From the NCBI GenBank assembly GCA_001751075.1, contig MAVP01000005.1, positions 1 to 40,099 on the forward strand: DNA of 40,099 bases. The letters run 5' to 3'. The notes below the pieces were generated by a model. That model worked only from the letters and a program-made list of their open reading frames with translations, made no database searches and was not told the origin of the DNA. This DNA is from Desulfobacterales bacterium S7086C20. GTDB taxonomy: Bacteria > Desulfobacterota > Desulfobacteria > Desulfobacterales > C00003060. Position numbers and translations under genes: made by a program. Positions 1 to 40,099 of this stretch are shown one piece after another (within the stretch, counting starts at the first letter, position 1; the number at the start of each line of letters is the position of its first letter).

Positions 1-1
1 G

Positions 2-109
2 GCTTTAGAGGGACTGTTCTCAATGCTGGGTGAGGAAGAAAAGAAAATCCGACAAGACCCTGTGGCAAGGGTCACGGATCTTCTCAAGGAGGTCTTTGGG
101 AGCAGTTAA
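2..109 (+). CDS. C-terminal end of an unidentified protein, cut by the window edge
   Basis: An open frame runs from the first base of the window to a TAA at 107-109 and encodes 35 residues rich in Glu and Lys, ending LLKEVFGSS. It has no stop before that point and the composition (alternating charged and aliphatic residues, amphipathic-helix-like) looks like the end of a real protein. The family cannot be named from so short a piece. The rest lies upstream of the window. Confidence 0.5.
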
Positions 110-267
110 GATGGAATTCGCCTCATCTTGCATCAATTGTCTCAGAGTCCTTTCCCAGATGACAGGAGGAAATTGTGGATATGTACCTACGATATGCTTT
201 GTTCATGTTTCCGAACTAGGCCAACAGTTAATCTTCCTAAAATCTTGTAAGAGAATCTCAAAGAAAA

Positions 268-418
268 ATGGAACAACTTGACCAGATAGTAAACATCATA
301 TCTCTAACCATGGGTGCTGCCTAAGCTTTGGCGAGGGATCAAGAAGGTCTTTGGATTCATTGGACGTCTGTTCGGAGGCAAGAAGCCGGACTCAGAGATT
401 GTTCCCGAAAAGGAATGA
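268..418 (+). pseudogene. Internally deleted remnant of a DUF4126-like membrane protein
   Basis: The ATG at 268 begins a short frame starting MEQLDQIVNIISLTMGAA that stops at 322-324. This matches my recollection of how DUF4126 proteins begin, where the next residues are usually WASGINLYA. In the +1 frame from 326 to 418 a second piece (starting LWRGIKKVFGFIGRLFGGKK) looks like the basic C-terminal tail of the same sort of membrane protein. Head and tail are thus joined with the middle missing and a frame change. The family assignment rests on memory of the consensus and is only moderately sure. Confidence 0.45.
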
Positions 419-501
419 TACTTTTTGTCTGACTGGAAAAACCTATGGAGTTTCCAGGCAGAGATCTCAATAAAGTTTACTAACAGGAAGGAGGCAATGA
501 G

Positions 502-1311
502 ATGGAAAATTTGGCAGGAAAAATCTGGGAATTGTTAATGATTTACGGACTCAAAGTCATTGCAGCTATTGTTGTTTTTATCGTTGGGCGATGGATAGCC
601 AAGGGTTTGACAAATCTAGTAAAGAAGCTCATGGACAAGAGGGCGGTTGACACTACACTCATCTCCTTCGTAGCAAATATGACCTACATAGCCTTATTGG
701 TATTTGTAGTTCTGGCAGCTCTCGGCCAGCTTGGCATACAAACCACCTCTTTCATCGCAGTGATCGGTGCTGCAGGCCTTGCCGTCGGTCTTGCGCTACA
801 AGGATCGCTGTCAAATTTTGCTGCTGGCTTTCTGATGATCATTTTCCGCCCTTTCAAGGTCGGTGATTTCATTGAAGGTGCAGGAGTTTCCGGCACTGTT
901 GAAACGATTCAGATCTTTACGACCCAGCTAAAGAGCCCAGACAACAAGACTGTGATCATACCAAACGCTAGTCTGACAGCGGGCAACATCACGAACTGGT
1001 CGACCAAGGGGACACGGCGTGTTGATCTTGTAATGGGCATTGGGTATGGGGATGATATTGATAAGGCAAAGAAGATAATGGCAGATGTCCTGGCAAAGGA
1101 CGGACGTATCCTCAAAGAACCTCCTACTACAATCGCCCTTGTAGAGTTGGCAGACAGCAGTGTGAATTTTGTGGTTCGCCCGTGGGTTAAGGCTGACGAC
1201 TATTGGGATGTATATTTCGATACCACTGAGAACATCAAGAAGAGTTTTGATGCCGAAGGTATTAGTATACCCTTTCCACAGCGCGATGTTCATGTTTACA
1301 AACACGAGTAG
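502..1311 (+). CDS. mscS: Small-conductance mechanosensitive channel, MscS family
   Basis: This 269-residue protein has the size and layout of E. coli MscS: three membrane segments within residues 1-100, a pore helix rich in Gly and Ala (GAAGLAVGLALQGSLSNFAAG, around 90-110), then the beta domain with FRPFKVGDFIEG and IPNASL, and a C-terminal alpha/beta domain ending in PFPQRDVHV, the usual end motif. It would open under membrane tension and release solutes on hypo-osmotic shock in the inner membrane. The ATG at 502 follows an AAGGAGG site at 488-494; another ATG at 497 is out of frame. A second MscS paralogue follows about 270 bases downstream, separated by a gene remnant. Confidence 0.95.
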   Translation: MENLAGKIWELLMIYGLKVIAAIVVFIVGRWIAKGLTNLVKKLMDKRAVDTTLISFVANMTYIALLVFVVLAALGQLGIQTTSFIAVIGAAGLAVGLALQGSLSNFAAGFLMIIFRPFKVGDFIEGAGVSGTVETIQIFTTQLKSPDNKTVIIPNASLTAGNITNWSTKGTRRVDLVMGIGYGDDIDKAKKIMADVLAKDGRILKEPPTTIALVELADSSVNFVVRPWVKADDYWDVYFDTTENIKKSFDAEGISIPFPQRDVHVYKHE

Positions 1312-1469
1312 TTACAATTGGAAACATAGAACGCATATTTTCAGACAATACGCTGTGGCAGACGCCAGAAAAGTTGGACCCTTATTCCGTCTATTTAGCC
1401 CGAAGGTCTGACAAAAAATGCGATAACTCTAACCTGATTTTAGATCATCTTAAATGGCTAGAAAGTCAA

Positions 1470-1595
1470 ATGCTTTTTGTTGCGTTGCTGGTTGTTTTTG
1501 CCATGGCCACAGGAGGTTATGCGCAAGAAAAGAAGTGGAGCGACGAAGCGGAGCTTTCCTTTGTCGATACAGGAGGAAAAAGGAATGCAGGATGA
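1470..1595 (+). pseudogene. Truncated start of a DUF481-like outer-membrane protein gene
   Basis: The ATG at 1470 starts a clear signal peptide (hydrophobic core LFVALLVVFAMA, then GGYAQ) followed by KKWSDEAELSFVDTGG, which resembles the first strand of DUF481 (YdiY-like) outer-membrane beta-barrel proteins, where the text normally continues DTGGNT. Here it breaks after DTGG and runs to a stop at 1593-1595, inside the start of the next mscS gene. The rest of the barrel is missing. The break falls at the AGGAGG sequence used as ribosome binding site by the second mscS gene, so a deletion has probably joined the two genes. Family naming is from recollection of the motif. Confidence 0.5.
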
Positions 1596-2433
1596 AATGA
1601 GGGCGGCACAGAAACTGATCAATACTGTTATGGATTTCTTTGTCAATTACAGTTTCCAAGTTGTCGGCGCGATCCTTGTTCTAATCATGGGGGTAATCGT
1701 TGCGAGGATAGTATCTTCGTTCCTTTTGAGGCTTTTTGAAAGGCAGGACTTTGATATTACCCTGTCAAAGTTTATCGCCAGTGCGGTCAAAATCACCATC
1801 CTTGTGTTTGTGATCATTGTTGCCCTTGGCAAATTTGGTATTTCAGTAGCGCCCTTTATTGCCGCACTTGCCGCTATAGCTTTCGGTGCAAGCTTTGCGA
1901 TCCAAGGTCCTCTCTCAAACTATGGAGCAGGCTTGGTGATCATCCTCACCAGGCCATTCGCCGTCGGCAATACCATAACCGTTGCCGGGGTCAGCGGGGT
2001 TGTAGAAGAAATCAACCTGGGCTCGACGAATCTAATCGATGAAGACGGAGTGAAAATCACGATTCCTAATAAGCATGTCGTGGGTGAAGTTTTATTTAAC
2101 TCGCAAGAACATAAGATCATAGAGGGCCTTGTAGGGATCAGCTATGACAGCAATCCGATAGAAGCCATTGGGATTATCCAGGAAACCTTGGACGAGTTTG
2201 AGGAAATTTCTAAAGACCCAGCTCCTCAGGTCGGAATTCAAGAATTCAGCGATTCTTCAGTCAATATTGGTTTCCGTTATTGGGTACCGACCAAAAGATA
2301 TTTTCAGACGCTTTACACTGTCAATCTGTCGGTGTACAGACACTTGAAAGAAGGCAATATTGAAATCCCCTTTCCGCAAAGGGACGTTCATATCGTTTCC
2401 CGTTCCCGGGACGCTTTATCTTCAACTTCCTGA
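1585..2433 (+). CDS. mscS: Second MscS-family mechanosensitive channel
   Basis: The protein has 282 residues from the ATG at 1585, chosen because AGGAGG at 1571-1576 lies 8 bases upstream; the open frame reaches further up (to 1477) but that stretch overlaps the DUF481-like remnant. It has three membrane segments, a pore region AIAFGASFAIQGPLSNYGAG, the beta-domain motif TRPFAVGNTI, IPNKHV, and the end motif PFPQRDVHI. It differs considerably from the upstream copy, so it is a diverged paralogue and not a fresh duplication. It should act as a tension-gated inner-membrane channel. Confidence 0.93.
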   Translation: MQDEMRAAQKLINTVMDFFVNYSFQVVGAILVLIMGVIVARIVSSFLLRLFERQDFDITLSKFIASAVKITILVFVIIVALGKFGISVAPFIAALAAIAFGASFAIQGPLSNYGAGLVIILTRPFAVGNTITVAGVSGVVEEINLGSTNLIDEDGVKITIPNKHVVGEVLFNSQEHKIIEGLVGISYDSNPIEAIGIIQETLDEFEEISKDPAPQVGIQEFSDSSVNIGFRYWVPTKRYFQTLYTVNLSVYRHLKEGNIEIPFPQRDVHIVSRSRDALSSTS

Positions 2434-2500
2434 ATGCGGAGGAGGCATTGTAAAATGCGCTTTGGTGCGCTTTGGGGATGTTCGTCATATTTAAAGTTCC

Positions 2501-2650
2501 ATGCCGAAGAAGTATTCTAATAAGATTAGGGCCTGCTGCACAGATCAAAGACAAAACGTGCATATCATTGACAGCGATTGTCCCTATTATCCCGGACGGC
2601 TGGCGGAACGCCTTGGCGATGAAGTGCTGCAAGAAAGGAAGACTGTGTGA
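2501..2650 (+). pseudogene. Short 49-residue frame, possible remnant cut off before the transposase gene
   Basis: An ATG at 2501 opens a 49-residue frame ending at a TGA at 2648-2650. Its second half (IIDSDCPYYPGRLAERLGDE) has the flavour of the N-terminus of DprA-like SLOG-fold proteins, in which a YP-x-RL-x-x-LGD-like motif occurs. The frame ends immediately before, and in frame with, the GTG start of the Y1 transposase gene. No convincing ribosome binding site is visible. It is either a broken gene start or chance coding. Confidence 0.25.
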
Positions 2651-2653
2651 ATA

Positions 2654-3325
2654 GTGAATAATTTAGACGATATGCCCCAGAAATGCGGGGAATGTGCAAG
2701 AACCAAGGTCTCAAGACCACACGGCAAGTGCTATACTTGTCACGAATTGGACTTTCAGGAATCAGTCCTGTGTGATCTGAACCAGTGCATCCAGGATGAG
2801 GTTGACTTCAAATGTTATGCCTTCCGACCGGCATTAAGGGTAGTCGGCCAGTCAAAAGACGGGCCGACTGATAGTGAGCCGGGCTTTGCGGAAGTTCCCC
2901 CAAAAGGGTCTTTCGAGGAAATTCTCGATTCAGACAAGATCAAATATGAAAGGGCACTGGCTTTACAGAAACTCAAATATGATCCTGACAGCATCATCCT
3001 TCAACTCAAATACCACTTTGTGTGGAATGTTACTCATAGGGCAGCTATTTTTGGGCCTGCAAATGATTTCATCGGGCGTGTCTATGACACTTTCCTGGGA
3101 TGTGGTGAGGCGGTCGGGGGATTTGTAAATCTCCTGTATTTGGCTCCAGATCACGTGCATCTATACGTGGAATCGGATGGGGAGCGTTCTGTGGAAGACA
3201 TGGTTCACGATATTAAGGGGTTTTCAGCCAAGGCCATATTGGAAGATTTTCCCTCTTTACGAGAGCAACTCAGTGGAGAAGTGGGTCTCTGGGACGAAGC
3301 ATATTTTGTTGAGACAGTGGGGTAA
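2654..3325 (+). mobile_element. tnpA: Y1 HUH transposase (IS200-like/RAYT-like) with Cys-rich N-terminus
   Basis: The gene encodes 223 residues from a GTG at 2654; an internal ATG at 2672 is possible. Residues 120-223 match the Y1 transposase fold: YHFVWNVTHR, the HUH motif within APDHVHLYVES (H167, H169), DIKGFSAKAI, and the catalytic-Tyr segment LWDEAYFVETVG (Y217). Such enzymes cut and join single-stranded DNA at hairpins. Residues 11-60 carry seven Cys (including CGEC, CYTC) and may bind zinc or DNA. The protein stops right after ETVG, where relatives normally have another helix; a neighbouring frame stays open to 3361, so the C-terminus may be frameshifted. No terminal inverted repeats are seen, fitting a RAYT-like solitary enzyme as well as an IS200 copy. 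Confidence 0.8.
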
Positions 3326-3358
3326 AGTCGAAAGGGTTGGTGTTGTGATGATTGATCT

Positions 3359-4765
3359 TTAAACGCCCGGCAGGTCCTTTAGGATTCGTCGAATCTCCTC
3401 TTGTTTTGCCGGATCTCTTGCAAACAGCTTTAGGGCACGCTTAAGATGGAACCTTGCCGTTTTGGCAGGCCCTTTTTCCTTGTAATAGATACCCAGATTG
3501 TAATGGGCCTCAGCGAGCTTTCCTTGCTTCCCCAGAGTCTCCCCAAGATAGTATCTTCCCGGCAAGTAGTCAGGTGTTTCTTTCAATAATAGTCTAAAGG
3601 TTTCGACGGCATCTGTGAGATCACCTGTTTCCATCTGCGCCCTGCCCAAAAGGAAACGACCTTCAGGATCCTTGGAGTTGAAGGCAAGGGCGCCTCTCAA
3701 GGCCTTTAGGGCTTTAGCGTGATTGCCCATGCTAAAATAGGTCTTACCAAGATCCCGAAGGATATCTGCATCCAGAGGACGCAGTTCGACGGCTTTCTTC
3801 AGCTTTTCTTCAGCTTCTTGCCTTTTGCCTTCCCGAAAAAGGACCAACCCCTTGCCATAATATCCCATGGCATCCTTTTTGTTTTTTCTCAGTGCGGCGT
3901 CAAAGATATTGTGGGCTATGGCACTATCTCCATAAAGTGCTATCAGTTTTGTTCGTACCTTGTTGAAATCAGGCAGTCCGGAGGGCTTGTCTGAACCGGC
4001 TGGTTCCGGATGAATTTGCATCCACGTATCGAGATACATCATTCGGGCCTCGACAGCAGGATGGGTGCTCATGTACGAAGGGATCTGTTTTGACCCGAAC
4101 CATTGTTTTTTCCGGATCTTTTCCAAGACCTTCAGCAACCCTTCACCATTATAACCGGCCTCTCTTAGATATTTGAGTCCAATCTGATCGGCCTCCATCT
4201 CATGTTCACGGCTGTATTTAAGAGAAAGTGACTGGCCCGCTGCGATAGAAGTGGTGGTAATAGCACTTGCTGTTGCAGAGCTGCCACCAAGGAAAACCCC
4301 TGCAAGCACCCCAGCTAAGGTAGCCAACCCAATCTTTTTGGATTGTTCTATCTGTTTGGAAATATGACGACAAAGAACGTGACTAATCTCGTGCGCCAAG
4401 ATGCCAGCCAATTCATCCTCGCTTTCCATAGCGGCAACTAAACCGCTATAGATGAAGATATGACCTCCAGGGCCGGCAAAGGCATTGTAAACGTCTTCTT
4501 TGACCACATAGAACTCAAAGCCAAAAGGCGGTGAGGGATATTGGTTTACAATATGTTGCCCTACTCTTTCCACGTAATTGGCAATAAATGGGTCATCAAT
4601 AAAAGTGAAACGTTTCTTGACATAGGCCATGAATTTTTCGCCCAGCTCACGCTCTTCCGTGGTGGTCAGGTTTGCATGAGAGGCCACAGCCAAATTCGTT
4701 GGTGGAACAAGGCAAATAACGATTGTGATAAGGAGTGCAAAAAAGCTGGTCTTGATCTTACGCAT
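3359..4765 (-). CDS. Periplasmic M48 metalloprotease with TPR tail (BepA/YfgC-like)
   Basis: This 468-residue protein begins with a signal peptide (about residues 1-29). The M48 peptidase domain spans about 33-250 and has the zinc motif HEISH (125-129) and the third ligand in EHEMEAD (E191). The segment between them is Gly/Ala-rich and may insert in the membrane, as in other M48 proteins. Residues about 270-440 form tandem TPR repeats. This architecture is that of BepA/YfgC, a periplasmic protease and chaperone that checks outer-membrane protein assembly. The start is supported by GGAGGA about 13 bases upstream. The gene converges on the transposase and diverges from parA. Confidence 0.9.
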   Translation of the reverse strand: MRKIKTSFFALLITIVICLVPPTNLAVASHANLTTTEERELGEKFMAYVKKRFTFIDDPFIANYVERVGQHIVNQYPSPPFGFEFYVVKEDVYNAFAGPGGHIFIYSGLVAAMESEDELAGILAHEISHVLCRHISKQIEQSKKIGLATLAGVLAGVFLGGSSATASAITTTSIAAGQSLSLKYSREHEMEADQIGLKYLREAGYNGEGLLKVLEKIRKKQWFGSKQIPSYMSTHPAVEARMMYLDTWMQIHPEPAGSDKPSGLPDFNKVRTKLIALYGDSAIAHNIFDAALRKNKKDAMGYYGKGLVLFREGKRQEAEEKLKKAVELRPLDADILRDLGKTYFSMGNHAKALKALRGALAFNSKDPEGRFLLGRAQMETGDLTDAVETFRLLLKETPDYLPGRYYLGETLGKQGKLAEAHYNLGIYYKEKGPAKTARFHLKRALKLFARDPAKQEEIRRILKDLPGV

Positions 4766-4917
4766 GACAGACCTAGGTCCTCCAAGAGAAAAAAATTACC
4801 TGATACAACAACATAATAGTGCTTCTGTGGAAAGTCAATGAAGCGGTACGTTTTTAAAGCCCTTGCGGCAAGTCATAATGGGTTTGCAAGAAAGGGGTTT
4901 TGTGGTAATAAGTCCCT

Positions 4918-5694
4918 GTGAGCTGGATTATTTGTATTGCAAATCAAAAAGGGGGGGTGGGAAAGACCACCACGGCGGTAAACCTTGCTGCTTCTCTGGC
5001 TGTAGCCGAACAAAAGACCCTCCTTGTGGATTGTGATCCCCAGGGAAATGCCACTACCGGCATCGGCATAAATAAGCTTGAGCTTTCCAATACGCTCTAT
5101 CAAGGTTTGATTCAGCATGCCTTGGCAAAAGATCTCATCTTGGATACGGAACTCGATTACTTGAAAATCCTTCCCTCCTTTACCGACCTTATTGGGGCTG
5201 AAGTGGAATTGATTGGCAAAAAAGGAAGGGAAATACTCCTCAAGAATCTGCTGGAACCAATTGCGCAAGATTATACCTATATTCTGCTTGACTGTCCTCC
5301 TTCCCTGGGCCTTCTTACCGTAAACGCCCTGACTGCAGCTCACAGTCTTTTGGTTCCACTGCAGTGCGAGTTTTTTGCCATGGAGGGTTTGAGCCAACTC
5401 CTTGAAACCTATAAACGTGTTAGGAGACACTTAAATCCAGGACTCCGTATTGAAGGGGTGTTGCTTACCATGTTTGACAAGCGTAACAATCTTTCACATC
5501 AGGTAGCGGAAGAAGCAGAAAAGTATCTTAAGAACCTGGTTTTTGACGCACGCATTCCCAGAAATGTGCGCTTGGGAGAAGCCCCTAGTTTCGGAAAACC
5601 CATACTCCTCTACGACATTACGTCCAGGGGAGCCCAAAGCTATCTTGCGCTGGCGAAAGAAATCATGAACGACAGGAGAAAAGGCAATGCCTAG
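4918..5694 (+). CDS. parA: Chromosome-partitioning ATPase ParA (Soj type)
   Basis: The protein has 258 residues from a GTG start at 4918. It carries the deviant Walker A motif KGGVGKTT (11-18), a DCDPQGNAT switch motif, and LLDCPPSLG as Walker B. It lacks an N-terminal DNA-binding extension, as in chromosomal Soj proteins. It would bind DNA non-specifically with ATP and move ParB-bound origin regions. It overlaps parB by 8 bases, so the two are translationally coupled. The ribosome binding site is poor: the nearest purine-rich stretch (AAAGGGG, about 4890) is too far away, but the start is fixed by alignment to the family. Confidence 0.95.
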
Positions 5695-6547
5695 GAAACA
5701 GGTGCTGGGCCGAGGGCTTGATGTACTCATACCAGGCGTGGACTCATCCCAGTTTGGCCCGAGCGATTTTTTTTACTGTGATATTGACACTATAAGAGCA
5801 AATCCGTATCAGCCTAGACGTACTTTTACAAAACAAGAGCTTAAGGCCCTGTCAGACTCCATAAAAGCAAATGGGGTTATTCAACCCCTTGTTGTGCGAT
5901 CGGTTTCCGGCGGCTATGAGTTGATCGTTGGAGAGCGACGATGGCGATCGTGCCGCATGGCGGGACTCAAGCGGGTTCCGGTGGTTGTAAGGGATGTATC
6001 TGGAAGTGAAATGCTTGAAATGGCCCTGATAGAAAATATACACCGGGAAGATCTCAACCCGTTGGAAAAGGCCGAAGCATATTACCGCCTTATGGACGAA
6101 TTTGGTTTGACCCAGGAAAAGGTGGCAAAGCGTGTAGGCCAAAATCGTTCTACGGTTGCCAATTTCTTGAGACTTAGAAGTCTACCCGGAGAAATCAGGG
6201 ATGACATAGTTAACAACACTTTGAGCATGGGCCACGCAAGGGCATTATTGGGAGCTGAAACACCGACCCAGCAAAAGGCGGCATGGCGCCGGATAGTCTC
6301 AAAAAATCTTTCCGTACGCGCTGCTGAGACTTTTATAAAAAAGCTCAAAACAGGAGAAAGTGGAAAGCATCGATCTAGGGCCCCATCATCTGAAGACGTT
6401 TACCTTCAGAGTGTGGCAGACGATCTGACCCAACTTTTCGCCACGAAGGTGCGCATTGTACGACGGGGCAAGAAAGGGCGGCTTGAAATCGAGTTTTACG
6501 GCAATGAAGACTTGGACCGGCTCGTTTCCCGCTTAAAGGCCTCATAG
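5687..6547 (+). CDS. parB: Chromosome-partitioning protein ParB (Spo0J family)
   Basis: This 286-residue protein has the ParB/Srx N-terminal domain with NPYQPR (about 38-43), [12 protein letters not shown] (CTP-binding box C2) and [14 protein letters not shown] (box C3), then a helix-turn-helix ([23 protein letters not shown], about 140-163) and a short C-terminal dimerisation region. It binds parS and, with CTP, clamps and slides on DNA. The ATG at 5687 follows AGGAGAAAAGG inside the end of parA. No parS-like palindrome was found by eye in this window. The stop is followed by palindromic repeat A. Confidence 0.95.
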
Positions 6548-6567
6548 TGCCTCTTTATAATAAAATT

Positions 6568-6768
6568 GACGGTCTCGTAAAAAGTCCAAGTTAGCGCTAC
6601 GCTTCACTGCGTGTCTGCGTTGCGCTGCATTTCGCAATCATTCAACGTACGATAAGTACGCCTCATGATTACAAAATAGCGCCACTGAAGTGGCTTGAGG
6701 ACAGTATGCACGCCTTGAATTTGAACTTTTTACAAAACCGTCTAAATCTGACTTTTTACGATTTCATC
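6568..6768. repeat. Palindromic intergenic repeat A (TCGTAAAAAGTC family)
   Basis: The left end at 6568-6587 (GACGGTCTCGTAAAAAGTCC) is mirrored by 6723-6742 (GAACTTTTTACAAAACCGTC). A further copy of the right end lies just outside at 6750-6768 (GACTTTTTACGATTTCATC). The interior has sub-palindromes, and 6645-6666 is identical to 27298-27319 in repeat C. It fills the gap between parB and the NYN gene and encodes nothing. It looks like a MITE or other non-autonomous palindromic element. Confidence 0.8.
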
Positions 6769-6793
6769 AAAATCCTGGAACGGTTTTATCCTC

Positions 6794-7324
6794 ATGTCCG
6801 TTCATATCATAATAGACGGTTATAACCTTATCCGGCAATCCGGCGCGTTAAGCGCTATCGAACAAGACAGCCTCGAAGAGGGGCGTGAAGCTCTTGTGGA
6901 ATGTCTTGTTTCTTATAAAAGGCTCAAACATTATCCCATTACTGTGGTGTTTGATGGTGCAGAGGCTACTAGTAACCTGGGGACAAACAGGAGTCATCAT
7001 AAGGGGGTCAATATTATCTTTTCCAGGCCAGGTGAATTAGCTGATAGTGTAATCAAGCGCTTGGTAGTGCCGGAAGGTGAACGAGCCTTGGTGGTAACTT
7101 CTGATAATGACGTTGCTGATTTTGCGCAAACACATGGAGCAGCCACCATAAGATCTGAGGAATTTGAAGAAAGGATGAAAATGGCCTCGTTGTTGGTTTC
7201 ACCTCTTTGTGACCCTGGTGAAGAGGAGTCCGTAGGCTGGAAACCTACCACGAAGAAAAAAGGGCCATCCCGCCGTCGGTCAAAACGAGAGCGAAAAAAC
7301 AGGGTAAAAATAAGAAAGTTGTAA
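6794..7324 (+). CDS. YacP-like NYN-domain protein, predicted RNA endonuclease
   Basis: This 176-residue protein has the NYN/PIN-like fold of the YacP (Rae1) family: IIIDGYNLI at the N-terminus with the first acidic residue, VVFDGAE around 52-58, and VVTSDNDVADFA around 99-110, which supply the metal-binding aspartates. The C-terminal 30 residues are strongly basic (KKKGPSRRRSKRERKNRVK), suggesting RNA contact. In Bacillus the family member cuts mRNA on the ribosome; the substrate here is unknown. The ribosome binding site is weak. It converges on the DUF4124 gene across a short gap holding two perfect palindromes. Confidence 0.85.
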   Translation: MSVHIIIDGYNLIRQSGALSAIEQDSLEEGREALVECLVSYKRLKHYPITVVFDGAEATSNLGTNRSHHKGVNIIFSRPGELADSVIKRLVVPEGERALVVTSDNDVADFAQTHGAATIRSEEFEERMKMASLLVSPLCDPGEEESVGWKPTTKKKGPSRRRSKRERKNRVKIRKL

Positions 7325-7325
7325 A

Positions 7326-7357
7326 GTCAAAATTTTGACAGCTTATTCTTGCGCAAG
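7326..7357. terminator. Pair of short palindromes between converging genes
   Basis: GTCAAAATTTTGAC at 7326-7339 and CTTGCGCAAG at 7348-7357 are perfect palindromes in the 36-base gap between two converging genes. Both are short and neither has a clean U run, so terminator function is only a guess from position. Confidence 0.3.
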
Positions 7358-7360
7358 CCC

Positions 7361-7909
7361 TTACTCCACTCTGGAAGACTGGATCTTCTCTACCCTTGTA
7401 TTATGTGCTTCTACTGCCTTGTTGTAGGCCTGCCTTTTCCCCTCATAATCTTTAATACGTAGATTAAAATCTGCTATCTTTTCAGCGAGTTTTTTTCGTA
7501 CTGCGGGGGTCAAACGTACCTTTGCCGCTTTATCCAGCTCTTGTCTTTCTTCCATCAGGGCCTCATATTCTTGTTGTAACTTTTCTCCCTTCTTCTCAAG
7601 TTCCTCTCCCTCAAGCTCCTTTTCATCTTTCTCAGTCAAGCCATCCTTTTCAACGGTAACGACTTCGGCCCCTTGTTTTGTCTTTTTGCTGGTTGGCTCT
7701 TGTTGTTCTTCTGCTTTTTCCTTAGGTGTCAATTCATGGGAGACTTCCTCATATTCCTTGATTTGCGGCCGTTGGCCATCAGGGACATTTGCCAGGTTAT
7801 CTGTAAAACGTACCTTTCCGTTTTCATCCACATACTTGTAAAACTCGGCCAAACTCAATGCTGGAACGCCTACTATTACTAATACAACAATCCATTTCAT
7901 AATTTTCAT
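7361..7909 (-). CDS. Secreted DUF4124 protein with long coiled coil
   Basis: The protein has 182 residues from the ATG at 7909, preferred over an upstream in-frame ATG (7930) because it leaves a normal signal peptide (MKIMKWIVVLVIVGVPALSLA) and has a G-rich stretch just upstream. Residues about 22-50 match DUF4124: EFYKYVDENGKVRFTDNLANVP. The rest is a highly charged helical region of Glu, Lys and Gln, likely coiled coil. Such proteins are periplasmic or envelope associated in many Gram-negative bacteria; no activity is known. It stands alone, upstream of repeat B. Confidence 0.8.
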   Translation of the reverse strand: MKIMKWIVVLVIVGVPALSLAEFYKYVDENGKVRFTDNLANVPDGQRPQIKEYEEVSHELTPKEKAEEQQEPTSKKTKQGAEVVTVEKDGLTEKDEKELEGEELEKKGEKLQQEYEALMEERQELDKAAKVRLTPAVRKKLAEKIADFNLRIKDYEGKRQAYNKAVEAHNTRVEKIQSSRVE

Positions 7910-7931
7910 TTCTTCAACCCCCGGCAACAAA

Positions 7932-8170
7932 GATGGATTCGTAAAAAGTCAATTTTGTTCGTTCCGTAAGCATTTTGGGCGCAGTCGCTATGTTCAGTTA
8001 AAATGCTAACACATAGTGTGGTGTTTTCAAGCCGACAGGCGCAACCTTTGCGCTTAACTCGGGCTAACGCCCTTAAACAGTTAGCATTTTTTAACGCTGA
8101 ACATGTCGATTGCTTTTTTTCCCAAAATGCTCAATGTCTCTCACAAACGACTTTTTACGAGTGTGTCAAC
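7932..8170. repeat. Palindromic intergenic repeat B (TCGTAAAAAGTC family)
   Basis: The ends are mirrored: GATTCGTAAAAAGTC at 7936-7950 against GACTTTTTACGAGT at 8149-8162. Inside, the segment around 7968-8012 (ATTTTGGGCGCAGTCGC, then TTCAGTTAAAATGCTAAC) pairs imperfectly with 8079-8130. A segment at 8056-8082 is shared with repeat D at 28661-28687 with one difference. The whole 240 bases could fold into one long imperfect hairpin. No coding function is seen. Confidence 0.8.
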
Positions 8171-8182
8171 AAAGAAGTTTTG

Positions 8183-8764
8183 TTAAAAAATATACTTGAT
8201 TACAACAAAACCCAGAATCAATAATATCACAAATAATACGGCCAATATATTGAAACGCCTTTCAATAAACGATTGTATCTTTGAGCCGAACATGTATATA
8301 AGTCCGCCTACGACAAAAAATCTTGCGGACCTTGAAACCGCGGAGGCAATGAGAAATACCATAAAATTGATGTGGAAAGCACCGGCCGTGATGGTAAACA
8401 CCTTGTAAGGAATTGGGGTGAGTCCGGCAATGCCAACTGCCCAGGCATCATAGGTCTTGTAGAGTTGTTGTATATATTCATATTTGTCATGCAAACCGTA
8501 AAACCGGATAATCGCCTCTCCTATGCTCACCATGAATTGCCACCCAATGAAATAGCCCAAGCATCCCCCCAATACAGAACCAACAGAACAGACCATGGCG
8601 TATTTGAAAGATCTTGTCGGGACAGCAACACATACGGCAATTAAGAGGACATCGGGAGGAATCGGGAAAAAGGAAGATTCACAGAAGGCCAAAATGAACA
8701 GTGCCCAGGTCCCATAAGGCGTTTTGGCCCAGTGAAGGACCCAGTCGTAAAGCCTTCTTAGCAC
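8183..8764 (-). CDS. YqaA/DedA-family inner-membrane protein (VTT domain)
   Basis: This 193-residue protein has four or five hydrophobic segments and the VTT/SNARE-associated pattern: a re-entrant stretch with FILAFCESSFFPIPPDVLL near residues 22-41, GSVLGGCLGYFIGW around 60-75, and GLTPIPYKVFTITAG around 112-126. DedA-type proteins move or flip lipids and influence membrane potential; the YqaA branch has no defined substrate. It starts with GTG at 8764, three bases after the pcm stop, and uses a GGAGGA site inside the end of pcm. It is the last gene of the nitroreductase-pcm-yqaA operon. Confidence 0.85.
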   Translation of the reverse strand: MLRRLYDWVLHWAKTPYGTWALFILAFCESSFFPIPPDVLLIAVCVAVPTRSFKYAMVCSVGSVLGGCLGYFIGWQFMVSIGEAIIRFYGLHDKYEYIQQLYKTYDAWAVGIAGLTPIPYKVFTITAGAFHINFMVFLIASAVSRSARFFVVGGLIYMFGSKIQSFIERRFNILAVLFVILLILGFVVIKYIF

Positions 8765-8767
8765 GGG

Positions 8768-9412
8768 CTAATCTTCCTCCCAGCCGTGGCTTCCGATGAG
8801 CTTTACGAATCGACAACCACCGAGGTTGGTCTTGCGTACACTATCCTCGCCCTTGACTATCTTCGTAAGTGTCTGGGAATGCCTTCCTCCTACTGGAATG
8901 ACCAAGCGTCCCCCAGTTTCCAACTGTTCAATAAGGACTTCCGGTATTTCAGGGGCGCCTGCTGTAATGATTATCGCGTCAAAAGGGGCCTCGTCCGGCC
9001 AACCCATGGTTCCATCAGAACATTTTGCCACTACATTGTAATATTTGAGCTGATCGAGAATCTTTCTAGCCCCGATAAAGAGCTTGCGTATCCGCTCGAT
9101 GGTATAAACCTGATATGCCAACTCAGCCAAGATCGCCGTTTGGTAACCTGAACCCATCCCGATTTCAAGGACACGATCATCTCTGGTAAGTTCAAGGGTC
9201 TGAGTCATTTCAGCTACTATAAACGGCTGAGATATGGTTTGCCCTTCACCTATTGGAAGGGGAAAATCTCCATAGGCCTGATCTTGGAGGGCCTCGCCAA
9301 CAAAAAGATGTCGCGGGACTTTTCGCATAGCCCCAAGCACTTTTTGGTCATGGATGCCCCGAGCCTCAATCTGAGTACTTACCATCTTTTCACGAAGGCG
9401 TCTAAATTTCAT
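8768..9412 (-). CDS. pcm: Protein-L-isoaspartate O-methyltransferase
   Basis: The 214-residue length fits the family. Motifs include [32 protein letters not shown] (substrate loop, about 52-63), and the SAM-binding [13 protein letters not shown] (about 80-92), with the common Thr of EIGTGSGYQ replaced by Met. The enzyme methylates isoaspartyl residues in aged proteins, starting their repair, in the cytoplasm. It lies between the nitroreductase gene (10-base gap) and the YqaA-like gene. Its own ribosome binding site is weak, fitting coupled translation. Confidence 0.95.
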
Positions 9413-9422
9413 CTGTGGCAGC

Positions 9423-10001
9423 CTATTTATCTTCGAACCCTTCGTAGACCACCCTTTTTGATTTGCGCTTTGGGGCAGGAGGGAACTGGTCAGGATATCC
9501 TAGGGGAATAACTGCCGCTAGCGTTTTGTCCTCTATCTCCAGAAGCTCATTGATCTGATCAGCCACATGTATGGGGCCAGTCATCCAACAAGCCCCGAGT
9601 CCCTCGGAATGAGCCGCCAACAACAAATTCTGGATTGCAGCAGCCACACTTTGAATACTTGTCTCCGGCCTTTCCTTAGTAGCCATATAGTAAGCAAAAA
9701 CGATTACCGGCGCACCTCCGAGGCGTTTAAAGAACTTCCTTGTAAATTCTGCCACACCTGGTTTATCGGCGAAGACTTCTTTAAGTGCAGGCGCTATATA
9801 ATCATAGCTCTTGCTTATTATATTAACCAAAGTCTCTTTTCTCTCACCTGTCATTACCAGGAAAAACCAGTTTTGCAGGTTCATCCCGGAAGGCGCCCAA
9901 AGGGCCATTTCCATAACCTTTTTTAGGACCTCTTTGGAAACAGGCTCCGGTTTAAACTTGCGTACGCTCCTGCGGTCCTTGATTGCTTCATATAGATCCA
10001 T
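9423..10001 (-). CDS. Nitroreductase-family FMN flavoprotein
   Basis: This 192-residue protein has the family N-terminus [16 protein letters not shown], where the RRS motif contacts FMN phosphate, then [12 protein letters not shown] around 33-44, and the C-terminal [14 protein letters not shown] and VIPLGYPD segments that contact flavin. It would reduce nitro or quinone-like compounds, or another unsaturated substrate, with NAD(P)H or ferredoxin; the substrate cannot be told from sequence. AAGGAG lies 7 bases before the ATG. It is the first gene of a three-gene operon with pcm. Confidence 0.9.
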
Positions 10002-10307
10002 GGCAAACTCCTTTTTGAAAGTTGGGAAAAGCTATCAGAACAGGGATTTTGAGTCAAGGGAAAGGGTTTCGCCGAATCATCGCCCTTTCAGAGGATGTGA
10101 GACTTCAGTCAAGTATTCTAATGCAGTAGTGGGAAATCCGACACATCAAGGAAATAACATGTTCTTGTCAATCAAATAGTAATTGCCTTATTTACAACGA
10201 TTGGCAAATGCTGTGGTATGGATTTTGAATGGTGTAACCCTTAAGATCATTTTGCTTTGGCTCGAAATAGATTTCGGATTCAACAGCTTAAATCCTCGAG
10301 TGGTAAT
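10002..10307. other. Divergent intergenic region without a gene
   Basis: These 306 bases separate the leftward nitroreductase operon from the rightward AMIN gene, so they should hold both promoters. I see no convincing paired -35/-10 boxes, no riboswitch-like fold and no repeat copy. An open frame extends up to a TTG at 10257 ahead of the AMIN gene, but it adds a basic non-signal-like extension and is not favoured. Confidence 0.5.
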
Positions 10308-11252
10308 ATGCGCATAAGAAAGGTACTTATACTGTCAGGTCTTGCAATTCTTCTTTTGTCCCAATTTGGCTCCGCGAGGGCTGCAGAGTTAAGGTATATT
10401 AGAATTGGAGAACACAAGGGTTTTACGAGGATCGTATTCGAATTTCGTGGTTCCGCTCTCTTTGAAAACCCTGTCATAGCAGATAAGGGAAAATTTTCTG
10501 TGGTCTTTACCGACACAACCACGACTCTGCCCAGGCAGATACTCGGAGAAACAACTAAGCGGGTTAAAGCCATTGAATTTATCAAGAAAAAGGCTAGCTT
10601 GGTTGCCAATGTTGCCCTTTCCTTTCCGTATTTCAAGATCAAGTCTTTTTCCCTGTCGGATCCAACGCGCGTAATACTGGATATAAACCGGTCGGATAAA
10701 CCGCCGAAGAGTATTATGCGCAAGGAACCCCCTTCTAAGGGTTCTCTTTCTCGGCCATTGGTAGAAACGCAAGAAAAGGGGGAAAGAATCAGCAATGCCC
10801 CCGCCGCCTTGATGCAAAAAAAAGGCACTGCTACAGTTGAATCTACTAAGGCCGCTAGAAAACCTGACGACGTTACCAATAAACACCCATCCGAAAAGGC
10901 TGTCCTAAAAACGGCACAGCAAACACCTCAGCAAGTGGCGCCACAAGTGGGGGGCACATCCGAAAAAGGGGTGCAGAAGCCAATGGTACAAGAGACAGCC
11001 CCGGTAGCCCTTTCGGAAGAAGGGCAGACCGCTCTTGTTTCTAGTTTCCGTAATTTCCAAATGTACCTGTTGTTAGCACTTACTGTGTTTTCACTAACAA
11101 TCGTTGCCTTATTGTTCTTTATGGTTTTTGGAAAAAAGCAAAAGCTCGATCAAACAAAAAGCACCTTAGGAATGGATTGGGCTACGGAAGAAAGTATGGC
11201 GGAGATAGATACGCAAATTGAAGATGAGCTGAAAAAGATTGGTCAATCCTAA
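10308..11252 (+). CDS. AMIN-domain membrane-anchored envelope protein
   Basis: The protein has 314 residues from the ATG at 10308, chosen because it gives a clean signal peptide ending about GSARA-A (residue 25). Residues 27-110 match an AMIN domain (RYIRIGEHKGFTRIVFEF ... SLSDPTRVILDI), a module that places proteins on peptidoglycan or pilus/secretin machines. A long Lys/Pro/Thr/Gln-rich linker follows (about 115-235), then one membrane helix (about 252-274) and a short acidic cytoplasmic tail. The order, periplasmic AMIN, linker, membrane helix, cytoplasmic tail, could pass information across the inner membrane. It is the first of four closely spaced genes. Confidence 0.8.
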   Translation: MRIRKVLILSGLAILLLSQFGSARAAELRYIRIGEHKGFTRIVFEFRGSALFENPVIADKGKFSVVFTDTTTTLPRQILGETTKRVKAIEFIKKKASLVANVALSFPYFKIKSFSLSDPTRVILDINRSDKPPKSIMRKEPPSKGSLSRPLVETQEKGERISNAPAALMQKKGTATVESTKAARKPDDVTNKHPSEKAVLKTAQQTPQQVAPQVGGTSEKGVQKPMVQETAPVALSEEGQTALVSSFRNFQMYLLLALTVFSLTIVALLFFMVFGKKQKLDQTKSTLGMDWATEESMAEIDTQIEDELKKIGQS

Positions 11253-11268
11253 TAGTATTGAGGCCCGA

Positions 11269-12069
11269 ATGAAAGACAAAACCGCTACAGCAGACGACTC
11301 AACCGCAGAAGAAGATCTCGCCCCGGAAGAGTTGGTGGCAGGCGAGGCATCATCTGAAGAAACCCAAAACGAGACAGCTTCCGAGACCGACGAATCAGCA
11401 GATGAAGAGGTTCTTGCACCCGAAGAGCTTGTATCCGGTGAAGGGGACTCAACAGCAGGCGAGGAACAGGATGAAGAAGACCTTGCCCTTGAGGAGCTTG
11501 TGGGAGGTGAAAAGGTAACAGGTGGTGATTCCGAAGAAGGGGCCGTTTCTGACATTAACGGCTCCGTAGATGAAGAGGCTCTTGCACCCGAAGAGCTTGT
11601 GTCTGGCCAAGGAGAATCTGCGGTTGAGCAGCAGGAAGAAGACGACGAAGAGATATTAGCACTTGAAACGCCTGCAGAGACTGAAACGGCGGAAAAGAAA
11701 CAACTTCACAAAGCGCACAAGGCACAGAAAAAGAAGAAAAGTAAAAAAACAGCGCCAAACAAAGACACAGAAGACTTAGAGACACTAAATGGCGCCGGAC
11801 TTTCTAATGAAGAGAAGGATGACCTGGAAAAACTGATAACCGGACTCAAGCAAGAACAATCTGCCTCGGAATCACCAGAGGCCATCAAAACCCTCCAGAA
11901 GCAACTGAAAATCATGCATAAGCGCGTTGTTCAGTTAGGCAAGATGGTAGTCAAGTATGACAACAAACTAAAGTCTTGTTACGAGGTCATGCGGCTATAC
12001 CATAAAAAGAGTGAGATTATGAACAAACGTATTGATGCAATTGCTGAGGCCATAAAGGGTAAGAAGTAA
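11269..12069 (+). CDS. Acidic repeat protein with C-terminal coiled coil, unknown function
   Basis: The protein has 266 residues from the ATG at 11269 (GAGG just upstream); an in-frame TTG at 11239 overlapping the previous gene is less likely. The first 150 residues are extremely acidic and carry four near-identical repeats of LAPEELVxGE at about 17-26, 49-58, 72-81 (LALEELVGGE) and 105-114, each preceded by an EE or DEE run. A Lys/Ala-rich stretch (about 145-165) links to a predicted coiled coil (about 185-266). There is no signal peptide, so it should be cytoplasmic. The repeats resemble short linear docking motifs that could bind several copies of a partner. I do not recognise the family. 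Confidence 0.75.
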   Translation: MKDKTATADDSTAEEDLAPEELVAGEASSEETQNETASETDESADEEVLAPEELVSGEGDSTAGEEQDEEDLALEELVGGEKVTGGDSEEGAVSDINGSVDEEALAPEELVSGQGESAVEQQEEDDEEILALETPAETETAEKKQLHKAHKAQKKKKSKKTAPNKDTEDLETLNGAGLSNEEKDDLEKLITGLKQEQSASESPEAIKTLQKQLKIMHKRVVQLGKMVVKYDNKLKSCYEVMRLYHKKSEIMNKRIDAIAEAIKGKK

Positions 12070-12084
12070 ACTGAGGAATTCGGG

Positions 12085-13254
12085 GTGAATACTTACGTTG
12101 AAACACAAAACAGCATAGTCAAAAGTATCATTGAAGGCTCGGTTACCCTCGACTCTGTTGAAGATTTTAAAAATATCATCGAGATCTTTCCAGATGATCC
12201 AGGGGTCTACCGTGCCTATGGTGACTTCCTAGTACAAGTTAGGTCTTTTGATGCTGCCACCATTGCCTACAGAAAGGCTTGTCAGCTTTTTGTTGACCTA
12301 GGCATGATGTTGCAAGCTGTTGTAGCAAAAATCCTAGAATGGCGTATTGTTCGACCCTCCCATCAAGAAGCTCGGAACTTCCACTCAACCCTCAAAGCCG
12401 TCAAGCTTCAAGAATCACCATTACACAAATTTATTGCGCAGATGACCTATTCTGAAATGATTGCTTTTGTAGTCAAATTGGTGCGACTTCGATTTCCTGA
12501 CAGGAATGTAGTAAAAAGCTTTGGAACTACGGAAGATAACATCTATTTCGTCGTTTCCGGGGCCTTGAAAGAAACAACATATCGATCCATAGAAGCAAAG
12601 GAGAAGGGTGTCAAAGAGTCAGTTTATGATTTGGTCGAAAATCAGTTTTTCGGCAACATTTATCCTTTTGAACATAACAAGCAGTCCGAGTCAGACGTGG
12701 AAACAATTACCCATGTAGAATTAGTAAAGATTTCAAAAAACAGGCTCAGAAAAATCTGCAAGAACCATCCGAATGTTGAACTTCTTGTAAAGGCCTTGTA
12801 TGAGGAACAGGCATTATCAGCGGCACAAGAATCCTCATCTTCTGTACGAAAGACAATCAGACATCAACTTCCCACAAAGGTAAGGATCAAGATCTTTCCT
12901 GAAGAGGCTGAAAAGTCCCCTTTGGTTTTTGATGGGGTTACTGAAGATATTTCGCTGGGCGGCACATGTCTTGTCTTAAGTGCTAGTTACCGAATAGACT
13001 CACCTGCCGAATTGATTGGGAAAAATGTCAAACTAGAAATGAGCCTGCCGCAAGCTAAAGAGAATATTAGAATATTGGGCACGGTCGCATGGGGCAAAAA
13101 ATTATCTCATGAAGGAAAAACAAGTACTGTGGTGGGTATCCAATTTGGGGAAATGAATGATCGTGACCGGACGGCATTAAACGAATATTGTTGCGGAAGT
13201 GATGGTGAACAGAACCTGATCTGGAGCTTGTGGGAGTCTTATGTAAAGGACTAG
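12085..13254 (+). CDS. TPR / cyclic-nucleotide-binding-like / PilZ protein
   Basis: This 389-residue protein starts with GTG at 12085, with GAGG 8 bases upstream. Residues about 25-105 look like TPR-type helices (DDPGVYRAYGDFLVQ...AAT-AYRKA). Residues about 112-245 resemble a cNMP-binding/CAP-effector beta roll (FGTTEDNIYFVVSGALKE, then FFGNIYPF) but without the classic phosphate-binding RTA motif, so ligand binding is doubtful. Residues about 252-380 are a PilZ domain with both c-di-GMP motifs: R255xxxR259 and D288xSxxG293. It should be a cytoplasmic c-di-GMP receptor. It sits in the AMIN/acidic-repeat/ParA unit; a palindromic repeat begins inside its stop codon. Confidence 0.8.
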   Translation: MNTYVETQNSIVKSIIEGSVTLDSVEDFKNIIEIFPDDPGVYRAYGDFLVQVRSFDAATIAYRKACQLFVDLGMMLQAVVAKILEWRIVRPSHQEARNFHSTLKAVKLQESPLHKFIAQMTYSEMIAFVVKLVRLRFPDRNVVKSFGTTEDNIYFVVSGALKETTYRSIEAKEKGVKESVYDLVENQFFGNIYPFEHNKQSESDVETITHVELVKISKNRLRKICKNHPNVELLVKALYEEQALSAAQESSSSVRKTIRHQLPTKVRIKIFPEEAEKSPLVFDGVTEDISLGGTCLVLSASYRIDSPAELIGKNVKLEMSLPQAKENIRILGTVAWGKKLSHEGKTSTVVGIQFGEMNDRDRTALNEYCCGSDGEQNLIWSLWESYVKD

Positions 13255-13400
13255 GAGGCTGTCCGAGAATGGCTCTTTTCCCCAATCTCTGCGTCAGGCT
13301 CAAATTTTAATCCTGGAAATATGTCAATATATATACCCGCGGTTAAAATTTTCGCCTTCCTTGGCCCTGGAAAAAATATCTCATTCTCGGACAGCCTCCT
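13253..13400. repeat. 148-base MITE-like element with perfect 19-base inverted ends
   Basis: AGGAGGCTGTCCGAGAATG at 13253-13271 is exactly mirrored at 13382-13400. An inner pair (AAATTTTAAtCC against GGTTAAAATTT) makes a second arm. The element starts on the last two bases of the TAG stop of the PilZ-domain gene and ends 34 bases before the ATG of the MinD/ParA-like gene. It may be a mobile non-autonomous element and could also act as a transcript-stabilising or attenuating hairpin. Confidence 0.85.
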
Positions 13401-13434
13401 TGGCTTCTGATGGTCATACTTGAAGGATTTTGCG

Positions 13435-14358
13435 ATGAGAGAAAAACATAAAGACAGCAATGTACGAAAGCCGAAGCTGTGGGCTGTTGGTGGGGGAAAG
13501 GGCGGGGTAGGCAAAAGCGTCGTGAGTCTCCTGCTGGCCTTTTGGCTGGCTCGTAAAGGCAAACAGACTATACTTGTGGATACGGACCTAGGCGGAGCGA
13601 ATCTTCACACGCTTTTGGGGATCAAGAGCCCCTCCCGCACGCTGAATGATTTTATTGCAAAGAAATATGATTCTTTGGAAGAGATTTGTATTGAATCGGA
13701 GATAGAGAACCTTCGTCTTATTTGTGGCGCCAGTGAAGTTCTTTCCCTAGCAAACCCCCAGTTTGCTCAAAAAGTAAAGATTATTCAGGGCGTACTAAAG
13801 CTTGATTGCGACTATGTTATCCTTGATCTGGGAGGAGGGGCATCATTTAATTTCCTTGATTTTTTTCTCGTTTCTCATCAGAAAATTTTAGTTTTAACTC
13901 CCCAGCCTACATCGATTCAGAACGCATATGGCTTTATGCGCAATGCGGTTTACCGAAGGCTAACTCAGCTTTCCCGCCAGATGCCCTCTCTTCAGGCACT
14001 TGTAAAGACTGCAATGAACCCAAAAAACGAGCTCAAGGTAAGAACAATAAAAGAACTTTTTCAGTCAATCCACGATTCAGATGGTGAGAAAGTAATAGAA
14101 GGTCTAAAAAAAGAGATTCAGAAAATCGAACCAGCAATAATTACGAATATGACTAGGGATACGAAAGATAAGAATGCCGGCCGCATAGTCCAGCTTGTAG
14201 CCGAAAAGTACTTAGCGATACACCCTCTAGATCTAGGAAGTGTGGTTTATGATAAACATCTAGAAAAAATGGTTTCAGGCATGATACCACTGACCAGGTT
14301 GGATCGTTCGTGTGAGGCCGTTGCCTGCGCTTATGAACTGGCTACAAAACTAATGTAG
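13435..14358 (+). CDS. MinD/ParA-like ATPase
   Basis: The protein has 307 residues from the ATG at 13435 (AAGGA 7 bases upstream; a TTG at 13420 is possible). It has the deviant Walker A GGGKGGVGKS (19-28), DTDLGGANLHTLLG as switch I, and ILDLGGGAS as Walker B. It matches the FlhG/MinD branch in having the long central helical part (YRRLTQLSRQMPSLQALVK) and the LDLGSVVYD segment near the end. Such ATPases set the place or number of polar machines. Nothing flagellar is nearby; the neighbours (PilZ and AMIN proteins) suggest placement of an envelope machine under c-di-GMP control. Confidence 0.85.
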   Translation: MREKHKDSNVRKPKLWAVGGGKGGVGKSVVSLLLAFWLARKGKQTILVDTDLGGANLHTLLGIKSPSRTLNDFIAKKYDSLEEICIESEIENLRLICGASEVLSLANPQFAQKVKIIQGVLKLDCDYVILDLGGGASFNFLDFFLVSHQKILVLTPQPTSIQNAYGFMRNAVYRRLTQLSRQMPSLQALVKTAMNPKNELKVRTIKELFQSIHDSDGEKVIEGLKKEIQKIEPAIITNMTRDTKDKNAGRIVQLVAEKYLAIHPLDLGSVVYDKHLEKMVSGMIPLTRLDRSCEAVACAYELATKLM

Positions 14359-14526
14359 TGTCCATCCATAAATGGCATATTTTGGCCCAATACGGCGTTC
14401 TCCGCGGGTTTGCATCCTCGACGCAGTGCTGCTGCGACTGCGGTGTACTGTTCTCAAGCCGTAAGGCGCAAAACCCTTGTGCGGCCTTGTCTTGGACCAA
14501 AATCTACCCTTTCTAAACGGACACTG
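14357..14526. repeat. Palindromic repeat H, copy 1
   Basis: The ends are imperfect inverted repeats of about 34 bases (AGTGTCCATCC at 14357 against the mirrored GGACACT at 14519-14525), continuing inward as TTTGGCCCAA against TTGGACCAAA. The interior is GC-rich with several small stems. A second copy at 15957-16102 is about 90 percent identical but lacks some 20 bases in the middle. It begins inside the TAG stop of the MinD/ParA-like gene and ends just before the stop of the converging PilZ gene, so it may double as a bidirectional terminator. Confidence 0.85.
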
Positions 14527-14539
14527 ATGTAGTAATTGA

Positions 14540-14944
14540 TTACCTGAGAGGTATTGTATCTTTGAAGGTATCAAAACAAAAGCGGATAACCCCTTGATTT
14601 CTCCGGCTCAAATCGACAAACTTGAAACCTATCCCCCTTTTTCTTACATTTACCACTTCTGCTTTTAGCTTGATAGGCTCGAGTTCAGTCGGAATCCTTA
14701 TGACTAATTCAAGGACCTGCCCCACGTTAACGGTGGAAGGTTCTTTGTGATCTACAAAAATCCCTCCTACGCTTATGTCTGTAATGCTGTGAACTCCATC
14801 GACCCCCTGTATCCTCACGGGACAGTGAAATTCAAGCCTTGGATATCGCCTTTTGTCTCGTTGGACATCGGCAATCTCCCTGCGAAAGTCTACCTGTGGG
14901 CTTTTTGTCTTTTTCTGATCTTCCCGGCTCTTTTCTGTCATCAA
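14540..14944 (-). CDS. Single-domain PilZ protein
   Basis: The protein has 134 residues with a charged N-terminal extension (about 30 residues) and one PilZ domain. Both c-di-GMP motifs are intact: R32xxxR36 in KRRYPR, and D56xSxxG61 in TDISVGG. The C-terminus ends in a helix (LSRRNQGVIRFCFDTFKD), as in PilZ proteins that regulate motility or exopolysaccharide. It should be a cytoplasmic c-di-GMP effector. It faces the MinD/ParA-like gene across repeat H copy 1, so the two PilZ proteins flank the ATPase. Two ATG codons are adjacent at the start; the ribosome binding site is weak. Confidence 0.9.
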   Translation of the reverse strand: MMTEKSREDQKKTKSPQVDFRREIADVQRDKRRYPRLEFHCPVRIQGVDGVHSITDISVGGIFVDHKEPSTVNVGQVLELVIRIPTELEPIKLKAEVVNVRKRGIGFKFVDLSRRNQGVIRFCFDTFKDTIPLR

Positions 14945-15069
14945 TATCGCTATCCGTCCTAATTTACAAAACTGTGTAGGCTTCTGAGAAACTAATGTGA
15001 TTTTCGCAAAAAATCAGCCGCCTGTCAACCTTCACCCGAACTGGAACCTATATTTCAGTTTACTTGTTG

Positions 15070-15097
15070 TTGACAATGTTTGTGTTCATGATAGGAA
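15070..15097 (+). promoter_or_regulatory. Putative sigma-70 promoter of sdhCAB
   Basis: TTGACA at 15070-15075 is a perfect -35 box, followed after 16 bases by TAGGAA (15092-15097), a poor -10 box. It lies about 40 bases before the sdhC start, in the gap after the leftward PilZ gene. Confidence 0.4.
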
Positions 15098-15137
15098 AGC
15101 AGCGACAGAAAGGGTTTTCTAAGGATTGGAGTCTAAG

Positions 15138-15971
15138 ATGAATACGCCAGCACAAAGAACCAGCATTGAAGCCTTTCTTGCGGGAGTTTTGACTCGTTCT
15201 GAGAAGCTGTCTTATTACGCATCTTCTAGGGGGTGGGGTTTCATAATGACCTGGGCACATAGAGTGGCAGGCTTGATAATAGTTCTTTACATGTTTTTTC
15301 ACATTGTAACACTCTCAGGCCTTTATGCTCCCGCCAAATTTGCTTCGAACATGGACTTTATCCACAACTTCTTTTTCGGCTTTCTTGAATGGGTGCTTGC
15401 GATCCCGGTTATATTTCATGCCCTAAACGGTGCGAGATTGATACTCTACGAGTTTTTCCGCGTAAGGGACGATGCGGCTATGATCCGCTGGGTGCTTGTA
15501 TTGTCCGTGTTATACGTATTCAGCCTGGGAGTCTTTATGTTGATGGGAAATCAACATGTGTCTGTTGGGTTTTTCTGGTTTACCATCTTTATTGTCAGCC
15601 TTATCAGTGCTGTTGTTGTTTACAGAAAACTATGGCCTACCCGGAACAACGGATTTTGGAAGCTTCAACGAATATCAGGCGCTTTTCTCCTGCCGATGGT
15701 TTCTGGACACATCCTTTTCATGCATCTAAATTACCAGGCAGGACATGATATAAACACGATTTTAGTAAGGGTTTCTAGTATCGGCATCAAGGCCATAGAT
15801 TCCGCCTTTGTGATATTAGTCTTTTTTCATGCCGGATTTGGTTTAAACACGATAATCGGTGATTTCGTAGAAAACACTCGCTTAAAAACAGTTCTTACGG
15901 TGGTTACAACCGTTGTTATGACTATCTTTGCCTATGCAGGAACCAAACTTATAATTAGTGTCAATCCATAA
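15138..15971 (+). CDS. sdhC: Succinate dehydrogenase/fumarate reductase cytochrome b, two-module
   Basis: The protein has 277 residues from the ATG at 15138 (GGAG upstream; the frame opens earlier at a TTG). It appears to be two related membrane modules in one chain. Module one has HRVAG (H41), H55 and FHALNGARLIL (H94). Module two has LQRISG with H191 and H196, and FHAGFGLNTII (H231). Each has about three membrane helices, so the protein could hold two b hemes and the quinone site. It anchors SdhA and SdhB. The last residues (SVNP) and the stop lie within repeat H copy 2. The C-A-B order is that of di-heme quinone-linked enzymes, which can run in either direction. Confidence 0.9.
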   Translation: MNTPAQRTSIEAFLAGVLTRSEKLSYYASSRGWGFIMTWAHRVAGLIIVLYMFFHIVTLSGLYAPAKFASNMDFIHNFFFGFLEWVLAIPVIFHALNGARLILYEFFRVRDDAAMIRWVLVLSVLYVFSLGVFMLMGNQHVSVGFFWFTIFIVSLISAVVVYRKLWPTRNNGFWKLQRISGAFLLPMVSGHILFMHLNYQAGHDINTILVRVSSIGIKAIDSAFVILVFFHAGFGLNTIIGDFVENTRLKTVLTVVTTVVMTIFAYAGTKLIISVNP

Positions 15972-16102
15972 ATGGCATATTTTGGTCCAATACGGCGTTC
16001 TCCGCGGGTTTTCATCCTCGACGCAGCGTTGCTGCGACTGCGGTGCAAACCCTTGTGCGGCCTTGTCTTGGACCCAAATCTACCCTTTCTGGACTGACAC
16101 TG
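15957..16102. repeat. Palindromic repeat H, copy 2, overlapping the end of sdhC
   Basis: AGTGTCAATCCATAAATGG at 15957 is mirrored by GGACTGACACT at 16091-16101. It shares most of its length with the copy at 14357-14526 but lacks about 20 internal bases. Its left end codes for the last residues and the TAA stop of sdhC (15969-15971). It separates sdhC from sdhA and could form a stable hairpin in the sdhCAB message. Confidence 0.85.
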
Positions 16103-16171
16103 ATCATAGTACTCCGTCGGTGTTTAAGACTTCGTGGATGTATACTAATTAGCCTGTAAGGGAGTTTGATT

Positions 16172-17977
16172 TTGACAAACACACTAAAGATCGATTCCGT
16201 ACTTAGGCCTGAAGTGCTGGTTATTGGAGCCGGAGGGGCAGGTTTGCGGTGTGCGGCAGCTATATGTGAGAACCGTCCGGGCACAAGCGTTGTTGCTGTA
16301 ACCAAGGTCCACAGCCCCCAGAAGTCCCATACCTCTACAGCACAGGGTGGCATGGCTGCAGTTGACCCCAATGACCCGATGGACAAGATCGTCTACCATA
16401 TGTTTGATACATGGAAAGGTTCAGATTGCTCTGCAGATCAGAATATCATAAAAAAAGTCTGTGAATCTGCTTGGGAGCAGATTGTATGGCTAGAAAGACA
16501 TGGTATGCATTTTAGTCGTACCGAACAAGGACGTATTGCGAAAAGACCCTTTGGGGGTCATATGCTCAATTTTGGCCAAGTCAAGGCCTTTCGCGCATGT
16601 TATGAGGCAGACCGCACTGGAAAGGGCATTATGGATACCGTCTGGGGGGAGACCTTGAAATACGGGATAACCTTTCTGAACCAGAGTATAGCCGTAGAAC
16701 TGCTCTTTGACAACGACCGATGCATAGGTGCCGTTGTTTTTTTGGAACAGAGCGGGAAGTTTGTGGTGATTCTGGCCAAAGCCACCATTATGGCTACGGG
16801 CGGAAAGACACGCATGTACCAGGTAAGTACTAATTGCAAGCAAAACACAGGTGATGGGTTAGCCCTGGTTTTGCAGGCCGGGTTGCCTGTGATGGATGTT
16901 GAAGCCGTGCAGTTTCACCCCACTGGAATTGTAGGGCCGGGCATCCTTGCCAGTGAAGCTCTCCGTGGGGAGGGGGCAGTTCTCAGAAATGCCGAGGGTG
17001 AACCTTTTATGGAGCGTTACGCTCCCACAGCCAGAGATCTTGCCCCGAGAGATCTGATCTCACGGTGTATTATGAAGGAAATCAGAGAGGGCAGAGGTTG
17101 TATTCATCGCGACCACAAACTTCCCCATGTCTGGCTCGATCTCAGACATATACCCGAACATGTTCACAAGACGAGGATTCAGGAGGTTTGCGGATTTTTC
17201 CGAAAGTTTGTGGGCGTGGATCCCCAGCATGAGCTTTGTCCTGTAACTCCGACAGCCCACTATCAAATGGGTGGAGTACCAACCAATGAATTCGGTGAGG
17301 TCCAAAGGAATGCCCAACAGATAGTTCAGGGTCTATATGCCTGCGGGGAATTTGCCGCAGCCAGCCTACACGGCCATAACCGTCTGGGAACAAATTCCCT
17401 GCTAGAACTCATCACCATGGGCAAAGTGGTGGGTGATAAGATAGCAGAATACATAAAGGATGCCGATCTTCCACCAGAAAGCCCCCCCGAAGGCACGGGT
17501 TGTGAGATTTTCTCTAGGTTTTCCAGATATTTTGAAGCCAGAGGAAAAGAAAGCTATGCCATTATCCGTGACGAATTGCGCCAGACTATGATGGAAAAGG
17601 TGGGTGTTTTTAGAACTGGAACGGGTCTTTCAGAGACCATCGATAAACTCACAGAGCTTAAGTCGAGGGCAGGTCAAATGCAACTACACTCTAGGTCTCT
17701 TGTCATGAACCAGGAACTTGTCCAGTTTTGGGAACTGGATCACCTCCTGGAAGTTTCCATGGTAATTGCTCAATGTGCACTGGCAAGAAAGGAGTCAAGA
17801 GGCGGGCACTATCGAGAAGACTATCCGGAAAGAGATCCCGAATTTCATCATCACACCCTTGCTTTTATGCGTGAATATGGCAACGTGAATCTAGACAAGC
17901 GTCCTATCGATATGAGTATCTATGAAGCCAAAGGCGAACATTATGAGAAGTTTGGGATTATCGAGAGAAAATATTAG
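16172..17977 (+). CDS. sdhA: Succinate dehydrogenase/fumarate reductase flavoprotein subunit
   Basis: The protein has 601 residues. I place the start at the TTG at 16172 because AAGGGAG (16158-16164) lies 7 bases upstream; an in-frame TTG at 16166 is too close to it. FAD binding is shown by VLVIGAGGAG (16-25) and by KSHTSTAQGGMAA, where H53 is the usual covalent FAD attachment. Active-site motifs include FHPTGIVGPG, SEALRGEGAVLRN, and TAHYQMGG. It catalyses succinate/fumarate interconversion on the cytoplasmic face. It is the second gene of sdhCAB, separated from sdhC by repeat H. Confidence 0.95.
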   Translation: MTNTLKIDSVLRPEVLVIGAGGAGLRCAAAICENRPGTSVVAVTKVHSPQKSHTSTAQGGMAAVDPNDPMDKIVYHMFDTWKGSDCSADQNIIKKVCESAWEQIVWLERHGMHFSRTEQGRIAKRPFGGHMLNFGQVKAFRACYEADRTGKGIMDTVWGETLKYGITFLNQSIAVELLFDNDRCIGAVVFLEQSGKFVVILAKATIMATGGKTRMYQVSTNCKQNTGDGLALVLQAGLPVMDVEAVQFHPTGIVGPGILASEALRGEGAVLRNAEGEPFMERYAPTARDLAPRDLISRCIMKEIREGRGCIHRDHKLPHVWLDLRHIPEHVHKTRIQEVCGFFRKFVGVDPQHELCPVTPTAHYQMGGVPTNEFGEVQRNAQQIVQGLYACGEFAAASLHGHNRLGTNSLLELITMGKVVGDKIAEYIKDADLPPESPPEGTGCEIFSRFSRYFEARGKESYAIIRDELRQTMMEKVGVFRTGTGLSETIDKLTELKSRAGQMQLHSRSLVMNQELVQFWELDHLLEVSMVIAQCALARKESRGGHYREDYPERDPEFHHHTLAFMREYGNVNLDKRPIDMSIYEAKGEHYEKFGIIERKY

Positions 17978-18052
17978 GGGCATGTATTGTAGATTCACAT
18001 TCGAAGCAGTTGTCAAATAGACAGCCCAGACATGTAGACCTGTGGAGAGACT

Positions 18053-18763
18053 ATGTCTAAAGAATATGACATCACACTTAAAATTAGCCGTTATGATCCT
18101 GATACCGACCAATCCTGGATCCAGGATTATGAACTCAGAGTAGGTGGCATTTTGCGTTTTGTAGACCTTTTTCGGAAAATTAATGATGAGCAAGATGCAA
18201 CTTTGGCATGGAGTTCTTCATGCGAACATGCCCAATGTGGTACATGCGGCATGAGGATTAACGGAAAGCCCCTTCTTTCATGCGAACTCCTTGTAGAAAT
18301 GGCCGTGGAGATGTTTAGAACCAACGTCTTTAAGGTCGAACCACTCACCATAGCCCCCGTAATACGTGACCTTGTAGTAGACCTGGAAAGGGCCTATGCT
18401 CGAGTTCACGCCGCCAAGCCCTACCTAATTTCTCCTGCTTCCCCTAATCCTCAAGGAGATGAGTTCCGGATACAGCCGCGAGTGCTAGACAGATATGTAG
18501 AAGCAACACGGTGCATCAACTGCTTTTGTTGCGCTACAGCCTGTGTAACCCAAAAGAACTACCTGGGCCCGAATGCCATGCTTGTGAACATTGTTCGCCT
18601 TATGGACCCGAGGGAAACAGCTAAAAAGGAGAGATTAGATATTCTCTACGGTGAACAAGGCTCTCCGAGGTGCAGAACGGCGCAGGCGTGCAGCTTTGTA
18701 TGTCCCAAAGAGATCGACATTGCCCATTTCATTGCCTTGGCAAAGGAAGGGGCCATCGGTTAA
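18053..18763 (+). CDS. sdhB: Succinate dehydrogenase/fumarate reductase iron-sulfur subunit
   Basis: The protein has 236 residues. The N-terminal ferredoxin-like domain binds [2Fe-2S] with SSCEHAQCGTCGMRINGKP (C57, C62, C65) and LLSC (C77). The C-terminal half holds the ligands of the [4Fe-4S] and [3Fe-4S] clusters in RCINCFCCATAC and CRTAQACSFVCPKEID. It carries electrons between the flavin of SdhA and the hemes of SdhC. GGAGAG precedes the ATG. The gene ends the sdhCAB operon and is followed by a partial repeat. Confidence 0.95.
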   Translation: MSKEYDITLKISRYDPDTDQSWIQDYELRVGGILRFVDLFRKINDEQDATLAWSSSCEHAQCGTCGMRINGKPLLSCELLVEMAVEMFRTNVFKVEPLTIAPVIRDLVVDLERAYARVHAAKPYLISPASPNPQGDEFRIQPRVLDRYVEATRCINCFCCATACVTQKNYLGPNAMLVNIVRLMDPRETAKKERLDILYGEQGSPRCRTAQACSFVCPKEIDIAHFIALAKEGAIG

Positions 18764-18785
18764 AACCCTTTCACCACGGTTTTTT

Positions 18786-18853
18786 GTACGTCGCAACGAC
18801 AAAAGATGAATCCCGCCTCAGCGGGACGCAGATGGACTTTTTACGAGACCGTC
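18786..18853. repeat. Partial palindromic repeat (E), reversed copy of part of repeat C
   Basis: GTACGTCGCAACGACAAAAG at 18786 and the right end GATGGACTTTTTACGAGACC (18831-18850) match the reverse complement of the left half of repeat C near polA (27243-27301). Only one outer end is present, with a small private stem (CCCGCCTCAGCGGG) at 18812-18825. It lies between sdhB and the convergent tatD gene. Confidence 0.7.
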
Positions 18854-18922
18854 AAGATTGACCTGGAAATATTTGTCGATACACAGTTTGCCAAGGAGAC
18901 GTGGGCAAAATAGCAAACGCAA

Positions 18923-19687
18923 TCAGGCGTCGATGGCCTTGGCTTTCAAGCCAAAGCACTTCTTGGCATTCTTGGTAGTATGCTCTGCTATTTCCTCGAG
19001 ACTCTTTGCCTTCACCTTAGCTACTTCCTCAAGCGTGACTCGGACATGGACAGGTCTTGCCTTTAGCTTCTGATATCTTACAGGGCTGTCAGTTTCGAGT
19101 AAAAGGTTTGAAAGGGGAACTGCTTTGATGGCCTTTGCGTGATATGGGTTATAAAGGAGTGCGGGACAGGCAGACATGTAGTAACCCTCAGCAGCGATCC
19201 GGGGAATCAGTTCGACAGGGCCACTATACCAGTGAAAAATCGCTTTTCTCAGGCCTGCCTCCTTGACCATACGAAAAGCTGTCTCGTGCGAATATCGACA
19301 ATGTAATATTATTGGTTTGTCATGTTTCTCGGCTATAGCAATGAGTTTGAGGAATATGGCTTTTTGACGCTTTTTCTTTGTTTTGGCCCTGTAGTCCAGA
19401 CCCACTTCGCCAAGTGCCACACAGCGTGGCAGTTTTTTGTCAATGTAGGACAGGGTATCATCATCGGCGTTCTGACTTAAGCGCCACGGATGATATCCAA
19501 CAGCCGGAAAGACGAAGCCGGGATTCTCAGATGCCACTTCTAAGGCCTTCTCGTTGGATTCAATATCCTGCCCCACAGCCACAATCCCCACAACACCGCT
19601 GCGGCGTGCTTCTTCTAAAGCCACCTGTGGATCTGATAACTCTTCAAAATGTGCGTGTGTATCGATGATTGCAGGCAATTGTGTCAT
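18923..19687 (-). CDS. TatD-family metal-dependent hydrolase
   Basis: The 254-residue length is normal for the family. Metal ligands are visible as IIDTHAHFEE (HxH near 12-14), ALGEVGLDY (Glu about 93), IILHCRYS (His about 126), IFHWYSG (His about 149), and LLETDSP (Asp about 200). TatD proteins are 3'-5' nucleases or deoxynuclease-like hydrolases; this branch is not characterised here. Its ATG overlaps the stop of the upstream 128-residue gene (ATGA), so the two are translationally coupled. Confidence 0.9.
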   Translation of the reverse strand: MTQLPAIIDTHAHFEELSDPQVALEEARRSGVVGIVAVGQDIESNEKALEVASENPGFVFPAVGYHPWRLSQNADDDTLSYIDKKLPRCVALGEVGLDYRAKTKKKRQKAIFLKLIAIAEKHDKPIILHCRYSHETAFRMVKEAGLRKAIFHWYSGPVELIPRIAAEGYYMSACPALLYNPYHAKAIKAVPLSNLLLETDSPVRYQKLKARPVHVRVTLEEVAKVKAKSLEEIAEHTTKNAKKCFGLKAKAIDA

Positions 19688-20070
19688 CTTTCGTAGATAT
19701 AGACATGTTCTATGCCAGGTTTTAGAAAAAAGGTGCTCATCTTCACTTTTTCCTGGTTTGGAGAGAAACTGATAACAAACTTTTTCTCAGAATCCAACCG
19801 TTGCAGGCTCTTTATGTTTTTAAGCTCAACGGTCGGATTGGCACAAAAAGCAACCGCGATGGTGTCGTCATTGACTAGGCCTGCGATATCCACAGGCCCT
19901 TCCGGAAAACTTGGCTTGCGAAGGGCCGGCACAGGTTGATAACCTCGCTCTCTCAAAAAACCATAAAGTACACAGCGAATAGTCTCTTTGACCACTGAAT
20001 CTTTCAGGTAGGCCTTTGGAATACTTCTGATGGCTTGTAAGATCTCCTTCTTGATTGCTTCTTGTTTCAT
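19684..20070 (-). CDS. Conserved-looking hypothetical protein coupled to TatD
   Basis: This 128-residue protein has no signal peptide or membrane helix. A helical N-terminus (about 1-45) is followed by a beta-alpha-beta core: VDIAGLVNDDTIAVAF, then an SLQRLDSEKKFVISFS segment, ending KPGIEHVYIYE. The pattern of a buried Asp before two strands and a helix is a little like PD-(D/E)xK nuclease folds, but the E-x-K part is missing, so this is only a remark. GGAGGA lies just before the ATG. It overlaps the TatD gene by four bases and probably works with it. Confidence 0.75.
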   Translation of the reverse strand: MKQEAIKKEILQAIRSIPKAYLKDSVVKETIRCVLYGFLRERGYQPVPALRKPSFPEGPVDIAGLVNDDTIAVAFCANPTVELKNIKSLQRLDSEKKFVISFSPNQEKVKMSTFFLKPGIEHVYIYER

Positions 20071-20125
20071 GGTCCTCCAATTGCTCTTGTGCTCTACCTT
20101 AAAAAAGGCTTATTAGTAGAGTCTT

Positions 20126-20148
20126 GATGGACTATTTACGAAGTCATC
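20126..20148. repeat. Solitary repeat end (F)
   Basis: GATGGACTATTTACGAAGTC at 20126 matches the right-end sequence of the TCGTAAAAAGTC repeat family with one change (CTATTTACG for CTTTTTACG). No partner end is seen nearby, so it looks like a leftover half element in the divergent gap before mutS2. Confidence 0.5.
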
Positions 20149-20215
20149 AGCGTTGGACTGAGTCATTTGCTAATAACAACGTTTTCTCATATTGACAACC
20201 AATACCTGAGACGTT

Positions 20216-22639
20216 ATGGGTGGTCAACCCAAAATCGAGCATTGCCGTGATAAACCCTTGAACAGCCGTCTTTATCAAATCCTTGCGTTTGACAGTGTTC
20301 TCGACGATCTTGCCCGTAGAACACACTGTCCTGTTGCCGCCGAAAGGCTTCACCGGCTAGGCCCCCTTTCATGCCTCGGAGAAGTCAAGAAAAGCCTCGC
20401 AAAAATCTCTGAAATTCGTACTTTTATGGATTCAGGCGGATCCGTTCCAATGGGTGAATTTGATGACATCCGAAACCATCTTCACACTGCATCCGCAGAG
20501 GGTAGCCATCTGGAGCCAGAGGCCTTTCGTCAAATCCATCGAATGCTTAGTCTTTCCCACAATTTCCTTCATTTCCTCAACCAAAACCGCCTGGTGCTTC
20601 CCCTCCTGTACGGGGTTTCCAAATGGCTCTATACCGACCAAAAGCTAACTAAGGAAATAGACCGGATCATAGATCTACGATCTTTGGAAATACGTGATCG
20701 GGCCAGCCCAGCCCTAGCCAATCTGCGTCGCGAAACGAGAAAGGCCCGAGAACAGGCACGAAGACAACTTGAACGTATTCTTGACTCGTTTGCAAGAAAA
20801 GGGATTCTTCAGGAACGCCTTGTCACCATACGCTCAGGACGTTGGGTGCTTCCCGTGAAGGAGACACACAGACATTTAGTCAAGGGCGTTCTGCACGACA
20901 AATCTGCAAGTGGAGCCACAGCTTTTCTGGAACCTTTAGAAACGCTTGATCTTAACAACCAAATCCGCCGTCTTGAAACAGAAGAACGCCACGAGATTGA
21001 GAGAATCCTCCGTGCCCTGACAGACCTTGTCCGTGAGAATTCTCCTGAACTGGCACAAGGCTTTGACGCCTTGGTCAATCTTGATTGCTTTTACGCGAAG
21101 GCTATCGCGTCCAAGACCTTCCATCAGCATGCACCGGCCATTAACACGGGCGGGGTTCTGAAAATCAAAAACGGTCGTCACCCACTCCTTTTGCTTAGAA
21201 GAGCTTCTTTGTCTGATGTTGTTCCACTTAGTCTTTCAATAGGACAAGACTACAACACTCTCGTTGTTACCGGCCCCAATGCGGGAGGCAAGACTGTAGC
21301 ACTCAAAACAGTGGGGCTCCTGGCACTCATGGTTTCATGTGGGCTGCATATACCGGCAGATGCAGATTCGGAAGTGCCTTTCTTTGGCCGGATTTTTGCC
21401 CATGTTGGAGATGACCAGTCAATTGAAAAAGACCTTTCCACATTCTCTGCCCATCTTTACGGTATCAAGGAAATTATTGAAAAGATAGCCCCGCAAGATC
21501 TGGTGTTGATCGATGAAATAGGTACCGGCACTGACCCACAAGAAGGGGCCGCCCTAGCCATGGCTGTATTGGAACTACTAACAAAACGGGGGGTGATTTC
21601 CATAGTAACCACTCACCACGGCACTCTTAAGGCATTTGCCCATGAGACACCTGGTATTGCAAACGGCTCCATGTCCTTTGACAGCCAAACACTCACCCCC
21701 ACATACGTGTTCCGCGCGGATCTGCCGGGATCGAGTTACGCCCTTGAAATTGCCCGGCGAATCGGTCTTGAAGAAAGTGTTATTACAAGGTCCAAAAGCC
21801 TTATTGGAACCCAGGCAAACCGCTTGGAGGACCTACTCCTTGAACTTGAGCAACAAATTGACCACAACAGGCAGTTGGAAAGGGATCTAAACAAGGAAAG
21901 GCTTGCAGTTGATGAATTGGGGAAGCGACTCGAAAGACAGAATGCAAAGCTGGCACGCGAGGCAAGGCAGTCACGTCAGAAAGCCGCCGAGGAGGCCAGT
22001 GCCATTTTAAAACAGGCGAATGCCACTGTCGAAAAGGCCATACGCACAATACGAGAAGAAAGGGCAAGCCAAGATGCCATTCATGGGGCCAGATCACTCA
22101 TTGAGAAGGCAAAGAAATCCGTTAAAAAGGAACTTGAAGCTACAAGATTCGACCAAGACCCACAAAGACAAGACCACCTTATAGGTGAACTCAAACGTGG
22201 TAGGCAAGTGTGCTGGAAACGAGGTAACAAGACTGGAACCATTCTTGGCAGTGAGGACGGGGACGGTCGTTTTCTCGTTGCCTTTGATAGCCTGAAAGTC
22301 CATGTGCCAAAAGAAGAACTGACTTATGCTCAAGAGAAAGGGACTTCCACGGATCGCACTTCGGGTGTGAAAATCCAGGCACCAGAAAACGTGCAAACAG
22401 AAATTGATATTCGTGGGATGCACGTTGAGGAAGCATTGGATATGGTAGACAAGTTTTTGGACGATGTCTTGTTAGCCGGACTGAAGGAAGTTCGGATAAT
22501 CCATGGGGTGGGTACCGGTGCCCTTCGTAACAGTCTTATACCCTTTTTGAATCAACACCCCTTGGTTGAAAGCACATTCCAAGGAGGCCCAAATAAAGGA
22601 AACCCCGGCATGACGATTGTGGAGATAACAGGGCGTTGA
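20216..22639 (+). CDS. mutS2: Endonuclease MutS2
   Basis: The 807-residue protein has the MutS2 layout: core and lever domains without the mismatch-recognition domain, the ATPase with Walker A TGPNAGGKT (about 350-358), a DDQSIEKDLSTFSAHL signature loop, Walker B LVLIDEIGTGTDPQEGAA, a long charged coiled coil (about 540-640), and a C-terminal Smr nuclease domain (about 725-807) with DIRGMHVEEA, IIHGVGTGALR and GGPNKGNPGMT. MutS2 suppresses recombination and, in Bacillus, acts on collided ribosomes. The ribosome binding site is weak, but the start fits the family length. Confidence 0.95.
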   Translation: MGGQPKIEHCRDKPLNSRLYQILAFDSVLDDLARRTHCPVAAERLHRLGPLSCLGEVKKSLAKISEIRTFMDSGGSVPMGEFDDIRNHLHTASAEGSHLEPEAFRQIHRMLSLSHNFLHFLNQNRLVLPLLYGVSKWLYTDQKLTKEIDRIIDLRSLEIRDRASPALANLRRETRKAREQARRQLERILDSFARKGILQERLVTIRSGRWVLPVKETHRHLVKGVLHDKSASGATAFLEPLETLDLNNQIRRLETEERHEIERILRALTDLVRENSPELAQGFDALVNLDCFYAKAIASKTFHQHAPAINTGGVLKIKNGRHPLLLLRRASLSDVVPLSLSIGQDYNTLVVTGPNAGGKTVALKTVGLLALMVSCGLHIPADADSEVPFFGRIFAHVGDDQSIEKDLSTFSAHLYGIKEIIEKIAPQDLVLIDEIGTGTDPQEGAALAMAVLELLTKRGVISIVTTHHGTLKAFAHETPGIANGSMSFDSQTLTPTYVFRADLPGSSYALEIARRIGLEESVITRSKSLIGTQANRLEDLLLELEQQIDHNRQLERDLNKERLAVDELGKRLERQNAKLAREARQSRQKAAEEASAILKQANATVEKAIRTIREERASQDAIHGARSLIEKAKKSVKKELEATRFDQDPQRQDHLIGELKRGRQVCWKRGNKTGTILGSEDGDGRFLVAFDSLKVHVPKEELTYAQEKGTSTDRTSGVKIQAPENVQTEIDIRGMHVEEALDMVDKFLDDVLLAGLKEVRIIHGVGTGALRNSLIPFLNQHPLVESTFQGGPNKGNPGMTIVEITGR

Positions 22640-22721
22640 ACCGGCCATGTTTTTTCAAAGCGCAAAATCGTAGTTTTTCAATAACCATGGGTTTTGAGAA
22701 CTTACACAAAATCTTGCAAAG

Positions 22722-23645
22722 CTATTGGAGAATACTTCTCCCGCCGCCTACTTTTTTTGCCTGATACATGGCCTCGTCAGCTCGTTTTGTCAGTTCCTTC
22801 CACCCTTCTTCCGGCCGATATTGAGTGACACCTACGCTTACAGCAGCCTCGAAGTTGTCCTGTGGACCGGGGGAAAGATCTATGGCACAAATTCCTTCCC
22901 TGATCCTTTCCGCTACCGTAACTGCTTCTGTGCCGCGTGTCTCAGGCAAGATCACAGTAAATTCATCGCCACCATATCGGTAGGCCGAATCATTGGTCCG
23001 CATACAGCTTTGGATAACCTCGCCAAGCTTGGTTAGCATTGTATCGCCTTCCAGATGGCCATAGGTGTCGTTGTAATACTTGAAATTATCCACATCAAGA
23101 AGTAACAACGACAGGGGATGTTGATACCGTATCGCTCGGTCTATCTCGGATTGTATTTGCTTGAAAAAATGTCTCGAATTGTGGAGCTTTGTCAGGTCGT
23201 CAGTTATGGTAAGCTCCAAGAGTTGTTCTGCCATTTCTTTGCGTTTTGCAACCAGCGAGCGTTCTCTAAGAACCCGCCTTAATCTGGCAATCAGCTCTTT
23301 GGCATGTACCGGCTTCTGCGCAAAATCGCTAGCGCCCTTTTCCAGGGCCTCTTCATAGGAAAAGTCGCCACCATAACCAGTTATGATAATTACGTCAGCC
23401 TGATACTTGCTTTTTATGACTTCTGTCAGGACAAGACCGCTTAGTCCCGGCATCCTGATATCGGTAATCACCACATCCGCGCCTTCACGGTCCAAGAAGA
23501 CTAAGGCCTCTTCTCCGGTTGCAGCCCCAGAAACCTTGTAACCCGCCTCTTTAATAATATCACAAAGAGTAGTCCTTATATCCTCCTCATCATCAACTAC
23601 AAGAACTTTGGAAGTATGATGGCGTCCGTTGACACTTTTCTGCAT
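22722..23645 (-). CDS. Response regulator with GGDEF diguanylate cyclase domain
   Basis: The protein has 307 residues from the ATG at 23645; an in-frame ATG at 23690 would add 15 residues. Residues about 12-130 are a receiver domain with phosphoacceptor D62 (ITDIRMPG) and the conserved acidic pair VVDDEED. A short coiled linker leads to a GGDEF domain with intact GGDEF (225-229) and an I-site RTND (216-219) five residues before it, so it should make c-di-GMP and be inhibited by its product. This is the WspR/PleD-type layout. It could supply c-di-GMP read by the PilZ proteins of this window. No histidine kinase is next to it; two tRNA-Ser genes lie upstream. Confidence 0.93.
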   Translation of the reverse strand: MQKSVNGRHHTSKVLVVDDEEDIRTTLCDIIKEAGYKVSGAATGEEALVFLDREGADVVITDIRMPGLSGLVLTEVIKSKYQADVIIITGYGGDFSYEEALEKGASDFAQKPVHAKELIARLRRVLRERSLVAKRKEMAEQLLELTITDDLTKLHNSRHFFKQIQSEIDRAIRYQHPLSLLLLDVDNFKYYNDTYGHLEGDTMLTKLGEVIQSCMRTNDSAYRYGGDEFTVILPETRGTEAVTVAERIREGICAIDLSPGPQDNFEAAVSVGVTQYRPEEGWKELTKRADEAMYQAKKVGGGRSILQ

Positions 23646-23720
23646 TATATATTCCCGATTTGTCGATTCCGAGCCATATTTCTTATGCAATACTGGGGTA
23701 AACTTGGTTGGTAAGATCTA

Positions 23721-23813
23721 TGGCGGAGAGAGAGGGATTCGAACCCTCGGTGCAGCTTTAACCGCACACTCGCTTAGCAGGCGAGCGCCTTCAGCCAACT
23801 CGGCCATCTCTCC
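23721..23813 (-). tRNA. tRNA-Ser, anticodon GCU
   Basis: Read on the minus strand, the gene runs from GGAGAGATGGCCGAGT to TCTCTCCGCCA, with CCA encoded. The acceptor stems pair, the T loop is GGTTCGAATCC, and the anticodon loop is CTGCTAA (GCU), flanked by the stem GCTCGC/GCGAGT. A long variable arm, typical of tRNA-Ser, follows. It is 11 bases downstream of the other tRNA-Ser gene. Confidence 0.97.
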
Positions 23814-23824
23814 TTTTTGATTCC

Positions 23825-23912
23825 TGGCGGAGGGAGTAGGATTCGAACCCACGTTCCGTCTCCGGAAAACGGTTTTCAAGACCGCCGCCTTCAGCCACTC
23901 GGCCATCCCTCC
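23825..23912 (-). tRNA. tRNA-Ser, anticodon UGA
   Basis: On the minus strand it runs from GGAGGGATGGCCGAGT to ATCCTACTCCCTCCGCCA, with CCA encoded. The anticodon loop is CTTGAAA (UGA), reading UCN serine codons, and a long variable arm (TTTTCCGGAGACGGAA region) is present. It is not a tRNA-Sec: the acceptor stem has the normal seven pairs. It is probably cotranscribed with the tRNA-Ser(GCU) gene. Confidence 0.97.
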
Positions 23913-23986
23913 GCAAAAAACTCGAACACCTCGCAACTTTCATCTAAATTATTATCAAGTTATAGACTATTCGTCAAGAAATACTG

Positions 23987-24211
23987 TTACTGGTTCCCAA
24001 AGCCACACTGTTGTCCGCAGTCGGGACATGTCCATGTGATGCCATTGCAACTCATCCCCCAGAGGTTTTCTTTCATGCACCCAGCACATATTTGAAAACC
24101 GCAACGACAAACCCAACAAAAGGAGGGCTTCATGTCACATGCCTGGCAGTGGTATTCTTTCTTTTTCCCCCATTTGTGTTTGCGTTGTGTTTGGGGCTGT
24201 TTTTCTTGCAT
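23987..24211 (-). CDS. Small double zinc-ribbon protein
   Basis: This 74-residue protein has a basic N-terminus (about 1-20) and then twelve Cys in ribbon-like pairs: YHCQAC, FCWVCRC, ICAGC, MSC, WTCPDCGQQC. It should bind two zinc ions and be cytoplasmic. I believe close relatives occur in Desulfobacterota as conserved hypotheticals, but that is recollection. AAGGA lies very close to the ATG (2 bases), so the exact start is uncertain. It lies upstream of the tRNA-Ser pair. Confidence 0.7.
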   Translation of the reverse strand: MQEKQPQTQRKHKWGKKKEYHCQACDMKPSFCWVCRCGFQICAGCMKENLWGMSCNGITWTCPDCGQQCGFGNQ

Positions 24212-24301
24212 ATTCCTTAATTCGTGTTAACTGTACTTTAATGGGTAAAGTCATCAAAAACAAGAATTTTTGTAACACTTTAGCCTTTTGAAAATGTATC
24301 G

Positions 24302-24500
24302 CTTCATGGGTAGTCATGTTTCAATCCGGCTAAAACTCGGCCTCAAGAGTCCCTAAGTCCCGTTGAGGCCATCTTTGCTAAAAGAACTCCGGGTTTTTTT
24401 CCTGACATGGACTATCAATGCTGCATGGCGCAACAACGGAACTAAGGGACTCTAATGACCTCAAACAGTTACCCAGATTGGAACATGACTACCCATGAAG
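24302..24500. repeat. 199-base palindromic element with nested inverted repeats
   Basis: The ends at 24302-24326 and 24476-24500 are mirrored over 25 bases with one mismatch (CTTCATGGGTAGTCATGT at the outer side). A second nested pair is AGAGTCCCTAAGTCC near 24346 against GGAACTAAGGGACTCT near 24437. It belongs to none of the other repeat families here. It fills most of the gap between the small zinc-ribbon gene and polA, and no gene is seen in it. Confidence 0.85.
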
Positions 24501-24568
24501 CTTGTGCGATTAGTATTTAACAGTGCTAAAATGTTACGAAATTTTGAAAAGTATAGGATTCATCGATT

Positions 24569-27244
24569 ATGAGCGCCAACGAAAAAACAATTTTTCTTAT
24601 TGACGGAAGCGGTTACATCTATCGAGCCTATCATGCAATGCGGCATCTTTCCACAAGCCAGGGCCTACCTACCAATGCTACATACGTTTTTACAAACATG
24701 CTCTTAAAGCTCCTTTCTGAAAAAGCCCCAAAATACATGTTGATGGCCTTTGATGTCAAGGGCCCTACTTTTCGTCACAAAATGTATCCAGCCTATAAGG
24801 CAAATCGGCCACCTATGCCGGAAAATCTTATCGCCCAGATACCGTATATCAAGAAGGTAGTCGAGGCGATGAATATCGCATCATTGGAACTCCCAGGCTA
24901 CGAAGCTGATGATATTATCGGAACTGTTGCCATGGCCGCGCAGGAAAAGGGCTTTAGAGTGATAATTGTCACTGGCGACAAAGATTTTAAACAGTTGGTT
25001 TCATCTGGGACGACGATATGGGATCCGATGAAAGATCGTACCACCGACTATGGTAGCTTGAAAGACAGTTTCGGCCTTGAACCATCGCAGTGGATTGACG
25101 TAATGGGACTTGCCGGCGACACCTCAGACAATATTCCAGGTGTGCCCGGTATTGGTGAGAAAACAGCTATCCAATTGATTCATACCTTTGGGAATATGGA
25201 AGCACTTTTTAAAAACCTCCACAAAGTAACGAAGAAAAAACTCCACGAAAATCTCGACAAGTACCATGACCAGGCAATACTGAGCCGTCAACTTGTTGTT
25301 ATTGATACCAAAGTCCCCTTGTCACTAGATGTGAAATCATTCAAGATGTCAGGGCCTGACAAGAAGATATTGGCCCATCTTTTTAAGGACCTGGAGTTTC
25401 GCAGGCTGCAGAAACAGTTTCCCATTGAAAGAGACCTTAGCAACAAAAAATACAAGGCCATTATGGACGAGCAGGCCCTAACGAACCTTATCCATGAGCT
25501 AAAGGACTCCAAAGTCTTTGCTCTTGACCTTGAGACTACTAGTAAAAACCCGATGATGGCGGAGATTGTCGGTCTCTCGTTTTCCTGCCGACCTAATGAG
25601 GCTAGCTATATCCCTTTGCGCCACACCAACACCATTGGCGTAGATCAGCTTGAATCAAACTCTACCCTTGCTCAATTGAAACCCTTGTTGGAAGACCCTC
25701 GTTTGGACAAGGGGGGACAAAATATCAAATATGACCAGATTGTTCTTCAACGAGCCGGGATTAGACTGGCAGGAGTTGTTTTTGATACAATGGTAGCATC
25801 CTATCTCTTGGACCCTGCCAGCCGGACTCACAACTTGGGGCAAATAGCAACTGATTACCTTGATCACAGAATGATATCTTATAAGGAGACCACCGGTAAC
25901 GGCAAGAAGGGTTTTGAGGAAGTTTCCATCGAAGACGCTGTGCCTTATGCGTGTGAGGATGCCGATATCACCTTGATGGCTCATAAGATTTTTAAACCCA
26001 AGCTGGAACAAGGTGGTCTTAAAAACCTTTATGAAATGGTGGAAATGCCCCTCATAGAAGTACTTGTAGACATGCAAATGACAGGGGTGTGTGTCGACAA
26101 AGATCAGCTCGAAGAAATCTCAAAAGACTTTGGGTATAAACTTAACCAAATAGAAGAAAGAATATATGCCGTAGCTGGGGAAGAATTCAACATTCAGTCC
26201 CATCAGCAACTGGGACGTATTCTTTTTGAAAAACTAAAACTTCCGATTCAAAAGAAGACCAAAAAGAAAAAAGGCTATTCCACTGATCTTGAGGTGCTAA
26301 CAGCACTTTCCGCACAGCACGCACTCCCCGACATGGTGTTACAGTACCGCTTGCTTGCCAAACTCAAGTCTACATATGCAGATGCCCTTGTTAATCTCAT
26401 TCATCCCAAAACGGGCCGTATACACACCTCGTATAATCAAACAGTCACATCTACAGGCCGATTGAGCAGTAGTGAACCGAATCTTCAAAATATCCCGATA
26501 CGCACCGAAGAAGGACGAAAGATTCGCACAGCCTTCATCCCCCAAAAGGGTTGGCTCATGTTCTCGGCCGATTATTCTCAAATAGAACTTAGAATACTTG
26601 CCCATTATTCGCAGGACCCGATTCTTGTTGAGGCCTTCAAGAACGATCAAGATATCCATACCCGTACGGCAACTGAAGTGTTTCAGCTATTTCCATCCAT
26701 GATTACACCCGACATGCGACGTCAGGCGAAGGTTATCAATTTTGGCATTATATATGGAATGGGACCATTTAGGCTTGCCAAGGAGTTAGGCATCAGCCAA
26801 AAAATGGCCAAGACTTTCATTGAACACTATTTTGCCAGATACAAGGGCGTCAAACACTTCATAGATAAAACCATTGAGCAAGCAAGAGAGAGTGGCTTCA
26901 TAAAAACGTTGCTTGAGCGTCATCGCCTGCTACCGGATATCTTGAGTGCTAATCGCACCGCTCGCGAGTTCGCCGAACGTACCGCTGTTAATACCCCTCT
27001 TCAGGGTACTGCTGCCGATCTCATTAAGATTGCCATGATCCGGATACTACAAGCCCTCAAGGAAAACGGGCTTCGGGCAAAGATGCTTCTGCAGGTCCAT
27101 GATGAACTTGTCTTTGAATGCCCTCCAGAGGAAAAAGAACGTGCAACAAAGCTTGTTGAATCAATTATGGAAGGGGTCTATGAATTGGAAGTACCTCTTA
27201 AAGTAAACATCAATGTGGGGCACAATTGGGCAGATGCACATTGA
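24569..27244 (+). CDS. polA: DNA polymerase I
   Basis: The 891-residue protein has all three domains. The 5'-3' exonuclease (1-285) has IDGSGYIYRAYHA, YEADDIIGT, VTGDKDFKQL and GVPGIGEKTA. The 3'-5' exonuclease domain (about 300-490) keeps its catalytic residues: DLETTS, NIKYD and YACEDAD, so proofreading should be active, unlike in some Gram-positive enzymes. The polymerase domain has TGRLSSSEPNLQNIPIRT, DYSQIELRILAH, RRQAKVINFGIIYGMG and QVHDELVFE. It works in Okazaki fragment maturation and repair. Repeat C begins inside its TGA stop. Confidence 0.97.
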   Translation: MSANEKTIFLIDGSGYIYRAYHAMRHLSTSQGLPTNATYVFTNMLLKLLSEKAPKYMLMAFDVKGPTFRHKMYPAYKANRPPMPENLIAQIPYIKKVVEAMNIASLELPGYEADDIIGTVAMAAQEKGFRVIIVTGDKDFKQLVSSGTTIWDPMKDRTTDYGSLKDSFGLEPSQWIDVMGLAGDTSDNIPGVPGIGEKTAIQLIHTFGNMEALFKNLHKVTKKKLHENLDKYHDQAILSRQLVVIDTKVPLSLDVKSFKMSGPDKKILAHLFKDLEFRRLQKQFPIERDLSNKKYKAIMDEQALTNLIHELKDSKVFALDLETTSKNPMMAEIVGLSFSCRPNEASYIPLRHTNTIGVDQLESNSTLAQLKPLLEDPRLDKGGQNIKYDQIVLQRAGIRLAGVVFDTMVASYLLDPASRTHNLGQIATDYLDHRMISYKETTGNGKKGFEEVSIEDAVPYACEDADITLMAHKIFKPKLEQGGLKNLYEMVEMPLIEVLVDMQMTGVCVDKDQLEEISKDFGYKLNQIEERIYAVAGEEFNIQSHQQLGRILFEKLKLPIQKKTKKKKGYSTDLEVLTALSAQHALPDMVLQYRLLAKLKSTYADALVNLIHPKTGRIHTSYNQTVTSTGRLSSSEPNLQNIPIRTEEGRKIRTAFIPQKGWLMFSADYSQIELRILAHYSQDPILVEAFKNDQDIHTRTATEVFQLFPSMITPDMRRQAKVINFGIIYGMGPFRLAKELGISQKMAKTFIEHYFARYKGVKHFIDKTIEQARESGFIKTLLERHRLLPDILSANRTAREFAERTAVNTPLQGTAADLIKIAMIRILQALKENGLRAKMLLQVHDELVFECPPEEKERATKLVESIMEGVYELEVPLKVNINVGHNWADAH

Positions 27245-27367
27245 CGACTTCGTAAAAAGTCCATCTGCGGCGTTGCGCTTCATCTTTCGTCATTGCGACG
27301 TACGATAAGTACGCCTCATTCCTCAATCTTCGCGCGTCTTGCATCTGGAGCTTTTTATTGTGTCGTC
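27243..27367. repeat. Palindromic intergenic repeat C (TCGTAAAAAGTC family)
   Basis: GACGACTTCGTAAAAAGTCC at 27243-27262 is mirrored by GAGCTTTTTATTGTGTCGTC at 27348-27367. The interior shares 27298-27319 with repeat A and is matched in reverse by partial repeat E. It starts on the last two bases of the polA stop codon. Confidence 0.8.
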
Positions 27368-27407
27368 TGTTTTTGGACTTTTTATTAGTCCATGTACATT
27401 GATGGAT

Positions 27408-27575
27408 TCAGGATTCATTCGTCTCACCGTCATATTCGAGTACGGCTTCTTTAATAGTCCTGTATACGCCTTTAAACGTTTCGTCAAAAGAGGTGGGAGA
27501 AACACGACCCACTTCTATAAACTTTGCCATAATCTCTTTTGCTATTTTCAGAACCTGTTCATCAAGTGTTTTCAT
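27408..27575 (-). CDS. 55-residue helical protein, unknown function
   Basis: From the ATG at 27575 (GGAG 7 bases upstream) a 55-residue protein is encoded, starting MKTLDEQVLKIAKEIMAKF and containing IEVGRVSPTSFDETFKGVY. It is amphipathic and helical with no Cys or membrane segment. The clear ribosome binding site and protein-like composition support it as a real gene. I recall similar short proteins (KFIEVGR-x-SP-x-x-F) in sulfate-reducing bacteria, but cannot confirm. It is the third small gene of the fmdB group, 72 bases after the putative small selenoprotein gene. Confidence 0.7.
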   Translation of the reverse strand: MKTLDEQVLKIAKEIMAKFIEVGRVSPTSFDETFKGVYRTIKEAVLEYDGETNES

Positions 27576-27647
27576 GTAGATCTCCGAGAGCTTTCTTCCT
27601 ACATTGTCTCTTATCTGTCTAAAACAAAACCCAGGAATCCGAGTAGT

Positions 27648-27809
27648 TTATGAGTCAAGATGCGTTTTTGCTTTTTCTACAGACTTTGCCTGATCACCGA
27701 CCTGGCAAGCATTTTTCAGTCAGGTGGAAATTCCAAACTTAGGCAGGATATAGATCTGAAGAAGCAGCCAGACAAGAAATACGGCCAGTATGATGAATAA
27801 TTCCGACAT
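27648..27809 (-). CDS. Small membrane protein with in-frame UGA, putative selenoprotein
   Basis: From the ATG at 27809 (AAAGGAAAAGG just upstream) the frame gives one membrane helix (FIILAVFLVWLLLQIYIL), then PKFGIST and a UGA at 27722-27720. Reading UGA as Sec (residue 30), it continues LKNACQVGDQ to a TAA at 27648, 53 residues in all, with the Sec five residues before C35 (U-x4-C). I recall small membrane proteins of delta-proteobacteria with LP-K/R-x-G-x-x-TC-x4-C at this place, so UGA would replace the first Cys. A hairpin with the features of a bacterial SECIS follows the UGA. If UGA is a plain stop, the product is 29 residues. It follows fmdB by 38 bases. Confidence 0.6.
27686..27708 (-). 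promoter_or_regulatory. Putative SECIS hairpin of the small membrane protein gene
   Basis: On the minus strand TTGCCAGGTC (27708-27699), loop GGT, then GATCAGGCAA (27695-27686) forms a 9-pair stem with one A-A mismatch and one G-U pair. The first loop base, G, is 22 bases after the UGA. Bacterial SECIS elements need a stem-loop with G at the start of the loop about 16-37 bases downstream. No U run follows, so it is not a terminator. Confidence 0.55.
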
Positions 27810-27819
27810 AGCCTTTTCC

Positions 27820-27836
27820 TTTAGCCAACGGCTAAA
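27820..27836 (-). promoter_or_regulatory. Hairpin between fmdB and the next small gene
   Basis: On the minus strand TTTAGCC-GTT-GGCTAAA is a perfect 7-pair hairpin, with the loop G 19 bases after the fmdB UGA. It could be a SECIS-like element (fmdB would then end Ser-Sec-Ala before a TAA at 27844-27842) or a structure hiding the ribosome binding site of the next gene, whose AAAGGA it overlaps. The position does not decide. Confidence 0.35.
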
Positions 27837-27847
27837 ATGGGTTATGC

Positions 27848-28054
27848 TCAAGAAAAACCTGCGGGTGGTGTCCCACAAGAAGACTGAGAAGCACCTAAAT
27901 TCCCGGCCTTATTACTTGAAGAAAATATTGACAACAGTCGCTTGGCGTTAGATGCTTTGCACTTAGGGCATCTTACTGGGTCTCGGTCATTTGGAAAGAC
28001 AATTTCTTCAAACTCTAGGCCGCATTTTGGACACCGGAATTCGTATAATGGCAT
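27848..28054 (-). CDS. FmdB-family zinc-ribbon protein
   Basis: This 68-residue protein begins MPLYEFRCPKCGLEFEE and has a second pair VRCPKCKASNAKRLLS, the two CxxC pairs of the FmdB regulatory-protein zinc ribbon. The C-terminal third is Ser/Gly-rich with one Cys, as is common in the family. It was first named as a putative regulator of formamidase; its real role is unknown. A G-rich stretch precedes the ATG. It leads a group of three very short leftward genes. The stop is UGA-GCA-UAA and is followed by a hairpin. Confidence 0.88.
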   Translation of the reverse strand: MPLYEFRCPKCGLEFEEIVFPNDRDPVRCPKCKASNAKRLLSIFSSSNKAGNLGASQSSCGTPPAGFS

Positions 28055-28160
28055 TTGGTTCCCCCCCGACGCTTTTCTAATGTTTAAATATTAATCATTT
28101 GGTCTTAGATTGCAAGGCCTTTTGCATGAATAAATAACAGTTACTTAGAGAGTCATTAGA

Positions 28161-28571
28161 ATGATCAAAAGATTTCTACCTTGGATTATCGGTCTCATTT
28201 ATATTGTCTGCCCTTACGACATACTGCCGGATTTTTTCGTTGGCCCTGGATGGTTGGATGATCTTGCCGTATTGGGCCTAATATTATGGTGGAATTCCAA
28301 AAGAAAAAGGAGTTACCAAAAAGGCACCGCTTCAGGTAATACTGGTAGGGCCAAGGAATCTCCTAAAGGATATCATGCTGACGAGAAAGACCCTTATGAG
28401 ATACTAGGCCTTAAACGTGGTGCCTCCACGAAAGAAGTCAAGGCTGCATACAAGAAACTTGTGGCGCAATATCATCCTGACAAGGTCCAGCACCTGGGGC
28501 CGGAATTTCAGCAACTTGCCCAGGAAAAATTCATAACTATTCAGAAGGCCTACGACAGACTCGTAAAATAG
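28161..28571 (+). CDS. DUF1232 (YkvA-like) plus DnaJ-domain protein
   Basis: The 136-residue protein starts with a DUF1232-like membrane stretch (PWIIGLIYIVCPYDILPDFFVGPGWLDDLAVLGLIL), in which the YDILPDF motif is characteristic. After a polar linker (about 50-72) comes a C-terminal J domain (about 75-136) with DPYEILGL and the Hsp70-activating HPD motif in QYHPDK. The protein would hold an Hsp70 partner at the inner membrane. It stands alone and is followed by repeat D. Confidence 0.88.
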   Translation: MIKRFLPWIIGLIYIVCPYDILPDFFVGPGWLDDLAVLGLILWWNSKRKRSYQKGTASGNTGRAKESPKGYHADEKDPYEILGLKRGASTKEVKAAYKKLVAQYHPDKVQHLGPEFQQLAQEKFITIQKAYDRLVK

Positions 28572-28583
28572 CAAGGCAAACTT

Positions 28584-28773
28584 GACGATTTCATAAAAAG
28601 TCATTTTGCTCTTTTCGTGCACGATTCCGGGATTCAGAAAACACCTGGCTAAATGTCAAAAACTCGGGCTAACGCCCTCAAACAGTTTGTCATTTTTAAC
28701 GCCAGGTGATTTTTTAAATCTCTTTCCGGAATCGCGCAATGTCATTCGCAAAATGACTTTTTACGAAACCATC
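28584..28773. repeat. Palindromic intergenic repeat D (TCGTAAAAAGTC family)
   Basis: GATTTCATAAAAAGTCATTT at 28587-28606 is mirrored by AAATGACTTTTTACGAAACC at 28751-28770. Inside, ACGATTCCGGGATT (28621) pairs with a mirrored AATC/TTTCCGGAATCGCG segment near 28720-28738, and CACCTGGCTAAA with TTTTTAACGCCAGGTG. 28661-28687 is shared with repeat B. An open frame leading into ispG crosses this element, which is why the upstream ispG starts are rejected. Confidence 0.85.
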
Positions 28774-28857
28774 GAACTTGTTTACAGTTATCGTTTATGT
28801 GTTCGAAAATCTGACAGCTTTTTTTGTTCTGTGTTATATGTGACAGCGCGAGGGCAA

Positions 28858-29931
28858 ATGTCATTTATTGCAAAGCGTAAAGATACCAGACAGATATCAA
28901 TCGGGGATGTGAAAATAGGCGGTGGTGCTCCGATATTGGTCCAGTCTATGACGAATACCTTCACTCATGATATCAACGCTACTGTAGCACAGATACATCG
29001 TTTGGAGGGCGCAGGCTGCGAAATTGTGCGTGTGGCGGTGCCAGATGATGCGGCTGTAAAGGCAATCGCATCCATTAAGGCTCAAATCTCCGTTCCCCTT
29101 ATTGCAGATATTCATTTTGATCATCGTTTGGCAATTGGGGCTATAGAGGCCGGGGCAGACGCACTTCGAATTAACCCGGGAAATATTGGTTCAACCGAAA
29201 AAATCGGGAAAATAGCTAAACTAGTGCGGCAACGGGGTATTGCCCTTCGAGTGGGTGTTAATGCGGGTTCCCTTGAAAAAGATTTGTTTAAAAAATTCGG
29301 GGCTGCCACTCCTGAGGCAATGGTTGAAAGTGTTCTACGACATGTAAAGCTTTTAGAATCCCTAGATGTCTACAACATGAAGCTTTCCATAAAGGCATCA
29401 GATGTCGCTCGGACCGTTGAGGCATACAGGCTCCTGGCATCTTGTACCGATCTTCCGCTTCATGTGGGGGTAACCGAGGCAGGTAGTCTGGTTTGTGGGA
29501 CGGTTAAATCCGCCCTGGGCATTGGGATGCTTCTTGCTGAGGGAATAGGAGATACGATTCGTGTTTCCTTGACGGCAGATCCTGTAGATGAAGTGCGAGT
29601 CGGTTTCGAGATTCTAAAAGCCTTAAAGATCCGACAACGTGGTCCCGATATTGTTTCCTGTCCTACGTGCGGAAGGTGTAATATTGATCTCGTGGAAATA
29701 GTAAACAAGGTGGAATCAGCGCTACTAACGAAAACTACCCAGGTCCAGTTGGCTATCATGGGGTGCATAGTTAACGGACCCGGGGAAGCCCGGGAAGCAG
29801 ACATAGGTATTGCCGGAGGGAGAGGACACGGCGTATTGTTCAAAAGGGGCAAGGTTGTGCGCAAAGTGTCGGAAGACGAATTGGTTGACACCCTGCTTGA
29901 GGAAGTAGAGAAGTATGAAGCGGGCTATTAG
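28858..29931 (+). CDS. ispG: 4-Hydroxy-3-methylbut-2-enyl diphosphate synthase (GcpE)
   Basis: The protein has 357 residues from the ATG at 28858. The frame is open further upstream, but that part lies in repeat D and does not look coding. Motifs: VQSMTNTFT, PLIADIHFD, ALRINPGNIG, MKLSIKASDV, and the [4Fe-4S] ligands CPTCGRC and GCIVNGPGEA. It carries out the ferredoxin-linked reduction of MEcPP to HMBPP in the MEP isoprenoid pathway. It starts the ispG-proS-rel series; the proS ribosome binding site abuts its stop. Confidence 0.96.
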   Translation: MSFIAKRKDTRQISIGDVKIGGGAPILVQSMTNTFTHDINATVAQIHRLEGAGCEIVRVAVPDDAAVKAIASIKAQISVPLIADIHFDHRLAIGAIEAGADALRINPGNIGSTEKIGKIAKLVRQRGIALRVGVNAGSLEKDLFKKFGAATPEAMVESVLRHVKLLESLDVYNMKLSIKASDVARTVEAYRLLASCTDLPLHVGVTEAGSLVCGTVKSALGIGMLLAEGIGDTIRVSLTADPVDEVRVGFEILKALKIRQRGPDIVSCPTCGRCNIDLVEIVNKVESALLTKTTQVQLAIMGCIVNGPGEAREADIGIAGGRGHGVLFKRGKVVRKVSEDELVDTLLEEVEKYEAGY

Positions 29932-29944
29932 GAGAGTTTTTTAG

Positions 29945-31459
29945 ATGAAAACAGAAAAGACAGCTATCTCGCCAAAAAGGCATGAAGACTATCCGGAATG
30001 GTATCAGCAGGTGATCAAGATGTCAGATCTGGCAGAGAGTTCGCCAGTAAGGGGATGTATGGTCATTAAGCCGTGGGGCTATGCCCTGTGGGAAAATATC
30101 AGAGAGATTTTGGATGGCATGTTCAAGGAAACAGGGGTCAAAAATGCCTATTTCCCCGTGTTTATACCGAAGCGATTCTTGGAAAAAGAAGCAGAACATG
30201 TTGAGGGTTTTGCCAAAGAATGTGCTGTAGTAACCCACCACCGTTTGGAGGCAACCGAAGATGGGCGTCTTGTCCCGGCCGGCGAACTTGAAGAACCATT
30301 GGTAGTAAGACCGACGTCAGAGACAATCATAGGAGAATCATTTTCAAGGTGGGTTTCAAGTCACCGTGATCTTCCCTTGCTTATTAATCAATGGTGCAAT
30401 GTGGTCAGATGGGAGATGAGACCCCGTATCTTTCTGAGAACAAGTGAGTTCCTTTGGCAAGAGGGCCATACCGCTCATGCCGATCGGCGAGAGGCTATGG
30501 AAAGAACTCTTCAGATGCTCAACATCTACGAAGATCTTGTCCAAAATCATCTTGCCATTCCTGTTATTAAAGGGGAAAAAACAGAGTCTGAGCGATTCCC
30601 GGGCGCAGTTAATACCTTTACCTTGGAAGCTATGATGCAGGATCGAAAGGCACTGCAGGCCGGGACATCCCATTTCTTAGGCAGAAACTTTGCCAGGGCC
30701 TCAGATATCAAGTACCAATCAGTGAAAGAAAAGCAGGAGTATGCCTGGACTACATCATGGGGTGTATCTACACGCCTGATTGGTGCCATGATAATGGCCC
30801 ACAGCGATGACAACGGCTTGATTCTACCTCCTATGATTGCTTCTGCTCATGTAGTTCTTATGCCAATTATCAAAAAACCAGAGGACAAGAGTCCTGTAAT
30901 GGACTACACTCACGGCCTAGCCCAAGAGTTGAAAAAACTAGAGTATAACGGCCGCAACATCAAGGTGGAAATCGACGATAGGCAAACAGGTGGAAAGGGA
31001 TGGGACTGGATTAAGAAGGGAATTCCTCTCCGGGTGGAAATAGGTCCCAGGGATATTGCCAAAGACTCCGTATTTATAGGCCGGAGAGACAAGGGCCCAA
31101 GAGAAAAGGAGTCGATACCACGGAGCGGGTTTGTAAACACGGTGGTTTCTATCCTGAATGAGATTCAAAAAAACCTCTTTAACAGAGCTTTGCAATTGAG
31201 GGAAGACTATACAACACAAATTGATCTTAGGGATGATTTTTACGCATTTTTTACACCCAAGGATTTGGAAAAATCTGAGATCCATGGGGGTTTTGCCCTT
31301 GCACACTGGTGTGGACGACATCAGTGCGAGGAAAAGACCAAAGATGACCTGAAGGTGACAATCCGTTGCATCCCTTTTGCAGAAGAGACGGAATCGGGAA
31401 CATGTATCATTTGTAATGACAAGAGCACGAAACGAGTCCTTTTTGCTAAGGCGTATTAA
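29945..31459 (+). CDS. proS: Prolyl-tRNA synthetase, archaeal/eukaryotic type
   Basis: The 504-residue protein lacks the bacterial insertion domain and has the archaeal-type layout: class II motif 2 within RWEMRPRIFLRTSEFLWQEGHTAHA, the proline pocket RPTSETII, motif 3 in SWGVSTRLIGAMIMAHSD, an anticodon-binding domain (about 300-400), and a C-terminal zinc-like domain with CGRHQCEE and TCIICNDKS, ending in Tyr (LFAKAY), as these enzymes do. AGGAGAG is 7 bases before the ATG. It charges tRNA-Pro. This enzyme type occurs in scattered bacterial groups. Confidence 0.96.
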   Translation: MKTEKTAISPKRHEDYPEWYQQVIKMSDLAESSPVRGCMVIKPWGYALWENIREILDGMFKETGVKNAYFPVFIPKRFLEKEAEHVEGFAKECAVVTHHRLEATEDGRLVPAGELEEPLVVRPTSETIIGESFSRWVSSHRDLPLLINQWCNVVRWEMRPRIFLRTSEFLWQEGHTAHADRREAMERTLQMLNIYEDLVQNHLAIPVIKGEKTESERFPGAVNTFTLEAMMQDRKALQAGTSHFLGRNFARASDIKYQSVKEKQEYAWTTSWGVSTRLIGAMIMAHSDDNGLILPPMIASAHVVLMPIIKKPEDKSPVMDYTHGLAQELKKLEYNGRNIKVEIDDRQTGGKGWDWIKKGIPLRVEIGPRDIAKDSVFIGRRDKGPREKESIPRSGFVNTVVSILNEIQKNLFNRALQLREDYTTQIDLRDDFYAFFTPKDLEKSEIHGGFALAHWCGRHQCEEKTKDDLKVTIRCIPFAEETESGTCIICNDKSTKRVLFAKAY

Positions 31460-31471
31460 CAAGTACAGACT

Positions 31472-33619
31472 ATGATCCGCATTACTGATATCCTAGACAG
31501 CGTCAGTTCCTACCATCCGGAAGCAGACTTGGATTTAGTAGAACGGGCGTATGTCTATTCTGCTCGTATCCATGACGGCCAAGTAAGACTTTCTGGTGAA
31601 CCTTACTTGTCCCACCCCCTTGAGGTAGCAGGGCTTTTAACTCAACTGAAGTTGGATACAGTCAGTTTGGCCGCAGGGCTTCTCCACGATACCCTAGAAG
31701 ATACCAACGCAACTGCCGAAGAACTTACTAAAATATTCGGCCCTCAAGTCACTCAAATTGTTGAAGGGGTGACGAAATTGAGTGCCCTGTCCTTCAGGAG
31801 TTCCGAAGACCGGCAGGCCGAAAGTATCAGGAAGATGATCTTGGCGATGGCCGATGATATTCGCGTCATCTTGATAAAATTATGCGATAGGGTTCACAAC
31901 ATGCGGACCCTTCAATTTCAAAAAGAGCACAAGCAGGTCAGGATTGCCCAGGAAACTGTTGATATCTACGCTCCTATTGCCAATCGCTTGGGGATTTATT
32001 GGATAAAAAATGAACTTGAAGATATTGCCTTTATGTATCTTTTCCCCCATGAATACCGTGAGATTGCCGGCCAAGTTGCTAGAAAAAAAGATGAACGTGA
32101 AGAATACGTCGAAACAATCAAGGATATTATTCGCGAGAAAATGACCCAGGCCCATTTAAGTTGCACTGTTTTAGGCCGACACAAAAATTTCTCTGGTATT
32201 TACCAAAAGATGATGGCTCAACAGGTTAGTTTTGAAGAAGTGTACGACATCCTTGGCTTCCGCATAATCTTGGATACAGTCCAACAATGTTATGAGGCCT
32301 TAGGGATAATTCACTCTGTCTGGAAACCCATCCCAAAACGGTTTAAGGATCACATCGGAATCCCAAAACCGAACATGTATCAATCACTACACACTACGGT
32401 TATAGGACCCTTTGGCGACCGGATAGAGATTCAGATTCGTACCAAAGAAATGGACCGTGTGGCCAGACATGGTATTGCGGCTCATTGGCAATATAAAGAG
32501 GGCAAAAGTGTCGACGAGAACGAAGGGCAGGTTTTTGCATGGCTCCGTAAGCTCGTGGAAGAGCAAGAATACCTTAAAGACCCGGATGAATTTATGGAGA
32601 CTGTGCGACTCGAACTTTTCCCTGATGAGGTCTATGTCTTTACCCCTAGAGGCGATGTGTTGAGTTTGCCTAAAGGGGCTACTCCGGTCGATTTTGCCTA
32701 CGCCATCCATTCTGAAGTGGGGAACCAGTGCATGGGTGCAAAGGTAAACGGCCGTATGGTGCCACTAAAATATGAGCTAAAAACGGGGCAACGGGTTGAC
32801 ATCACTAGCTCTGCCAAGCACAAGCCGAGCAGAGATTGGCTCAATTTCGTAAAGACTGCAAGAGCGCGTTCCAGGATACGGCAACACATAAAGGCTGAGG
32901 AGAGAAAGCAAAGTTTGGCCCTTGGTCGCGAGATGTGTGAAAAGGCCTTCAGGAAGTACGGTTTGAGTCTGAATAGCTGTTTAAAATCAGCTGAAATTAG
33001 AAAAGTGGTTGAAAGCTTTGGATACAAATCGGCAGACGACCTCCTGGCAGCGGTAGGATATGGCAAGGCTACACCTTTACAGGTAGTCCGACGTTTTGCT
33101 CCTAATCTCCAAGCTGACGAAGAACAAAGAGAGAGTATTGTTCATAAGCTTAAGGAACGTATCCGCCGCCCCAAGCCAAAATCCGGGATCTTGGTAAAAG
33201 GAGTAGAAGATGTGCTTGTGCGCTATGGGAAATGTTGCAAACCTCTTCCTGGTGAGCCGGTGGTTGGATATATTACCCGGGGCCAGGGGATAACCGTTCA
33301 CCGTACAATTTGCGCCCATGCCTTAAACATGGATTCGGCCCGGCGAATCGAACTTGAATGGGCGCCGGAAACAAATGAGTTATACCCGGTCGGAATACAC
33401 GTACTTTGTCATGACAGAATGGGCCTGTTGGCCAACATTACGTCAGCCTTAAGCACGGCGGAAACAAACATTTTGGATGCAAATGTAATAACAAGGGCAG
33501 ACGAGAAGGCAGAGTGCAATTTTACAATCTCTGTGACAGACGCTCAACACCTTGAAAAGGTTATCAAGTCAATAAAAAGCCTCAAAAACGTCATAACTGC
33601 GAGGCGCACGGGAATTTGA
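31472..33619 (+). CDS. rel: Bifunctional (p)ppGpp synthetase/hydrolase (Rel/SpoT)
   Basis: The 715-residue protein has an intact HD hydrolase domain (SHPLEVAGLL, AAGLLHDTLEDT with H72 and D73), the synthetase domain (about 200-350: YDILGFRII, RFKDHIGIPKPNMYQSLHT, EIQIRT), TGS (about 385-445: VYVFTPRGDVLSLPKGATPVDFAY), and a C-terminal Cys-containing and ACT domain (YGKCCKPLPGEPVVGYIT; RMGLLANITSAL). RFKD in the synthetase is the RxKD form typical of bifunctional enzymes. It sets the stringent-response alarmone level. It follows proS by 12 bases and converges on rpmB. Confidence 0.96.
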   Translation: MIRITDILDSVSSYHPEADLDLVERAYVYSARIHDGQVRLSGEPYLSHPLEVAGLLTQLKLDTVSLAAGLLHDTLEDTNATAEELTKIFGPQVTQIVEGVTKLSALSFRSSEDRQAESIRKMILAMADDIRVILIKLCDRVHNMRTLQFQKEHKQVRIAQETVDIYAPIANRLGIYWIKNELEDIAFMYLFPHEYREIAGQVARKKDEREEYVETIKDIIREKMTQAHLSCTVLGRHKNFSGIYQKMMAQQVSFEEVYDILGFRIILDTVQQCYEALGIIHSVWKPIPKRFKDHIGIPKPNMYQSLHTTVIGPFGDRIEIQIRTKEMDRVARHGIAAHWQYKEGKSVDENEGQVFAWLRKLVEEQEYLKDPDEFMETVRLELFPDEVYVFTPRGDVLSLPKGATPVDFAYAIHSEVGNQCMGAKVNGRMVPLKYELKTGQRVDITSSAKHKPSRDWLNFVKTARARSRIRQHIKAEERKQSLALGREMCEKAFRKYGLSLNSCLKSAEIRKVVESFGYKSADDLLAAVGYGKATPLQVVRRFAPNLQADEEQRESIVHKLKERIRRPKPKSGILVKGVEDVLVRYGKCCKPLPGEPVVGYITRGQGITVHRTICAHALNMDSARRIELEWAPETNELYPVGIHVLCHDRMGLLANITSALSTAETNILDANVITRADEKAECNFTISVTDAQHLEKVIKSIKSLKNVITARRTGI

Positions 33620-33643
33620 CGCACAGCCCGGTTTTTTGAGAAG

Positions 33644-33832
33644 CTAAGGCTTTTGTACCCAACCGGAGCGTATGCATCTTGTGCACACTTTCAACTGCTT
33701 AACTTGTCCGTTTCGTACCGTACGAACTTGCTGTAAATTGGGATAAAAACGTCGCTTGGTTTTATTGTGGGCATGGCTTACGTTGTTACCTACCATCGGC
33801 TTTTTGCCGCATATTTCGCAGACTCTCGCCAT
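33644..33832 (-). CDS. rpmB: 50S ribosomal protein L28
   Basis: This 62-residue protein begins [20 protein letters not shown] and has the family segment [14 protein letters not shown]. Cys pairs at C5xxC8 and C51xxC54 show the zinc-binding (C+) form. The ATG is preceded by AGGAGGAC, a very strong ribosome binding site. The UGA-containing DUF523 gene ends 78 bases upstream on the same strand. Confidence 0.97.
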
Positions 33833-33910
33833 AGAAAAAGTCCTCCTAATAAATCTCTAACAATCGAGTATTTAGACACTGCAAACCTTCCTTATATTGT
33901 AAAAGGCTAG

Positions 33911-34381
33911 CTATTGCAAGACTTTTTTTGCACTCGAGCATGGCCTCCTTCCTGTCGTCTTTGCCTTGACTTCGCGTGTTTCAATGCCTTCATTGACAAA
34001 CAATGCTGCCGTTACACCAACCGGGGGCCCGTCAACTGACCGGCTGCCAAGACCTCAGGAGGGACTTCTGTCTTTCATGAAGCAAATCCTGATGTCCTGT
34101 TCTTTGATCATCCCCAAGGCTGTGAAGGCCCCCTTCAAAAAGGCCTCAGTGATGTCTTGACCATCACTGTCTATGACTCTTGCGCGATTATTCAGCACAT
34201 CAAAGCCATCCCCTTCCTCAAGATGTGAGGGAGGCCTAGGAGTAGAGAGGCCTCCGAGTTGTTCGGGACAAAACGGCAAGACTTGTTCTTTGGCAGCCCA
34301 TTTCACCAACTCAGGGTTGGGACTAGTCCTGCCATCGTAGCGACAATAGTAGCCTAACAGGCAAGCACTTGCAGCAATCAT
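33911..34381 (-). CDS. DUF523 protein with in-frame UGA, putative selenoprotein
   Basis: From the ATG at 34381 (AGAGG 9 bases upstream) the protein reads IAASACLLGYYCRYDG, FCPEQLGGLSTPRPP and IRICFMKDRSPS, all typical of DUF523, then a UGA at 34057-34055, exactly where the family has the invariant Cys of SPSCG. Reading it as Sec (residue 109), the protein continues GLGSRSVDGPPVGVTAALF and NEGIE, which matches the usual DUF523 ending (x-DG-x-GVTAALL-x-x-x-GIEV), to a TAG at 33913-33911: 156 residues. Conserved coding after the UGA argues against a plain stop. A SECIS-like hairpin follows. DUF523 function is unknown; C7, C13, C38 and U109 could form a metal or redox site. Confidence 0.75.
34027..34044 (-). 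promoter_or_regulatory. Putative SECIS hairpin of the DUF523 gene
   Basis: On the minus strand GCCGGTC (34044-34038), loop AGTT, GACGGGC (34033-34027) forms six pairs with one internal G-G mismatch. The loop G, in second loop position, is 19 bases after the UGA. This satisfies the known bacterial SECIS layout (G in the first two loop bases, about 16-37 bases from UGA). It lies within the coding sequence, as expected in bacteria. Confidence 0.55.
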
Positions 34382-34696
34382 ACAAAAAAACCTCTGGGAT
34401 TCTTTAAACTGGCAGAGCACATGGATTCCTGAACCCGTTCTGTCGTGTACTAGAATCCTTAATCGTTAGGAATAGAAAGGAACAACATGAAAAGCAACAA
34501 AAAAAGGTTGTTCTTTTTTTAAAGGGATAACTGAACGGGGGTCAGCGATCAGGGTCAGGGAGCTAGGATCGGTAAAGATCAAATAGACAAAACGCTAAAT
34601 AGAGCAGCAGAGATTGGTAGAATGCTGAATGGTTTGCAAAAGTTTATTCTAAAAAAGCTCTGACCCATGACCCATGTGAACCGTTACGATGCTTCG
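34382..34696. other. Gene-free stretch with a terminator-like hairpin and a weak palindrome
   Basis: These 315 bases separate DUF523 from the small membrane protein gene. They hold the hairpin at 34480-34520 and a loose inverted repeat (AACGGGGGTCAGCGATCAGG at 34531 against the mirrored AGCTCTGACCCATGACCC around 34660-34677, with AACCGTT at 34680-34686). No convincing gene is seen. Confidence 0.5.
34480..34520 (+). terminator. Rho-independent terminator-like hairpin
   Basis: GAACAAC at 34480-34486 pairs with GTTGTTC at 34507-34513 and is followed by seven T (34514-34520). The loop is long and A-rich. The U run is only on the plus strand, yet no rightward gene lies just upstream, so it may end an antisense or unseen short transcript. 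Confidence 0.45.
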
Positions 34697-34888
34697 TTAA
34701 AGCCCCTTCCAGAGCCAGGTTACAAGGATTAGGGCGGAACCCAGAAGGAATACAACAGCAAATGTCTTGGCAATTAGAATAAGCCAGCGGCCAAAGTCTT
34801 CAACAAGATCTTCATCCCAGCGTTGCCATTTATCTGGGCTGCTGTCCATGTTGTTGTAACTTAAGGTAGCGTGTTTTTTTTCTGTCAT
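34697..34888 (-). CDS. Small single-helix membrane protein
   Basis: The frame gives 63 residues from the ATG at 34888; in-frame ATGs at 34936 and 34849 are alternatives, and none has a good ribosome binding site. The product has an acidic, Trp-containing stretch (PDKWQRWDEDLVEDFGRW) followed by one strong membrane helix (LILIAKTFAVVFLLGSALIL) and ends VTWLWKGL. The helix and flanking aromatic residues suggest a real inner-membrane micro-protein. No family is recognised. Confidence 0.5.
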   Translation of the reverse strand: MTEKKHATLSYNNMDSSPDKWQRWDEDLVEDFGRWLILIAKTFAVVFLLGSALILVTWLWKGL

Positions 34889-35107
34889 TGCTTGACACCG
34901 GCTCGCTTCGTTTAACCTTATTTTCCTTATCGACATAGACAGTAAAAAACTTCAGTTAATCAGAAATATCCGGCCACACTCTTCGGCAAGGTTGATATCG
35001 CCTGGAAGAAAAAGCTGCCATGCCCGTGCTCTATATCAATCTTATACCCCGAACTTTTTGAGAACTTGTTTGGTTGGTGCCTAACCCCTTGTTTTGAAAA
35101 ATAATCC

Positions 35108-35134
35108 TTGACTTGTAAAAAAAACTTATATAAA
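35108..35134 (+). promoter_or_regulatory. Putative promoter of the Cys-rich protein gene
   Basis: TTGACT (35108-35113) and TATAAA (35129-35134) are separated by 15 bases in an AT-rich stretch, about 55 bases before the gene. The spacing is short for sigma-70. Confidence 0.35.
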
Positions 35135-35189
35135 AAATAAATCTTTGTGATCGAGTAGACTTTCACTGCTTTGTGTTGCAGACGCAGAA

Positions 35190-35498
35190 ATGAGGCGGAA
35201 GGTGAACAGATTACGTGTCAAATGCGTTAAGTGTGGGAAAGAGTGGGAAAAAGATTCGTTGATCTATTGGGGGCCTGAAGACATCAGCTCATCTCTGTGC
35301 GATTGTTGTTTCGTGGAGGTAATCTCTCCAATTATCCACAAAAAGCAGATCAAAGAAGGCAACTTTGCCTGTTTCGGTAAGGCAGTTATGCATTGTGACC
35401 AACTGAGCTGCAAATACAGACAGTGGTGCCTCCGGATGGAGGAAACAACAAAGGTGCGGCAAAAACATGAACAACACAACGTAAGAGAGTGCCTCTAA
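35190..35498 (+). CDS. Cys-rich zinc-binding-like protein, unknown function
   Basis: The protein has 102 residues, no signal peptide, and ten Cys grouped as KCVKCGKEW (ribbon knuckle), LCDCCF, FACFG, HCDQLSC and YRQWCL. The motifs between them (DSLIYWGPEDISSSLC, EVISPIIHKKQIKEGNF) look conserved and protein-like. It probably binds zinc or an iron-sulfur cluster in the cytoplasm. The ribosome binding site is weak. It converges on paaK with a 6-base gap. Confidence 0.75.
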   Translation: MRRKVNRLRVKCVKCGKEWEKDSLIYWGPEDISSSLCDCCFVEVISPIIHKKQIKEGNFACFGKAVMHCDQLSCKYRQWCLRMEETTKVRQKHEQHNVRECL

Positions 35499-35504
35499 AA
35501 CAAT

Positions 35505-36791
35505 TTACCTTTTATCAAAAACCCGCTTACTTTTCCTCTCGGTACGCGGAAGAGTCCCGTAATCGGCTAACTCTACCTTTCCTCGTACCAAAAGGTGTCT
35601 TTTAATATTATCTTCAAGCCGTGAAATGGTTTCCTTGTCTTTTGAATAGTCTGTTGTTTCTCTCCGCTCCACTCTGACAGTCATATAATCCTGTCCCGAT
35701 GCTCGCTTCAAGGTGACCTGATATTCGCTGCCAACCTCGGCCTCTTGGGAAAGGAGATTGTCGATTTGGCCGGGATATATGTTTACCCCGCGGATGATAA
35801 ACATGTCATCCGTACGGCCAAGCAGGGGACCGTGCATGGGCAGTACACTTCCACATGAGCATGATTGGGGTATAATATGTGTCAAATCTCTGGTTCGGTA
35901 CCTAATGAGAGGTACAGCCTCTTTGCGTAAAGTAGTGACTACCATCTCGCCGATTTCCCCAATGTGCACAGGCTTAAGCGTTTCCGGATCTATAATCTCC
36001 AGAATGTAGTAATCCGCCCAGTAATGTATCCCTTCATGTCTTTGGCACTCAATGCCTGTGCCAGGCCCGTAAAGCTCAGTAAGGCCGGGAATATCAAAGC
36101 TCTCTTCGATTCCAAAGTTCTTTTCTATCTTTCTCCGCATAGTCGTACTATGGCGTTCTGCCCCAAAAATTATCTTTCTTATGCTAATCCTATCAACAAG
36201 GTTTCTGCGATGGATTTCTTCGGCCATAAGAAGCCCCATGGAAGCTGTGCAGCAAAAGACAGTGCTGCTAAGATCCGCCATGGCTTCACAGTGCATATCA
36301 CGATTCCCGGGTCCCACTGGGATAGCCATTGCGCCAAAGCGTTCACAGCCTAGTTGAAATCCTGCGCCGGCAGTCCAAAGTCCGTAGCCTACACCGATTT
36401 GTACCCGGTCTTTCCGATTAAGGCCCGCCATTTCGTAACAACGGGCAAACATATTTGCCCAGTCATCAATATCCTTCTGAGTATAGCAAATGACCTTCCT
36501 CTTTCCTGTAGTTCCTGAGGAGGCATGGACGCGTACTATCTTGTCCTCCGGAACGGAAAGGAGAGGAAAGGGATAGCCCTCTTTGAGATCATCAGCGGTA
36601 GTGAAGGGGAGCTTATCAAGATCGCCAAGCGAGCCAATGGTATCGGGACTAATACCAGCTTCACCCATTTTTTTTCTATAGAACGAAGATCCATGATAGG
36701 CATGGTTCACCGTCCATCGCAATCCTTCAGACTGTAATTCTTCCAGTTCTTCCTGTGTTGTCACCGTTGGCATAAAGGTTTTCGGCATCAT
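35505..36791 (-). CDS. paaK: Phenylacetate-CoA ligase family (arylacetate-CoA ligase)
   Basis: The 428-residue length fits the PaaK family of ATP-dependent, AMP-forming ligases. The ATP-binding P loop is VHASSGTTGKRKV (S91-K99 core); further motifs are GLTELYGPG (A5), YRTRDLTH (A7), and GRTDDMFIIRGVNIYPGQID (A8 region), with the C-terminal catalytic Lys region in LPRTERKSKRV. It turns an arylacetate into its CoA thioester in the cytoplasm. It is the last gene of a leftward dctP-dctQ-dctM-paaK series (43 bases after dctM), so the imported acid is probably its substrate. Given the Trp attenuator upstream of the operon, indole-3-acetate is a likely candidate, though phenylacetate cannot be excluded. 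Confidence 0.93.
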   Translation of the reverse strand: MMPKTFMPTVTTQEELEELQSEGLRWTVNHAYHGSSFYRKKMGEAGISPDTIGSLGDLDKLPFTTADDLKEGYPFPLLSVPEDKIVRVHASSGTTGKRKVICYTQKDIDDWANMFARCYEMAGLNRKDRVQIGVGYGLWTAGAGFQLGCERFGAMAIPVGPGNRDMHCEAMADLSSTVFCCTASMGLLMAEEIHRRNLVDRISIRKIIFGAERHSTTMRRKIEKNFGIEESFDIPGLTELYGPGTGIECQRHEGIHYWADYYILEIIDPETLKPVHIGEIGEMVVTTLRKEAVPLIRYRTRDLTHIIPQSCSCGSVLPMHGPLLGRTDDMFIIRGVNIYPGQIDNLLSQEAEVGSEYQVTLKRASGQDYMTVRVERRETTDYSKDKETISRLEDNIKRHLLVRGKVELADYGTLPRTERKSKRVFDKR

Positions 36792-36834
36792 ATTTCCCGC
36801 TCATCCTTTAAAAAAGCCGATCCTTGCATTATCG

Positions 36835-38139
36835 TTACTGCACCATTCGCGGTATGAACAAAACAATTTCGGGAAAGATTATTAGAATAGCTATGCAGAC
36901 AATGCAAGCCAGCAGAAAAAAACTCACACTCCTAAAGATTGTTCCAAGGCTTACCTCGGGAACCAAGGCCTTGACTACATATATATTGACACCCACAGGT
37001 GGCGTAATTGCTCCCATTGTTGTGACCATAGTTAGGATTATAGCGTACCATATGGGGTCAAAGCCTAGAGCCATTCCAAGGGGAAAAAAGATGGGGATGG
37101 TCAAGACAAGAAATCCCAGGGAATCCATGAAACAGCCCCCTATCAAATAGATCAACAACACAAAGGTCAGGATAACGTAAGAGGGCACCGGCAAGGCCGA
37201 GACAAAGTCTGCTACCATGAAGGGGAGTCTCGTTATAGCCAAGAAGCGGCCAAAGATTATAGCCCCTGCAACCAGCATAAATACCATGCATGATATCTTG
37301 GTTGTATCAAGTATGGAATTAACAAACCCTTCCCATGTGAGTCTGCCGGTCACCGCAGTGACAACAAGCGTAAAAAAAACACCAATGGCGCCTGCTTCTG
37401 TGGGAGTAAATATGCCGGCATAAAGCCCACCGATTACCAAGACAAATATGGCTATTGTTTCCATAATTCCTGTGAGAGATTTTATCTTGTCCTTAAGGCT
37501 TGTCTTTGGGCCTGCGGGTCCAAGGTTCGGATTGATACGACAAAGGACAAAGATTGTAAGCACAAACAAGATTCCCAAGAGAATGGCAGGCAAGATTCCA
37601 GCAAGAAAGAGCTTGATGATCGATTGATTTGTCTGCAGACCAATGATAATAAGTACTACGCTAGGTGGCATGATTGTGCCCAATGTGCCGCCCGTAACGA
37701 CAGTGCCGCTGCTTAATGCGATATCATAACCGTATTTTTTCATTTGAGGCAGAGCAATCGTACCCATGGTTGCCGCTGTAGCAGTATTAGAACCGCATAT
37801 AGCAGCAAAAAGCTCATCAGCACCTATTGTTGCAATAGCCAAGCCTCCACGCCAGTGACCGAACCACTTGTAAGCAGTGTTATACAGTTTCTCGGCTATT
37901 CCCGAATTGAATGCGAGGTAACCCATCAATATAAAAAGTGGTATTACGGTCAGCCCATATTTGGAGAATGTGGTCCAAAGATCGGTGCCCACCATGTTGA
38001 CAGCTGCTTCAAAAGTGACTACGTAACAAAATCCGCAAAACCCCACCATGGCCATGGCAAAACCTACAGGCATACCGAGGAGGAATAGCACCGCAAACAG
38101 GACAACTATTCCAATGATTCCGACCAAAGTAAGGCTCAC
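36835..38139 (-). CDS. dctM: TRAP transporter large membrane subunit
   Basis: The 434-residue protein has about twelve hydrophobic helices and DctM-family motifs: FLLGMPVGFAMAMVG, GGLAIATIGADELFAAICGS with NTATAATMGTIALP, a GTLGTIMPPSVVLIIIG helix hairpin, FTPTEAGAIGV, and TPPVGVNIYVV near the end. With DctQ it forms the sodium-driven inner-membrane importer fed by DctP. Its start overlaps the dctQ stop by four bases. Confidence 0.95.
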   Translation of the reverse strand: MSLTLVGIIGIVVLFAVLFLLGMPVGFAMAMVGFCGFCYVVTFEAAVNMVGTDLWTTFSKYGLTVIPLFILMGYLAFNSGIAEKLYNTAYKWFGHWRGGLAIATIGADELFAAICGSNTATAATMGTIALPQMKKYGYDIALSSGTVVTGGTLGTIMPPSVVLIIIGLQTNQSIIKLFLAGILPAILLGILFVLTIFVLCRINPNLGPAGPKTSLKDKIKSLTGIMETIAIFVLVIGGLYAGIFTPTEAGAIGVFFTLVVTAVTGRLTWEGFVNSILDTTKISCMVFMLVAGAIIFGRFLAITRLPFMVADFVSALPVPSYVILTFVLLIYLIGGCFMDSLGFLVLTIPIFFPLGMALGFDPIWYAIILTMVTTMGAITPPVGVNIYVVKALVPEVSLGTIFRSVSFFLLACIVCIAILIIFPEIVLFIPRMVQ

Positions 38140-38627
38140 TTTTCACCTTTCGTCACTGGAAGTACAGAGTGCAAGAAATCGGACAGAAAAACCACGGACA
38201 GACTGACACATCCGAGGGCAACACCAAACGTGAAGGGATAATAGATGATTCTCAATGTCTCTGTAACCTCTCCCGTTTTCCACAAAGTTATACCGTATTG
38301 GGTAATCTGTCCTGCTACGATGGTAAAAAAGATCATACAAATGAGAGAATTGATGCTGCTTAAAAGCCGTTGAGTTTTTTTTGAAAACCTTTGTACCAAT
38401 ATGTCGACTGCAATATGTCCACGCTTCATTTGGGTATAGCCCAGGGCGAAGGCTGTTACTATGGCGCAAAAATATCCCATGAGTTCAAAAGTACCGCTTA
38501 CAGGCACCCAAGCAAGGCGTAGGAATATGTTTGAACAGGCCAGAAGGATCATTGCTACCATAAAACAGCCGGCCACCGATACGAGGATCCGGTTTAAAAT
38601 CTGACTTATTCTATCAAGTATTCTCAT
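38136..38627 (-). CDS. dctQ: TRAP transporter small membrane subunit
   Basis: This 163-residue protein has four membrane helices (about 14-36, 48-66, 88-110, 130-150), with the family signature FELMGYFCAIVTAFALGYTQ around 45-64 and KRGHIAVDIL after it. It pairs with DctM. It follows dctP after 114 bases that hold two strong hairpins, and overlaps dctM. Confidence 0.92.
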   Translation of the reverse strand: MRILDRISQILNRILVSVAGCFMVAMILLACSNIFLRLAWVPVSGTFELMGYFCAIVTAFALGYTQMKRGHIAVDILVQRFSKKTQRLLSSINSLICMIFFTIVAGQITQYGITLWKTGEVTETLRIIYYPFTFGVALGCVSLSVVFLSDFLHSVLPVTKGEK

Positions 38628-38651
38628 CGATTCTATCTGTTTTGGTAAAAC

Positions 38652-38696
38652 GCAGAGGAGTAAGGCCGTTGCCTTGCTGGCCTTACTACCCTCTGC
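38652..38696 (-). promoter_or_regulatory. Stable intercistronic hairpin between dctP and dctQ
   Basis: GCAGAGGAGTAAGGCC (38652-38667) is mirrored by GGCCTTACTACCCTCTGC (38679-38696), with a one-base bulge pair. On the minus strand it is followed only by GTTTTACC, a poor U run. Such structures after binding-protein genes often protect the upstream message or partly stop transcription, giving more DctP than DctQM. Confidence 0.6.
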
Positions 38697-38718
38697 TTTG
38701 TTTCCTTTACGCTGTTTA

Positions 38719-38740
38719 CCCTAACGTTGCAACATTAGGG
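38719..38740. promoter_or_regulatory. 22-base near-perfect palindrome at the dctP stop
   Basis: CCCTAACGTTGCAACATTAGGG is a palindrome apart from one position pair, one base from the dctP stop codon (38742-38744). It could be a regulator site or an extra message-stabilising hairpin. No similar site is seen at the operon promoter, so regulator binding is not supported. Confidence 0.45.
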
Positions 38741-38741
38741 T

Positions 38742-39767
38742 TTATTGTCCCGAATACATCTTCGCAAAAGACTTTATGTCTTCTACAATAGCCTCTGCCG
38801 GTAGCCCTTTGGTCTTTGCATCCTTTATCCAGTTGGTAGTAATGGTCTCAAGCAGGTCGGTCCATTTGTCCTTTTCTTCTTGGGTTAGCTGGACGACTTT
38901 AACGTCATGGCGTTTCTTCGACCAGGCAATAGATTCATCGACGTGATTATCCATGTACGTACCTGTCCATGCTGCCTGTTGAGTCTCCAAACCCTTAAAG
39001 ACATCCTGGATATCCTTAGGAAGCGAGTTCCATTTATCCATGTTCATGACTACAGCAAACGGATATACTGCTGTATTGGTTATGGTGACATGTTTACACA
39101 ATTCGGCAAATTTAAAATCTTGCATAACTTCAAGGGATGAAAACAGCCCCTTGACTACGCCCTTTTGTAGGGCTTCCGGAGTTTCCGGCATCGGCATTCC
39201 AACCGGGTTTGCCCCCCATGCCTTCAATATCTGTGCGGCTCCGCCTGATGCGCGCAGGTTGACACCCTTAATATCATTTAGGTTCCTGATCGGTATTTTT
39301 GACATAATATTTGAGGGGGCCGTTGTAAACATTGTAAGGACCTTTACCTTGGAAAACGCCTTAGGATTGTATTTGTTGTACAGATCCAACAGAATAAGGC
39401 TTCCCACCCGCGAGCTTGGTATTCCAATGGGAAGGCTGGTAGCATTTGTGACCGCAAAACGCCCCGGTTGATATGCCATACACAGACAACCGATGTCTGC
39501 CTGGCCTGCAATAACACCATCCATCATGTTCTTGGCGCCAAGAAGAGTGCCACCAGGATAAGTATTTATGACGACCTTTCCGTTGGTCCGCTTTTCTACC
39601 TCCTTTTTCCACCTCTCCATTTGAACGCATGGAAATGTGGGTGCAGGCGGAAAATTCGCATAGCTTAAAGTGATCGATTTTGCCTCAGAGGTTCCAGGCA
39701 TCAAGGCAACACTAAACAAGGTTATCAAAAAAACTCCTGCTAATATGAATCCCATCTTTTGTTTCAT
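38742..39767 (-). CDS. dctP: TRAP transporter periplasmic substrate-binding protein
   Basis: The 341-residue protein has a signal peptide (about 1-29, ending GTSEA-K). The DctP fold is shown by KKEVEKRTNGKVVINTYPGG, MMDGVIAGQADIG, the carboxylate-binding Arg in IKGVNLRASGG, and PETPEALQKGVVKG. AAGGAGG precedes the ATG. It would bind an organic acid in the periplasm and deliver it to DctQM. It is the first structural gene after the tryptophan attenuator and its coupling to paaK suggests an aryl acid as ligand. Confidence 0.94.
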   Translation of the reverse strand: MKQKMGFILAGVFLITLFSVALMPGTSEAKSITLSYANFPPAPTFPCVQMERWKKEVEKRTNGKVVINTYPGGTLLGAKNMMDGVIAGQADIGCLCMAYQPGRFAVTNATSLPIGIPSSRVGSLILLDLYNKYNPKAFSKVKVLTMFTTAPSNIMSKIPIRNLNDIKGVNLRASGGAAQILKAWGANPVGMPMPETPEALQKGVVKGLFSSLEVMQDFKFAELCKHVTITNTAVYPFAVVMNMDKWNSLPKDIQDVFKGLETQQAAWTGTYMDNHVDESIAWSKKRHDVKVVQLTQEEKDKWTDLLETITTNWIKDAKTKGLPAEAIVEDIKSFAKMYSGQ

Positions 39768-39883
39768 CTTTCACTCCTCCTTGTTGGTGATTTCTTAAAG
39801 ACCAGACGGAACGTCATAAGTTCCTTGTACAATTGGATTAAAGTTCCCTCCTTTCACTTGATTTTTAGAAACGACAACGCACA

Positions 39884-39922
39884 AAAAAAGCCGCGGGTTT
39901 TTAAGGCACTGTCCGCGGCTTT
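39884..39922 (-). terminator. Attenuator terminator (3:4 hairpin) ahead of dctP
   Basis: On the minus strand AAAGCCGCGG (39922-39913) pairs with CCGCGGC (39897-39891) followed by seven U (39890-39884), a strong Rho-independent terminator about 117 bases before dctP. Its left arm overlaps CGGACAG (39915-39909), which can instead pair with region 2. Confidence 0.85.
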
Positions 39923-39978
39923 GATGATTTTAAGTCTCTACCTAACCCTTGAGACGGACAGATCCCTCCTTGCTGTCC
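39909..39978 (-). promoter_or_regulatory. Trp-type attenuator, regions 1, 2 and 3
   Basis: On the minus strand region 1 is GGACAG (39978-39973), lying on the codons just after the Trp run. Region 2 is CTGTCCG (39961-39955) and region 3 is CGGACAG (39915-39909). Region 2 can pair with region 1 (6 pairs) or with region 3 (7 pairs, extended by GTCTC/GAGAC at 39955-39951 and around 39937-39933). The 2:3 form destroys the terminator; the 1:2 form permits it. A ribosome stalled at the Trp codons would cover region 1 and favour read-through. Confidence 0.8.
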
Positions 39979-40022
39979 CGCCACCACCAATACCAAACCT
40001 CTTGCACACCACTTTGTTTCAT
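39942..40022 (-). CDS. Tryptophan leader peptide of the dctPQM-paaK operon
   Basis: The ATG at 40022-40020 opens a 26-residue frame containing W10 Y11 W12 W13 W14 and ending at a TAG at 39944-39942. Four Trp codons in five are essentially diagnostic of a transcription attenuator leader peptide, and the alternative hairpins follow directly. The ribosome binding site is weak (a GAG about 13 bases upstream). When charged tRNA-Trp is scarce the ribosome would stall here and the downstream operon would be transcribed. Such leaders usually precede trp biosynthesis genes; here the next genes are dctP, dctQ, dctM and paaK. Confidence 0.85.
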   Translation of the reverse strand: MKQSGVQEVWYWWWRDSKEGSVRLKG

Positions 40023-40050
40023 AAACCCAAACCAACTCGAAACTGTAAAT

Positions 40051-40079
40051 GGCATAACAAAATGGCATGGAAATGTCAA
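40051..40079 (-). promoter_or_regulatory. Putative sigma-70 promoter of the attenuated operon
   Basis: On the minus strand TTGACA (40079-40074) is followed after 17 bases by TATGCC (40056-40051). Transcription would start near 40044, giving a 22-base leader before the leader-peptide ATG. A direct repeat of ATGCCAT flanks the -10 region. Confidence 0.6.
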
Positions 40080-40099
40080 GAAAGATATGTGCCAACCAG

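Follow-up and report, generated by a model that had tools for sequence, protein, structure and literature searches.

The DNA considered here is a window of 40,099 bases that makes up the whole of contig C5 of the Desulfobacterales bacterium S7086C20. Near its right end lies a short leader resembling a tryptophan attenuator, in front of genes for a TRAP transporter and a PaaK-like aryl-CoA ligase. This arrangement raises the question of why an importer and a ligase for an aryl acid should be placed under the control of tryptophan supply. The answer that we favor, with a probability of about 0.82, is that the attenuator controls an operon for indole-3-acetate salvage, in which the acid would be taken up, activated with CoA and, together with indolepyruvate ferredoxin oxidoreductase (IOR), reductively carboxylated on the way to tryptophan. 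The features on which this reading depends are as follows.

40051..40079, minus strand: promoter-like boxes seen in the sequence, −35 TTGACA (40079-40074), a 17-nt spacer and −10 TATGCC (40056-40051)
39942..40022, minus strand: leader peptide ORF of 26 aa, MKQSGVQEVWYWWWRDSKEGSVRLKG and stop, with in-frame Trp-rich homologues in the genus
39981..39995, minus strand: Trp control codons W-Y-W-W-W, found in 0/3000 shuffles
39973..39978, minus strand: segment 1, GGACAG, whose partner in the window sequence is segment 2; the genus-conserved alternative is GCUGG:CCAGC
39955..39961, minus strand: segment 2, CUGUCCG, paired with segment 3 in 9/9 sequences
39909..39915, minus strand: segment 3, CGGACAG, common to antiterminator and terminator
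39883..39922, minus strand: intrinsic terminator, stem AAAGCCGCGG/CCGCGGCTTT (3′ arm also given as CCGCGGCUUU) and seven U ending at 39883
38742..39767, minus strand: dctP, predicted TRAP solute-binding protein of the aromatic/indole-acid type (PF03480; nearest PDB entries 4n6d, 4nap and 4pgn/4pgp)
38136..38627, minus strand: dctQ, TRAP small membrane subunit (PF04290)
36835..38139, minus strand: dctM, TRAP large membrane subunit (PF06808; TIGR00786 above cut-off)
35505..36791, minus strand: paaK-like aryl-CoA ligase (PF00501 and PF14535; TIGR02155 392 bits; nearest PDB entries 4r1l and 2y27)

The preliminary description of this DNA had reported promoter-like boxes, a 26-codon leader with W-Y-W-W-W, 1:2 and 2:3 pairings and a terminator with seven U, all of which are present on the minus strand. 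The gene order dctP-dctQ-dctM-paaK behind the leader was borne out by Pfam, and the three domains of a complete TRAP set score above their cut-offs within one operon. Segment 3 sits inside the terminator stem, so that the 2:3 and 3:4 pairings are mutually exclusive, and the fold predicted when the 3′ arm of the terminator is omitted is the 2:3 helix. The GGACAG/CTGTCC pairing proposed as 1:2 does exist in the window, but it stands in for a helix between the Trp codons (GCUGG) and CCAGC, which is the 1:2 pairing conserved in the genus and has decayed in the window sequence only. Four Trp in five codons occurred in 0/3000 dinucleotide shuffles of the upstream region, as did a comparable terminator, and the leader is the sole short ORF in the window with such a run. 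A TTGACA box is also found upstream of the same leader in relatives, and no clear Shine-Dalgarno sequence lies ahead of the leader ATG in the window. Neither the window nor any of seven related loci has a match to an Rfam leader family at the gathering threshold; the best match below it is Leu_leader (17.6 bits against a threshold of 50, E 0.46). The anatomy of a ribosome-mediated Trp attenuator is confirmed.

Comparison with relatives, which had been suggested as a check, showed that both the Trp codons and the alternative pairings are conserved. Among 21 other genomes of the genus, the leader was found in eight by DNA search and in nine with a covariance model, R1, which was built from nine sequences and recovers a tenth member; in all, 10/22 genus genomes carry it and 12/22 do not. 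The ten members score 104-141 bits against R1, and the next matches reach at most 36. Every genus leader whose 5′ end is present has an in-frame Trp-rich run, in most cases W-C-W-W-W or W-x-W-W-W, and the spacing between this run and the mostly conserved SVRxQR before the stop codon is constant. Across the nine sequences, the antiterminator 2:3 is paired in 100% of cells (slid controls 26-54%), and the set of 1:2 and terminator in 97% (slid controls 36-65%; separately, 97.8% for the terminator and 95.5% for 1:2). The changes within these helices are one-sided, of the G-C/G-U kind, and two-sided covariation is absent from the nine genus sequences, as expected because segment 3 must pair with both segment 2 and segment 4.

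The genes behind the leader vary within the genus. In three genomes, including that of the window, it precedes dctPQM-paaK (G000, G007, and G020), and in G006 it precedes dctPQM up to the contig end. In G003 and G014, the same leader is followed by a Liv-type ABC importer with paaK, and in G011 and G015 by a Liv importer with no paaK nearby; the Liv assignment is based on Pfam in G003, G011, and G015 and on ORF sizes and order in G014. As the leader stays the same while TRAP and Liv-type ABC importers are swapped, paaK being found with both, the substrate class appears to be kept rather than the protein family. In one genus genome, G009, no Trp-run leader precedes dctPQM-paaK. In G012, only a paaK remnant stands behind the leader; at this locus (L050, on contig C127), the Trp leader lies directly before the C-terminal part of paaK, and in a genome that is 98% complete and has no IOR match it is apparently a decaying copy of the system. 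A different leader was observed in G014 (C261:747-855, L089), where a Leu-rich peptide, MRLLLLGLLLLLGLLQGGVCLR and stop, is followed by a terminator, and which by its sequence is probably a Leu attenuator.

If the operon is to rebuild tryptophan, IOR should be available. Neither the window nor any of the genus loci that were read has iorAB beside the operon. The source genome has its own IorA (TIGR03336, 778.9 bits; cut-off 650.9) at C64:8101-9921, unlinked to dctPQM-paaK, and a Trp leader sought at these iorAB genes was not found. IOR is present in 8/10 leader-bearing and 6/12 leaderless genus genomes, a co-occurrence that is not informative; the two leader-bearing genomes that lack an IOR match are G012 and G020 (83% complete). 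The proposal that iorAB genes share the leader thus fails in the source genome, but it is upheld in other Desulfobacterales families: an R1 match in another family, with the peptide MSFNLWCWWWQKF and stop, stands directly before iorA, and the G132 neighborhood reads leader-iorA-iorB-paaK-dctP-dctQ-dctM. Relatives of the window DctP occur in 124/389 sampled genomes of the order, and in about half of 40 such neighborhoods that were read, iorAB, with or without paaK, lies directly before dctP. Many of the neighborhoods have Trp-run leaders equipped with a terminator, segments 2 and 3 reading GAAGCUUGCUCACC and GUGAGAAGCUUC, respectively, and at some further loci W-R-W or W-H-W leaders occupy the same structural frame. 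By a strict criterion, a Trp-run leader precedes 9/29 iorA or paaK genes with an upstream gap, compared to 1/254 other genes (Fisher p = 3e-9).

A second model, R2, finds leader matches in 48/389 genomes of the order and in five genomes outside it. Thirty of the order loci were read, of which 18 precede iorA, nine paaK and two trpB2, while one runs off its contig. The genes behind these Trp leaders comprise iorAB-paaK-livGFKHM (G103), paaK-livGFKHM (G228, G217, and G083), iorAB-livHMGF-paaK (G507), trpB2-iorAB-paaK-dctPQM (G091), dctPQM alone (G033) and trpEGDCF (G669). The IorA encoded in the G132 operon passes TIGR03336 with 652.5 bits (cut-off 650.9), and two other operon IorA proteins fall just under it (649.5 and 643.8 bits). 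The antiterminator of the R2 set is paired at 95.8% (slid controls 39-50%). Two-sided changes, which among the relatives are seen in the R2 set only, affect four pairs of its terminator, whose values were reached by 3 to 61 of 500 shuffles, and by two for the covariation score. Mid-scoring R1 matches were considered as further cases and rejected, as most precede trpE or aroF and are ordinary leaders, and genome-wide DNA-pattern matches in Brevibacterium, Pseudomonas, Halomonas, and similar genomes were taken as chance.

Two further observations concern gene sets of this kind. The same attenuator type stands before trpB2 alone in G131, G023, G143, G268, and G709 (L272, L279, L283, L284, and L273), an arrangement which suggests, at the level of sequence, that TrpB2 has a role in tryptophan supply; the TrpB2 proteins of G091 and G709 pass the curated models TIGR01415 and NF009057 with 622-666 and 704-753 bits. 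Outside the order, the loci L332, L335, and L338 show dctPQM-iorAB-paaK or iorAB-paaK-dctPQM without a Trp-run leader.

The source genome also encodes the full trpEGDCFBA set in one operon behind a Trp leader of its own, MTIYLTNNWSWWWCTTLGVCPPG and stop (C42:6655-6768, L080), and hence indole-3-acetate salvage would supplement de novo tryptophan synthesis rather than be the sole source. Before its genes for DAHP synthase (aroF), aroB and aroE lies another leader, MKDRKHAKMGGFYFYYWYGMPVCP and stop, with a terminator (C22:20181-20299, L081), which to judge from its codons is a Phe/Tyr/Trp attenuator on a shikimate operon. Phe/Tyr-rich leaders like this one are also seen in G012 and in other families. 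Control by leaders rich in cognate codons is therefore general in this genome, which makes a leader with Trp codons only informative.

Collectively, these data are best explained by the following mechanism. Under a shortage of charged tRNA-Trp, the ribosome would stall on WYWWW, segments 2 and 3 would pair, the terminator would not form and dctPQM-paaK would be transcribed; when tryptophan is sufficient, the ribosome would reach the stop codon and cover segment 2, and the 3:4 pairing would terminate transcription. DctPQM would then import indole-3-acetate, PaaK would convert it to indoleacetyl-CoA, and IorAB, encoded at the unlinked C64 locus here and within the operon itself in other families, would form indolepyruvate by reductive carboxylation, from which an aminotransferase would yield tryptophan. 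The leader, its pairings and terminator, the gene content, the conservation and, in relatives, the placing of iorAB, trpB2 and Liv-type importers alike under Trp-leader control can be read from the sequences, and from them we infer the substrate, the direction of the IOR reaction and the response to tryptophan in vivo. The import and activation of indoleacetate, already put forward in the preliminary description, gains support in this way from comparative evidence: the tryptophan-supply genes iorAB, trpB2 and trpEGDCF stand behind the same leader type in relatives, and the role of the window operon would follow from theirs. Counted against indole-3-acetate salvage were the lack of iorAB linkage in the genus, the two leader-bearing genomes without IOR, the 12/22 leaderless genomes, the leaderless dctPQM-paaK of G009, de novo tryptophan synthesis, the PaaK score under its cut-off (see below), the lack of an obvious Shine-Dalgarno sequence, and a grouping of the window dctM with leaderless loci rather than with iorAB-linked operons.

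The attenuator could be real and the transporter could nevertheless take up tryptophan itself or indolepyruvate, with paaK, and iorAB elsewhere, as passengers having another role. The nearest solved relatives of the window DctP are Desal_3247 (4n6d, 53% identity) and Dde_0634 (4nap and 4pgn/4pgp, 47%), Desulfovibrio TRAP proteins reportedly crystallized with indole acids; the Dde_0634 entries 4nap, 4pgn, and 4pgp presumably hold D-Trp, indolepyruvate and indole-3-acetate as ligands, two of which would suit import of tryptophan or indolepyruvate. Moreover, Trp regulons often include tryptophan importers, and in some genomes of the genus the Liv importer has no paaK nearby. Against this stands the occurrence of paaK and iorAB, in many families, behind the same Trp leader as the importer, be it TRAP or Liv, because neither would be needed if tryptophan or indolepyruvate were imported. 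In addition, the TRAP proteins that appear closest in fold bind aromatic carboxylates: next after the two nearest relatives come structures titled with cinnamate, coumarate, 4-hydroxyphenylacetate or "specific for aromatic acid ligands", in a ranking of PDB entries for which alone an AlphaFold model of moderate quality (mean pLDDT 68) was used. A review (PMC5812351) names "indole acids" among the TRAP ligands newly found in the EFI screen. Import of tryptophan or indolepyruvate is thus considered unlikely.

It seems somewhat less probable again that the operon serves phenylacetate or 4-hydroxyphenylacetate, for Phe/Tyr supply or catabolism, with tryptophan as the signal of a general shortage of aromatic amino acids. 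The PDB entries nearest to PaaK, 4r1l and 2y27, are named phenylacetate-CoA ligases, and Methanococcus is known to make aromatic amino acids from aryl acids (PMC4162585; PMC3462420). However, PaaK reaches only 392 bits against TIGR02155, whose cut-off is 646, and is therefore a PaaK-like aryl-CoA ligase and not an equivalog of phenylacetate-CoA ligase; a score so far under the cut-off suggests that it likely acts on an aryl acid other than phenylacetate. The control codons are also almost only Trp, whereas the aroF-aroB-aroE leader in the same genome has Phe, Tyr and Trp, and the leader type is common to trpB2.

That the operon serves the catabolism of aryl or indole acids, the Trp leader being incidental or a feedback on tryptophan degradation, is very improbable. 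The window dctM groups with leaderless, partly catabolic-looking loci and is separated from the iorAB-linked transporters with 100/100 support; one of the leaderless loci, in G049, has dctPQM adjoining hydantoinase_B, paaK, thiolase and three xanthine-dehydrogenase-type hydroxylase subunits. Anaerobic indoleacetate degradation employs a gene set of this kind, so that the G049 locus also speaks for indole-3-acetate as the acid carried by this group of transporters. Yet attenuation by Trp codons switches genes on at tryptophan shortage, which is the wrong sign for degradation, and no catabolic genes are found within the window operon. The separate dctM grouping indicates that the window arrangement was probably assembled separately, and the Trp leader has, as far as the sequences tell, probably been joined to importers more than once. 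As for the leaderless relatives, dctPQM genes near hydantoinase_B, paaK, thiolase and xanthine-dehydrogenase-type subunits were observed at L206:511-12369 and also at L207, L216, and L201, which are candidate clusters for anaerobic indoleacetate degradation in Desulfobacterales. Finally, a chance meeting of a short Trp-codon ORF with an unrelated terminator, for which one could cite that roughly 4% of random 452-nt stretches from related loci contain short ORFs with loosely clustered Trp codons, a background that led us to adopt the strict criterion, is refuted by the 0/3000 shuffles with the strict form and by the conservation of leader and pairings across the genus.

Beyond the window, indole-3-acetate salvage fits a broader picture which we hold to be likely: a widespread Trp-attenuated regulon of the Desulfobacterota, with an interchangeable TRAP or Liv-type ABC importer, an aryl-CoA ligase, IorAB and TrpB2, that would rebuild tryptophan from environmental indole-3-acetate, the leader having been fused to importers at least twice, once in the genus of the window without iorAB. 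Its components are of known kinds, and a description of the regulon combining them was not found in the literature searched, the coverage of which was partial, especially for subscription papers. Genes that are switched on by tryptophan shortage should supply tryptophan, and in this way an aryl-acid importer and ligase gain a regulatory reading of their purpose. Indole-3-acetate, the auxin, is produced by plants and by amino-acid fermenters. Sulfate-reducing and related anaerobes are predicted to scavenge it and convert it to tryptophan, which would amount to cross-feeding within sediments and anoxic consortia. A likely substrate is also provided for the large TRAP group formed by the dctP relatives (124/389 sampled genomes of the order) and for Liv-type importers that are otherwise called branched-chain amino acid transporters, and a scavenging pathway that was previously guessed becomes directly testable.

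Among known systems, the closest in regulation is the leader of the enteric trp operon (trpL-type), with which the locus shares a short peptide with Trp codons in tandem, the three pairings 1:2, 2:3 and 3:4, and a U-rich terminator, and the implied regulatory logic is identical. It differs in that an importer and a CoA ligase are controlled here (elsewhere iorAB and trpB2), that segment 1 consists of the Trp codons, which pair with CCAGC or CACC, and that the sequence matches no Rfam family at threshold. With respect to the transporter, the closest solved relatives of DctP are the EFI-characterized Dde_0634 and Desal_3247, a comparison that concerns the proteins and their presumed ligands. In the Aromatoleum type of anaerobic indoleacetate degradation cluster, the genes for an importer, a CoA ligase, a hydroxylase and a hydantoinase-like protein resemble leaderless loci such as L206; that cluster is catabolic and has no Trp leader, whereas the window operon is without degradation genes. 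The closest metabolic counterpart is found in Methanococcus maripaludis, where aryl acids feed the synthesis of aromatic amino acids by way of the IOR MMP0713/0714 (PMC4162585; PMC3462420). The route proposed here likewise runs through indolepyruvate ferredoxin oxidoreductase, but it would be bacterial, with dedicated TRAP or ABC importers, Trp attenuation and a Trp-specific signal.
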